Shown: in pieces, positions 1 through 43,091 of the stretch
Layout of the letters: each line of letters begins with the position of its first letter
Numbering within the stretch: the stretch's first letter is position 1
Source: Saprospiraceae bacterium
Lineage (GTDB): Bacteria > Bacteroidota > Bacteroidia > Chitinophagales > Saprospiraceae
Direction of reading: 5' to 3'
Assembly (NCBI GenBank): GCA_021298335.1
Contig: JAJTEZ010000009.1
Coordinates: 1-43,091 of the forward strand
Length of the DNA: 43,091 nt
The notes under the pieces: generated by a model
Seen by the model: the letters and a program-made list of their open reading frames with translations, nothing else
Database searches by the model: none
Told to the model about the DNA's origin: nothing
Translations under genes and position numbers: made by a program

Positions 1-505
1 CAGAAGCACCCTCCAGTGCTGTGGCCTTGCCTCCTGAAGTGAGGATGAAATGCAAATTTGAAATCTGCCTCAATACCTGTACCTCCCTGATAAGATCAGT
101 GCACTCGTCAATCGCTTTATGCATCGTCACAGGAAATGGAAATGCCGCTTTACAAAGGCGAATCATGGCATTAACGTCTACCCTCACCTGATTGTCTTCG
201 CTTTTTACCAAAGCCCCGGTGACAAATCCGTCAATCCGCATCGCCTTAAAGTTAATGACGTCCGCCATCATGCCTTCAATCTCTTCAGAAGTATAGTAAA
301 ATACTCCTTCCCGCGGACGAATCATGATCTTCAATGGAACTTTTACCGATGCCGAAAGTTGAGAAACGAAATCTGCTCCTGGTGTGAGGCCATCCAAATC
401 AAGCCGACTACAAACCTCAAGTTGATGTGCGCCCAGACGACATGCCTCTATACCCTCATCCAACGTCTCCACACATGCCTCCAAGACCGGCTTTTTTTGT
501 GTCAT
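1..505 (-). CDS. cutC: CutC family copper homeostasis protein (3' part cut off by window edge)
   Basis: About 168 N-terminal residues are present on the minus strand and the frame stays open to base 1. The translation has the CutC pattern: LEACVETLDEG near residue 8, a GAHQLEVCSRLDLDGLTPGA stretch, then IMIRPREGVFYYTSEE and a late FILTSGGKATALEG, which line up with the E. coli CutC motifs (ELC, GGLTPS, IRPRGGDF, LTSG). The family adopts a TIM barrel and is described as cytosolic; its link to copper is genetic and its biochemical role is unsettled. ATG at 505-503 is chosen because family members begin a few residues before the LE-C motif. A promoter at 608-637 and a hairpin with a T-run at 521-559 lie directly upstream on the same strand. 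The plus-strand reading frame over this region is a shadow. Confidence 0.88.
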   Translation of the reverse strand, partial: MTQKKPVLEACVETLDEGIEACRLGAHQLEVCSRLDLDGLTPGADFVSQLSASVKVPLKIMIRPREGVFYYTSEEIEGMMADVINFKAMRIDGFVTGALVKSEDNQVRVDVNAMIRLCKAAFPFPVTMHKAIDECTDLIREVQVLRQISNLHFILTSGGKATALEGAS

Positions 506-520
506 GCCTTTTTGGAATTT

Positions 521-559
521 AAAGAAAAAAAATGAGGTAATACAAAATGCATTACCTCA
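521..559 (-). terminator. Terminator-like hairpin in the leader of cutC
   Basis: Arms TGAGGTAAT (533-541 on plus) and ATTACCTCA (551-559) pair perfectly over 9 bp with a 9-nt loop. On the minus strand the stem is followed by a run of eight Ts and a further TTT (532-521), the form of an intrinsic terminator. It sits about 16 nt upstream of the cutC start codon, so it either attenuates cutC or ends a short RNA of about 80 nt. Confidence 0.55.
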
Positions 560-607
560 ACCCTAACCAAATGAAACCAAATTGTTTTACTTATTGTAAA
601 ATCTACA

Positions 608-637
608 CAAAGATATTAGAAAAAAATTATTTGACAA
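608..637 (-). promoter_or_regulatory. Bacteroidota-type promoter for cutC leader transcript
   Basis: On the minus strand TTG (637-635), 19 bp, then TATCTTTG (615-608) matches the TTG-N19-TAnnTTTG consensus exactly. Transcription would start near 602 and read through the hairpin at 533-559 before reaching cutC at 505. Confidence 0.55.
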
Positions 638-1026
638 GTGTTTTTGAAAAAATATTCAATGTTATATGTTTTTTTTCAAAGAAAATGAATTTTTTACTAA
701 CACTTTTTAGAAAAATACCAAATAAATGCGCACTTCATCTTACTCAGATTTAAAACAAAATTTATTATTCCAGAGTCAGTGCACTAAAATATTTTTATTC
801 TGATTTCAAATAAAGATAATTATTTTGAAATACCCATTATTTGCCATTTGGCTAAATAGTTTTTAGAAAAAATACCATACAGATGCCATCCATTTTCTAC
901 AAATACAGGCCGTTTATTCTGATTTCGCTCCATTTTTTCCTGCAAATATCCGGTACTAAGTCGGGAGATAGATCCAACTTTCGAGGACGTGTATTAACAG
1001 CTTTCAAAATGGAAAAACAAGGCAAC

Positions 1027-1057
1027 TTTGTATAGCCAGCGCTTTTTACTACTTTTG
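1027..1057 (+). promoter_or_regulatory. Bacteroidota-type promoter upstream of M28 peptidase
   Basis: TTTG at 1027-1030, 19 bp, then TACTTTTG at 1050-1057, a full consensus match. The expected transcription start, about 5 nt further on, falls at or next to the ATG pair at 1063-1068. That argues for translation from the ATG at 1081 or for a leaderless start. Confidence 0.6.
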
Positions 1058-1080
1058 TCATTATGATGGAATCCAGACCA

Positions 1081-2481
1081 ATGACAATACTCTTTTCCCG
1101 TTTCACAACCCGTTTGATTTTCCTGCTTTTTTGTGCCTCTTTTTCTCGCGCCGAGGCTCAGGATGAAGATGCACTAATGATCAGAAAAATTCATGAAGAA
1201 GCCCTGGCCAACGGCAAAGCTTATTCATGGCTTACAACATTGTGCACACAGCATGGCGGAAGAATCGCAGGGTCTGACGCGTATTTGGGTGCAGCAAATT
1301 TTGGACGGCAAATTCTCGGTTCCCTGCCCGGTGTACAGGCCGCCTTACAAGACTGTGACGCCAGCTACTGGAAGAGAGGACCTAAAGAAGAAGTGTTCAT
1401 CGTAAAGGCCGATGGCTCCAGAATGAGACTGCGCGCGCTCTCCCTTGGAAATTCAGTAGGTACAGGTGGTCAGGAGATCAAAGCTGAAGTCGTGGAAGTC
1501 AAAAACCTTGATGAAGTGGAAGCTCTCGGCAAAGAAGGCATTAAAGGCAAAATTGTTTTTTTCAACCGACCAATGGATCCGGCTCAGATTCGCACATTTT
1601 CAGCCTATGGAGGTGCCGTAGACCAGCGCGTGTACGGACCCTCGAAAGCATCAGAATATGGTGCAGTGGCCGCCCTGGTTCGTTCAATGACCACAAAAAC
1701 AGACACATTTCCACATACTGGAGTGACAGTCTATAAAGATCAGGTTGTTCCCGTGCCGGGAATTGCAATTGCCACTGCAGACGCCGAACTTCTGAGTGAG
1801 GCCCTGAAAACCGGTGCCGTGACTGTGTCTCTCAAAACAGATTGCCAGGTCATGGGGCTCAGACCTGCACCTACTGTCGTGGGGGAATGGAAGGGCACAA
1901 GCCATGCCGAAGAAATCATTCTTGTGGGAGGACATTTGGATAGCTGGGACGTGGGACAAGGAGCCCACGATGATGGGTCAGGTTGTATGCAGTCGGTGGA
2001 AGTGTTGCGCATCCTCCAAAGTGTAGGATACCAACCTAAACGAACACTGCGTTGTGTGTTATTTTCAAATGAGGAAAACGGACTGGCTGGAGGACGCACC
2101 TACGCTGAAAAATCCACAGAGGCAGGTGAGTTTCACCTGGCCGCAATCGAATCTGATGCCGGTGGCTTCAGTCCAAGGGGATTCAGCTTTGAGTCAGACA
2201 CCAGCAAATTTAAAATGTATTACAAGAAAGTAAGCAACTGGCTACCACTTTTGGAAAGTTATGGCATCGCGTTTGAAACCGGGGGCTCAGGAGCAGATAT
2301 CGGTCCACTCAAAACTCAGAAGGGACTGCTCATAGGTTTACGCCCGGATTCCCAGAGATATTTTGATTTTCACCATACCGAAGATGACAGAATTGAAAAC
2401 GTGAATCAGCGCGAACTCTCCCTGGGCGCAGCCGCCATGGCAAGCCTGGTCTATCTCATTGACAAATACGGACTGAAGTGA
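1081..2481 (+). CDS. Secreted M28 family zinc metallopeptidase (carboxypeptidase Q-like)
   Basis: Numbering from the ATG at 1081 (466 aa). An N-terminal hydrophobic signal (about residues 8-27, ending ASFSRAEAQ) predicts export. A protease-associated-like segment (roughly 110-250) precedes the M28 peptidase domain. The metal and catalytic motifs are visible: GGHLDSWD (His285), AHDDGSG (Asp297), SNEENG (Glu331-Glu332), ESDAGG (Asp359) and FHHTEDD (His431/432). This order is that of M28 aminopeptidases and plasma glutamate carboxypeptidase. It probably releases amino acids from peptides in the periplasm or outside the cell. The ATG at 1063 would add six residues; 1081 is preferred because the promoter box ends at 1057. 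It overlaps the next gene by four bases, suggesting coupled translation. Confidence 0.88.
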   Translation: MTILFSRFTTRLIFLLFCASFSRAEAQDEDALMIRKIHEEALANGKAYSWLTTLCTQHGGRIAGSDAYLGAANFGRQILGSLPGVQAALQDCDASYWKRGPKEEVFIVKADGSRMRLRALSLGNSVGTGGQEIKAEVVEVKNLDEVEALGKEGIKGKIVFFNRPMDPAQIRTFSAYGGAVDQRVYGPSKASEYGAVAALVRSMTTKTDTFPHTGVTVYKDQVVPVPGIAIATADAELLSEALKTGAVTVSLKTDCQVMGLRPAPTVVGEWKGTSHAEEIILVGGHLDSWDVGQGAHDDGSGCMQSVEVLRILQSVGYQPKRTLRCVLFSNEENGLAGGRTYAEKSTEAGEFHLAAIESDAGGFSPRGFSFESDTSKFKMYYKKVSNWLPLLESYGIAFETGGSGADIGPLKTQKGLLIGLRPDSQRYFDFHHTEDDRIENVNQRELSLGAAAMASLVYLIDKYGLK

Positions 2482-3062
2482 ATAAGACATTTTATACTGA
2501 TGTAATAGAAATAGGCGATCTGCGATTTGCAAAATATATCGAATCAAGAGCCATTGAAGAAAAGGTGCGAGAAATTGCCGACAGCATTCGCGAAGACTAC
2601 CACGACAAAAATCCTTTGTTTCTTGTAGTCATGAACGGAGCATTCATTTTTGCTGCCGATCTCATCAGAAAATTGCAATTCCCCTGCGAACTGACTTTTA
2701 TCAGGATTTCCTCATATCACAAAACGGAAAGTACCGGTCAGGTACAAATGTATTTTCCTCCAGGTATAGAGTTTACAGGGCGTCATATTGTCATCATCGA
2801 AGACATCATAGATACCGGAAATACAATGGCAGCCTTTCTTCCTGAACTTGAAAAATTTAAGCCTGCTTCCATTAAGATTGCCGCAATACTTGTAAAACAA
2901 GATGCACATCTGCATCCCATCGAAACGCATTATCCCGGATTTATCATACCTACAAAATTTGTTGTAGGCTATGGCCTTGATTACGAAGGTATGGGAAGAA
3001 ATCTCCCCGATTTGTACCAGTTGTTTCAGTCATCAGACTCTTTTCAGGAAGCAGAACATTGA
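2478..3062 (+). CDS. hpt: Hypoxanthine phosphoribosyltransferase
   Basis: 194 aa starting at GTG, overlapping the peptidase stop codon (GTGA). The PRPP-binding motif IIEDIIDTGNTM lies at residues 106-117, with the acidic pair Glu108-Asp109 and Asp112 expected to contact the ribose and the metal. A flexible-loop segment (SSYHKTESTG, 78-87) and the C-terminal FVVGYGLDY (161-169) that stacks on the purine are also typical of bacterial Hpt. The enzyme salvages hypoxanthine (and usually guanine) with PRPP to IMP/GMP in the cytosol. Length is normal for the family (about 175-195). The GTG start is accepted because no in-frame ATG precedes the conserved DLRFAKYI region and the overlap suggests re-initiation. 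Confidence 0.92.
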   Translation: MNKTFYTDVIEIGDLRFAKYIESRAIEEKVREIADSIREDYHDKNPLFLVVMNGAFIFAADLIRKLQFPCELTFIRISSYHKTESTGQVQMYFPPGIEFTGRHIVIIEDIIDTGNTMAAFLPELEKFKPASIKIAAILVKQDAHLHPIETHYPGFIIPTKFVVGYGLDYEGMGRNLPDLYQLFQSSDSFQEAEH

Positions 3063-3072
3063 TAGTAATCTT

Positions 3073-3525
3073 ATGCCTGAGTCAATACCACATGTGTCAG
3101 CCAATACGATCGTGAAACAGTTCATGTATGACAACGATGCGTTTTCCCAATGGATGGGCATTGAAGTCCTGGAAGTATCACCTGGATTTTGTCACCTCCA
3201 GGCCAGAATCAGACAAGATATGCTTAATGGATTTGGCATTTGCCATGGAGGTGTTCTCTTTTCCCTCGCTGACAGCGCACTTGCCTTCGCCAGCAATGCG
3301 CATGGAAAGCACGCCCTGTCCATCGAAACCTCGGTTTCACTATTTCGTTCGGCAAAAGAGGGTGATGTCGTCCAGGCAAAAACCATAGAGCTGCACAAAT
3401 CACGCCACATTGCCAGGTATCAGATTGAACTCTCTACAGAGCAGCATGCTTTAGGAGTCTTTCAAGGTACGGTGTATATCCGTGACCAGTCATGGGAAGT
3501 AAATCCTTCATCTGAGAATGGATGA
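3073..3525 (+). CDS. PaaI-type hotdog-fold acyl-CoA thioesterase
   Basis: 150 aa from the ATG at 3073, 10 nt after hpt. It carries the PaaI signature: Asn52-Gly53, then His58-Gly59-Gly60 (GICHGGVLFSLAD) with Asp67 on the following hotdog helix, matching the N-G-x-HGG-x(6)-D catalytic pattern of hydroxyphenylacetyl-CoA thioesterases. The protein is likely a cytosolic tetramer hydrolysing (aryl)acyl-CoA esters. No phenylacetate degradation genes lie nearby, so the substrate is open. The open frame extends back to 2971 inside hpt, but the residues upstream of 3073 do not match the family and would overlap a conserved gene, so that longer start is rejected. Confidence 0.85.
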   Translation: MPESIPHVSANTIVKQFMYDNDAFSQWMGIEVLEVSPGFCHLQARIRQDMLNGFGICHGGVLFSLADSALAFASNAHGKHALSIETSVSLFRSAKEGDVVQAKTIELHKSRHIARYQIELSTEQHALGVFQGTVYIRDQSWEVNPSSENG

Positions 3526-3615
3526 ACTTCTGCTCCAAATATCCAATCAAAATCAGCAGTTGCTAAACCACAATAAGAAAAAATCTGTTGTAAATCTGAT
3601 CAAACAAAGGCAAAA

Positions 3616-4785
3616 ATGCAAAAATTATTGATACTGATCCTGGTGGTTGTCCTTTCCGGACAGATCCGTTCACAGGGAATTTCTTTTTTTGAAGGTACTT
3701 GGAAGGATGCGCTGGCCAAAGCCAAAGCAGAAGACAAGTTATTATTTGTGGATGCATTCGCAAAATGGTGTGGCCCATGTAAGTCAATGGCTAAAAATGT
3801 GTTTACACAGGAAAAAGTAGGTGAGTATTTTAATACCAATTTTGTAAACCTGAAACTTGATATGGAAGAAACTGACGGAGTGACTTTTGGCCACAAATAT
3901 CCGGTACAGGCTTACCCCACTCTGTTTTTTCTAGATGGTGATGGAAAAGTGGTCAAGACCATCAGGGGTGCCCAGCAAGTGGATGGCTTGCTTTCGCAGG
4001 CTGCCGATGCAATCAAAAAAAATGATAAAAGCGGCGCCTTCGAAGCCAAATACAAAGAAGGAGATAGAAGTTATGATTTGGTCTACAATTATGTGAAGGC
4101 TCTGAATGCTGCCGGAAAACCAAGCCTGAAAATTTCGAATGAATACCTCAACAGCAATCCGGAAATCACCCAGAATCAGAAATACCTGTTCCTGCTGGAA
4201 GCTGCCTGCGAAGCAGACTCCAAACTATTTGACCAAATGATGCAGCAAAAAAAAGAGATCATTGCTCTCGCGGGAAAACAAGCATTTGAAGAAAAATGTA
4301 GCAAAGCCTGTGAGAAATCTGTTTCAAAAGCTATTGATTTTGAAATGGAGGAGTTGCTAAATGAAACTCTCGAAAAGTATAAGAAAGCCGTTCCTGCATC
4401 GTACGATATTTTTGCAGCAAAATCAAAAATGACCTATTTCCGCGCTTTCAAAAAGGCTGAACCCTACAAAACTGCGTCAAGACAGCTGGCAAAAGCGGAC
4501 GGAAAAAATCCGGAAACCCTGGAATTTATCGTTCAGGATATCTTAAACAACTTCGAATTTCAGAATGACCTTGTAGCAGATGCGGCTGCTCTTGCATCAG
4601 ATTTGCTGGAACTGAAAGAAAATTCCTCTACCCTCCAACTCTACACCAAAGCCATGATCAAGCACAATGAGATTGACCGCGCTGTCAAAAAACTGGAGAA
4701 ATTAAAGGAAAAGGCAGAAAAAGCAAAAAAAGATACTCAAACGTATGAAGGACTGCTCAGATATCTGCAGTCTGTAAAATCATAA
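3616..4785 (+). CDS. Exported thioredoxin-fold protein with helical C-terminal region
   Basis: 389 aa. A signal peptide (about 1-20, ending IRSQ) precedes a thioredoxin-like domain (25-135) with the active site WCGPC (Trp51, Cys52, Cys55) and the cis-proline in AYPTLFF (Pro101). Residues 140-389 are Lys/Glu/Ala-rich and helical, resembling degenerate TPR-like repeats, and carry extra Cys residues. The intact CXXC suggests a thiol-disulfide oxidoreductase in the periplasm. The domain order is that of many Bacteroidota thioredoxin family proteins of unassigned partner. No resA, dsbD or cytochrome maturation genes are adjacent. The following gene also encodes an exported protein, but 146 nt separate them. 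Confidence 0.8.
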   Translation: MQKLLILILVVVLSGQIRSQGISFFEGTWKDALAKAKAEDKLLFVDAFAKWCGPCKSMAKNVFTQEKVGEYFNTNFVNLKLDMEETDGVTFGHKYPVQAYPTLFFLDGDGKVVKTIRGAQQVDGLLSQAADAIKKNDKSGAFEAKYKEGDRSYDLVYNYVKALNAAGKPSLKISNEYLNSNPEITQNQKYLFLLEAACEADSKLFDQMMQQKKEIIALAGKQAFEEKCSKACEKSVSKAIDFEMEELLNETLEKYKKAVPASYDIFAAKSKMTYFRAFKKAEPYKTASRQLAKADGKNPETLEFIVQDILNNFEFQNDLVADAAALASDLLELKENSSTLQLYTKAMIKHNEIDRAVKKLEKLKEKAEKAKKDTQTYEGLLRYLQSVKS

Positions 4786-4931
4786 TTCTGCAAAAAAAAG
4801 GCCATGTCAAAGCCTTGGATTACAATAATTTAAGCCTTGGCTTATGATTGGAATTGAACGAATGACATGCCAAATAATTCTTTGGGAAACAGCAGACAAC
4901 TGATAAATTCAACCTCAAAACAATCAGGAAC

Positions 4932-5612
4932 ATGAGCCTACGGAACATTATTTTACATATGACATGCCTCTTTTTGACAACAGGTTTGTTTGGTCAGGAA
5001 GCTTTCGAAAAATTGACACCCATGAGCCTTGGTCTACAAAATGGATTTTCCATTGACATCAGCGGAGCAAATAAAAACATGGGAGAAGATGCACTCAAAG
5101 AAGTTTGCGCTTCTTCAGGTACTTTGAAATACAACAAAAAAGCTAAAGAATGGCAGTGGCTTCAGGCAAAAATACCAGGAGCCAGAAGTTTTGCTCCCTG
5201 GAGTGTCTTTGTTCTGCTGGATGAACAAAAAAACAACCTGAATGCAACGTTCTTTTTTGATACCGGGGACGCTTTTGTAAGCCAGAAAGAATTACCCGAC
5301 CTGTCCAATCTGGTCAGAGAATGGGTGCGTGAGTTTTATTTCGCAGTGTCTCGAAAGGTGGTGGCTGAAGAAGTCAAGGAAGAAGAAAAAAAATTGCAGG
5401 ATTTAACTAAAGAACTTGAAAAACTCCAGGGCAAAAAAGACCAATTCCAAAAGGATATCGAAAAGGCAACGCTGAAAATCGCAGAAAGTCAGAAAGCCAT
5501 CGAACTAAATCTGAAAGACCAGGAACACAAAAAAGTACAGATTACCGACCAGCAGGTTCAAGTAAAAAAATCCATCGATAAATACAATAGTATCGGTAAA
5601 AAAAACGATTAA
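4932..5612 (+). CDS. Exported hypothetical protein with C-terminal coiled coil
   Basis: 226 aa. A signal peptide (about 1-21, ending GLFGQ) is followed by a globular part (25-135) with Trp-rich stretch KEWQWLQAKIPGARSFAPW. Residues 142-218 form a long, strongly charged coiled coil with heptad-like Leu, Ile and Val spacing and many Lys, Glu and Gln. I do not recognise a family. Such an arrangement fits a periplasmic or envelope scaffold protein, but no function can be assigned. It lies between the thioredoxin-fold protein and the CHU_C adhesin on the same strand, separated by 146 and 193 nt, so a shared operon is possible but not shown. Confidence 0.65.
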   Translation: MSLRNIILHMTCLFLTTGLFGQEAFEKLTPMSLGLQNGFSIDISGANKNMGEDALKEVCASSGTLKYNKKAKEWQWLQAKIPGARSFAPWSVFVLLDEQKNNLNATFFFDTGDAFVSQKELPDLSNLVREWVREFYFAVSRKVVAEEVKEEEKKLQDLTKELEKLQGKKDQFQKDIEKATLKIAESQKAIELNLKDQEHKKVQITDQQVQVKKSIDKYNSIGKKND

Positions 5613-5734
5613 TAACAGGCCATGAGTGAGCCGAATACAGATGATTTTGGCTTACGGTTGTTCTGCGGGCCAAGAATTAGCAGAGAAATCAGCAGATACT
5701 TCTGAGTTTATTCGTGAGCAATGGAAGTTTGTTG

Positions 5735-5742
5735 TATTTTTG
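5735..5742 (+). promoter_or_regulatory. Possible -7 promoter element upstream of the CHU_C protein
   Basis: TATTTTTG fits TAnnTTTG and lies 63 nt before the start codon. No TTG is found at the usual distance upstream, so the call is weak. Confidence 0.25.
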
Positions 5743-5805
5743 ATGTGATTAATTGAAAATAAAAGCCGGTTCAATCCAGCTTATCTTCTATAAATAAGAT
5801 CCAAT

Positions 5806-8637
5806 ATGCGCATACTATTTGTTACTACGCTTTGCATGGTGTTTTTCAGTCTCAACATCAACGCTCAAAGCGCTTTTCATCGTACATACAGGTCAGGGAG
5901 CCAAAGCGATATCATCAGCATTGGTTCACTGCAGATGAAAGATGGGAATTATGTTTCAATGGATTATTTTTTATCCAAAAAAAATCCTTCTGAATCAAGC
6001 GATTCACTGATCATCACTAGTTACAAACCCAAAGGTGATATCAACTGGAGCCGCAAACTCATACTGCCGGACACACTAAAAGGTTTTACGTTTCACAATG
6101 GATCCATTGTGCAGGCAGAAAACGACTCTCTGTATTTCAGCATGGTCACAAGGCAGGCACCCGTCAGGCAGAGACTGATTGGCGCCATGAGCCGTGGCGG
6201 CGCTCTGGGGTGGATGAAATCAGTGAAAATGGCCGGAGAATCTCCCGGGACTCAAACCAGCCATTTGCTGGCTGCAGTTAAGAAAAGTATTTACAATGCC
6301 TACTTACCTGGCAATACCCAATCCCGCAACATCTATCTCGGCAGAAAAAAACACGATGGCAGCCCCGTTTTCGATCACGTACTGACCCGAACGGCAGCAG
6401 TAACACCCTACCAATTTATCGGACTGAACCACTTCTCTTCTGAAAAAGACAGCTCTCTGCTGGTGTCGGGACCTATTGAATTGAATTATGGCTCTTACTT
6501 TATCAACCTGGATACGGCAGGCAAAGTGCTTATCAGCACGTCTCTTAGAAGCGATTCAGCTACTGTAGTCATTGAATCAGGTGTAAAAATGCCAGACTCT
6601 TCTTTTGTATTTACCGGTGGATTAGTCCGGCCGGGAAGCCAGAGAGGCTTTGTAGCCCGAATAGATAAAAGAGGCAAAGTCCTGTGGGGAAAAGCGATAA
6701 CATTTGCGTCTGGTGACACCATCCGCATGGGGGGGCTTTCATTGGATACCAAAAACCAGATTATCGTCACAGGCCAGCAAAATAATACCCATTTTGCAGT
6801 CAAAATGTCCCCTTCCGGACAAGAAGTCTGGAAAAAAAGATTTCCACGTGTAAAAGCTGGCGGTTTCTTCCCGACAGCCCCATTCGGAGCAAAAGATGGC
6901 GGCAGTGTATTTATCAATACAGCAGACGTAGATGGGTTTTTACGCACCTCTTTTGTGAAAATGGATGTTGATGGCAAGACGACCTGCGAGGAAGAAATCA
7001 CTGAAAATATCCTCAGCAACCAACCGTTTGTGACTGATTCTCTGCTTTGGAGAGTCAGGGATACGGCTTCAGTTTCTGAAAATGTACTGGTGAAGTCTAC
7101 TCAAAACGCATACGACGTCCCTGTTGTTACCTTGGAAGTAAGGCCATTTTGTCCTGAAGAGCCGATTGACTGGACATTCCGCATCCCTCCCATTAAAGGT
7201 GCCACAGATTATGAGTGGAGCACCGGCGACAACAGAGGCATTGATACTTTGCGCGTTTTTGAGGAAGGTGAATATTCTGTGACGGTCACCATCAACGAGG
7301 ATGTGTGCTTCATGCTTTGTGACACTTCAAAAATCGGCAGGTATGACAAACCACAGGCGCAGCTGGCATTAAGCTTGGGTAATTTTTGTGTAAATAACAA
7401 ACAAACTCTGCGGCTTGGTTATGTGCCCGGTCATCCCCAATTGAAATCAATCAACTGGAGTACAGGAGATACAGCAGTAGCAAGCATCGAAATCGCAACA
7501 CCCGGCACATACAAAGTCACCATTGTAGACATGTGCGACGAAACAGCCAGTGCAGAAATCAACGTAGGCGAGTTTCCCAAAAAAATCACCGCCGCCACTA
7601 TTCAGGCTGACGTGAAAGTCGACTGTTTTGGTGGTACAGCCACGGGCATACTGACTGCCTCAGGCAATTCCACCCAACTTGGACTGGAACGCTTCCTGTG
7701 GAGTACGGGCGAAAAGACAAAATCCATCGGCATCAATAACACTACTGTGCTCAATTATGCGGTCACAGTACTGGATGGTTGCGGCAATAGCGCCACCACT
7801 TCATTCACCATAGAATTGAAGGGTGAAGGCATCAAAAATGTTTCTGTGATTCCCAACTCTGCCCGCCTTTGTGCCGACAAAGTCATCGAACTCAATGCAG
7901 TGACAGAAAAAGTGGGAAGATATACCTATAAATGGGCTGATGGAGGTACAACGGCAAAAATAGATGTTAAAAATCCTGGTACCTACACAGTGACAGTCAC
8001 AGACATCTGTGGAAACACTTCCACAAAATCAAGAGATGTATCCAAAGAAGAACTGGTAATCAAGCCTTTAATTTCCGACCTGAAACTGAATAGCTACACC
8101 CGCGAAGACTGCTCAGGCATCGACGTAGGCATTAGTTTTAATCCGGACAATGATTTCAGCCTTTTGAAGACATACAATTGGTCAACAGGAGCAAGTTCTC
8201 CGGGCACAGCCTTTGAAGGAAAAGGAGCATATAGTGTGACAGTAACAGATGTTTGCGATACAGAATATACCGCATCAGCATTTCTCGATGCGCCCGATAT
8301 TTCTTACGCACATGTGTTTTTTCCGGACGGCACAGGATACAGATTTCAAGGCGGCAGCAAGCAGGATACGCTTACGTATGGAGCACTGGCTCTCAACAGA
8401 AGTTTTGGCCCGATCAATAAGCCCGAGTACTGTCTTGATGAAATTGAAAATTATGAATTTTATATTTTCAACAGATGGGGCCAGCAGGTCTTTTCTTCCA
8501 ATGATGTGTCTGAAGAATGGGATGGTGAGCTCGATGGCAAGAAATCACAGGGAGATACCTATGTCTGGGTTGTGAAATATACCATCTTCGGCTTTGAGAA
8601 AAAGCTCAAGGGAGATGTCACACTCATACGCCTATAA
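5806..8637 (+). CDS. Large secreted protein with CHU_C (T9SS type B) sorting domain
   Basis: 943 aa. A signal peptide (about 1-20, ending INAQ) is followed by an N-terminal half (about 25-445) of beta-rich repeats with a delayed-propeller look (GLSLDTKNQIIVTGQQ, GGSVFINTADVDG). Four or five Ig/PKD-like modules with recurring WSTG/WADGG and YxVTVTD(x)C patterns follow (450-840). The C-terminus (about 865-943) has the gliding-motility CHU_C pattern YEFYIFNRWGQQVF, WDG, GDTYVWVVKYT and a final GDVTLIRL. The family is exported by Sec, carried across the outer membrane by the type IX system and retained on or released from the surface. An adhesin or matrix role is likely; no catalytic motif is seen. 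Confidence 0.88.
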   Translation: MRILFVTTLCMVFFSLNINAQSAFHRTYRSGSQSDIISIGSLQMKDGNYVSMDYFLSKKNPSESSDSLIITSYKPKGDINWSRKLILPDTLKGFTFHNGSIVQAENDSLYFSMVTRQAPVRQRLIGAMSRGGALGWMKSVKMAGESPGTQTSHLLAAVKKSIYNAYLPGNTQSRNIYLGRKKHDGSPVFDHVLTRTAAVTPYQFIGLNHFSSEKDSSLLVSGPIELNYGSYFINLDTAGKVLISTSLRSDSATVVIESGVKMPDSSFVFTGGLVRPGSQRGFVARIDKRGKVLWGKAITFASGDTIRMGGLSLDTKNQIIVTGQQNNTHFAVKMSPSGQEVWKKRFPRVKAGGFFPTAPFGAKDGGSVFINTADVDGFLRTSFVKMDVDGKTTCEEEITENILSNQPFVTDSLLWRVRDTASVSENVLVKSTQNAYDVPVVTLEVRPFCPEEPIDWTFRIPPIKGATDYEWSTGDNRGIDTLRVFEEGEYSVTVTINEDVCFMLCDTSKIGRYDKPQAQLALSLGNFCVNNKQTLRLGYVPGHPQLKSINWSTGDTAVASIEIATPGTYKVTIVDMCDETASAEINVGEFPKKITAATIQADVKVDCFGGTATGILTASGNSTQLGLERFLWSTGEKTKSIGINNTTVLNYAVTVLDGCGNSATTSFTIELKGEGIKNVSVIPNSARLCADKVIELNAVTEKVGRYTYKWADGGTTAKIDVKNPGTYTVTVTDICGNTSTKSRDVSKEELVIKPLISDLKLNSYTREDCSGIDVGISFNPDNDFSLLKTYNWSTGASSPGTAFEGKGAYSVTVTDVCDTEYTASAFLDAPDISYAHVFFPDGTGYRFQGGSKQDTLTYGALALNRSFGPINKPEYCLDEIENYEFYIFNRWGQQVFSSNDVSEEWDGELDGKKSQGDTYVWVVKYTIFGFEKKLKGDVTLIRL

Positions 8638-8647
8638 TGGACGACTT

Positions 8648-9064
8648 ATGTCTTCCCTGAAGAAAATTGAACACATCGGAATTGCCGTCTCTGATCTGGA
8701 TCAGGCAGAAAAATTGTTCAGCAGGCTGCTTGGTGCTGAAAGTTATAAGAGAGAAGTGGTTGAGTCAGAATCTGTCATCACATCCTTTTTCAAGTCAGGT
8801 CCAAACAAAATTGAGCTACTGGCAGCAACCAACGCCACAGGTCCGATCCAACGTTTTCTGGAAAAAAAAGGAGAAGGTATTCACCACATTGCCTTTGCAG
8901 TTGACGATATTAATTTTGAAATGCAACGCCTCAAAAATGAGGGGTTTGAATTGCTGAATGACCAGCCAAAACTCGGCGCAGACAATAAATGGGTGTGTTT
9001 CATTCACCCGAGATCTACTGGTGGTACCTTGATTGAATTATGCCAGGACAGGGATGACATATGA
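8648..9064 (+). CDS. mce: Methylmalonyl-CoA epimerase
   Basis: 138 aa from the ATG at 8648, ten nt after the preceding stop. The vicinal-oxygen-chelate fold is recognisable by two beta-alpha-beta modules with metal-ligand positions His9 (KIEHIGIAV), Glu56 (KIELL), His80 (GIHHIAFAV) and Glu130 (TLIEL). These correspond to the His, Gln/Glu, His, Glu ligands known for methylmalonyl-CoA epimerase. The enzyme interconverts the 2R and 2S epimers in propionyl-CoA and succinyl-CoA metabolism. The open frame reaches back to 8594 inside the CHU_C gene, but those extra residues are not family-like. The stop overlaps the next ATG (ATGA). The mutase genes are not in this window. Confidence 0.9.
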   Translation: MSSLKKIEHIGIAVSDLDQAEKLFSRLLGAESYKREVVESESVITSFFKSGPNKIELLAATNATGPIQRFLEKKGEGIHHIAFAVDDINFEMQRLKNEGFELLNDQPKLGADNKWVCFIHPRSTGGTLIELCQDRDDI

Positions 9065-9831
9065 CCGAACTTTCAGGCTCTGATATATTGATTGTTCTGG
9101 CAGGTAGTTTCCTTGCCGGTGCTGTCAATACTCTGGCAGGAAACGGATCCATCATTACCTTGAGCATCCTTACAGACACCCTGGGAATACCCGCCAATCT
9201 TGCAAATGCTACAAACAGAGTAGGCATTTTTTTTCAGTCTGCCGCCAGCGCAGGAGGGTTCACCAGGCACAAATCGTACCAGCTTTCCAAATCTTTGCCA
9301 ATACTTTGGGTGACTGTTGCCGGGGCTCTGGCAGGAGTGCTTACCGCCATCTGGATTTCAGCCGAAATGTTTCAGTCGGTCTTCAGGTATCTCATGTTGT
9401 TTATGCTGCTGGTGATTTTAGTGCACCCTGAAAGATGGATTCGGGAAGGAGAGAAAAGAAATATTCCAGTGTACCTACGAATTCCAGTGTTTTTTATTTT
9501 GGGATTTTATGGTGGCTTTATACAAATGGGAATGGGAATCTTTTTCCTTGTTGTACTCGTCTTGTTTTCCGGTTACTCTCTTATGGAGGCCAATGTGGTA
9601 AAAACCTGGGTGATACTCCTTTACACTCTGGTTGTTCTACTGATGTTTGCAATGAATCAGATGGTCGACTGGACAGCGGGAGGCCTCATGGCCGTTGGCC
9701 AGATGGCTGGCGGATACCTGACAGCAAGATTTGCTCCTTCTATTCCCCGAATCAACACCTATGCCTATTATTTGCTCGTTTGTATTGTAATCCTGTCTGT
9801 CTGTTTCCAGTTTAAAATCATCCGATTATGA
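9061..9831 (+). CDS. TauE/SafE family membrane permease
   Basis: 256 aa with about eight hydrophobic segments. The start DILIVLAGSFLAGAVNTLAGNGSIITL carries the Gly-rich N-terminal repeat of the TauE/SafE (DUF81) family, and the second half has the matching GFYGGFIQMGMGIFF repeat. Family members are inner-membrane exporters of sulfite, sulfoacetate or other organic anions. The substrate here is unknown: the neighbours (epimerase and beta-lactamase-like protein) do not point to sulfur metabolism. It overlaps both neighbours by 4 nt (ATGA at each side), so translation of the three genes is probably coupled. Confidence 0.85.
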   Translation: MTELSGSDILIVLAGSFLAGAVNTLAGNGSIITLSILTDTLGIPANLANATNRVGIFFQSAASAGGFTRHKSYQLSKSLPILWVTVAGALAGVLTAIWISAEMFQSVFRYLMLFMLLVILVHPERWIREGEKRNIPVYLRIPVFFILGFYGGFIQMGMGIFFLVVLVLFSGYSLMEANVVKTWVILLYTLVVLLMFAMNQMVDWTAGGLMAVGQMAGGYLTARFAPSIPRINTYAYYLLVCIVILSVCFQFKIIRL

Positions 9832-11033
9832 GTCTGATTCACCTGTCAACTGTTTTGGCCATTTCTATTGTGACATTGTCTTCCTGTCATAAAAACATCA
9901 TTCCCCTGGAAAAAACTCTGCGACAGGATACTTTTTTAAACAAAGTCATACAAGACAGCAGCTTTGAAGTACAGGTGATCTACACCAGAGTGGACCTGAA
10001 AAAGAAAAAATTCCACCCACAATATTTCAATGTTGATGACAATCGGTATTTCTATCCTGCCAGTACCGTAAAGATGCCGGTAGCAATACTGGCCCTCCAA
10101 AAGCTAAATGAACTGCAGGAAAATGGACAAAACGTGTTGATGTCAGACGCAATGCTCACCGCGCAGGCAAATGAGCGACTTCTGCCGGCATTTACAGATG
10201 ATACACAGGACAGCCGTAAGCCCAGCATAGAGAGGTACATACAAAAAATCTTTGCTGTCTCTGACAATGATGCTTACAACCGGTTGTATGAATTTCTGGG
10301 AAGAGATTACCTCAATACAGAACTGCGCAAGCATGGTTTAAACCGGGGCACTGCCATCCGGCACAGATTGAGTATTCCCGGCCTTTCAGAAGAAGATCAG
10401 GCCACCTTCAATAATGTGCGCTTTTTCAGAAACAAACAAATGATTTTCGATAAAGCCCTCACAAAGGAAGATGAGCTCTGGCTACATCATGCCTCAGGTA
10501 CTCAAAAAGGACAAGGCTACCTAAATAGTCAGGACAGCCTCGTGAGGAAGCCCTTTGATTTTTCGATGAAAAACTTTTACTGCCTGCGGGATATGGAAGG
10601 CACTTTGCAGCGAGTTATGTTTCCCGAGTTTTTTACACCCAAAGATCGGTTTGACTTAAAACAGGAGGATTACAGTTTCTTGCGTAAATGTCTATCCGAT
10701 CTTCCGCGAACCTATTCGTTTTATGCTGACACGTCAGTCTATTATGACAGTTATGTGAAGTTTTTTCTTTTTGGCGATAGCAATACACGCATTCCGGACC
10801 ACCTGAAAATCTACAACAAAGTCGGAACAGCCTATGGCTACCTGATCGACTGCGCTTATATTGAAGACACAAAAGAGCAGATTGGCTTTTTTCTGACCGC
10901 TGTCATCCATGTCAACCAGGATGGTATTTTCAACGATAACCAATACGAGTATGATTCGATTGGTCTTCCCTTTTTAGCCAGGCTGGGAAACGTCATATAC
11001 CAGGCAGAAATTCAGGCGAAAAAGAAAAAATAA
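9828..11033 (+). CDS. Lipoprotein with class A beta-lactamase/serine hydrolase fold
   Basis: 401 aa. A short signal ends in the lipobox LSSC (Cys20), predicting a lipoprotein. The three active-site motifs of serine penicillin-recognising enzymes are in order: Ser79-x-x-Lys82 (PASTVKMP), Ser145-Asp-Asn147 (AVSDNDAYN) and a Lys331-Val-Gly333 box (YNKVGTAYG). The last is KVG rather than KTG/KSG. The protein is over 100 residues longer than class A beta-lactamases, with an insert of about 150 residues between the second and third motifs. It may be a peptidoglycan-directed hydrolase or an esterase rather than a drug-resistance enzyme. It is the last gene of the mce-tauE trio. Confidence 0.75.
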   Translation: MSLIHLSTVLAISIVTLSSCHKNIIPLEKTLRQDTFLNKVIQDSSFEVQVIYTRVDLKKKKFHPQYFNVDDNRYFYPASTVKMPVAILALQKLNELQENGQNVLMSDAMLTAQANERLLPAFTDDTQDSRKPSIERYIQKIFAVSDNDAYNRLYEFLGRDYLNTELRKHGLNRGTAIRHRLSIPGLSEEDQATFNNVRFFRNKQMIFDKALTKEDELWLHHASGTQKGQGYLNSQDSLVRKPFDFSMKNFYCLRDMEGTLQRVMFPEFFTPKDRFDLKQEDYSFLRKCLSDLPRTYSFYADTSVYYDSYVKFFLFGDSNTRIPDHLKIYNKVGTAYGYLIDCAYIEDTKEQIGFFLTAVIHVNQDGIFNDNQYEYDSIGLPFLARLGNVIYQAEIQAKKKK

Positions 11034-11107
11034 CCCATATATTTCTAATTGAATTTGATCGTTTGTCGAACAATTTTGACAAATAGTCGATGAAGTGTAC
11101 TATATCA

Positions 11108-11130
11108 GGTACTATGTATTGCATAGTACC
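11108..11130. promoter_or_regulatory. Palindromic operator, probable PadR binding site
   Basis: GGTACTATG (11108-11116) and CATAGTACC (11122-11130) form a perfect 9-bp inverted repeat around a 5-bp centre. An additional half-site GTACTAT stands at 11097-11103, exactly 12 bp upstream of the same string in the palindrome. The centre contains the TTG of the padR promoter, so a bound dimer would block it. Confidence 0.6.
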
Positions 11131-11149
11131 TTGTATAGACATATTTTTG
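11119..11149 (+). promoter_or_regulatory. Promoter of the padR-pspC operon
   Basis: TTG at 11119-11121, 20 bp, then TATTTTTG at 11142-11149; ATG of padR follows 30 nt later. The -33 element lies inside the palindrome at 11108-11130. Confidence 0.6.
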
Positions 11150-11179
11150 TCGGGTAAAACAAAGTAAACCCTGGCAGAT

Positions 11180-11521
11180 ATGGAATTAAAAATTGAAAAC
11201 ACAAAAGCGCAAATGCGAAAGGGTGTGCTGGAGCTATGTGTTCTTGCCATAGTTGCAAAGGAACCGGCCTATCCGACAGACATTATTAAAAAACTGAAAG
11301 AGTCGAGGCTGATCATCCTTGAAGGCACCTTATACCCATTACTCAACCGCCTGAAAGATTCGGGACTGCTGGAATATTTCTGGCAGGAATCCCGTACCGG
11401 TCCTCCGCGGAAATACTACCGGATCACTGAGGATGGCAACCAGTTTTTTGCGGGTCTCCGCGAGACCTGGGACGAACTCAACAAAGCAGTAAACCAATGT
11501 ACAAATATTCAAAATCTGTAA
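11180..11521 (+). CDS. PadR family transcriptional regulator
   Basis: 113 aa. The winged-helix PadR pattern is clear: an N-terminal helix then KGVLELCVLAIVAKEPAYPTDI, the recognition segment LIILEGTLYPLLNRLKDSGLL (about 50-70), and the wing ESRTGPPRKYYRITEDG (75-91). A short C-terminal dimerisation helix follows. PadR proteins are ligand- or stress-responsive repressors. A perfect palindrome overlaps its promoter, so autoregulation is likely. The PspC-domain gene starts 4 nt after its stop; this pairing recurs in Bacteroidota and suggests the pair responds to envelope stress, which is inference. Confidence 0.9.
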   Translation: MELKIENTKAQMRKGVLELCVLAIVAKEPAYPTDIIKKLKESRLIILEGTLYPLLNRLKDSGLLEYFWQESRTGPPRKYYRITEDGNQFFAGLRETWDELNKAVNQCTNIQNL

Positions 11522-11525
11522 AATC

Positions 11526-12950
11526 ATGAACAAAACATTTCAAATAAATCTGGGAGGTAGCCAGTTTTCCATAGACGATGATGCCTACGAATTTATCAAC
11601 AAATATCTGATTTCACTCCGCAGGCATTTTGCACAATCCGAAAGTTGTGAAGAAATTTTATCTGATATAGAGTCGAGAATGGCTGAACTTTTTCAGGAGG
11701 TTTTGAATGGCAGGACCATCATTGGTTTAAAGGATGTGGAAGAAGTCATTGCCATTATGGGTAAACCTGAGGATTTTGGTGCAGAACCCATTGAAAAAGA
11801 GCCTTCTTCAGCGGGTCAGGCAGGATTCACCCCAGGCAAGAGATTATACCGTGATCCGGACGATAAAAAGCTTGGAGGGGTGTGCTCGGGTATGTCGGCC
11901 TATCTGGGCATAGAGGATCCTCTTTGGCTTCGACTTGCATTTGTGGTATTGTTCTTTACATGGGGTCTTGGATTTATTACATATTTGGTACTCTGGTTGC
12001 TAATACCGAAAGCAAGTACATCTGCTGAAAAACTCGCCATGCGGGGCAAACCAGCGACATTTGAAAACATAGCACGTGTCGTGGAGGACGACATCAACGA
12101 TCTGGGCTCCAAGGTCAAGGAAAATATCAAAAGTGGTCAAAATGATGGCCTGATGGGCTTTCTGGGAGGCTTTGTCAATGCAATTGCCACTGTATTAGGT
12201 GCTTTGGTCGGCATATTTATCAAGTTTTTTAAAGCAATCCTGCTTGTAATGGCAGTATTAATAGCTTTTAGTCTGGCTGCATCCTGGGTGGCTACGATCA
12301 TTGGCGTCAGTGTGGCTTTCCCCGTTTTATATAATCTGGGACCAACCGAACCCGGCCTGACAACTGCGGGCATCATTGCATCCTTCGTTGCATGGCTTTT
12401 GGCACTGGTAACGGCGGGTGTTGTAGCGGGTAAAACAATCAAAGAGTTTCAGTCTTACTCAGAAGCGACTACATCATCAGACCATCGTCTGATCGGAAAT
12501 CAGGTCATCATCGACGTACCTGATTATGAAGATGAAGAACGGGACTTTGGTGTCTTCCTGGGCAATGTTCAACTGGATGGAGAAACCCTCAAAATTGAGG
12601 ATATAGAGCTGAATGTTGAGCAATCCCAGGACTCGCTACTGCATATTAGCAGGGAAGTGAGTGCCAGAGGTCAAAGTCGTGAAGAAGCAGGACAGAGAGC
12701 ATCCAGAATTCTGCATTCATATGAAGTAACTGATAGTACAATCAGACTTGATCCGTTTCTGGAAATCCCACAAACTGATAAGTACAGGGGTCAAAAAATA
12801 GAGTACACCCTGTATATTCCCGAAGGAAAAACGATTGTATATCAGGGCAGAAGCCGACACCTCAAAATGAAAGGCAGGCACTCGACAGAAAAAGGTCGAA
12901 TCCATCTGGATATCAATGAAATTCCAATGGATCTTGATAATATTCATTAA
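11526..12950 (+). CDS. PspC domain membrane protein
   Basis: 474 aa. Residues 1-85 form an N-terminal helical module (SESCEEILSDIESRMAELFQ, VEEVIAIMGKPEDFG) like those fused to membrane proteins paired with PadR regulators. The PspC domain follows at about 103-163 (RLYRDPDDKKLGGVCSGMSAYLGIDP-type pattern, then a transmembrane segment). Two or three further hydrophobic segments lie at 210-305, and a soluble C-terminal beta-rich region (320-474) may be a DUF2154/LiaF-like or head domain. PspC proteins sense or stabilise the inner membrane. It is co-transcribed with padR and ends before a bidirectional terminator. Confidence 0.85.
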   Translation: MNKTFQINLGGSQFSIDDDAYEFINKYLISLRRHFAQSESCEEILSDIESRMAELFQEVLNGRTIIGLKDVEEVIAIMGKPEDFGAEPIEKEPSSAGQAGFTPGKRLYRDPDDKKLGGVCSGMSAYLGIEDPLWLRLAFVVLFFTWGLGFITYLVLWLLIPKASTSAEKLAMRGKPATFENIARVVEDDINDLGSKVKENIKSGQNDGLMGFLGGFVNAIATVLGALVGIFIKFFKAILLVMAVLIAFSLAASWVATIIGVSVAFPVLYNLGPTEPGLTTAGIIASFVAWLLALVTAGVVAGKTIKEFQSYSEATTSSDHRLIGNQVIIDVPDYEDEERDFGVFLGNVQLDGETLKIEDIELNVEQSQDSLLHISREVSARGQSREEAGQRASRILHSYEVTDSTIRLDPFLEIPQTDKYRGQKIEYTLYIPEGKTIVYQGRSRHLKMKGRHSTEKGRIHLDINEIPMDLDNIH

Positions 12951-13000
12951 TCACAGAAAGCTGGCCGCGGAAACCATAGAAATAAAAAACAGTCATAAAT

Positions 13001-13030
13001 AAAAATGGGGGCAATGACCCCCATTTTTAT
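13001..13030. terminator. Bidirectional intrinsic terminator
   Basis: AAAAATGGGGG and CCCCCATTTTT pair over 11 bp around the loop CAATGA, with T-runs on either strand. It lies between the convergent pspC-type gene and the sigma factor and can serve both. Confidence 0.85.
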
Positions 13031-13049
13031 TCAAATCATTTTTTTTGGC

Positions 13050-13628
13050 TTAGGCAGCCAGTTCGGCATCTGCCATCATTTTGCGCAGGTTCATCAATGC
13101 ATACCGCATCCTGCCGAGGGATGTATTGATGCTGACGCGGGTCATCTGTGCAATTTCCTTAAAACTCATGTCTGCGTAGTGTCGTAAAATCACGACCTCT
13201 CTTTGTTCCGGAGGGAGCTGGTCGATCATCTGACGCAAACGGTGATGGTCCTGTTGTAAAATCATGGCATTTTCCTTGTGGGACTCCGGACATTCTATGA
13301 CCTGAAATACATCAAAGCTGTCAGAACCATTGACCATATTCATTCGCTTGGACTTCCTGAAATGGTCTACGCACATATTATAAGCAATGCGTAATGCCCA
13401 CTGAATAAATTTTCCCTCATTATTATACTTGTCTTTTCGAAGCGTGTCTATGATTTTAATAAACACATCCTGAAAGATATCCTCTGCCAGTTCTGTATCC
13501 TTCACAAACATGAAAATCGAAGTAAAGATTCTGTCTTTATGCCTTCTGAGTAGAGTTTCAAAAGCCTGCTGGTTTCCTTCGAGGTAAAGTGTAACGAGTT
13601 GTTGATCGTTGAAGGTGCGTAACTGCAT
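13050..13628 (-). CDS. ECF-type RNA polymerase sigma-70 factor
   Basis: 192 aa. Sigma region 2 spans about 20-92, with the core-binding and -10 recognition stretch DTELAEDIFQDVFIKIIDTL and WALRIAYNMCVDHFRKSKR. Region 4 spans about 125-185, with LPPEQREVVILRHYADMSFKEIAQMTRVSINTSLGRMRYALMNL-type helix-turn-helix order. No region 1.1 or 3 is present, and no anti-sigma factor gene is next to it, so the signal is unknown. A consensus housekeeping promoter (13724-13753) precedes it with a leader of about 90 nt. Proteins of this type in Bacteroidota often control envelope or growth-phase genes. Confidence 0.92.
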   Translation of the reverse strand: MQLRTFNDQQLVTLYLEGNQQAFETLLRRHKDRIFTSIFMFVKDTELAEDIFQDVFIKIIDTLRKDKYNNEGKFIQWALRIAYNMCVDHFRKSKRMNMVNGSDSFDVFQVIECPESHKENAMILQQDHHRLRQMIDQLPPEQREVVILRHYADMSFKEIAQMTRVSINTSLGRMRYALMNLRKMMADAELAA

Positions 13629-13723
13629 ATCTACACAATTTAAAAGGTGAAAAAAATCTCTTTGTCAGTGTAGATGTTAAAAGTATAGGCAACTCGTTTA
13701 AGGTGATTAAAAAACAGATTTTA

Positions 13724-13753
13724 CAAATATAGGGTATTTTGAAGTTTTGTCAA
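13724..13753 (-). promoter_or_regulatory. Promoter of the ECF sigma factor gene
   Basis: On the minus strand TTG (13753-13751), 19 bp, TATATTTG (13731-13724), a full match to the Bacteroidota consensus. It implies a 5' leader of about 90 nt. Confidence 0.6.
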
Positions 13754-13791
13754 GAGGTAAAAAGAAAAATTCCTATTTTTTTTTCGATTGC

Positions 13792-13823
13792 TTGTTATTG
13801 CATGGGGAATAGTTGTACTTTTG
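13792..13823 (+). promoter_or_regulatory. Promoter of tRNA-Leu
   Basis: TTG at 13792-13794, 21 bp, TACTTTTG at 13816-13823; the mature tRNA begins 12 nt after the -7 box. Confidence 0.6.
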
Positions 13824-13834
13824 CACTTCCTGTC

Positions 13835-13916
13835 GCCGAAGTGGTGAAATTGGTAGACACGCACGTTTCAGAGGCGTGTGACGCGAGTCATGCGGGTTCG
13901 AGTCCCGCCTTCGGCA
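13835..13916 (+). tRNA. tRNA-Leu (anticodon CAG)
   Basis: All arms fold: acceptor GCCGAAG/CTTCGGC, anticodon stem CACGT/GCGTG with loop TTCAGAG (anticodon at 13869-13871), a long variable arm TGAC-GCGA-GTCA typical of class II leucine tRNAs, and T arm GCGGG-TTCGAGT-CCCGC. The discriminator is A. CCA is not encoded, so it must be added by the CCA-adding enzyme. A terminator follows within 10 nt. Confidence 0.96.
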
Positions 13917-13917
13917 C

Positions 13918-13952
13918 AAAAAAAAGCAACCCTGTTGGGTTGCTTTTTTTTT
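13918..13952. terminator. Bidirectional intrinsic terminator after tRNA-Leu
   Basis: AGCAACCC (13925-13932) and GGGTTGCT (13937-13944) form an 8-bp stem with loop TGTT, followed by nine Ts and preceded by an A-run. It terminates the tRNA on the plus strand and can also terminate hsp20 on the minus strand. Confidence 0.9.
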
Positions 13953-14002
13953 GCTTCCTACCTGAAAATCCAAAGGTAGTCCACCCATAAAACCTTTCCT
14001 GA

Positions 14003-14446
14003 TTACAGAATCTCGATGCGGCGTACCTCCTGGTCTTTATCAGCTTCCTTCTTCGGTAAAACCACAGTCAAAACCCCGTTTGTGTAGGTGGCCTCAATTC
14101 TTTCGGTGTCGATGCTTTTGTGCAAATGAAATCTCCGCTTTGCCTTCTGGGTAAAAAACTCCCTGCGAATCCATTTTCCGTCAGCCTTCTCCTCCTCTTT
14201 TTGCTGCTTCTCCATACTGATCACCAGCTGGTCTTTCTCTACCCGAATCTGAACATCTTCTTTTTCCCAACCCGGAGCCGCCATCTGCAACTCTATCCTG
14301 CCATTGTTTTCAATAATATTGACAGGCGGTGAAGAAAAATCCGATCCATTCTCAAAATCACCAGCCACTGGATGTGTCATCATGCGATCCATGAGCCGAC
14401 TCATGACTGGTCTTACAAATACCGGGTTGAACATTGTTGCTTGCAT
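14003..14446 (-). CDS. Hsp20/alpha-crystallin small heat-shock protein
   Basis: 147 aa. The alpha-crystallin domain spans about 38-135, starting with PPVNIIENNGRIELQMAAPGWEKEDVQI and ending with the family hallmark ATYTNGVLTVVLPKKE. The C-terminal IxI anchor is present as Ile144-Glu-Ile146, so oligomer assembly should be normal. It is an ATP-independent holdase of the cytosol. ATG at 14446 is used; a second ATG four codons later is possible. No housekeeping-type promoter is evident upstream; instead three TGTCA/TGCCA repeat pairs (14526-14604) lie between it and gcvT. Confidence 0.92.
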   Translation of the reverse strand: MQATMFNPVFVRPVMSRLMDRMMTHPVAGDFENGSDFSSPPVNIIENNGRIELQMAAPGWEKEDVQIRVEKDQLVISMEKQQKEEEKADGKWIRREFFTQKAKRRFHLHKSIDTERIEATYTNGVLTVVLPKKEADKDQEVRRIEIL

Positions 14447-14525
14447 TTTTTTATGTTTTACATCGTGTGATAAAAAAAATAATTCGAACTATTCCCCCTC
14501 ATCAATCTCTATTCCACACGAGATT

Positions 14526-14604
14526 TGCCACTTTTTTGTCATGAATTTATAAACCATGTATGTCATAATGGCATATTTTTAAAAATAAGCATGTCATTAT
14601 GTCA
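14526..14604. promoter_or_regulatory. Three TGnCA repeat pairs upstream of hsp20
   Basis: TGCCA-N6-TGTCA (14526-14541), TGTCA-N3-TGGCA (14561-14573) and TGTCA-N3-TGTCA (14592-14604), the last two starting exactly 31 bp apart. The same 13-bp layout occurs before htpG (40967-40979). Possibly a stress-regulator site; this is inference. Confidence 0.35.
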
Positions 14605-14649
14605 TTTTTTCGAATACAGATTGCCGTAGGACGTTGGCAAAAGAATGCG

Positions 14650-14657
14650 TAAATTTG
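14650..14657 (+). promoter_or_regulatory. -7 promoter element of gcvT
   Basis: TAAATTTG matches TAnnTTTG. No TTG lies at the usual 17-23 bp upstream (nearest at 13 and 26 bp), so the -33 element is weak. The box lies 9 nt before the ATG at 14667 and 21 nt before the ATG at 14679, favouring the latter as translation start. Confidence 0.4.
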
Positions 14658-14678
14658 CACCAATAAATGATCCTTACC

Positions 14679-15797
14679 ATGCAAACCACTCCACTGACCC
14701 AGACCCACATCGCATTAGGTGCAAAAATGGCTGATTTTGCAGGCTTTCACATGCCCATTCAATATTCATCCATCACTGAAGAACACCACGCTGTCCGCCA
14801 AAGAGCAGGACTATTTGACGTTTCACACATGGGCGAGTTTATCGTGAAGGGGCGGGAGGCGCTTGATCTCATTCAGTATGTGACGAGTAATGATGCCTCA
14901 AAACTCTCTCCTGGTGATGTTCAGTATAGTTGTTTGCCCAATGAAAATGGCGGCATCGTAGATGATTTGCTGGTTTACCGCCTGGCACAAGACATGTGCA
15001 GTGAAGGCGAACAGGCATTCATGCTCGTAGTCAATGCATCCAATATCGCCAAAGACTGGGATTGGATCAACCGCCACAATACTTTTGATGCCCGCTTGTC
15101 AGATATCTCAGAACGCACAGGCCTGCTCGCCTTGCAAGGCCCTAAAGCCATCGAAATTCTGGAAAAACTGACTAACCTTTCCCTGAAAGAAATCCAATAT
15201 TACTCCTTCGTCAAGGGAACTGTTGCAGGAATAGATAATGTGCTGGTTTCCGCAACCGGATATACTGGTGCCGGTGGTTTTGAACTCTACGTAGAAAGTC
15301 AGAATACTGTCGCATTATGGAATGCACTGATGGAGGCAGGTGCATTTGCAGATGTAAAGCCCTGCGGTCTGGGTGCCAGGGATACCTTACGACTTGAAAT
15401 GGGATTCTGCCTGTATGGAAATGATATCGATGATACAACCTCACCGCTTGAAGCAGGACTTGGCTGGATCACCAAATTGCAAAAAAATCAGCCCTGCATC
15501 GCAAGCAATTTGCTGAAAGCCCAAAAAGAGCAGGGACTCAAACGCAAGCTGGCGGCTTTCACAATGGACGAACGCAGAGTTCCAAGACAACATTATCCCA
15601 TCACTGATGAGCGTGGAGATCAAATAGGTGTCGTTACATCAGGCACTCAGTCGCCGTCCCTGGACAAACCTATCGGACTGGGATACCTGCCCGCAAATCT
15701 GACAAAAGCCGGAACTCGGATCTGGATTCAGATGGGCAGTAAACTCCTACCTGCCCTGGTTTGCCAGTTGCCTTTTTACAAGAACAAGCCGGAATAG
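14679..15797 (+). CDS. gcvT: Glycine cleavage system aminomethyltransferase (T protein)
   Basis: 372 aa from ATG 14679. The N-terminus TPLTQTHIALGAKMADFAGF and the following AVRQRAGLFDVSHMGE are the T-protein hallmark (folate-binding domain 1). Later GYTGAGGFELYVE and PCGLGARDTLRLEMGFCLYGND give the characteristic middle domain, and PIGLGYLP the C-terminal barrel. The enzyme transfers the methylene of the aminomethyl-H protein to tetrahydrofolate, releasing ammonia. Length is normal (about 360-375). gcvH and gcvP are not in the window, so the gene stands alone, as is usual in Bacteroidota. The longer start at 14667 adds four residues not seen in the family. Confidence 0.93.
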   Translation: MQTTPLTQTHIALGAKMADFAGFHMPIQYSSITEEHHAVRQRAGLFDVSHMGEFIVKGREALDLIQYVTSNDASKLSPGDVQYSCLPNENGGIVDDLLVYRLAQDMCSEGEQAFMLVVNASNIAKDWDWINRHNTFDARLSDISERTGLLALQGPKAIEILEKLTNLSLKEIQYYSFVKGTVAGIDNVLVSATGYTGAGGFELYVESQNTVALWNALMEAGAFADVKPCGLGARDTLRLEMGFCLYGNDIDDTTSPLEAGLGWITKLQKNQPCIASNLLKAQKEQGLKRKLAAFTMDERRVPRQHYPITDERGDQIGVVTSGTQSPSLDKPIGLGYLPANLTKAGTRIWIQMGSKLLPALVCQLPFYKNKPE

Positions 15798-15879
15798 ACA
15801 GCCTTTTGCGGTCAACCTCAGGATCTGACTGCCAGGAAGCCTGATAAACCTTCATTGAGTTTGGTTGTTTCTCTTACTT

Positions 15880-16677
15880 ATGCTTCATTTCAAACAATAT
15901 ATCAGTTCGAAGCACGCAGAATGGGTCGTGTTTATCCATGGTGCAGGTGGAAGTTCAGCCATCTGGCACAAACAGGTAAAGGCCTTCCAGCCCCATTTCA
16001 ACCTTTTACTGGTAGATCTCAGAGGACATGGTAAGTCAGCATCTTCTGATAAAAAAACGGTAGCCTCAAACTATACCTTTGAAATGATTGCCCGGGATGT
16101 GATTGAAGTCATGGACCACATTCAGTTACAAAGCGCCCACTTTATTGGTGTCTCTCTGGGGACACTTGTGATCCGTCAAATGGGCGAAATGATGGCCCAT
16201 CGCATGCGTTCTGTCATTTTGGTTGGTGCCATAACCCAGTTTTCGGTTCATTCCAGATTTTGGGTAGGTCTCGGCAGGATGTTCCGGTATGTCCTACCTT
16301 ACATGTGGTTGTATAGATTGTTTGCCTTTGTCATTATGCCGGCCAAAAACCATAGCGAATCAAGAAAATTGTTTATCGGGGAAGCAAAGCAACTTTGCCA
16401 AAGAGAATTTTTACGTTGGTTCAAACTCACAGGGCAACTGTCCGCTGTGTTTTCAAAGTTTCAGATCAGTACGGGGATACCTACACTGTTTGTGATGGGA
16501 GATCAGGACCACCTGTTTCTTAAACCCCTTATAAATAGTATGCAGTCCATGCAAAATGCAGTACTTGAAATTGTGGAAAATTGCGGACATGTCGTCAACG
16601 TAGAAAAAGCTGTGGAATTTAACGAAAAAGCGCTGGAATTTCTTCTTTCAACAACAAAGCCCGCCTACGCAAGGTAG
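15880..16677 (+). CDS. Alpha/beta-fold hydrolase
   Basis: 265 aa from ATG 15880; the frame opens with a TTG at 15865 that I reject. The fold is clear: oxyanion-hole motif FIHGAGGSS (19-26), DLRGHGKS (46-53), nucleophile elbow GVSLG (Ser92), the acid Asp210 in MGDQDHLF and His237 in NCGHVVN. A cap region (130-180) is aromatic-rich. No signal peptide, so cytosolic. The substrate is unknown; the closest general types are esterases and MhpC/BioH-like hydrolases. The capA-type gene begins 27 nt downstream, so they are likely one transcript. Confidence 0.8.
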   Translation: MLHFKQYISSKHAEWVVFIHGAGGSSAIWHKQVKAFQPHFNLLLVDLRGHGKSASSDKKTVASNYTFEMIARDVIEVMDHIQLQSAHFIGVSLGTLVIRQMGEMMAHRMRSVILVGAITQFSVHSRFWVGLGRMFRYVLPYMWLYRLFAFVIMPAKNHSESRKLFIGEAKQLCQREFLRWFKLTGQLSAVFSKFQISTGIPTLFVMGDQDHLFLKPLINSMQSMQNAVLEIVENCGHVVNVEKAVEFNEKALEFLLSTTKPAYAR

Positions 16678-16704
16678 GTGGTGCTATACAATTACGCTGA
16701 AAAA

Positions 16705-17811
16705 ATGTACCAAACGTTCATCAAGTCCAGAAGAATCTATCGCAGGCTGACCTTCCTATTGGCGATTTACTTTGCTCACACTATAGGCATTCTTGGGCAG
16801 GGGATTGATTCGATTCCCCCCGTTTTAAAGCAAGACACACTCATCATTTCAGGTGTTGGCGATATGATGCTCGGTACAAATTACCCGTCAGAAGTACACC
16901 TCCCTCCTCAAGACGGCAAGGAAATCCTTAGCCCTGTAGCGGATCTCTTGCTGGCAGCAGATATTACTTTTGGCAATCTGGAAGGAGTGCTGCTTTCTGG
17001 GGAAGGGCAGCCTAAAAAATGCAGAGACCCTAAAAAATGTTACATCTTCAAAAGTCCCGACCATTACGTCACCTACTTTACAAAGGCAGGTTTTGATGTG
17101 CTGAGTGTCGCCAACAATCACGTGGGAGACTTTGGAGAAACGGGAAGAAAGAATACCGTGCGTCTGCTGGAGGAAGAAAAAATTGCCTTTGCGGGACTTG
17201 AGTCACACCCATATACCCTATTTGAAAGAGATAGTGTTCGCTATGGTTTTTGTGCATTTGCACCAAACACCGGGACAGTAAAAATCCACGACTATAAAAG
17301 GGCTTCCGAAATTATAACACACCTGGACTCGCTTTGCGACATAGTCATCGTATCCTTTCACGGTGGAGCTGAAGGACCATCTCACAACCGGATTACGCGC
17401 CAACAAGAAATGTACCTGGGGGAAAACAGAGGCAACCCATACACTTTTGCAAGAATGGCTATCGACGCAGGTGCTGATGTTGTATTCGGTCACGGTCCGC
17501 ATGTTGTCAGAGCCATTGATTTGTACAAAGACAGATTTATCGCCTACAGTCTTGGAAATTTTGCAACCTACGGAAGATTTAATGTCACTGGGCTGAGTGG
17601 CCTGGCACCCCTGATCTCTGTTTTTACAGATAAAAAAGGGAAATTTTTAAAGGCAAAAATCGATTCCGCCCGCCAAAAAGGGGAAGGTGGGCCACTCCTG
17701 GACCCGAATCATGGTGCTTTCAAAGAGATCAGACGACTTACTTTGCTGGATATTCCTGAATCAGAGCTTGAATTTTATGATGAGACACAGGAGGTTTTCA
17801 GAAAAAAATAA
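16705..17811 (+). CDS. CapA family (poly-gamma-glutamate-type) metallophosphatase-fold protein
   Basis: 368 aa from ATG 16705. A hydrophobic N-terminal segment (about 14-33) gives a signal peptide or membrane anchor. The PGA_cap domain follows: VGDMMLGTN, ITFGNLEGVLL, LSVANNHVGDFGE, IVSFHGGAEG and DVVFGHGPHVV, which are the conserved metal-binding patches of the family (GD, NxE, NNHxxD, H, GHxH). CapA of Bacillus takes part in poly-gamma-glutamate export; most homologues, including those in Bacteroidota, have no known substrate. No capB or capC is nearby, so a capsule role is not supported here. A GTG directly after the preceding stop (16678) would give nine more residues and is the alternative start. 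Confidence 0.82.
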   Translation: MYQTFIKSRRIYRRLTFLLAIYFAHTIGILGQGIDSIPPVLKQDTLIISGVGDMMLGTNYPSEVHLPPQDGKEILSPVADLLLAADITFGNLEGVLLSGEGQPKKCRDPKKCYIFKSPDHYVTYFTKAGFDVLSVANNHVGDFGETGRKNTVRLLEEEKIAFAGLESHPYTLFERDSVRYGFCAFAPNTGTVKIHDYKRASEIITHLDSLCDIVIVSFHGGAEGPSHNRITRQQEMYLGENRGNPYTFARMAIDAGADVVFGHGPHVVRAIDLYKDRFIAYSLGNFATYGRFNVTGLSGLAPLISVFTDKKGKFLKAKIDSARQKGEGGPLLDPNHGAFKEIRRLTLLDIPESELEFYDETQEVFRKK

Positions 17812-17872
17812 TCTTTGCTTGTCATGAAATTTTGTTGAATCAAAGCGGCCAGATATTTTTTATGTAAACCAT

Positions 17873-17901
17873 TTGCCGTTTTCTGAATTTTCTTACATTT
17901 G
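17873..17901 (+). promoter_or_regulatory. Promoter of the aromatic amino-acid operon
   Basis: TTG at 17873-17875, 18 bp, TACATTTG at 17894-17901. The expected start is about 5 nt on, almost at the ATG of the leader ORF (17906), so the leader mRNA may be leaderless. Confidence 0.6.
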
Positions 17902-17905
17902 TTTT

Positions 17906-17971
17906 ATGGTACGTCATTTTTCCACATTTACCGCCTTTTTCTGGTGCTTTAATTTCCAAGAAATGAAGTGA
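17906..17971 (+). CDS. Phe-rich leader peptide of a phenylalanine attenuator
   Basis: A 21-codon ORF (ATG 17906, TGA 17969-17971) lying between the operon promoter and an intrinsic terminator. Six of its 21 residues are Phe (positions 5, 8, 11, 12, 15 and 17), plus one Trp, a composition like that of PheL of enterobacteria. It ends 33 nt before the terminator stem. By analogy, ribosome stalling at Phe codons when Phe-tRNA is scarce would prevent the terminator from forming and allow transcription of pheA. The peptide itself is not expected to have a function. Too short for a homology call; the assignment rests on composition and position. Confidence 0.7.
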   Translation: MVRHFSTFTAFFWCFNFQEMK

Positions 17972-18004
17972 CAGGGCTTTATTGTAAATGTGTCAGTATA
18001 TTTC

Positions 18005-18041
18005 AGGGAGTTCTGTAACAAAACAGACTCCCTTTTTTTTT
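18005..18041 (+). terminator. Intrinsic terminator (attenuator) before pheA
   Basis: AGGGAG (18005-18010) pairs with CTCCCT (18028-18033), extended by TCTG/CAGA across a one-base bulge, with loop TAACAAAA and nine Ts at 18033-18041. It lies 15 nt before the pheA start codon. The upstream segment 17937-17944 can pair with 18003-18010 (four G-U pairs or weaker contacts included), a weak candidate for the competing structure. Confidence 0.75.
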
Positions 18042-18056
18042 CTAAACAATTGAACA

Positions 18057-18938
18057 ATGTCCCAAATCGCAAAATCTGTCAAAAAAATAGTGATCCAGGG
18101 TTATCCGGGCTCTTTTCACGAGGAGGCAGCCTTGCAATACTGGCAAGAAGAAACGATAGAAATAGTTCCGGCTGATACCTTTGATGACTTGGCAGCCATT
18201 CTGGTTGCAGGTAGCGCTGATTTTGCAGTCATGGCCATAGAAAACTCCATTGCAGGCACGATACTGCAAAACTACCGCATCCTCAGAGAGCACGGCTTTC
18301 ATGTCACTGGTGAGCTTTACCTGCGCATCAGACATCAACTGCTCGGCCTACCCGGTAGTTTAGTCACATCCCTTCAGCAGGTTGCCTCACACCCAATGGC
18401 ACTCAATCAATGCCTGCATTTTCTGGCAGAATATCCACAGTGGAAAAGAGTAGAATCTATAGACACAGCCCTGAGCGCCAAAGATATATCTCAGAAAGGG
18501 GACGCCTCAATAGCATGTATTGCAAGCAGTCTGGCCGCTCAAAAATACGGATTGCAAATCCTGGCACCCAACATAGAGACTCATAAGCATAACTACACAA
18601 GATTTTTTATTCTGCAGCGGACAGTATCACCCTGTTCGGCACTATCAGACAAAGCTTCCTTGTACATCAGGATTCCAGACAAAAAAGGACAATTGCTTCA
18701 GGTCTTAAGGTGGATCGATGTATTCGACCTAAACATGAGCCAGTTGCAATCTTTCCCGGTATTAGGGAGTCCGAGGGAATATTATTTTCATCTGGACGTA
18801 GAATTTGATTCACTTTCCCAATACGAACAGTTAAAAGAGAAACTTACTCAGGCAGATATGGGTTTTCATGAAACAGGGGTATATAAACGAGGCAGTCTCT
18901 CTAGCATTTATTTTGCCGACTCAAACACCACACCATGA
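18057..18938 (+). CDS. pheA: Prephenate dehydratase with ACT domain
   Basis: 293 aa. The catalytic domain (about 10-190) carries GYPGSFHEEAA, MAIENSIAGT (60-68), ASHPMALNQC and the active-site NYTRFFIL with Thr181-Arg182-Phe183. The regulatory ACT domain (about 200-275) follows. It converts prephenate to phenylpyruvate in phenylalanine synthesis. In phenylalanine-inhibited enzymes the ACT domain has GALV and ESRP motifs; here they read GQLL (211-214) and QSFP (231-234), so feedback binding may be altered. ATGA overlap with the aminotransferase gene. Transcription is probably controlled by the attenuator just upstream. Confidence 0.93.
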   Translation: MSQIAKSVKKIVIQGYPGSFHEEAALQYWQEETIEIVPADTFDDLAAILVAGSADFAVMAIENSIAGTILQNYRILREHGFHVTGELYLRIRHQLLGLPGSLVTSLQQVASHPMALNQCLHFLAEYPQWKRVESIDTALSAKDISQKGDASIACIASSLAAQKYGLQILAPNIETHKHNYTRFFILQRTVSPCSALSDKASLYIRIPDKKGQLLQVLRWIDVFDLNMSQLQSFPVLGSPREYYFHLDVEFDSLSQYEQLKEKLTQADMGFHETGVYKRGSLSSIYFADSNTTP

Positions 18939-20122
18939 AGGAAGCACTTCGACTGAATCAGATTTCTGAATACTATTTTGTGGCAAAACTGGCGGAAATA
19001 GAGCAACTTAACTCTTCAAGTGAGCTCAAGGTGCTCAACCTGGGCATCGGCAGTCCTGACCTGTCGCCTTCGGAAACTGTACTTGAAACTCTAAAGCAGG
19101 GGATGGATGAACCAGGAGCTCATGCGTACCAATCTTATAGAGGAACTTCCTTACTCCGAAATGCCATTGCCGCATGGTACAAGGACTGGTTTGATGTTTA
19201 CCTGCTCCCTGATAGTCAGATTCTCCCTCTGATGGGTTCAAAGGAAGGCATCATGCACATCAGCATGGCTTTTGTCAATCCAGGTGACAAGGTCTTGACT
19301 CCCAATCCGGGTTACCCATCTTATCGCAGTTGCACTCTCCTGGCGGGTGGTATACCGGTGGAAATGCCACTGAAAGCTACCAATCAATGGAGGCCTGATT
19401 TTGATATACTTTGTAAACAGGACCTCTCCAACCTGAAACTCATCTGGCTGAACTATCCCAATATGCCCACAGGAGCAAAGGCTGACCTTGGATTTTTTAG
19501 GGAAGCCGTGGCCTTTGCCAGAGCCCATAATGCAATCCTTTGCCACGATAATCCGTATGTGTTTTTGCTCAATGACCAACCTCTAAGTGCTCTTCAGGCA
19601 GATGATTCACTGGAAAATGTCCTTGAACTGACTTCGTTGAGTAAATGCTACAATATGGCCGGATGGCGGGTAGGTTCGGTCTGCGGTCACCGAGATCATA
19701 TTTCTGCTATCATGGCATTTCGGAGTCAGATGGATTCCGGCATGCTTAAACCCGTTCAGCAAGCTGCTGCCAAAGCACTTGCTTCAGACCGGCATTGGAC
19801 GTATCAACTCAATTCTACTTATACCCGGCGACAGCAGATTGGCTATAAAATCATGGAAGCCCTACATCTAGAAACGGCAGGAAATGCATCAGGTTTGTTT
19901 TTGTGGGGAAAAGTCGCTACACCTGATATCAACGGAGAACAACTTTCCATTGCGTTACTTCAACAAACAAGGGTTTTCATCACTCCGGGACACATTTTTG
20001 GAAGTGAAGGAGACCAATATCTCCGTCTTTCCCTTTGCAGCCCTGAATCAGATCTTGAGGCAGCATTATATCGGATCCAAACGATGTTTCACCTTGAATC
20101 AGAACAGAGTACAACATATTAA
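18935..20122 (+). CDS. Class I/II PLP aminotransferase, probably for aromatic amino acids or prephenate
   Basis: 395 aa, fold-type I. Visible motifs: LGIGSPDLSPSE, substrate-binding YQSYRGTSLLRNAI, GSKEGIMH (101-108), NYPNMPTG (173-180), Asp205-Asn-Pro-Tyr208 for the pyridine ring, and the PLP lysine Lys237 in SLSKCYNMAGWRVG with Arg245 for phosphate. Family members include LL-diaminopimelate and aspartate/aromatic aminotransferases. Its position between pheA and the DAHP synthase gene, overlapping pheA by 4 nt, makes transamination of phenylpyruvate or prephenate the most likely job; sequence alone does not fix the substrate. Confidence 0.85.
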   Translation: MKEALRLNQISEYYFVAKLAEIEQLNSSSELKVLNLGIGSPDLSPSETVLETLKQGMDEPGAHAYQSYRGTSLLRNAIAAWYKDWFDVYLLPDSQILPLMGSKEGIMHISMAFVNPGDKVLTPNPGYPSYRSCTLLAGGIPVEMPLKATNQWRPDFDILCKQDLSNLKLIWLNYPNMPTGAKADLGFFREAVAFARAHNAILCHDNPYVFLLNDQPLSALQADDSLENVLELTSLSKCYNMAGWRVGSVCGHRDHISAIMAFRSQMDSGMLKPVQQAAAKALASDRHWTYQLNSTYTRRQQIGYKIMEALHLETAGNASGLFLWGKVATPDINGEQLSIALLQQTRVFITPGHIFGSEGDQYLRLSLCSPESDLEAALYRIQTMFHLESEQSTTY

Positions 20123-20150
20123 ATTCAAAAAATCAGCTTAAAAGTAATAT

Positions 20151-21221
20151 ATGACTCAGGCATCAATCTTACAGAAAAAACACCTTCTCATTGCGGGACC
20201 TTGCAGCGCAGAAACAGAAAATCAGGTTCTTGAAACAGCGCAACGACTGAAAAATACAGGCCGTGTTGACGTCTTGCGTGCAGGAATCTGGAAACCGCGC
20301 ACACGCCCGGGCGCCTTTGAAGGTATTGGGGCCAAGGGGCTCCCATGGCTCCAAAAGGCCAAGCAACTTACAGGACTACCTCTTGCAGTGGAAGTTGCAA
20401 AATCGTCTCACGTTGAACTGTGTCTTGAATTTGGTATTGACGTTTTATGGATTGGCGCAAGGACAACGGTCAACCCCTTTGCAGTCCAGGAAATAGCAGA
20501 CGCCCTGAAAGGTACCGATATACCCGTACTATTAAAAAACCCCATCAACCCGGATCTGTCGTTGTGGCTTGGAGGCATGGAAAGGCTGCAAAATGCAGGG
20601 CTTACCCAGTTGGGAGCTATTCATCGCGGCTTTTCTTTTACGGGAGAAAAAATATATCGAAACCGCCCACAATGGCAGATTGCTATTGATTTTAAAACAG
20701 CCATGCCCGATATTCCTATAATCAATGACCCAAGTCACATTTGCGGTAAACGGAACCTGCTACAGCGAGTAGCACAAAAAGCAATGGATCTGAATTTTGA
20801 CGGACTGATGATTGAGTCACACATTACTCCGGATGAGGCATGGAGTGATGCAGCACAACAAATCACGCCAAAAGAATATGCTCTTCTCATAGAAAGTCTT
20901 GTGATCCGGGAAAATGACCCTGCAAACCTGACTGAAAAATCTCAGCTGGACAGGTTCAGAAAGGAGATCGACCTTATCGATGAGGAGATTTTACACATCC
21001 TTGCTTCAAGAATGAAGGTAGTTCGAAGTATTGGTCAATACAAAAAAGAAAATAACATGACCATCCTTCAAAGTAACAGATGGCAGGAAATTCTCCAAAA
21101 ATACATCGAAAGGGGCGTACAAAACGGCCTAAGTGAAGAGTTTATCACCCGCTTGATCAAAAATATTCACGACGAAAGCATAGAACAGCAAGATAAAGTA
21201 ATGTCGGAAGATGTAAACTGA
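20151..21221 (+). CDS. Bifunctional DAHP synthase-chorismate mutase
   Basis: 356 aa. Residues 1-255 are a type I-beta 3-deoxy-D-arabino-heptulosonate 7-phosphate synthase: AGPCSAE (15-21), RAGIWKPRTRPGAFEGIG, WIGARTTVNPF, LLKNPINPD and HRGF, then NDPSHICGKR. Residues about 262-350 form an AroQ-type chorismate mutase domain (LDRFRKEIDLIDEEILHILASRM, IGQYKKENN). The fusion places the first step of the shikimate pathway and the branch-point step to prephenate in one polypeptide, an arrangement known in Bacteroidota, where the mutase domain also regulates the synthase. It starts 28 nt after the aminotransferase. No tyrA lies in the operon; the next gene is murA on the other strand, with only 8 nt between stops. 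Confidence 0.93.
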   Translation: MTQASILQKKHLLIAGPCSAETENQVLETAQRLKNTGRVDVLRAGIWKPRTRPGAFEGIGAKGLPWLQKAKQLTGLPLAVEVAKSSHVELCLEFGIDVLWIGARTTVNPFAVQEIADALKGTDIPVLLKNPINPDLSLWLGGMERLQNAGLTQLGAIHRGFSFTGEKIYRNRPQWQIAIDFKTAMPDIPIINDPSHICGKRNLLQRVAQKAMDLNFDGLMIESHITPDEAWSDAAQQITPKEYALLIESLVIRENDPANLTEKSQLDRFRKEIDLIDEEILHILASRMKVVRSIGQYKKENNMTILQSNRWQEILQKYIERGVQNGLSEEFITRLIKNIHDESIEQQDKVMSEDVN

Positions 21222-21229
21222 ACTACAGC

Positions 21230-22546
21230 TTATTCCTCTATTCTTTCAATCTGTGCACCCAATGCATTGAGTCGGCCGTCAATGTTCTGATATCCCCGGT
21301 CAATCTGGCTGATATTGGAAATAATGCTTTCGCTTCTGGCTGAAAGTGCCGCAATCAGCAAGGAAACGCCCGCTCGGATATCCGGAGAACTCATTTGAAT
21401 ACCGCGTAATTGTGCTTTTCGCTCCAATCCGATAACCGTAGCCCTATGTGGGTCACATAATATAATCTGCGCTCCCATATCAATGAGCTTATCCACAAAA
21501 AACAAGCGACTTTCAAACATCTTCTGATGGATCAGTATACTCCCTCTGGCCTGTGTGGCTACAACCAGCACAATGCTCAGCAAATCTGGTGTAAATCCTG
21601 GCCAGGGAGCGTCATAAATTGTCATGATTGAACCATCGATAAATGACTGAATTTCATAAACATCCTGAGCCGGAATATACAGATCATCATCCTGCACTTC
21701 AATCTGGATACCCAGCTTTTCAAATGTAGAAGGAATAATGCCCAAATTTGGAACGGAGACGTTTTTGATAGTCAGACCAGATTGAGTCATAGCAGCCAGA
21801 CCAATAAAACTTCCGATTTCTATCATATCCGGGAGAATCGTGTGTTCAGTGCCGCCAAGAGATTCGACGCCCTCAATAGTAAGCAGATTTGAGCCTACAC
21901 CGGTAATTTTAGCACCCATCCTGTTCAGCATTTTGCATAACTGTTGCAGGTAAGGTTCGCAGGCTGCATTATAGATTTGTGTGGTTCCTTCTGCCAATAC
22001 TGCTGCCATAACTACATTGGCAGTACCGGTCACCGAGATTTCGTCCATTAGCACATAGTCGCCTTTCAATTTCTCCGCTCCTATAAAAAACTGGTCACCT
22101 GATTCATCGTACTGAAACTGTGCTCCGAGTTTTTGAAAGCCATGAAAATGCGTATCCAATCTCCGTCGACCGATTTTATCTCCACCCGGCTTTGGCAGAT
22201 AGGCTTTTTTAAATCTTGCCAGCAACGGACCCAGCAACATAACAGATCCCCGGATTTTCTTGGCATTTTCCTGATACGCTTCTGAAGATAAATGATCTGT
22301 ATCAACGTCATTTGCCTGAAATATATATTCGTTTTGATTGACTTTCTCCACTTTCACTCCTAATCCTCTGAGCAACTCTATTTGCTTTCGAATATCCAGA
22401 ATATCAGGTATATTTTTAATTGTGACCTTTTGGTCGGTCAGTAAAACAGCACTCACAATCTGCAATGCCTCATTTTTTGCTCCTTGCGGCTGGATCTCTC
22501 CGGAAAGCCGTGCATTTCCCTGAACTCTGAAAGCTTGGTTTGACAT
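21230..22546 (-). CDS. murA: UDP-N-acetylglucosamine 1-carboxyvinyltransferase (Asp active site)
   Basis: 438 aa. EPT/RTPC fold with the family start SGEIQPQGAKNEALQI (Lys24 and Asn25 at the UDP-GlcNAc/PEP site), GSVMLLGPLLARF and the active-site loop LPKPGGDKIGRRRLDTH. The residue at the position of Cys115 in E. coli MurA (PGGC) is Asp123 here. MurA performs the first committed step of peptidoglycan synthesis in the cytosol. Enzymes with Asp at this position (known in Mycobacterium, Chlamydia and Borrelia) are active and insensitive to fosfomycin. Length is slightly above the usual 419. It converges tightly with the DAHP synthase gene without a terminator. Confidence 0.94.
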   Translation of the reverse strand: MSNQAFRVQGNARLSGEIQPQGAKNEALQIVSAVLLTDQKVTIKNIPDILDIRKQIELLRGLGVKVEKVNQNEYIFQANDVDTDHLSSEAYQENAKKIRGSVMLLGPLLARFKKAYLPKPGGDKIGRRRLDTHFHGFQKLGAQFQYDESGDQFFIGAEKLKGDYVLMDEISVTGTANVVMAAVLAEGTTQIYNAACEPYLQQLCKMLNRMGAKITGVGSNLLTIEGVESLGGTEHTILPDMIEIGSFIGLAAMTQSGLTIKNVSVPNLGIIPSTFEKLGIQIEVQDDDLYIPAQDVYEIQSFIDGSIMTIYDAPWPGFTPDLLSIVLVVATQARGSILIHQKMFESRLFFVDKLIDMGAQIILCDPHRATVIGLERKAQLRGIQMSSPDIRAGVSLLIAALSARSESIISNISQIDRGYQNIDGRLNALGAQIERIEE

Positions 22547-22571
22547 TCTGTAAACAACTTTTGATTAGAGA

Positions 22572-22579
22572 CAAATATA
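22572..22579 (-). promoter_or_regulatory. -7 promoter element of murA
   Basis: TATATTTG on the minus strand, 26 nt upstream of the murA start. No TTG at the usual spacing. Confidence 0.35.
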
Positions 22580-22651
22580 TTACAATGTTTTTATATATAA
22601 AAGCATCTTAGACACATTCCCTAAAATCCAGGTTTAAATCTGCTTTTATAA

Positions 22652-23599
22652 TCAGACATCACTATGTCGTTCCCAATAATTCTGGTCTTCAACTTCCTCC
22701 AGTAGTGTCAGGTAATTCTGATAACGTCCTTCATTGATAAATCCTTCTGAAAGGGCTTTCTTTACCGCACAATTGGGCTCATTGCGGTGTGTGCAGTCAG
22801 CAAAACGGCATTGAGGCGACAAGGCAAACATTTCGCGAAAATTGTGGGCAATATCCTGAACTTCCAGATGAGAAAAAGCTAGAGTTTTAATTCCTGGTGT
22901 ATCTATCAGAGAGCCACCTCCGGTCAACGCATGCATTTCTGCAAACGTAGTTGTATGCTGCCCTTTGCCAGAAAAGTCGGAGATCTCTTCAGTTTTTAAT
23001 GTTAAACCCGGTTCGATATGATTGATCAATGTAGATTTGCCAACACCCGATTGACCGGCAACGAGGGTAACTTTGTTTGCAAGCAACTTTTTCACCTCAT
23101 CTATACCGTCGCCGGTAATAGAAGAAGCAGCAATGACCGTGTATCCTAAAGAACAGTACAATTCTCTGAGTTCCTCAAACTGAATTACGTCCTCTGAAAT
23201 AAACAGATCGCTTTTGTGAAAAACTATAATGACCGGTATGGAATATGGTTCTGTCATCAGTAAAAACCGGTCGATGAATCCAACTTTGAGGTTTGGTTCA
23301 CGCATGGTGACGATAAGTAATGCCTGGTCCACATTACTTGCCAGAAAGTGCAACTGATGTCGTTTTCGAGGCGATTGCCGCAGCACATAATTTTTTCTGG
23401 GTTCAATATTTTTAATGATTCCCTGATCCTCTGCATGTGCTTCTTTTTCCACCTGTACTACGTCCCCAACTGCAATTGGATTGGTCAGTTTGAGGTCGTC
23501 GAGTTTCATTTTTCCGGCAAGGCGGCATCGGATGACTGACCCACCGGTCAACAATACCTGATACCAGCTGCCTGTCGATTTTATGACTGTTCCTTTCAT
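22652..23599 (-). CDS. rsgA: Small ribosomal subunit biogenesis GTPase RsgA
   Basis: 315 aa. OB-fold N-terminal domain (about 1-65), circularly permuted GTPase domain with the G4-like FHKSD, then G1 GQSGVGKSTLIN, the RsgA-type stretch SDFSGKGQHTTTF and G3 DTPGIK. A C-terminal zinc-binding pattern CRFADCTHRNEPNC follows. RsgA (YjeQ) helps the late maturation of the 30S subunit. The ATG at 23599 is chosen because it overlaps the stop of the upstream gene as TGATG and gives the usual N-terminus; the frame also allows a start at 23611. Translation is probably coupled to the GGGP synthase gene. Confidence 0.95.
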   Translation of the reverse strand: MKGTVIKSTGSWYQVLLTGGSVIRCRLAGKMKLDDLKLTNPIAVGDVVQVEKEAHAEDQGIIKNIEPRKNYVLRQSPRKRHQLHFLASNVDQALLIVTMREPNLKVGFIDRFLLMTEPYSIPVIIVFHKSDLFISEDVIQFEELRELYCSLGYTVIAASSITGDGIDEVKKLLANKVTLVAGQSGVGKSTLINHIEPGLTLKTEEISDFSGKGQHTTTFAEMHALTGGGSLIDTPGIKTLAFSHLEVQDIAHNFREMFALSPQCRFADCTHRNEPNCAVKKALSEGFINEGRYQNYLTLLEEVEDQNYWERHSDV

Positions 23600-24369
23600 C
23601 AAACCGGGCAACTTTTACTTGAGGACTTATTGACGGCATGGGCTATTTCCCGCAGAAGGGAAGGTGTTTTTTCAAGGATGTTTCCCACAACCACCACATC
23701 TGCCCCGGCACATACTGCCAGGTTTGCTTTTTCAGGTGTATTGATGCCTCCACCCACGATTACAGGTATCTGCACGGTGGATTTAACAGCTCGAATTACA
23801 TTTTCAGGGACAGGATCTTTTGCTCCGCTGCCAGCTTCCAGATAAATCAGTTTCATACCCAGCCATTCTCCAGCCCTCGTAGTATTTGTAATCAAATGAA
23901 GATCAGTACTTTCTATTCCCTTAGTTTGGCTGGCCCGATGTACACTTGTTTCATACCCGCTCTCAATCAATACATAACCGGTAGAGATAATTTCCAAATT
24001 ACTTTGTTCCAAAAAAGGCACAGATGCCACATGTTGACCAATCAGGTAGTCAGGGTTTCTCCCAGAAATTAGTGAAAGAAATAACAAGGCATCGGCCTGG
24101 TGACATAACTGCTGGTAACTTCCCGGAAAGAGGAGCACAGGTAGGGAACAATGCCTTCGTACATTCTGAATAAAGATATCAAGACGAGTTTGAATCGGCT
24201 GGCTGCTTCCAACTAACAACAGATGAACACCTTGATTTTGAGCGGTTTCAAGCATTTTCGGAAGTCCCACAGTATCCACTTTATCAGGATCCAGCAACAC
24301 TGCAAGAAGCGCTTTTTTCTCAGCGGAATGCAATCGGATCATATCTAAAATGGACTTATTTCGGAGCAT
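23599..24369 (-). CDS. Geranylgeranylglyceryl phosphate synthase family protein
   Basis: 256 aa, TIM-barrel PcrB/GGGPS family. The N-terminal AVLLDPDKVD (metal-binding Asp region), GGSS-type VGSSQP, SGYVLIESG, IYLEAGSGA and IVGGGINTPEKA with VVGNIL are the conserved loop motifs binding glycerol-1-phosphate. The family joins geranylgeranyl diphosphate (or longer prenyl chain) to glycerol-1-phosphate, the first ether bond of archaeal lipids; Bacteroidota have a group II member whose product in the cell is not well established. It overlaps rsgA by one base in a TGATG. No other ether-lipid gene is visible in the window. Confidence 0.9.
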   Translation of the reverse strand: MLRNKSILDMIRLHSAEKKALLAVLLDPDKVDTVGLPKMLETAQNQGVHLLLVGSSQPIQTRLDIFIQNVRRHCSLPVLLFPGSYQQLCHQADALLFLSLISGRNPDYLIGQHVASVPFLEQSNLEIISTGYVLIESGYETSVHRASQTKGIESTDLHLITNTTRAGEWLGMKLIYLEAGSGAKDPVPENVIRAVKSTVQIPVIVGGGINTPEKANLAVCAGADVVVVGNILEKTPSLLREIAHAVNKSSSKSCPV

Positions 24370-24409
24370 GGTGGTTATTCCTGCTGTAAATTTACACTTT
24401 CTGGACCGT

Positions 24410-24442
24410 AAAAAAAAAGAGGCTGCCCTAGGACAACCTCTT
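24410..24442 (-). terminator. Intrinsic terminator downstream of the small exported protein
   Basis: On the minus strand a 12-bp stem (24442-24431 with 24428-24417, two G-U pairs) has a 2-nt TA between the arms and a following run of Ts (24418-24411). It ends the transcript of the 24470-25036 gene before the GGGP synthase gene. Confidence 0.8.
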
Positions 24443-24469
24443 CTATCAAATCAAACCATTATTTGATCA

Positions 24470-25036
24470 TCAGTTTTTTTGAACTTTTTCTGTAAATGAT
24501 CTGCCTCCAAGCTGTACAAATACAGTATACTCTCCAGCAGGCAGTCGACTGATATCATAACGTCTGTGAACAGAAGTCCTTTCACATTTTTCCTCAAAAA
24601 GAGTTTCACCTTTCGTATCAAAAATTGACACAAAAGCTTCCTTACCCTGCGTCATCAGGTTGACATCTACAGAGCTATTTTTGTTTGCAATCACAGGCTT
24701 AAATGTTGTGGCGACATCTGTTGCAAGCTGCACTGCTTCCTGCTTGATGGAAAATGACTGTTCGGTGATGCGAAATTTGTCTGACATTTCCAGTACATAG
24801 TCTCCTGCAGGCAGATTTTTCAGATTATACTTACGTAAATTACCTGTTTTTACTGTTTCCTCAAGAATCACAGTTCCGTCAGCTTGTCTGATTTTCACAA
24901 CAATGGAAGACGCCTTCCACGTATGTGTTTCAATTGTCAGAGACTTTGCCTTTGAAAGGTCAGTGTTAGGAGTGTTGTTTGCCTGTAATCCAAAAGAAGA
25001 CAGGGTAAAAATGAACAGAATTAATGAAGTTTTCAT
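24470..25036 (-). CDS. Small exported protein with two repeated beta domains
   Basis: 188 aa. A signal peptide (about 1-19, ending FGLQA) precedes two similar halves: 40-110 (IVVKIRQADGTVILEETV, LPAGDYVLEMSD) and 120-186 (AFVSIFDTKGETLFEEKC, LPAGEYTVFVQLGG). Each half has the pattern of a small Ig-like or T9SS C-terminal-type beta sandwich, so the protein looks like an internal duplication. It resembles DUF3244-type secreted Bacteroidota proteins in length and layout, but I cannot confirm the family. Function unknown; likely periplasmic or surface. It has its own terminator and a -7 element TACATTTG at 25078-25085. Confidence 0.7.
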   Translation of the reverse strand: MKTSLILFIFTLSSFGLQANNTPNTDLSKAKSLTIETHTWKASSIVVKIRQADGTVILEETVKTGNLRKYNLKNLPAGDYVLEMSDKFRITEQSFSIKQEAVQLATDVATTFKPVIANKNSSVDVNLMTQGKEAFVSIFDTKGETLFEEKCERTSVHRRYDISRLPAGEYTVFVQLGGRSFTEKVQKN

Positions 25037-25077
25037 GGTACTTATGATTTAAAAAATGATTGAATCAATTGTTTCAA

Positions 25078-25085
25078 CAAATGTA
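25078..25085 (-). promoter_or_regulatory. -7 promoter element of the small exported protein
   Basis: TACATTTG on the minus strand, 42 nt before the start codon; the -33 element is not recognisable. Confidence 0.35.
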
Positions 25086-25250
25086 CGGTCAAAATTCAAG
25101 GCCACACTACTTCCATATTTTCCTATTTATACACTTTATTACCCTTTATTGAATATATAAGTTAAAATATAGTTAATTTTATACAAATAAGAAATTCTAC
25201 ACCAACACAAATACTGATATTTGAATATAAAAAGGCGTCAATCAGTATTT

Positions 25251-26150
25251 ATGATAAGATCATTTGGACAGAGTCCATCCCTGGAAAAGATCAATCCCAC
25301 CTTTGGTCAGTCGTTTTCACTCAGAAAATTCGAAGAAGTCAATCCTTCGGCACAACCATTCTGGCACTTCCACCCAGAATTGGAAATCGTATATGTCAAA
25401 CAAGGCAGTGGCAAGAGGCATATCGGTAACCACATCTCATATTACAACGGAGGAGACCTGATTTTATTGGGACCTAACCTTCCACACTATGGATTTACCG
25501 ATAGGCTTTCTGAAAATCAATCAGAGATCGTGGTACAGATGAGGGAAGAATTTTTAGGCAAAAATTTTTTTTCCTTGCCGGAAATGCAATCCATACAGCA
25601 ATTATTTGACAGATCAAGACTGGGTCTGTCTTTCTATGGAAACATCCGTGATGAGGTAGGTTCAAGACTGCAAGATTTGTTTTATATGGATCCGTTTGAA
25701 CGGCTTACTGAATTTTTACGTATCCTACAACTGCTTGCTACAACCCGGGAATATGAAGTTCTAAATGCTTCAGGTGTTGCTCTGATCATTCAGGGACAGG
25801 ACACTGATCGGATTGACCATATTTATAAATTCGTCAGGCAACATTTTTCAGAAAATATCCATCTACAGGAAGTTGCTGACATGGTCAGCATGACTGTCCC
25901 ATCATTTTGCAGATATTTCAAAAAAGTCACTGGCCGGACTTTTACAGATTTTGTAAATGAATTCCGAATCGTCCACGCCTGTAAGTTGCTCACTGAAGAA
26001 AAGCACTCAATATCAGAGGTCTGCTTTGAAAGCGGCTTCAATAACTTCTCCCACTTCAACAGATTGTTTAAACAAAAGACGGGGCAAAGTCCCAACCAAT
26101 ACAGAAAATCTATTGAAAAAGTAGTTTATGAAGAGTTTTATGTAGGGTAA
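25251..26150 (+). CDS. AraC family transcriptional regulator with N-terminal cupin
   Basis: 299 aa from ATG 25251 (the upstream TTG at 25221 is rejected). The N-terminal cupin (about 25-90) shows FWHFHPELEIVYVKQGSG and GGDLILLGPNLPHYG, the sugar- or effector-binding shape of AraC proteins. The C-terminal two-HTH domain (about 190-290) has IYKFVRQHFSENIHLQEVADMVSMTVPSFCRYFKKVTG and the FESGFNNFSHFNRLFKQKTGQSPNQYR signature. It is probably a carbon-source activator; the target genes are not identified. It faces the POT transporter convergently across a long palindrome. Confidence 0.9.
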   Translation: MIRSFGQSPSLEKINPTFGQSFSLRKFEEVNPSAQPFWHFHPELEIVYVKQGSGKRHIGNHISYYNGGDLILLGPNLPHYGFTDRLSENQSEIVVQMREEFLGKNFFSLPEMQSIQQLFDRSRLGLSFYGNIRDEVGSRLQDLFYMDPFERLTEFLRILQLLATTREYEVLNASGVALIIQGQDTDRIDHIYKFVRQHFSENIHLQEVADMVSMTVPSFCRYFKKVTGRTFTDFVNEFRIVHACKLLTEEKHSISEVCFESGFNNFSHFNRLFKQKTGQSPNQYRKSIEKVVYEEFYVG

Positions 26151-26161
26151 GCCTGGGTGGG

Positions 26162-26206
26162 TTCTATAGATATGACATATCTTAAAGATATGTCATATCT
26201 ATAGAA
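26162..26206. repeat. 45-nt perfect palindrome built of two 15-bp palindromes
   Basis: Arms of 22 nt pair perfectly around a single A at 26184. Within it AGATATGACATATCT (26168-26182) and AGATATGTCATATCT (26186-26200) are each palindromic around their central base. No T-run follows on either strand, so it is not a standard intrinsic terminator, though it separates convergent gene ends (26150 and 26263). Confidence 0.85.
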
Positions 26207-26262
26207 AGAAAAAAACATAAAAAATCCCAATTTGTCAAGCCTCCCTTTAAATTTTTTAAAAA

Positions 26263-27957
26263 TTACTGAATTCCGTGCATTTTTTTCTGCAGTGTCCTGG
26301 TCAAAGCAAATAATATGAAAGCAGCAATCCCAGACATAACAATAAATACCAGGAAAAAGTCATATAAGTTGGCAACCTGATACCCTAAAATCGATTTCAC
26401 TTCAGTAGACGTCGCTTCTTCCCCGGCACCTGGTGGTAATAATGCACTTAGTGTTCCAGCAAACTTGTTGGCCAACGCATTGGCTATAAACCACGTACCC
26501 ATCAATAAGGAAGAAAACCGTATTGGAGATAATTTCGAAACCATGGAGAGTCCAATCGGAGAAAGACACAATTCGCCAATGGTATGAATAAAATATAATG
26601 ACAGCAACCAAATCATACTCACTTTCACGTTGGCATCAACACCTTTCACCCCAAAAGCAATCACTATATACCCTACAGAAACGAGCAGGAGACCCCAGGC
26701 CATTTTTGTAGGAGAGGAAGGCTGCTTATCTCCCATCCTGGTCCAAAGCCACGACATAATTGGAGCAAAAACTACAATCACCAAGGGATTTACAGACTGA
26801 AACCAACTAGCCGGAATAACGTCTCTGGTGTAATTCGAAATATACCCTGTAAACATCAAAACAATGTAAACTACAGTCAGTACTCCAGAAATTTTTAGAT
26901 GTGTACCCTTTTGCCACTCAAAAAACCACTCTAAAAATTTCATCAGATAGAAGGTCACAATCGCCAAAAATCCAACTATCACATATTGGTTGATAGAAAT
27001 TGGAATATCTCTGTTTACATTTTGTTCGGCAAACAGCGTCAGAGAAGCTCCAGCCTGTTCAAAGGCCGACCAAAAGAAAATGACAAAAAAGGCGAGTATA
27101 AAGATCACAAAAATCCTGTCTTTCTCCACCGATGTGATGGATTTATCAGTCAATATACCCAGAGGGGATAAAAAGAAAGCTCCTACAATCAAATAGAACA
27201 CAAGGTCGAAATCAGTTTGAAACAACTGCTTGAAGTTCATTAAAAAGAAAATCAGTCCCGTAGCCCCCAGAACCATTCCGATCACCTTCAAATCAGTCTT
27301 ATTTACCTCATTTCCAATCGCATTCTGATCAGGACCGTTCAAATGCTTATTCTTTAAAAGTTCGAAAGAAATAACACTGAGTATCATCCCAATACAAGCT
27401 GCCAGAAAGCCCCATTTAAAGTCCCCAGGGTTGCCGGTATCGCCGAGACTACCGCAGATCAATGGTGAGAAGAATGCTCCCAGGTTGATTCCCATATAGA
27501 AAATGGTAAATGCTCCGTCGACGCGCTTATCGTCTTTGGTGTATAACTGCCCCACCATCGTAGATATATTGGGCTTAAAAAAACCATTGCCAATGATCAA
27601 CAAGGTAAGGCCAAGCCACATTAAGGTGATGGCAAAAGTGGTTTCCTGATAAAACGAGCCACTTAAAAACATCATAAACTGCCCCGCAGCCATAATGATC
27701 CCCCCTAAAAAGATACTCTTTCTATTTCCCCAGTACCTGTCAGCAAGATAACCACCCAACAAAGGTGTCAGGTAGACCAGACCCGTAAAGCTTCCATAAA
27801 TGACTGAAGCCTCATCTGAAGGAAAGAGAAGTGCCTTGGTCATGAAGAGAATAAAAATGGCACGCATGCCGTAATAGCTGAATCGTTCCCACATCTCTGT
27901 GAAGAACAGCAGATAGAGTCCCCTTGGATGCCCCTGCTCAGAAGAAGTTGTACTCAT
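26263..27957 (-). CDS. POT family proton-dependent oligopeptide transporter
   Basis: 564 aa with about 14 hydrophobic segments. The N-terminal motif EMWERFSYYGMRA (Glu21, Glu24, Arg25, Phe26) is the proton-coupling signature of the PTR2/POT family, and FYMGINLGAF with SPLICGSLGD is the second family motif. It imports di- and tripeptides with protons across the inner membrane. Two extra helices in the middle, as in other bacterial POT proteins of the longer class, account for the length. It may work with the M28 peptidase in peptide use, but the two are 25 kb apart. A promoter with 20-bp spacing lies at 27980-28010. Confidence 0.93.
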   Translation of the reverse strand: MSTTSSEQGHPRGLYLLFFTEMWERFSYYGMRAIFILFMTKALLFPSDEASVIYGSFTGLVYLTPLLGGYLADRYWGNRKSIFLGGIIMAAGQFMMFLSGSFYQETTFAITLMWLGLTLLIIGNGFFKPNISTMVGQLYTKDDKRVDGAFTIFYMGINLGAFFSPLICGSLGDTGNPGDFKWGFLAACIGMILSVISFELLKNKHLNGPDQNAIGNEVNKTDLKVIGMVLGATGLIFFLMNFKQLFQTDFDLVFYLIVGAFFLSPLGILTDKSITSVEKDRIFVIFILAFFVIFFWSAFEQAGASLTLFAEQNVNRDIPISINQYVIVGFLAIVTFYLMKFLEWFFEWQKGTHLKISGVLTVVYIVLMFTGYISNYTRDVIPASWFQSVNPLVIVVFAPIMSWLWTRMGDKQPSSPTKMAWGLLLVSVGYIVIAFGVKGVDANVKVSMIWLLSLYFIHTIGELCLSPIGLSMVSKLSPIRFSSLLMGTWFIANALANKFAGTLSALLPPGAGEEATSTEVKSILGYQVANLYDFFLVFIVMSGIAAFILFALTRTLQKKMHGIQ

Positions 27958-27979
27958 GTGACTTTTGTTGATTTTGGCT

Positions 27980-28010
27980 TAAATATAAAAATATTTACCA
28001 ATGCATTCAA
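27980..28010 (-). promoter_or_regulatory. Promoter of the POT transporter gene
   Basis: On the minus strand TTG (28010-28008), 20 bp, TATATTTA (27987-27980), one mismatch to TAnnTTTG. It precedes the start codon by 22 nt. Confidence 0.45.
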
Positions 28011-28119
28011 CCCAAAAGCAAAGAATCTACAATGAGTAAGTCCAAAAAAATAAAGGTAGTTGGTCTACGCCAATGGGCCATACAGAATTGCTGCCTTACA
28101 AACAAACAGGTACTGACTT

Positions 28120-29139
28120 TTATTGCATTGTTTTGAGCAAATTTTTGGCCTTTTTATCTCCTTTTGAGGCAGCCTCCTTAATGTCGCCCAGGTAATTATT
28201 TTTTCCAGCCTTTTGCTTAATGATCCCTCTTAAGGTTAGGATTTCTGCTTGTGTGACTCCATCCAAAACTTCAGGCAAGGTCAGAGCCTTTTCGACCATT
28301 TTTAATGATTCAGCCATTTCTTCGAGTTCATTCAGGACCAAAGCATACTTATATGTAGCCCAACGGATCCAGAAAAAATTCGGATTATCTTCGTCAAATG
28401 TGCGGTTGGTAAAGAGTTTTAAATCAAAAGCAGCTTTTGACCATTCCTTTCGATGTATATGACATTCAGCTTTCAGCCTGCGCGACTTCCAATACAGCGT
28501 TTGTAAAGCGATTGACTTTTTTATAGATTCCTCCAGATTGGCTATCGCCTCTTCCCATTCCTCCCGTAAGATATATATCTTGGCCTTTCCGTAATAGGCA
28601 GTGGGTATCGTAGAATCAATGCCAATACATTTATTGTAATCCCGCAAGGCGTCATGATAATTCTTCATCAAAAGATTTACCTTAGCCCTCCGCTCATAGG
28701 CCTGCGCATGCCTGTCAAACTTTTCAATCGCCTGACTGAGGGCTTCTATGGCTTCTGATTCTCTTCCTTTGACTTTGACTAATTTTCTCCCCTTAACAAA
28801 AGACTGTACAGCGCCTTTGTCACTGGCTGGTTCAATTGTTTCAAAAGAGATAATCCCCCCTTCATTGATCAGCCAAGCCCTGATCGAACCCGCCACGGCA
28901 AACTGGGCACAGTAGGCCAGCAATCCTGTCGTTGTCCGAAATGCCTTTTCAGTCACCTGACCTACAAACCGGGGAATTTCCAACGAAAGCTCCTCATCGC
29001 GGAATATATCCTCAAATTTGAAGATGACATCCGTCTTGTAGTACGTTTCTAAACGCTGCTGAAACATCTTTGTGACCTTTTCATAACTCTTTTGCGTCCC
29101 AAATTCCAGCCTTCCCTGTATGATTGTTTTAAGGTACAT
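28120..29139 (-). CDS. TPR-repeat protein
   Basis: 339 aa from ATG 29139 (a TTG one codon earlier is not used). No signal peptide is seen, so a cytosolic location is likely. Residues 1-125 form an N-terminal region of unknown fold. From about 125 to 325 several TPR-like units are seen (EAIEALSQAIEKFDRHAQAYERRAKV, DALRDYNKCIGIDSTIPTAYYGKAKIY, EEAIANLEESIKKSIALQTLYWKSRRL). TPR proteins serve as protein-binding scaffolds. I recognise no enzymatic motif and no named family; it stands alone between the transporter and the LRR protein. Confidence 0.65.
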   Translation of the reverse strand: MYLKTIIQGRLEFGTQKSYEKVTKMFQQRLETYYKTDVIFKFEDIFRDEELSLEIPRFVGQVTEKAFRTTTGLLAYCAQFAVAGSIRAWLINEGGIISFETIEPASDKGAVQSFVKGRKLVKVKGRESEAIEALSQAIEKFDRHAQAYERRAKVNLLMKNYHDALRDYNKCIGIDSTIPTAYYGKAKIYILREEWEEAIANLEESIKKSIALQTLYWKSRRLKAECHIHRKEWSKAAFDLKLFTNRTFDEDNPNFFWIRWATYKYALVLNELEEMAESLKMVEKALTLPEVLDGVTQAEILTLRGIIKQKAGKNNYLGDIKEAASKGDKKAKNLLKTMQ

Positions 29140-29311
29140 CAACGATTCACTATTACATCTACTACTACTGAAAAAATCATTCCAATTTTTACAAATATCC
29201 AGTACCTTTCAAAGATTTGTTATTTTTTCTGCATATTTTTTTTTCCGTACCTGAAATCGTGTTGAAAAATTCGACTTTTAGCAGGAAAATTTCATGTATT
29301 TCTACCACATC

Positions 29312-32080
29312 TCACAAAACAGTTACCGAACCAGTAAATATTTTTTCACCAAAATATGTACCCACCGTGGCACGCCAGACAAATACACCCTGCTGACCTG
29401 CAGTCGGTATCCAGCCTTGAGTGGGATTCTCTGGATCTAAATTAACGGCACTAAATACTACGTTACCCCAACGGTTATAAATTTCCAGATGATAATATTT
29501 TACATTCTCTCCTATCAGTGAAAACCTTTGATTCCCGGACAAAGATCCTGTGCGAATTATATTGGGAAAGAAAGAGGTTGGCCGCACATATGGAATTTCA
29601 AAATCCAAAGAATCAACACATCCAAATTCACTACTTATAATAGTAATATATTTTCCTGAAGGCAAAGCTGTCAAAGTAATGTTATCAATTCCAGACACAA
29701 ACAGACTTCCAGATACAGGCCCGGAATATTTCACTTCTACCCTACTAGAATTTGTTTTCAATCGAATCGTTGCACTTCCATCCGAATCGGCTGCATTGGC
29801 TGATGGCAAACTATTTTCCAAATCTGCTTGTATAGTTTCGACACGTAGATCCTGTACTACTGATCCAAAGCAACCAGCCAAATCCACCGGCGTAAATTTC
29901 AACGAAATCAACCCCTCCAGACCCATGGGATTAAAATACTCTCGCCCATTTTCTGTCAAAACTCCTTTACCCGTCCAGTTTCCTGCCACACTTCCTGCAT
30001 TCGCAGGCAACAAAACCGGAAGACCATCATTGCACTGACCAGAAATCATCTCCACTTCAGGAAATACACGGGCTTTGACAGTCACATTTGCTGATAGAGT
30101 AAACTGACAACCACTTTGATCAAAAACAATTGCGGAATACATGCCAGTACCTGCCGGCACAGCCGAAGGAATTGCGACACTTGCAGTACTGGCAGTGAAA
30201 CCTGTCGGACCAAACCGACGAACAGAAGCCGCCTGTGTAACAGACATACGCAAGGTATCTCCTTCACAAACCGGGCTATTGGTGGTGAGTGTCCCGGAGA
30301 CCCTGAATTGCACGGTCAGAACCCGACGAATCAGACAATCTCCTGTATTGATCTCTACAGTGTATTCCCCCTGCATTTGAGGGGATGCATTGAGAAGTCT
30401 GGGACTTTTTTCAGTTGAACGAAACCCGTCTGGCCCACTCCAAAGATATGAAACACCACCACCGGCTGTCAAAAAAATGGTGTCTCCTTCACAAACAGGA
30501 CCGGAAACAGAAGCACTGACACTCCCCGTCTGTTCTATTTTAAACTGCAACGTATCCCTGCATTGATATTCATTCTCTACAGCAAGAAAATAACTTCCAA
30601 ACTGGTTTGTACCGATTGATACAATCCCTGTGGACGACTGATCAGAAAAAAAACCTGCCGGACCATACCAGTTATAGATTGCTCCCCCACTTCCGACCAG
30701 CTTTAATTCTGATCCTTCACACAAGGGGCTATTTGTCTGCACCTGGGCCTTTGCCCTACCTTCTCCAAGACACCATTTACCAAAATCTCCCCGGAATATC
30801 AAATCTGGATTATTTCTGAAATTATACCCATTGGCATTTGCATTCAGACTTTCAGACAGAATACAAAATCTCTGATACGAAATAGGGAAACAACCTGTGA
30901 ACTGATTATCCTGAAGATAAATTCTTTTAATATTGATAAGTTTTCCGAATGCAGAAGGCAGCTCCCCTTCCAGTTTGTTGTTCGAGAGATTCAGATTCGT
31001 TAAACTCAGACAATTACCAAGTTGCTGTGGCAGTGAACCAGTGAATTGGTTGTTATTTGCTAAAAAGCTGATTAGTAAACCCAGGTTACCGATTGAGGGT
31101 GGTATACTCCCAGAAAAGGTATTGTCAGAAATGTGAAAACTGATTAGATTTTTTAGATTTCCTATTTGAGCTGGAATTTCACCGGTGAACTTGTTTTGGT
31201 TAAGCAAAAGTTTTTGTAACCCAGTCATAGACGTCAGTGATGAAGGCAAGGGTCCACTCAAATTGTTTCGATGAAGCCACAATTCCTTCAGATTTGTCAA
31301 AGCAGCCCATTCCACAGGAATATTTCCTGTCAACTGATTTTCATCGGCATAAAAAAATTGAAGCTGTGACAAGCTGGCCATCTGAGGAGGAAGATTTCCG
31401 GTCAGTCCGTTTTGGGAAACAATAAAAGTGCGCAATTTTGACAGCGATGAAAGTTCAGCCGGCAATGAACCAATAAATAGGTTCTGAGACATAAGCAGCT
31501 CTTCCAGCTTACTCAAACTACCTATAGATGTAGGTATTGGTCCGTTAAAATTGTTTTGGTTGATATGCAAAATAATGAGCTCTTTCATACCTCCGAGGCT
31601 GGCTGGAAGATTGCCGCTAAAATTATTCAGGCTCAACAGAAGTTTTTTTAACCTTGCAAGATTTCCAAAGGAGGCGTGCATTGGCCCGTTGAGTTTATTG
31701 GAAGACAGATTGATTTCCTCGCACTGTGTTAGTTTCCCGATGGATACAGGCAAGTTACCACTGAGGTTGTTATTCGATAGGTTTAGCAACTTTAAGGACT
31801 GCATGTCACCCAGTTCAGCGGGTAAAGCACCATTCATCTTATTAGTCGGCATAACCAGGGATTCAACGCAGCCTGTTGAGTTTAACTTCACTCCATACCA
31901 CGTTGAAATAGCTTTGCCCGGCATGAGCCAGTTTGTCTTGTTTGTCCATCCATCTCCCAGGCAATTCTGATATATAGCAACCAGCGCCAGAGAATCCTTG
32001 ACTCTGTCGCACTGACCTACACTTACACCTGTGAAGCCCACTAAAATCAGCAATGTCAGAAATTTACCAGAAAAACCCAT
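29312..32080 (-). CDS. Secreted leucine-rich-repeat protein with CHU_C (T9SS) sorting domain
   Basis: 922 aa from ATG 32080. A signal peptide (about 1-22, ending SVGQ) is followed by an LRR N-cap-like region (DGWTNKTNW, WYGV) and about fourteen 24-residue repeats of the plant-type pattern L--L--L-LS-NNLSG-LP--IG-L (roughly 65-405). Residues 430-720 hold several Ig-like modules (NSPLCEGSELKLVGSGGAIYNWYGPAGF type). The last 85 residues carry the CHU_C signature YHLEIYNRWGNVVFSA, GVFVWRATV and the terminal GSVTVL. Export is predicted by Sec then the type IX system. A surface-binding or adhesive function is likely; no enzyme motif was found. Confidence 0.88.
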   Translation of the reverse strand: MGFSGKFLTLLILVGFTGVSVGQCDRVKDSLALVAIYQNCLGDGWTNKTNWLMPGKAISTWYGVKLNSTGCVESLVMPTNKMNGALPAELGDMQSLKLLNLSNNNLSGNLPVSIGKLTQCEEINLSSNKLNGPMHASFGNLARLKKLLLSLNNFSGNLPASLGGMKELIILHINQNNFNGPIPTSIGSLSKLEELLMSQNLFIGSLPAELSSLSKLRTFIVSQNGLTGNLPPQMASLSQLQFFYADENQLTGNIPVEWAALTNLKELWLHRNNLSGPLPSSLTSMTGLQKLLLNQNKFTGEIPAQIGNLKNLISFHISDNTFSGSIPPSIGNLGLLISFLANNNQFTGSLPQQLGNCLSLTNLNLSNNKLEGELPSAFGKLINIKRIYLQDNQFTGCFPISYQRFCILSESLNANANGYNFRNNPDLIFRGDFGKWCLGEGRAKAQVQTNSPLCEGSELKLVGSGGAIYNWYGPAGFFSDQSSTGIVSIGTNQFGSYFLAVENEYQCRDTLQFKIEQTGSVSASVSGPVCEGDTIFLTAGGGVSYLWSGPDGFRSTEKSPRLLNASPQMQGEYTVEINTGDCLIRRVLTVQFRVSGTLTTNSPVCEGDTLRMSVTQAASVRRFGPTGFTASTASVAIPSAVPAGTGMYSAIVFDQSGCQFTLSANVTVKARVFPEVEMISGQCNDGLPVLLPANAGSVAGNWTGKGVLTENGREYFNPMGLEGLISLKFTPVDLAGCFGSVVQDLRVETIQADLENSLPSANAADSDGSATIRLKTNSSRVEVKYSGPVSGSLFVSGIDNITLTALPSGKYITIISSEFGCVDSLDFEIPYVRPTSFFPNIIRTGSLSGNQRFSLIGENVKYYHLEIYNRWGNVVFSAVNLDPENPTQGWIPTAGQQGVFVWRATVGTYFGEKIFTGSVTVL

Positions 32081-32225
32081 ATTCAACTATTGCAATTTGA
32101 CAACAAAGAAACAACATTACACACAATATCTGTTGGCTTTAAATATGGTTTTGCAGTAAACAGGACAAAATAGCCATTTAATGAATCAGTCACATCTGGA
32201 TTGTCTATAAATTGAACAAGATCTC

Positions 32226-32266
32226 TGAAAAAGTAAAAGGGAGATTGCATGACTGCAACCTCCCTT
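32226..32266 (-). terminator. Intrinsic terminator of the susCD operon
   Basis: AAGGGAG (32237-32243) and CTCCCTT (32260-32266) pair, extended by TTGCA/TGCAA across one mismatch, loop TGAC. On the minus strand it is followed by TTTTACTTTTT. It lies 33 nt past the susD stop codon. Confidence 0.8.
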
Positions 32267-32298
32267 CTTTCTGTTTTTCGTTATGTGACGAAGAGGTA

Positions 32299-33914
32299 TT
32301 ACCTGTTTTGCTTCAGTCTTCCGCCCATCAGGTCCAATTGCTTCTGAGGGATAGGGAAGTTTTTATCTTCTGCACCTACAGCAGCTCCAGTATATAACGT
32401 TCCAAGTTGAGTGCGCTCGTAAGTCAGAACACGCTGCAACTCAGGCACTACATTACCCCATCTTTGCAGGTCGAAATAACGATGTCCTTCCATACCCAGT
32501 TCAAGCTTTCTCTCCATTTGAAGAGCGAGTCTTGCATTTGCCTGATTATCAAATGGTGCTCCAGCTCCATATTCGCTGATTACATAATTCGCAGCATTGC
32601 TTCCGTCTGCATTTTTGACAAATCCTGCAGGGTTTGAAGCACGTTTACGCACTTTATTGATGTTTTCCTTTGCATTCGCCAGGTCATTAGTTTCAATCTG
32701 GCATTCAGCAAGAAGTAACAATACATCTGCATAACGAATCAATCTATATCCATTTGCAGTCCATCCTGAAGTCCAGTTGCCCACTTCTGTGAGGTTGCCC
32801 TCCTGAGATTTTTTATACACTTGCTTCTTCGGGCTGTATGGACCGGCATAAGATTGATCCCTGACCCAGTCACTTCCAGTGTGTGGACCCCAGTCAAGAT
32901 AAGGAATACCTCTGCGACCTACAGTCCAGTCGAGACGTGGATCCAGCGGAGTAGTAGCATCTGGTGTAAAATCTACAGCAGGAGAAATGCCCTTATCATT
33001 TTTCAAGGTAGTTGCATTATAAGAGTTATCCAGCATAGGAAGACCGTCCTTTGTCTTGAACGAGTTTACCAGGTCAAAACTTGGCTGGAAGAAACCGCAA
33101 CATCCTCCTGGCGAACCCGGAACAGGCTTATAAGGGAAGTTCAACACTTCTCCCCAACCTGCATTCCATCCACCAGAACCATCATTTACGGAGTACTGTA
33201 CAGTGTAAATCGCCTCCAGTCCGTTTCTGTTGGCAGCGTCAAATACATCACCATACTTAGGCTCAAGTCCAATCGCAGCACCATTTCGATCTGCTTCATA
33301 TCATTGGGTAAAGCAATTCCAGCCTGAAGGTCAGCAATGATTTTATCACGTGCATCCTCATCATTTCCAGCCTTAGCCAGATCCGTTTTCTCATCGATGT
33401 AAGGAATTTTCTCCCACATTCTATAAGCCTCCAGGTGATAATAACCTCTCAGCGTACGGGCCTGAAGTCTGAATGAAGTAGCATCTTCAGCACTGATTGT
33501 ACCGTTGGTTTCCGCAACAGCCAATACTTTCAATGCTTCATTCACACGGGATATTCCATCATAGACTGAACCCCACTTTACTGCAAGATATGGGTTGGTA
33601 GACGTTTCCGTGTATGTCTGTATTGGATTGATATCCGGCTGGTCACCGGTATCCGTTCCTTTATTGGCTTCCATACCACGGATACTACCGTATACCCAGT
33701 TTGAAGATGCTGCTTCCCATCCAAAACCGTTGGAAGAAACACCGTCTACCATTGCATAGGCTCCAATCAGCAAATTATTTACCCCATCTTTGGTTGCCAA
33801 AATATTGGCATCCAGCGCTCCGTTTGGTGTGACATCGAGGAAATCATCCGCACAGGAAAACGGAAGGGTAATGACCAGCAGAAAAGCAAAAATTTTACTT
33901 ATTTTATGTCTCAT
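32299..33914 (-). pseudogene. SusD/RagB family outer-membrane lipoprotein, broken by frameshift and apparent internal deletion
   Basis: Two frames on one strand give the two parts of a SusD protein. The upstream frame (33914 to 33186) gives the lipoprotein signal (LPFSCADDFLDV, Cys near residue 21), the SusD helical N-terminus and LRGYYHLEAYRMWEKIPYI, and is SusD-like only up to LPNDMKQ. The downstream frame resumes near 33283 with NGAAIGLEPKYGDVFDAANRNG and continues through SPGGCCGFFQPSFDLVNSF to the C-terminal MEGHRYFDLQRWG and NFPIPQKQLDL. Between them the segment that normally forms part of the TPR-like helices (about 40 residues, including the usual GR-x-x-K-x-x-A-x-x-L-x-A-K-x-x-M motif) is missing. 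The partner susC is intact. Either a real deletion or an assembly error; it should be checked. Confidence 0.8.
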
Positions 33915-33938
33915 CTTTCTTAATTTTTAGTTGTTCAA

Positions 33939-36900
33939 TTAAAATGACAGGTTCAATCCAACCATCAATTGACGAGTCAAAGGATAGTTACCAAAGTCAA
34001 CACCGAAGTTGGTATCTGCACCGTTGTTTACGTCCGGATCAATCCCTGAATATTTCGTCAGAGTAAACAGATTTGTTCCCTGCAGATACACTCGCGCACT
34101 TCCGATTCCTGCCTTATCCAGCAGATCTTTAGGCATTGTATACCCAACCTGCAATGTACGCAGTCTGAAGAACGAACCATCTTCTACATAGTAGCTGACA
34201 GATTGTGTATTGTTTGAGAAGTTTGACTTATTGGAAGCCTTTGGAACATTTGTATCTGTTCTTTGTGGAGTCCAGCTGTTATAAAGGAGAGCTGCACTTT
34301 TCTGGTTCTGGAATGATTGCCAGAAATCCAGCCACCACTTATTGTAATTAAAAATTTCATTACCCTGTGAACCAAAGAAATAGGCACTCACGTCAAATGA
34401 CTTGTAATTCAATCCCAAATTCAAACCATATGTGAAATCAGGATGTGGATTACCAATAAATGTACGGTCCTTTGGTGTAATGGCCTTATCTCCATCTACG
34501 TCTTCATATCTGAAGAAACCCGCCTCAGCACCATCCTGATCAGGAGCAGCGTCAACTTCTGCCTGATTCTGGAAAAGACCCACTACATTATAACCATAGA
34601 ACATAGACATAGGCATTTCAATCTGGTTTCTGTTGAAACCGCCGATCCTTGATCCTCCTGCATCAAAAAAGTCAATATCATCGGTATACTTGATGATTTT
34701 GTTTTTATAATGTGTGAAGGTCAACGTAGCATCAAAGCTCAGGTCACTGGTGATTTTTTCCTTATAATCAAGTTGCAGGTCGATACCTGTATTTTGCATG
34801 TCTCCAACATTCAGGGCAGGTGCATCTGCTGCACCATAGATAGAAGGCAATGGAATAGTTACAAGCAAGTCCTTTGATTTCTTCTGGTACAAGTCTACAG
34901 ACAACTGCAACTTTGAATCCAGTAAGGAGGCGTCAAATCCAATATTTGTCGTAATCTGAGTTTCCCACTTTGTATCCGCATTACCCAGTCGTGTAGGTCT
35001 GAAGCCCTGCAGAGATGATGTGGATGAACCATTCAGGTCATAGTTTGAATCTCCGATACCTCCTCCAAACAGGTTGAACTGGTTTGCAGGATTTACCGGC
35101 AACTGGTTACCCATTGTACCGTATCCTCCTCGTACTTTGAGGTCTGTGAGGAAACTGCTGGAACCAATAAAGTCTGTCAGACGAACACCGGCTGACACTG
35201 AAGGGAACGTACCATAACGGAAATCCTTACCAAATCTTGAAGAACCATCACGTCGAACAGTTGCACTCAGGTAGTACTTGTTATCGTAATTGTAATCAGC
35301 TCTTGCAAAATTTGATACAAGTGTTGTCGGAGTACTAAAATAGGAAGTTGATGCAGTAATCTGCGCTCCGTTGTTTACAGTTCTAAATGCAGGATCTGAT
35401 GAAAAATATCCTGCTCTTGCAGCCTGCAGGCCACGTCCCATATCATATTTCACAGCTTCATAACCGGCTACTGCCAGAATGTTGTGTGAATCAAATGACT
35501 TGTTATAGGTTAAAGCATTAGTCCAAACCCAGTCATTGTTGTAATAGCCTGATTCACTGTAAGAAGAACTGGCCTGATTTTCAGCTCTCTCATAAGTGGC
35601 ACTGGTCCAGTCTGTATTATAGCCATTCTGGTAAGACCCTCCAAAAGTAGATTTGAAGTTCAGACCTTCCATCAGCTTCACATCCATATACATAGATCCC
35701 AGCAAACGAATATCTCTTTGTCTGTCATATTGATCTCTTGTAAGGTCGGCATAAATATTTGGTGTACTTCCCAATCTCGACGCAATACCTGTTCCTCCAA
35801 AATCACCTACCTTATAACTGTAGGCACTACCTTGTACAGGTTTGGTAATCAGGTGAGGAATAATTGGCTGAGACATATAAACACGTGAAATCGGACTTTC
35901 CTCAGCTCCATTTCGTGATACTCCCAGTCCGTTACGGCCTGTAATTGTCAAATTTTCACCAATGGTTATCCTTCCTTTTGCAATTTTAAATTCAGAATTT
36001 ACTCTGGCAGAATATCGCTGGAAGAAATTGTTAATGATGATACCTTCCTGATTGAAATAATTCAAGCCCGCATAAAACCTTGCATTTTCGTTTCCACCTG
36101 AAAACGAAAGGTCATGATTCATGATCATCGCATTGCGAGAGATGACCTTAAACCAGTCTGTATCACCCGCCCACGCAGGTAAAGTAGGCTTTGCATTTGT
36201 TGAAGGACCATACACAGGGTGAACCTCATTGGTGCCGTCATTTTTGTACACAAGCCACTGTAAGTCAGCATATTCCTGAGCGTTGAGCAGGTCCAGACCT
36301 CCCAGGTTAGGACTTTGACTACCTACATACGTATCGTAGCTTACCTTTACACCTTTGCTTTGTCCTCTTTTTGTTGTAATCAGGATCACACCATTGGCCG
36401 CCCTTGATCCATAAATGGAGGCTGCTCCGGCATCTTTGAGAACTGACATATTTTCGATATCGTTCGGATTCAGGCTGGAAACATCCTGAGTAGGTACTCC
36501 ATCTACGATATACAACGGATCGTTGGCTCCTGAAAACGAGGTCAATCCCCGGATACGAACCTTGGCAACACCCCCGGGACTTCCATCACCGCCTACAGTG
36601 ACACCGGAAACTCTTCCCTGCAATTGAGAAGTCAGGTTACTGCTTGGGATTTTTATCAACTCGGTAGTATTGACAACCCCCACGGCTCCCGTCAAATCCT
36701 TCTTCTGTTGCGCCACATAACCCGTGACAACAACTTCTTCAAGGACTTTGGAGTCTACCTCCATAGTATAGTCTTTTTTACCGCCACTACCCACTGCAAG
36801 TTCTACAGTCTTATAACCGGTAAATGAAACTACAAGAGTTCCGTTGGTAGCAACACTCAACATGTAACTTCCGTCCACGTCGGTAATTGTGCCATTTAAG

Positions 36901-37076
36901 GTACCTTTTTCGAGGATGTTTACACCGGGAAGACCAAGTCCGGTCTCATCAGTGATAATCCCAGATACCTTGACTTGCTGGGCTGACACCGCACCAGCCA
37001 CAAACACGCAAAAAAGCATGCTCAACATGACTTTCATGGTGCGTTGAATGCATTCGTTTTGTTTGATTTGATACAT
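33939..37076 (-). CDS. SusC/RagA family TonB-linked outer-membrane transporter
   Basis: 1045 aa. After the signal peptide (about 14-32, ending AVSAQ) comes the carboxypeptidase-D regulatory-like domain (VKVSGIITDETGLGLPGVNILEKGT, about 35-110), a TonB-box-like EEVVVTGY (113-120), the plug (about 120-235, LQGRVSGVTV, IRGLTSF, PLYIVDGVP, AASIYGSRAANGVILITTKRG) and the 22-strand barrel ending with the aromatic C-terminus LNLSF. It takes up glycans together with SusD across the outer membrane. The gene comes 24 nt before susD in one operon. A second ATG at 37037 gives a more usual signal-peptide start. The neighbouring GH28 gene suggests pectin fragments as the substrate, which is inference. Confidence 0.94.
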   Translation of the reverse strand: MYQIKQNECIQRTMKVMLSMLFCVFVAGAVSAQQVKVSGIITDETGLGLPGVNILEKGTLNGTITDVDGSYMLSVATNGTLVVSFTGYKTVELAVGSGGKKDYTMEVDSKVLEEVVVTGYVAQQKKDLTGAVGVVNTTELIKIPSSNLTSQLQGRVSGVTVGGDGSPGGVAKVRIRGLTSFSGANDPLYIVDGVPTQDVSSLNPNDIENMSVLKDAGAASIYGSRAANGVILITTKRGQSKGVKVSYDTYVGSQSPNLGGLDLLNAQEYADLQWLVYKNDGTNEVHPVYGPSTNAKPTLPAWAGDTDWFKVISRNAMIMNHDLSFSGGNENARFYAGLNYFNQEGIIINNFFQRYSARVNSEFKIAKGRITIGENLTITGRNGLGVSRNGAEESPISRVYMSQPIIPHLITKPVQGSAYSYKVGDFGGTGIASRLGSTPNIYADLTRDQYDRQRDIRLLGSMYMDVKLMEGLNFKSTFGGSYQNGYNTDWTSATYERAENQASSSYSESGYYNNDWVWTNALTYNKSFDSHNILAVAGYEAVKYDMGRGLQAARAGYFSSDPAFRTVNNGAQITASTSYFSTPTTLVSNFARADYNYDNKYYLSATVRRDGSSRFGKDFRYGTFPSVSAGVRLTDFIGSSSFLTDLKVRGGYGTMGNQLPVNPANQFNLFGGGIGDSNYDLNGSSTSSLQGFRPTRLGNADTKWETQITTNIGFDASLLDSKLQLSVDLYQKKSKDLLVTIPLPSIYGAADAPALNVGDMQNTGIDLQLDYKEKITSDLSFDATLTFTHYKNKIIKYTDDIDFFDAGGSRIGGFNRNQIEMPMSMFYGYNVVGLFQNQAEVDAAPDQDGAEAGFFRYEDVDGDKAITPKDRTFIGNPHPDFTYGLNLGLNYKSFDVSAYFFGSQGNEIFNYNKWWLDFWQSFQNQKSAALLYNSWTPQRTDTNVPKASNKSNFSNNTQSVSYYVEDGSFFRLRTLQVGYTMPKDLLDKAGIGSARVYLQGTNLFTLTKYSGIDPDVNNGADTNFGVDFGNYPLTRQLMVGLNLSF

Positions 37077-37431
37077 GGAAATTTAGTTTAATGAAAGAAT
37101 ATAAACAAGAAATAATGGTTTTTACTAGTTCAAAATGTCAAAATTTTATGGTTTTAACCTAAAAATCATCACAATATTAAATATTTATTAACAAAACAAA
37201 AATCTTTCTAAAAAAAAATTCAACGCAACAATGTTTTACGTTTTACTATCGTGAGTTTTTCCTACATTTAAGTTTGTGAAGTAATGAATACATGCTTTTC
37301 TCCTGTACGTAGAGAGTCTTAACAAATTTTATTTACAATCTATTTTATAAAAATTTCAACATCTTTACACCTTGCCTATGCAATCTTTGCCTTTCTGACT
37401 GAATGCATTATTTGAAATTAAATCACCCTGT
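37077..37431. other. Intergenic region between divergent susC and GH28 genes
   Basis: 355 nt, very AT-rich, holding the promoters of both genes. A TAAGTTTG element (37269-37276) points to the GH28 gene. No consensus -33 TTG lies at the usual spacing, and I see no clear promoter for susC. No regulator gene is adjacent, so control could come from elsewhere. Confidence 0.4.
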
Positions 37432-38994
37432 ATGACAGCAATTCTTCGTTTTTTCTGTGTAGCCATTTGCTTTATCCAGCCGCTTTTTCCCAGTGCTCAA
37501 GACTACAATATTCTTAATGCCGGGGCCAAAGGGGATGGAGTAACACTAAATACCCTGAGCATCCAAAAAGCCATTGACAGTATATCAAGTAGCGGCGGGG
37601 GAAAAATTCTCATACCACCAGGCACTTTTCTGACCGGGACCCTGCAATTAAAATCGCACATTCACCTCTATCTCGAAGAAGGTGCTGTGCTGAAAGGAAG
37701 TCCCAACCTAAAAGATTATAAAATCTACCAGGCGGAAGGTTACGAATTATCACATTATGGAGTTTTGTATGCGCAAAACGAAAATAATATCACCATTTCA
37801 GGCCCGGGAGTCATCGACGGCAATGAAGAAGTATTTTTTCTTTGGAATCAGGCTAAAAAAATTGAATGGGGGGGGGCTGCCAATACCCGCCAGAAAGATG
37901 CTTTCCGAAGCGTGAGTGAAGGCATCGGTGACGGTCCGGTTGTGCCGTTACAAAGACCAAGGCAAATGGTAATTTTTTCAGAGTGTCGTGAAATTACACT
38001 TCGCGATATTCAACTCCTGAGATCCCCCTTCTGGACACTCCATTTTGCTGATTGTGATGGGGTGCTGGTTTCTGGAGTCAGAATTAAAACCAGCCTCGAT
38101 ACTCCCAATAGCGATGGACTTGATATCACTTCCTGTAGCAATGTCAGGGTCTCGGATTGTGACATTCGCACCGGCGATGATGCCATTGCTATCACGGGTT
38201 ATGCAAGACATTTTGAACTTCCAGGTTATGTAAACAAATACAGAGCTTCCGAAAATATCACGATTTCGAACTGTCAGCTTCAATCTCGATCCAGTGGCAT
38301 TCGCATTGGTTTTCTGGATCAGAATTCTGTCAGCAGAATCACCATTCAGAATGTCAATATCATGGACTCCAATCGTGGTATCGGAATATTTGTCCGCGAC
38401 GAAGGTTCCATTAGTGATGTATATATTTCACAAGTTACAATTCAGACCCGATTGCATACCGGCGACTGGTGGGGCAATGGAGAACCGATTCATTTATCAG
38501 CTGTGAGAGGTACTGCAAACGGACCCTTGGGAAAGATCAGAAATATTCATTTCAGAGATATCTATTGCACCGGTGAAAACGGTATTTTACTCTATGGCTC
38601 AGAAGAAAGTCCTTTGGAGGATCTCTCTTTTGAGAACCTGACATTTCAGTTCGAAGGCAGCAAACTACAGAATGCAGCAGGAGGAAACATCGATCTTAGA
38701 GGAGCATTTGGAAATCGACAACTCTTTTCTTCCGATATATCGGCCATCTATGGCCAGCATCTTCGAAATGTGTACTTCAACAGAGCAAAGGTCACATGGA
38801 AACAGGACGTAAGCGCTCCTTTCTATAAGCATGGTATCCACCTGACAGATTTTGAAAAACTGAAATTGTATCAGATTCAAACTTCACCTTCGCCCACTCA
38901 TCCTGAATTGCCGGCAATTGTACTGGAAGATGGCAAATCTGCAGAATTAACAGATACCCCCAAAGCAAAAATCGTGCGAGTAGCTGACCGATAA
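37432..38994 (+). CDS. Glycoside hydrolase family 28 (polygalacturonase-type) enzyme
   Basis: 520 aa. Signal peptide (about 1-23, ending FPSAQ), then a right-handed beta-helix. The active-site motifs of GH28 are recognisable: NSDGLD at 226-231 (Asp228, the NTD position), GDDAIAI at 248-254 (Asp249 and Asp250, the DD pair), and SSGIRIG at 287-293 in the place of the usual GHG. The altered GHG segment means the family is clear but the exact substrate is uncertain: polygalacturonate, rhamnogalacturonan or an exo-acting enzyme is possible. It is exported and divergent from susC/susD, so it probably supplies oligosaccharides to that uptake pair. Confidence 0.88.
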   Translation: MTAILRFFCVAICFIQPLFPSAQDYNILNAGAKGDGVTLNTLSIQKAIDSISSSGGGKILIPPGTFLTGTLQLKSHIHLYLEEGAVLKGSPNLKDYKIYQAEGYELSHYGVLYAQNENNITISGPGVIDGNEEVFFLWNQAKKIEWGGAANTRQKDAFRSVSEGIGDGPVVPLQRPRQMVIFSECREITLRDIQLLRSPFWTLHFADCDGVLVSGVRIKTSLDTPNSDGLDITSCSNVRVSDCDIRTGDDAIAITGYARHFELPGYVNKYRASENITISNCQLQSRSSGIRIGFLDQNSVSRITIQNVNIMDSNRGIGIFVRDEGSISDVYISQVTIQTRLHTGDWWGNGEPIHLSAVRGTANGPLGKIRNIHFRDIYCTGENGILLYGSEESPLEDLSFENLTFQFEGSKLQNAAGGNIDLRGAFGNRQLFSSDISAIYGQHLRNVYFNRAKVTWKQDVSAPFYKHGIHLTDFEKLKLYQIQTSPSPTHPELPAIVLEDGKSAELTDTPKAKIVRVADR

Positions 38995-39000
38995 TGGAAG

Positions 39001-39030
39001 GAGTATCGGACACAAATGAGCCCGATACCC
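39001..39030. terminator. Hairpin between convergent GH28 and htpG genes
   Basis: GTATCGG (39003-39009) and CCGATAC (39022-39028) form a 7-bp stem. T-runs are weak on both strands, so it may be a factor-assisted terminator or a transcript-stabilising hairpin. Confidence 0.45.
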
Positions 39031-39037
39031 TTTACAG

Positions 39038-40906
39038 TTATTTGATAAATGTGAGGCTTTTCTGAATAAATTCAGTCAGGGCCTCTCCTTTGAGCATTTG
39101 CTGATTCAGCAAGGCAAGGTCGTGCAGATAAGTAGCAAAAGCAGCTTTCTCTTCCTCTGACTCCATTTTTAACAATTTATCTGAAATCAATGGATGATTG
39201 GAGTTGATGACCACGTTGTGGCTATCCGGAAACATGCCTGCATCCATGCCCTGCATGGCCTGCATTTCCTTCATCCTACGCATAAACTCCGGACGGGTAA
39301 TCAGCACCGGGTGATCTGTGGGAGACAGCGCTTTCAATTCGACATGTCCCAATCCCAGATTTTTGACAGACTGGCTAAACAATTCCTTGACTTTTTCCTG
39401 ATCTTTTTCAGAAAGCACAGATTCGCGCTTTTCATCTTTCTGGACCAGCTGATCGGCAGTGTCTGAATCCACTCGAACAAAGGTCACTTCATTACCTTTA
39501 TATTCAATGTGCTGCATGAAGTGATTATCAATGATCGTATCCATTTCAAGGACATCGTATCCATACTCCTTTGCTGCAGCGATGTACGAATGTTGTGTTG
39601 CAGGGTCGTTGGCATAAAGATAGATGACTTTATTGTGCTTATCTGTCTGATTGTCCTTGACTTTTTCCTTGTATTCTTCCAACGTAAAATGAAGGTTGTC
39701 CAGATTTTTCAGAAGTACAAACTGGCTTGCCTTTTCATTGAATTTTTCATCAGAAATCATCCCGTATTTTACAAAGGTACTGATCTCCTTCCACTTATCT
39801 TCGTATGAATTTCTATCGGTCGAAAATAATGACTGTAACTTTTCAGCCACCTTCTTAGAGATATATGTATTGATTTTTTTTACGTTTGCATCCGACTGCA
39901 AATAACTTCGGGACACATTCAAGGGTATGTCTGGTGAATCAATGACACCATGGAGCAGCATCAGAAATTCCGGTACGATTTCCTTGACATCATCGGTGAT
40001 AAACACCTGGTTTGAATATAACTGAATTTTGTTTTTCTGAACTTCAAAGCTATTGCTCAGCTTAGGGAAATACAGGATTCCTGTCAGATTGAATGGATAA
40101 TCAATATTCAGATGAATCCAGAACAATGGAGGTTGGCTGTAAGGATGTAATTCATTGTAAAAGGAAGTATAATCCTCGTCTGTCAGATCGGCAGGCTTCA
40201 TCTTCCAGATAGGGTGCGGGTTATTGATGATATCATCCACCTCCGTTTTGATCTCCTGCTTTGTGTCGCCTTCGCCTTCATACGACGTCTCAGTCTTAGT
40301 ACCAAACTTGATTTCTACAGGTAAAAACTTGCAGTATTTATTGAGGAGTTCACGGATCCGCCAATCATTCAGGTAGTCACTGTTTTCTTCATTGATGTGG
40401 AGGATAATTTCCGTACCTCTTTCTGTTCTGGAATGAGGCTCCATTATATATTCCGGATTACCATCACAGGTCCACTGCACGGCTGGCGCATCGTCTCTCC
40501 AGGATTTTGTGATGACATCTACTTTATCTGCCACCATAAAAGCTGAGTAGAATCCAAGACCAAAATGACCAATAATGGTGGCATCATCCTTATACTTGGA
40601 CAAAAATTCTTCAGCAGAGGAGAAGGCTAGCTGGTTGAGGTATTTATTGACTTCCTCTTCCGTCATGCCTATTCCTTTATCCAGAATATGAAGTGTTTTT
40701 GCGTCTTTATCAATTTTGATTTCAATGCGCGTATCCCCAATATCTCCTTTTACTTCTCCTTTTTGAGCCAGTGTCTTAATCTTGGTGGTGGCATCAACCG
40801 CGTTGGAAACCAATTCTCTGAGAAAAATTTCATGATCAGAGTATAAAAACTTCTTGATGATGGGAAAAATATTTTCCGCCTGGACTGAAATATTGCCTTT
40901 TGACAT
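39038..40906 (-). CDS. htpG: HtpG, Hsp90-type molecular chaperone
   Basis: 622 aa. The GHKL ATP-binding domain starts at residue 1, with ELVSNAVDA (Glu31, Asn35), DKGIGM (Asp76) and GHFGLGFYS (113-121) as the N, G1 and G2 boxes. The middle domain includes Arg-containing FPLNVSRSYLQ-type sequence (IPLNVSRSYLQ), and the C-terminal dimerisation domain follows; no MEEVD tail is present. It is the cytosolic bacterial Hsp90, assisting late folding. Length is typical (about 620-630). Upstream there is a TGACA-N3-TGACA pair (40967-40979) and the palindrome TGCCATGGCA (40950-40959), features shared in kind with the hsp20 upstream region. Confidence 0.95.
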   Translation of the reverse strand: MSKGNISVQAENIFPIIKKFLYSDHEIFLRELVSNAVDATTKIKTLAQKGEVKGDIGDTRIEIKIDKDAKTLHILDKGIGMTEEEVNKYLNQLAFSSAEEFLSKYKDDATIIGHFGLGFYSAFMVADKVDVITKSWRDDAPAVQWTCDGNPEYIMEPHSRTERGTEIILHINEENSDYLNDWRIRELLNKYCKFLPVEIKFGTKTETSYEGEGDTKQEIKTEVDDIINNPHPIWKMKPADLTDEDYTSFYNELHPYSQPPLFWIHLNIDYPFNLTGILYFPKLSNSFEVQKNKIQLYSNQVFITDDVKEIVPEFLMLLHGVIDSPDIPLNVSRSYLQSDANVKKINTYISKKVAEKLQSLFSTDRNSYEDKWKEISTFVKYGMISDEKFNEKASQFVLLKNLDNLHFTLEEYKEKVKDNQTDKHNKVIYLYANDPATQHSYIAAAKEYGYDVLEMDTIIDNHFMQHIEYKGNEVTFVRVDSDTADQLVQKDEKRESVLSEKDQEKVKELFSQSVKNLGLGHVELKALSPTDHPVLITRPEFMRRMKEMQAMQGMDAGMFPDSHNVVINSNHPLISDKLLKMESEEEKAAFATYLHDLALLNQQMLKGEALTEFIQKSLTFIK

Positions 40907-40949
40907 ATTAGTTAGCTATTTTGGTTCTTTTCTTTAAGTTCAAAGTTTA

Positions 40950-41000
40950 TGCCATGGCAAATAAAATGACAAATTGACATATTTTTTGCCATTTTTGCCA
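40950..41000. promoter_or_regulatory. TGnCA repeat cluster upstream of htpG
   Basis: Palindrome TGCCATGGCA (40950-40959), TGACA-N3-TGACA (40967-40979) and TGCCA-N4-TGCCA (40987-41000). The TGACA pair overlaps the TTG position of a possible htpG promoter (TTG-N21-AAACTTTG on the minus strand). Probable binding site of a stress regulator; regulator unknown. Confidence 0.35.
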
Positions 41001-41041
41001 GACTTAAAAACTGTAAGTATTCATCACATTTGATTCTTACG

Positions 41042-41049
41042 TACATTTG
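41042..41049 (+). promoter_or_regulatory. -7 promoter element of the lipoprotein esterase gene
   Basis: TACATTTG, 33 nt before the ATG; no TTG at the usual spacing. Confidence 0.4.
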
Positions 41050-41082
41050 TTATTTCATTCGTATCCAAAAAATTAGTCAAAA

Positions 41083-41871
41083 ATGCGCAGGTCAATGTGG
41101 GTTAGTATCGGGTTAGCCGCTCTTTTTTTTTCTTGTGCAGGACATCGCAAAGGTGTTTTGGAAGCCCGTGTTCATAAAGCTGCCGGAGGACAAGCCCTGC
41201 CGTATGTGATGTATTATCCACCCGGCAAGCAGGCAAAGCCGTTGCCTGTGTTTATTTGGCTCCATGGGGCGGGTGAGAGGGGCGATGACAATGTCAGCCA
41301 GCTGATCCATATCGTTCCGTATCTGGCATCTTCGATTGTGCAGGAAAAATATCCGTGTGTCGTAGTCGCTCCGCAATGCCCCAGGGAAGATTACTGGGCC
41401 CCCATTGAGAGGAATGCCTGGAAGATCATCAATGGAGGACAATGTACTGCGCCCATGCAAGGGGTGATTGATTTGATTGAAAAAATCAAAAAAGATCCAA
41501 ACGTTGATGCCAGCAGAATTTATGTGGGTGGTTTATCCATGGGTGGTTTTGGCACGCTTGATTTACTCAGCCGAAAAGCTGAATGGATCGCAGCAGCAGT
41601 GCCTGTTTGCGGGGGAGCCGACCTGGAAAAAGCAAAACGTTACGCAGAAGTACCTCTTTGGGTCTTTCACGGAGCAAAGGATCCTGTCGTTCCGGCAGAC
41701 TTTTCCAGGGATCTGATACGCGAGCTTGAAGCTTCCGGCGGACACCCAAAATATACAGAATATCCTGAAGGAGGACACAATGTGTGGAATGATGCAATCC
41801 GTGATCCCGGCTTGCTTCCCTGGTTGTTTGCACAGAAAAAATCTGTTGCTTTTGGTCCAAAAGGCAAATAA
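41083..41871 (+). CDS. Lipoprotein alpha/beta hydrolase (esterase/prolyl oligopeptidase-like)
   Basis: 262 aa. The signal ends in the lipobox FFSC (Cys18), so the mature protein is a lipoprotein. The catalytic triad is in place: oxyanion-hole region IWLHGAGERG, nucleophile elbow GGLSMGG (Ser152), Asp200 in FHGAKDPVVP and His232 in EGGHNVWND. The layout, with a GAGERGDD segment, is that of the phospholipase/carboxylesterase or feruloyl esterase-like hydrolases often found beside pectin-degrading genes. A role in removing ester groups from plant polymers is possible but not established. It stands alone, divergent from htpG. Confidence 0.82.
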   Translation: MRRSMWVSIGLAALFFSCAGHRKGVLEARVHKAAGGQALPYVMYYPPGKQAKPLPVFIWLHGAGERGDDNVSQLIHIVPYLASSIVQEKYPCVVVAPQCPREDYWAPIERNAWKIINGGQCTAPMQGVIDLIEKIKKDPNVDASRIYVGGLSMGGFGTLDLLSRKAEWIAAAVPVCGGADLEKAKRYAEVPLWVFHGAKDPVVPADFSRDLIRELEASGGHPKYTEYPEGGHNVWNDAIRDPGLLPWLFAQKKSVAFGPKGK

Positions 41872-41901
41872 AACCCTCTTCCAAAATTGAGAAGCACACC
41901 A

Positions 41902-42528
41902 TTACCGGTGGAAAATCTTCCGTGAATTTATATTCTTGTAAAATTTATCTTCCGCCCATTTTACGGGATTATTGATGATGTATTCCGAAACTCGTTTATG
42001 GGATTGTTCATTACGAATAATATTCTCATAATAATTGCGTTGCCATAATTTACCCATTGTTGCATTTTTGGATTTGTAAATATCCAAACATCCATTTACC
42101 ACCAACGATTTATATGCACCAACAATATCGGATACCGTAGTAGAGGCAATCCCTTGCGGTTGCCCTTTTTTTGGGGCAGGGGTAAAACCTATCCCTTGCG
42201 GTTGCCCTTTTTTTGGGGCAGGGGTAAAACCTGCCCCTGCGGATGCATCGTTCAATATAATAATGCCGTGCATATGGTTGGGCATTATTTGAAATACATC
42301 CAATTCAATATTTGAAAACCGGTCTGATAATTTAACCCATTCATCAAATGCAATTTGTCCATATTCATTCAATATTATTTCCCCATTCACCACATTCCCG
42401 AACCGACAAATTCTATCCTGACAGCAAATGGTAATGAAATACAAACCCTCCTGGGCATAATCGTATCCATTCAACCGAATGGATCGGCGATGGTGAATGT
42501 TCGGGTTGTACTTTAGTTTGTTGTTCAT
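41902..42528 (-). CDS. REP-associated tyrosine transposase (Y1/HUH)
   Basis: 208 aa, IS200/REP-type. The start RRSIRLNGYDYAQEGLYFITICCQDR and the metal-binding MPNHMHGIIIL (His85, His87, the HUH pair) are typical of RAYT proteins; the nucleophile is Tyr166 or Tyr167 in WQRNYYENIIRN. Between the two, residues 97-128 are a Pro/Gly-rich linker with a 14-residue unit (GFTPAPKKGQPQGI) repeated twice, encoded by an exact tandem 42-bp repeat at 42149-42232. Family members bind and process REP hairpins. The rest of the frame is intact, so the protein may be active. A -7 box (42549-42556) precedes it. Confidence 0.85.
   Translation of the reverse strand: MNNKLKYNPNIHHRRSIRLNGYDYAQEGLYFITICCQDRICRFGNVVNGEIILNEYGQIAFDEWVKLSDRFSNIELDVFQIMPNHMHGIIILNDASAGAGFTPAPKKGQPQGIGFTPAPKKGQPQGIASTTVSDIVGAYKSLVVNGCLDIYKSKNATMGKLWQRNYYENIIRNEQSHKRVSEYIINNPVKWAEDKFYKNINSRKIFHR
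42149..42232. repeat. Exact 2 x 42-bp tandem repeat of REP-like sequence inside the transposase gene
   Basis: Copies at 42149-42190 and 42191-42232 are identical and keep the frame (14 codons each). The region can fold into stems such as GGGGCAGG/CCTGCCCC (42215-42222 with 42230-42237) and GGCAA/TTGCC (42145-42149 with 42160-42164), like the hairpins these enzymes recognise. Confidence 0.85.
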
Positions 42529-42548
42529 CTCTTTTACAGTTTAGACTG

Positions 42549-42556
42549 CAAATTTA
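42549..42556 (-). promoter_or_regulatory. -7 promoter element of the transposase gene
   Basis: TAAATTTG on the minus strand, 20 nt upstream of the start codon; no TTG at the usual spacing. Confidence 0.35.
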
Positions 42557-42660
42557 CCGCATTTGCATATAATTCCACAGTTGCCAACCTTGGAGGCATG
42601 ACCAAAATGGTCGGTGAAATAATTTTTTTCAGAAATACCAATAAACCTTACTGGAGAAGG

Positions 42661-43091
42661 CTATAATTTAATCAAAACATTTCGCCTGTAAAGCCACAGA
42701 CAAAGATAGCATTCCAAGGCCCATGTGACAAAAGCACCCAGCAATCCGGCCCAGTTTGCGGTAAGCCATATCATGCTGCTAAACCCATTTGCAAAAATTT
42801 GAACTGTGTTATTCAGCCATTGTACGCCCACCGTTTCAAAAAACAGATATATGAAAATAGCATTCGTTCCCAATGCAATCATCAGTACGGGTCTGGAAAT
42901 GTACTTTTTACAATCAAAGACAAACAGAAATAAAGCAAATAACAAAAAGACCCAACCTCCGGACACTAAAACGAATGAAGAAGTACAAATGCGCTTGATG
43001 ATCGGTGAAATAGCCCAAATATCCAGGAAATAACCCGACAGGACAAGCAGTAATCCTGCGATGATGAGCTTTCTTATCGAAACAGCAAATT
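42661..43091 (-). CDS. DUF5009/NagX-like membrane acyltransferase, C-terminal part (5' end beyond window)
   Basis: The minus-strand frame is open to the right edge and gives about 142 C-terminal residues, beginning before the GTG at 42966 that opens a shorter reading. Four or so hydrophobic helices are present, with the motif GYFLDIWAISPIIKRICTSSFVLVSGG and DCKKYISRPVLMIALGTNAIFIYL typical of the heparan-alpha-glucosaminide N-acetyltransferase/NagX family. These inner-membrane proteins acetylate amino sugars in the eukaryotic enzyme; in Bacteroidota the substrate is mostly unknown. The stop is at 42661-42663. The catalytic His, usually near the N-terminus, is outside the window. Confidence 0.75.
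   Translation of the reverse strand, partial: FAVSIRKLIIAGLLLVLSGYFLDIWAISPIIKRICTSSFVLVSGGWVFLLFALFLFVFDCKKYISRPVLMIALGTNAIFIYLFFETVGVQWLNNTVQIFANGFSSMIWLTANWAGLLGAFVTWALECYLCLWLYRRNVLIKL

Follow-up and report, generated by a model that had tools for sequence, protein, structure and literature searches.

The region upstream of pheA in a 43,091-nucleotide stretch of Saprospiraceae DNA (contig JAJTEZ010000009.1, positions 1 to 43,091; hereafter the window) very probably encodes a ribosome-mediated transcription attenuator that senses charged tRNA-Phe, and we put the probability of this reading at about 0.9. An earlier, sequence-only reading had proposed attenuation of this kind. Comparison with relatives supports it: the Phe codons and the terminator are conserved, and the terminator arm covaries with the antiterminator. 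To judge from the sequences, the element is an ordinary kind of attenuator with good comparative support and three testable oddities.

In the proposed mechanism, transcription would start at or beside the A of the leader AUG, and translation would be leaderless or nearly so. When phenylalanine is short, the ribosome would stall on the Phe codons at 17936-17956 and leave region 2 free to pair with region 3, so that transcription would read through into the pheA, aminotransferase and DAHP synthase/chorismate mutase genes. When phenylalanine is plentiful, a ribosome at the stop codon (17969-17971) would cover region 2; region 3 would then pair with region 4 and transcription would terminate at 18005-18041.

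Organization of the pheA leader region

Direct reading confirms the arrangement described from the sequence (Table 1): a promoter is followed by a 21-codon ORF in which six codons are Phe, then by a terminator whose T run is nine long, and 15 nt beyond that run comes the ATG of pheA. The promoter has TTTG near -33 and TAnnTTTG at -7, the Bacteroidota consensus being taken from PMC7366714. The leader ORF is rich in codons for the product amino acid, its six Phe codons starting at 17918, 17927, 17936, 17939, 17948 and 17954. Between this ORF and the first gene lies the intrinsic terminator, whose hairpin of 11 pairs (-15.0 kcal/mol) contains a single bulged U; the leader ends at a stop codon 85 nt upstream of pheA. 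The fold of RNA 17900-18060 is more stable than that of shuffled sequences (z -2.41; 3 of 200 shuffles at least as good). A consensus scanner reported no sigma-70 promoter on the + strand and no terminator within 17500-18500; it looks for promoters of a different type, and a bulged stem seems to be outside what it accepts.

Table 1. Features of the attenuator and the operon in the window.
Feature	Position	Strand	Remarks
Promoter, Bacteroidota primary-sigma-type	17872-17901	+	TTTG 17872-17875, 18 nt spacer, TACATTTG -7 box 17894-17901
Leader ORF MVRHFSTFTAFFWCFNFQEMK, then stop	17906-17971	+	21 codons: six Phe, one Trp, no Tyr; predicted leaderless start
Helix P1, 5' strand (leader codons 6-9)	17923-17931	+	partner 17984-17992; swap test
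Region 2, antiterminator 5' strand ACAGGGCUUU	17971-17980	+	overlaps leader stop codon
Helix P1, 3' strand	17984-17992	+	between antiterminator segment and terminator
Intrinsic terminator	18005-18041	+	hairpin 18005-18033, nine T 18033-18041
Region 3, antiterminator 3' strand GGAGUUCUGU	18007-18016	+	also part of terminator 5' arm
pheA, prephenate dehydratase (PF00800)	18057-18938	+	domain match
Aminotransferase class I/II (PF00155)	18935-20122	+	domain match
DAHP synthase fused to chorismate mutase (PF00793 + PF01817)	20151-21221	+	domain match

The gene that follows the DAHP synthase/chorismate mutase gene is on the opposite strand. The best named matches are Bacteroidetes and Saprospiraceae assemblies. 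The gene upstream of the leader region (16678-17811) encodes a PGA_cap-domain protein (PF09587), whose match to the model of a lasso peptide epimerase scores far under the threshold; no connection of this gene to the attenuator was seen.

Phe/Tyr-rich leader ORFs upstream of pheA

The window contains 469 ATG ORFs of 10-25 codons, two of them with at least six Phe codons, and dinucleotide shuffles of 17812-18056 gave a 10-25-codon ATG ORF with at least six Phe in 200 of 5000 cases, so the window ORF taken alone is unremarkable. Its reality as a leader is decided by recurrence across relatives, as judged by sequence comparison, and not by the single sequence. We drew 395 genomes evenly from the class, of which 107 had a match; the own genome and seven distant matches were left out and 99 were fetched. 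In all, 200 pheA loci were taken, and removal of three that were identical over 120 nt upstream left 197.

An ATG ORF with at least seven F/Y/W in 10 codons occurs in 60 of 97 pheA upstream regions vs 3 of 1940 shuffles. With a threshold of at least six F/Y/W in 10 codons, a Phe/Tyr-rich leader ORF is found at 139 of the 197 loci and none at 58; for the loci fetched from the evenly drawn class sample the figure is 70/96. The 139 loci are a lower bound, because leaders that start with GTG or TTG (for example L035 and L037) were excluded from the count. Example leaders are MNIVYKYFISFFYFYFYFRNR (L053) and MKLNQSTFAAFYFWYFYFKIE (L298); apart from their Phe/Tyr content, the sequences vary widely between loci.

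Four congeners have a pheA match (L005, L297, L298 and L299). Their leaders share five Phe columns, four of them Phe in all four sequences and the fifth in three (Ser in L299). Conservation of the Phe codons in close relatives had been set beforehand as a test of the attenuator reading, and the window keeps all five columns.

Terminators and serial leaders

Conservation of the terminator in relatives, the companion expectation, is also borne out: 144 of 155 leaders have a downstream terminator at least as stable as -8 kcal/mol (30/620 for shuffles). Four loci were dropped from the terminator-energy step onward. At 16 of the 139 loci two leaders stand in series upstream of pheA, and in all 16 both have a terminator (L033, L034, L036, L040, L200, L202, L222, L247, L269, L270, L306, L307, L308, L311, L313 and L314). 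The two leaders of a pair are apparently not divided by amino acid, since both mix Phe and Tyr in the loci inspected. Tandem attenuators have been published for Salmonella mgtCBR, a different system (PMC3641672).

Predicted antiterminator and ribosome position

Next to the leader stop codon lies a segment, often AGGGACUU-like, that pairs with the terminator's 5' arm, the sequence of which varies from locus to locus. For 63 leaders the pairing of this segment with its own arm averaged -9.2 kcal/mol vs -6.6 kcal/mol with swapped arms, and none of 20000 permutations was as good; a wider search span gave -12.6 vs -8.5 kcal/mol (0/20000, and again 0/20000 for a thinned set of 37). From these tests and the P1 test below, 12 frames were dropped that had been named by hand and mostly overlap others (those at L011 and L017 may be real leaders), as were leaders lacking a terminator that reaches -8 kcal/mol. 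Repeating the analysis on 144 leaders without hand choice gave a mean of -13.2 for own vs -8.7 kcal/mol for swapped arms, with no permutation of 5000 as good; after thinning to 81 dissimilar leaders the result was still 0/5000. The terminator arm thus covaries with the antiterminator segment, as the sequence-only reading had expected of stems in relatives.

The antiterminator that reading had tentatively drawn, 17937-17944 : 18003-18010, is not borne out. Its 5' strand falls on the F11-F12-W13 codons and would be hidden by a ribosome stalled at them, and it is the stop-codon-adjoining segment that recurs in relatives. It is replaced by 17971-17980 : 18007-18016, which has ten pairs, four of them G-U. 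By itself region 2 of the window is generic, as 27% of the arms of other loci pair with it as well or better.

For 138 leaders, region 2 starts before the first base of the stop codon in 92 and at or after it in 46. Several ORFs that run on past region 2 end in GLER or GFER (L059, L062, L071, L073, L081, L095, L096 and L255), a recurrence that may reflect an RNA constraint rather than a peptide function. In 108 of the 138 leaders, a count with no null of its own, region 2 begins 12-20 nt downstream of the first base of the last F/Y codon, roughly half the length of a ribosome footprint; in the window it begins 17 nt downstream.

Folding of the window RNA with a masked ribosome footprint follows the same scheme. 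With the A site at F11, F12, F15 or F17, nine of the ten antiterminator pairs form when the transcript ends at 18016 or 18022, and with the ribosome at the stop codon none of the ten does. As computed from the swap tests and the footprint folding, the antiterminator is exclusive with the terminator and gated by ribosome position. Once the transcript reaches 18033 or 18041, all six folded states contain the terminator; readthrough must be a matter of timing, because the terminator wins in the complete transcript. In ribosome-free folding the antiterminator forms too, ahead of the synthesis of region 4, so a leader that is not translated might allow readthrough. The untranslated leader of E. coli trp is not known to do so.

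A further helix, P1, links the leader codons with the linker. Its own-partner pairing averages -8.3 vs -6.3 for swapped partners (n = 60, three leaders with short linkers also being left out; 0 of 20000 permutations as good), so that P1 is locus-specific on average. The own partner ranks in the best tenth for 23 of the 60 leaders; L042 and L043 (ranks 0.90 and 0.97) are not among them. One possibility is that P1 makes the polymerase pause, another that it keeps the leader closed.

Alternative explanations

A simpler account would have a plain terminator that ends the upstream unit or serves as a constitutive brake, with a Phe-rich ORF in front of it by chance and translation irrelevant. The T-rich composition of the region and the shuffle count given above speak for a chance ORF; the recurrence of leaders at 139/197 pheA loci and the own-arm pairing, equalled in 0/5000 permutations, speak against it, and the T run ends too close to the ATG of pheA (15 nt) to leave much space for a second promoter. 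We regard this account as having almost no probability. Hardly better placed, and still very improbable, is a leader ORF that works not through transcription termination but mainly on translation, by coupling to pheA or re-initiation there, or through a peptide-specific arrest. Leader genes that sit near structural genes are common in several phyla and may help re-initiation, with a distance peak of 11-14 bp in Bacteroidetes (PMC4833913), whereas here 85 nt and a strong terminator separate the leader stop codon from pheA, and the wide divergence of leader sequences in all save Phe/Tyr content argues against a specific arrest peptide.

The other alternative keeps the attenuator and concerns its 5' end. 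A leaderless mRNA for the leader peptide had been suggested for the window, and the position of the promoter box favours it. The only strict TAnnTTTG within 17700-17905 ends 4 nt before the leader ATG, and the spacer is exactly 4 nt in the four congeners as well. Across the loci an exact 4-nt spacer precedes 8 of 138 first leaders vs 19 of 23299 other ATGs; five of the eight belong to one genus (L001, the locus of the window, L005, L297, L298 and L299; the others are L290, L301 and L303). L033, L034 and L036 have a 4-nt spacer too, with a TATGTTTA box. As the box occupies -12 to -5 in F. psychrophilum (PMC9723704), the predicted start is the A of the leader ATG, 17906; the 4 or 5 nt box-to-start spacing taken to mark probable promoters in F. 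johnsoniae (PMC6847099) predicts a start at about 17905-17907. Transcription from a point upstream of 17900, giving the same attenuator an ordinary 5' UTR, seems unlikely to us, yet it deserves more weight than the two accounts above. A short ordinary 5' UTR is the commoner layout: of the 86 strict boxes found upstream of the 138 first leaders, 49 lie at 15-30 nt from the ATG (32 at 17-21 nt) and 20 at 4-9 nt. Leaderless mRNAs are 5.5% in F. psychrophilum (PMC9723704), and 5' UTRs shorter than 10 nt about 3.7% in B. thetaiotaomicron (PMC7366714). Against it stand the single strict box of the window, the spacer common to the congeners and the rarity of that spacer at other ATGs. From the box position we predict that the leader mRNA would be leaderless, a prediction that is strong for this genus.

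Relation to known attenuators

Ribosome-mediated attenuation is best known from Proteobacteria, where the leaders are generally Shine-Dalgarno-led. A codon-counting sensor in a phylum without Shine-Dalgarno starts raises the question of how leader translation is synchronised with transcription; if the leader starts at the mRNA 5' end, ribosome loading and transcription start coincide.

The attenuation mechanism is known, and the element in Bacteroidota is at least hinted at in the literature. In enterobacteria the PheL attenuator, with its Phe-rich leader peptide and mutually exclusive antiterminator and terminator, stands in front of pheA. The window element has the same layout; it differs in its Bacteroidota promoter, its predicted leaderless start and the mixture of Phe and Tyr codons in the leaders of its relatives, and the operon differs in its content (pheA, aminotransferase, in some cases tyrA, and DAHP synthase/chorismate mutase). 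Attenuation of pheA in E. coli and S. typhimurium is mentioned in PMC1183508, where regions II:III and III:IV of E. coli trp are described as mutually exclusive and set by ribosome position on the regulatory codons. Compared with trp, the window RNA has Phe and not Trp codons, probably lacks a Shine-Dalgarno-led start and, in folding, has no protector 1:2 that beats 2:3 without a ribosome.

A search of Rfam (release 15, gathering threshold), whose families include the enterobacterial Phe leader, matched a tRNA alone in the window and nothing in 20 related loci. This tRNA, at 13835-13917, is a tRNA-Leu (anticodon CAG), and the window yielded no other. Bacteroid-trp (RF01692), which we take to be a Trp leader attenuator, had no match in the window, the own genome or the loci of 20 relatives; it has been published as a candidate cis-regulatory RNA of Bacteroidetes (PMC2864571). 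In F. psychrophilum a structured 5' element lies upstream of pheA, is conserved in other Flavobacteriaceae and has no Rfam hits, and 'strong clues' for leader peptide attenuation are reported at amino acid operons (PMC9723704). By its description this pheA element resembles that of the window; the section concerned contains no analysis of Phe/Tyr codons, no antiterminator and no tandem copies. The B. thetaiotaomicron transcriptome has sORFs in long 5' UTRs that are reminiscent of leader peptides (PMC7366714). The main text of a terminator survey (PMC2965389) has no words beginning Bacteroid, Flavobacter or Phe. Leaderless starts, serial copies and loss of Tyr codons with tyrA were not found in full-text searches of a library of open papers, and a comparative paper on bacterial attenuation (Lopatovskaya 2010) may list similar cases.

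Tyrosine codons and tyrA

In the congeners L297, L298 and L299 the aminotransferase and DAHP synthase genes flank tyrA (shown for genome G007). By direct reading tyrA is absent from the window operon, where the aminotransferase gene ends at 20122 and the next gene begins at 20151; at L005 the contig ends before the tyrA position could be judged. Neither PF02153 (tyrA) nor PF00351 (phenylalanine hydroxylase, another source of Tyr) matched in the own genome, which is 83.7% complete, so that their genome-wide absence is unproven. The congener leaders share three Tyr columns (one is Phe in L297); in the window one of these codons is gone, one is Cys and one Asn. If three of the eight shared columns were lost at random, exactly the Tyr ones would be hit in one way out of 56, and the window has the only leader among the 139 loci without a Tyr codon.

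Over the whole set, the mean Y/(F+Y) is 0.44 at the 108 loci where tyrA was seen, none of which lacks Tyr, and 0.30 at nine loci that showed no tyrA and none of the later shikimate genes (EPSP or chorismate synthase, labelled by eye) (Mann-Whitney p = 0.006, kinship ignored). The window, whose stretch L001 is short, was assigned to the tyrA-less group by hand; with it taken out, eight loci have a mean of 0.34 (p = 0.019, kinship ignored). A further 17 loci, where later shikimate genes were seen but tyrA was not, have a mean Tyr share of 0.55, and all 26 tyrA-less loci pooled do not differ from those with tyrA (0.47 vs 0.44, p = 0.98, kinship ignored). L075, L249 and L288 have Tyr codons in the leader though no tyrA was seen in the operon; at L075 and L098 a later tyrA would escape notice, because the stretches stop about 3.3 kb after pheA. 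L047, which falls below the six-in-ten rule and hence outside the 139 loci, shares the window's gene order, tyrA being absent, and has five Phe plus a single Tyr in its leader.

Within the genus, then, the match between Tyr codons and tyrA appears clear from the sequences; beyond it the match is only suggestive. The odds of the main attenuator reading are unchanged by these wider Tyr statistics, on which it does not depend. The ancestral attenuator probably sensed both Phe and Tyr, because the leaders of relatives carry both codons. We infer that loss of tyrA caused the loss of the Tyr codons, and the attenuator has apparently been narrowed here to phenylalanine, the neighbouring tyrosine gene being missing. 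That one species lacks both Tyr codons and an operon tyrA, in a genus whose leaders otherwise contain Tyr, amounts to a natural experiment on the amino acid that is sensed, and the contrast makes the mechanism directly testable. That the window represents a widespread Bacteroidota family of Phe/Tyr leader-peptide attenuators governing aromatic amino acid synthesis, some, that of the window among them, starting at the mRNA 5' end and some in serial pairs, whose Tyr codons were lost here with tyrA, is in our view slightly favoured as a whole.

Matches to prephenate dehydratase and to PF02153 are both absent in five of nine congeners (G002, G003, G005, G008 and G009; G008 is only 65% complete); Phe and Tyr synthesis may have been lost repeatedly in the genus.
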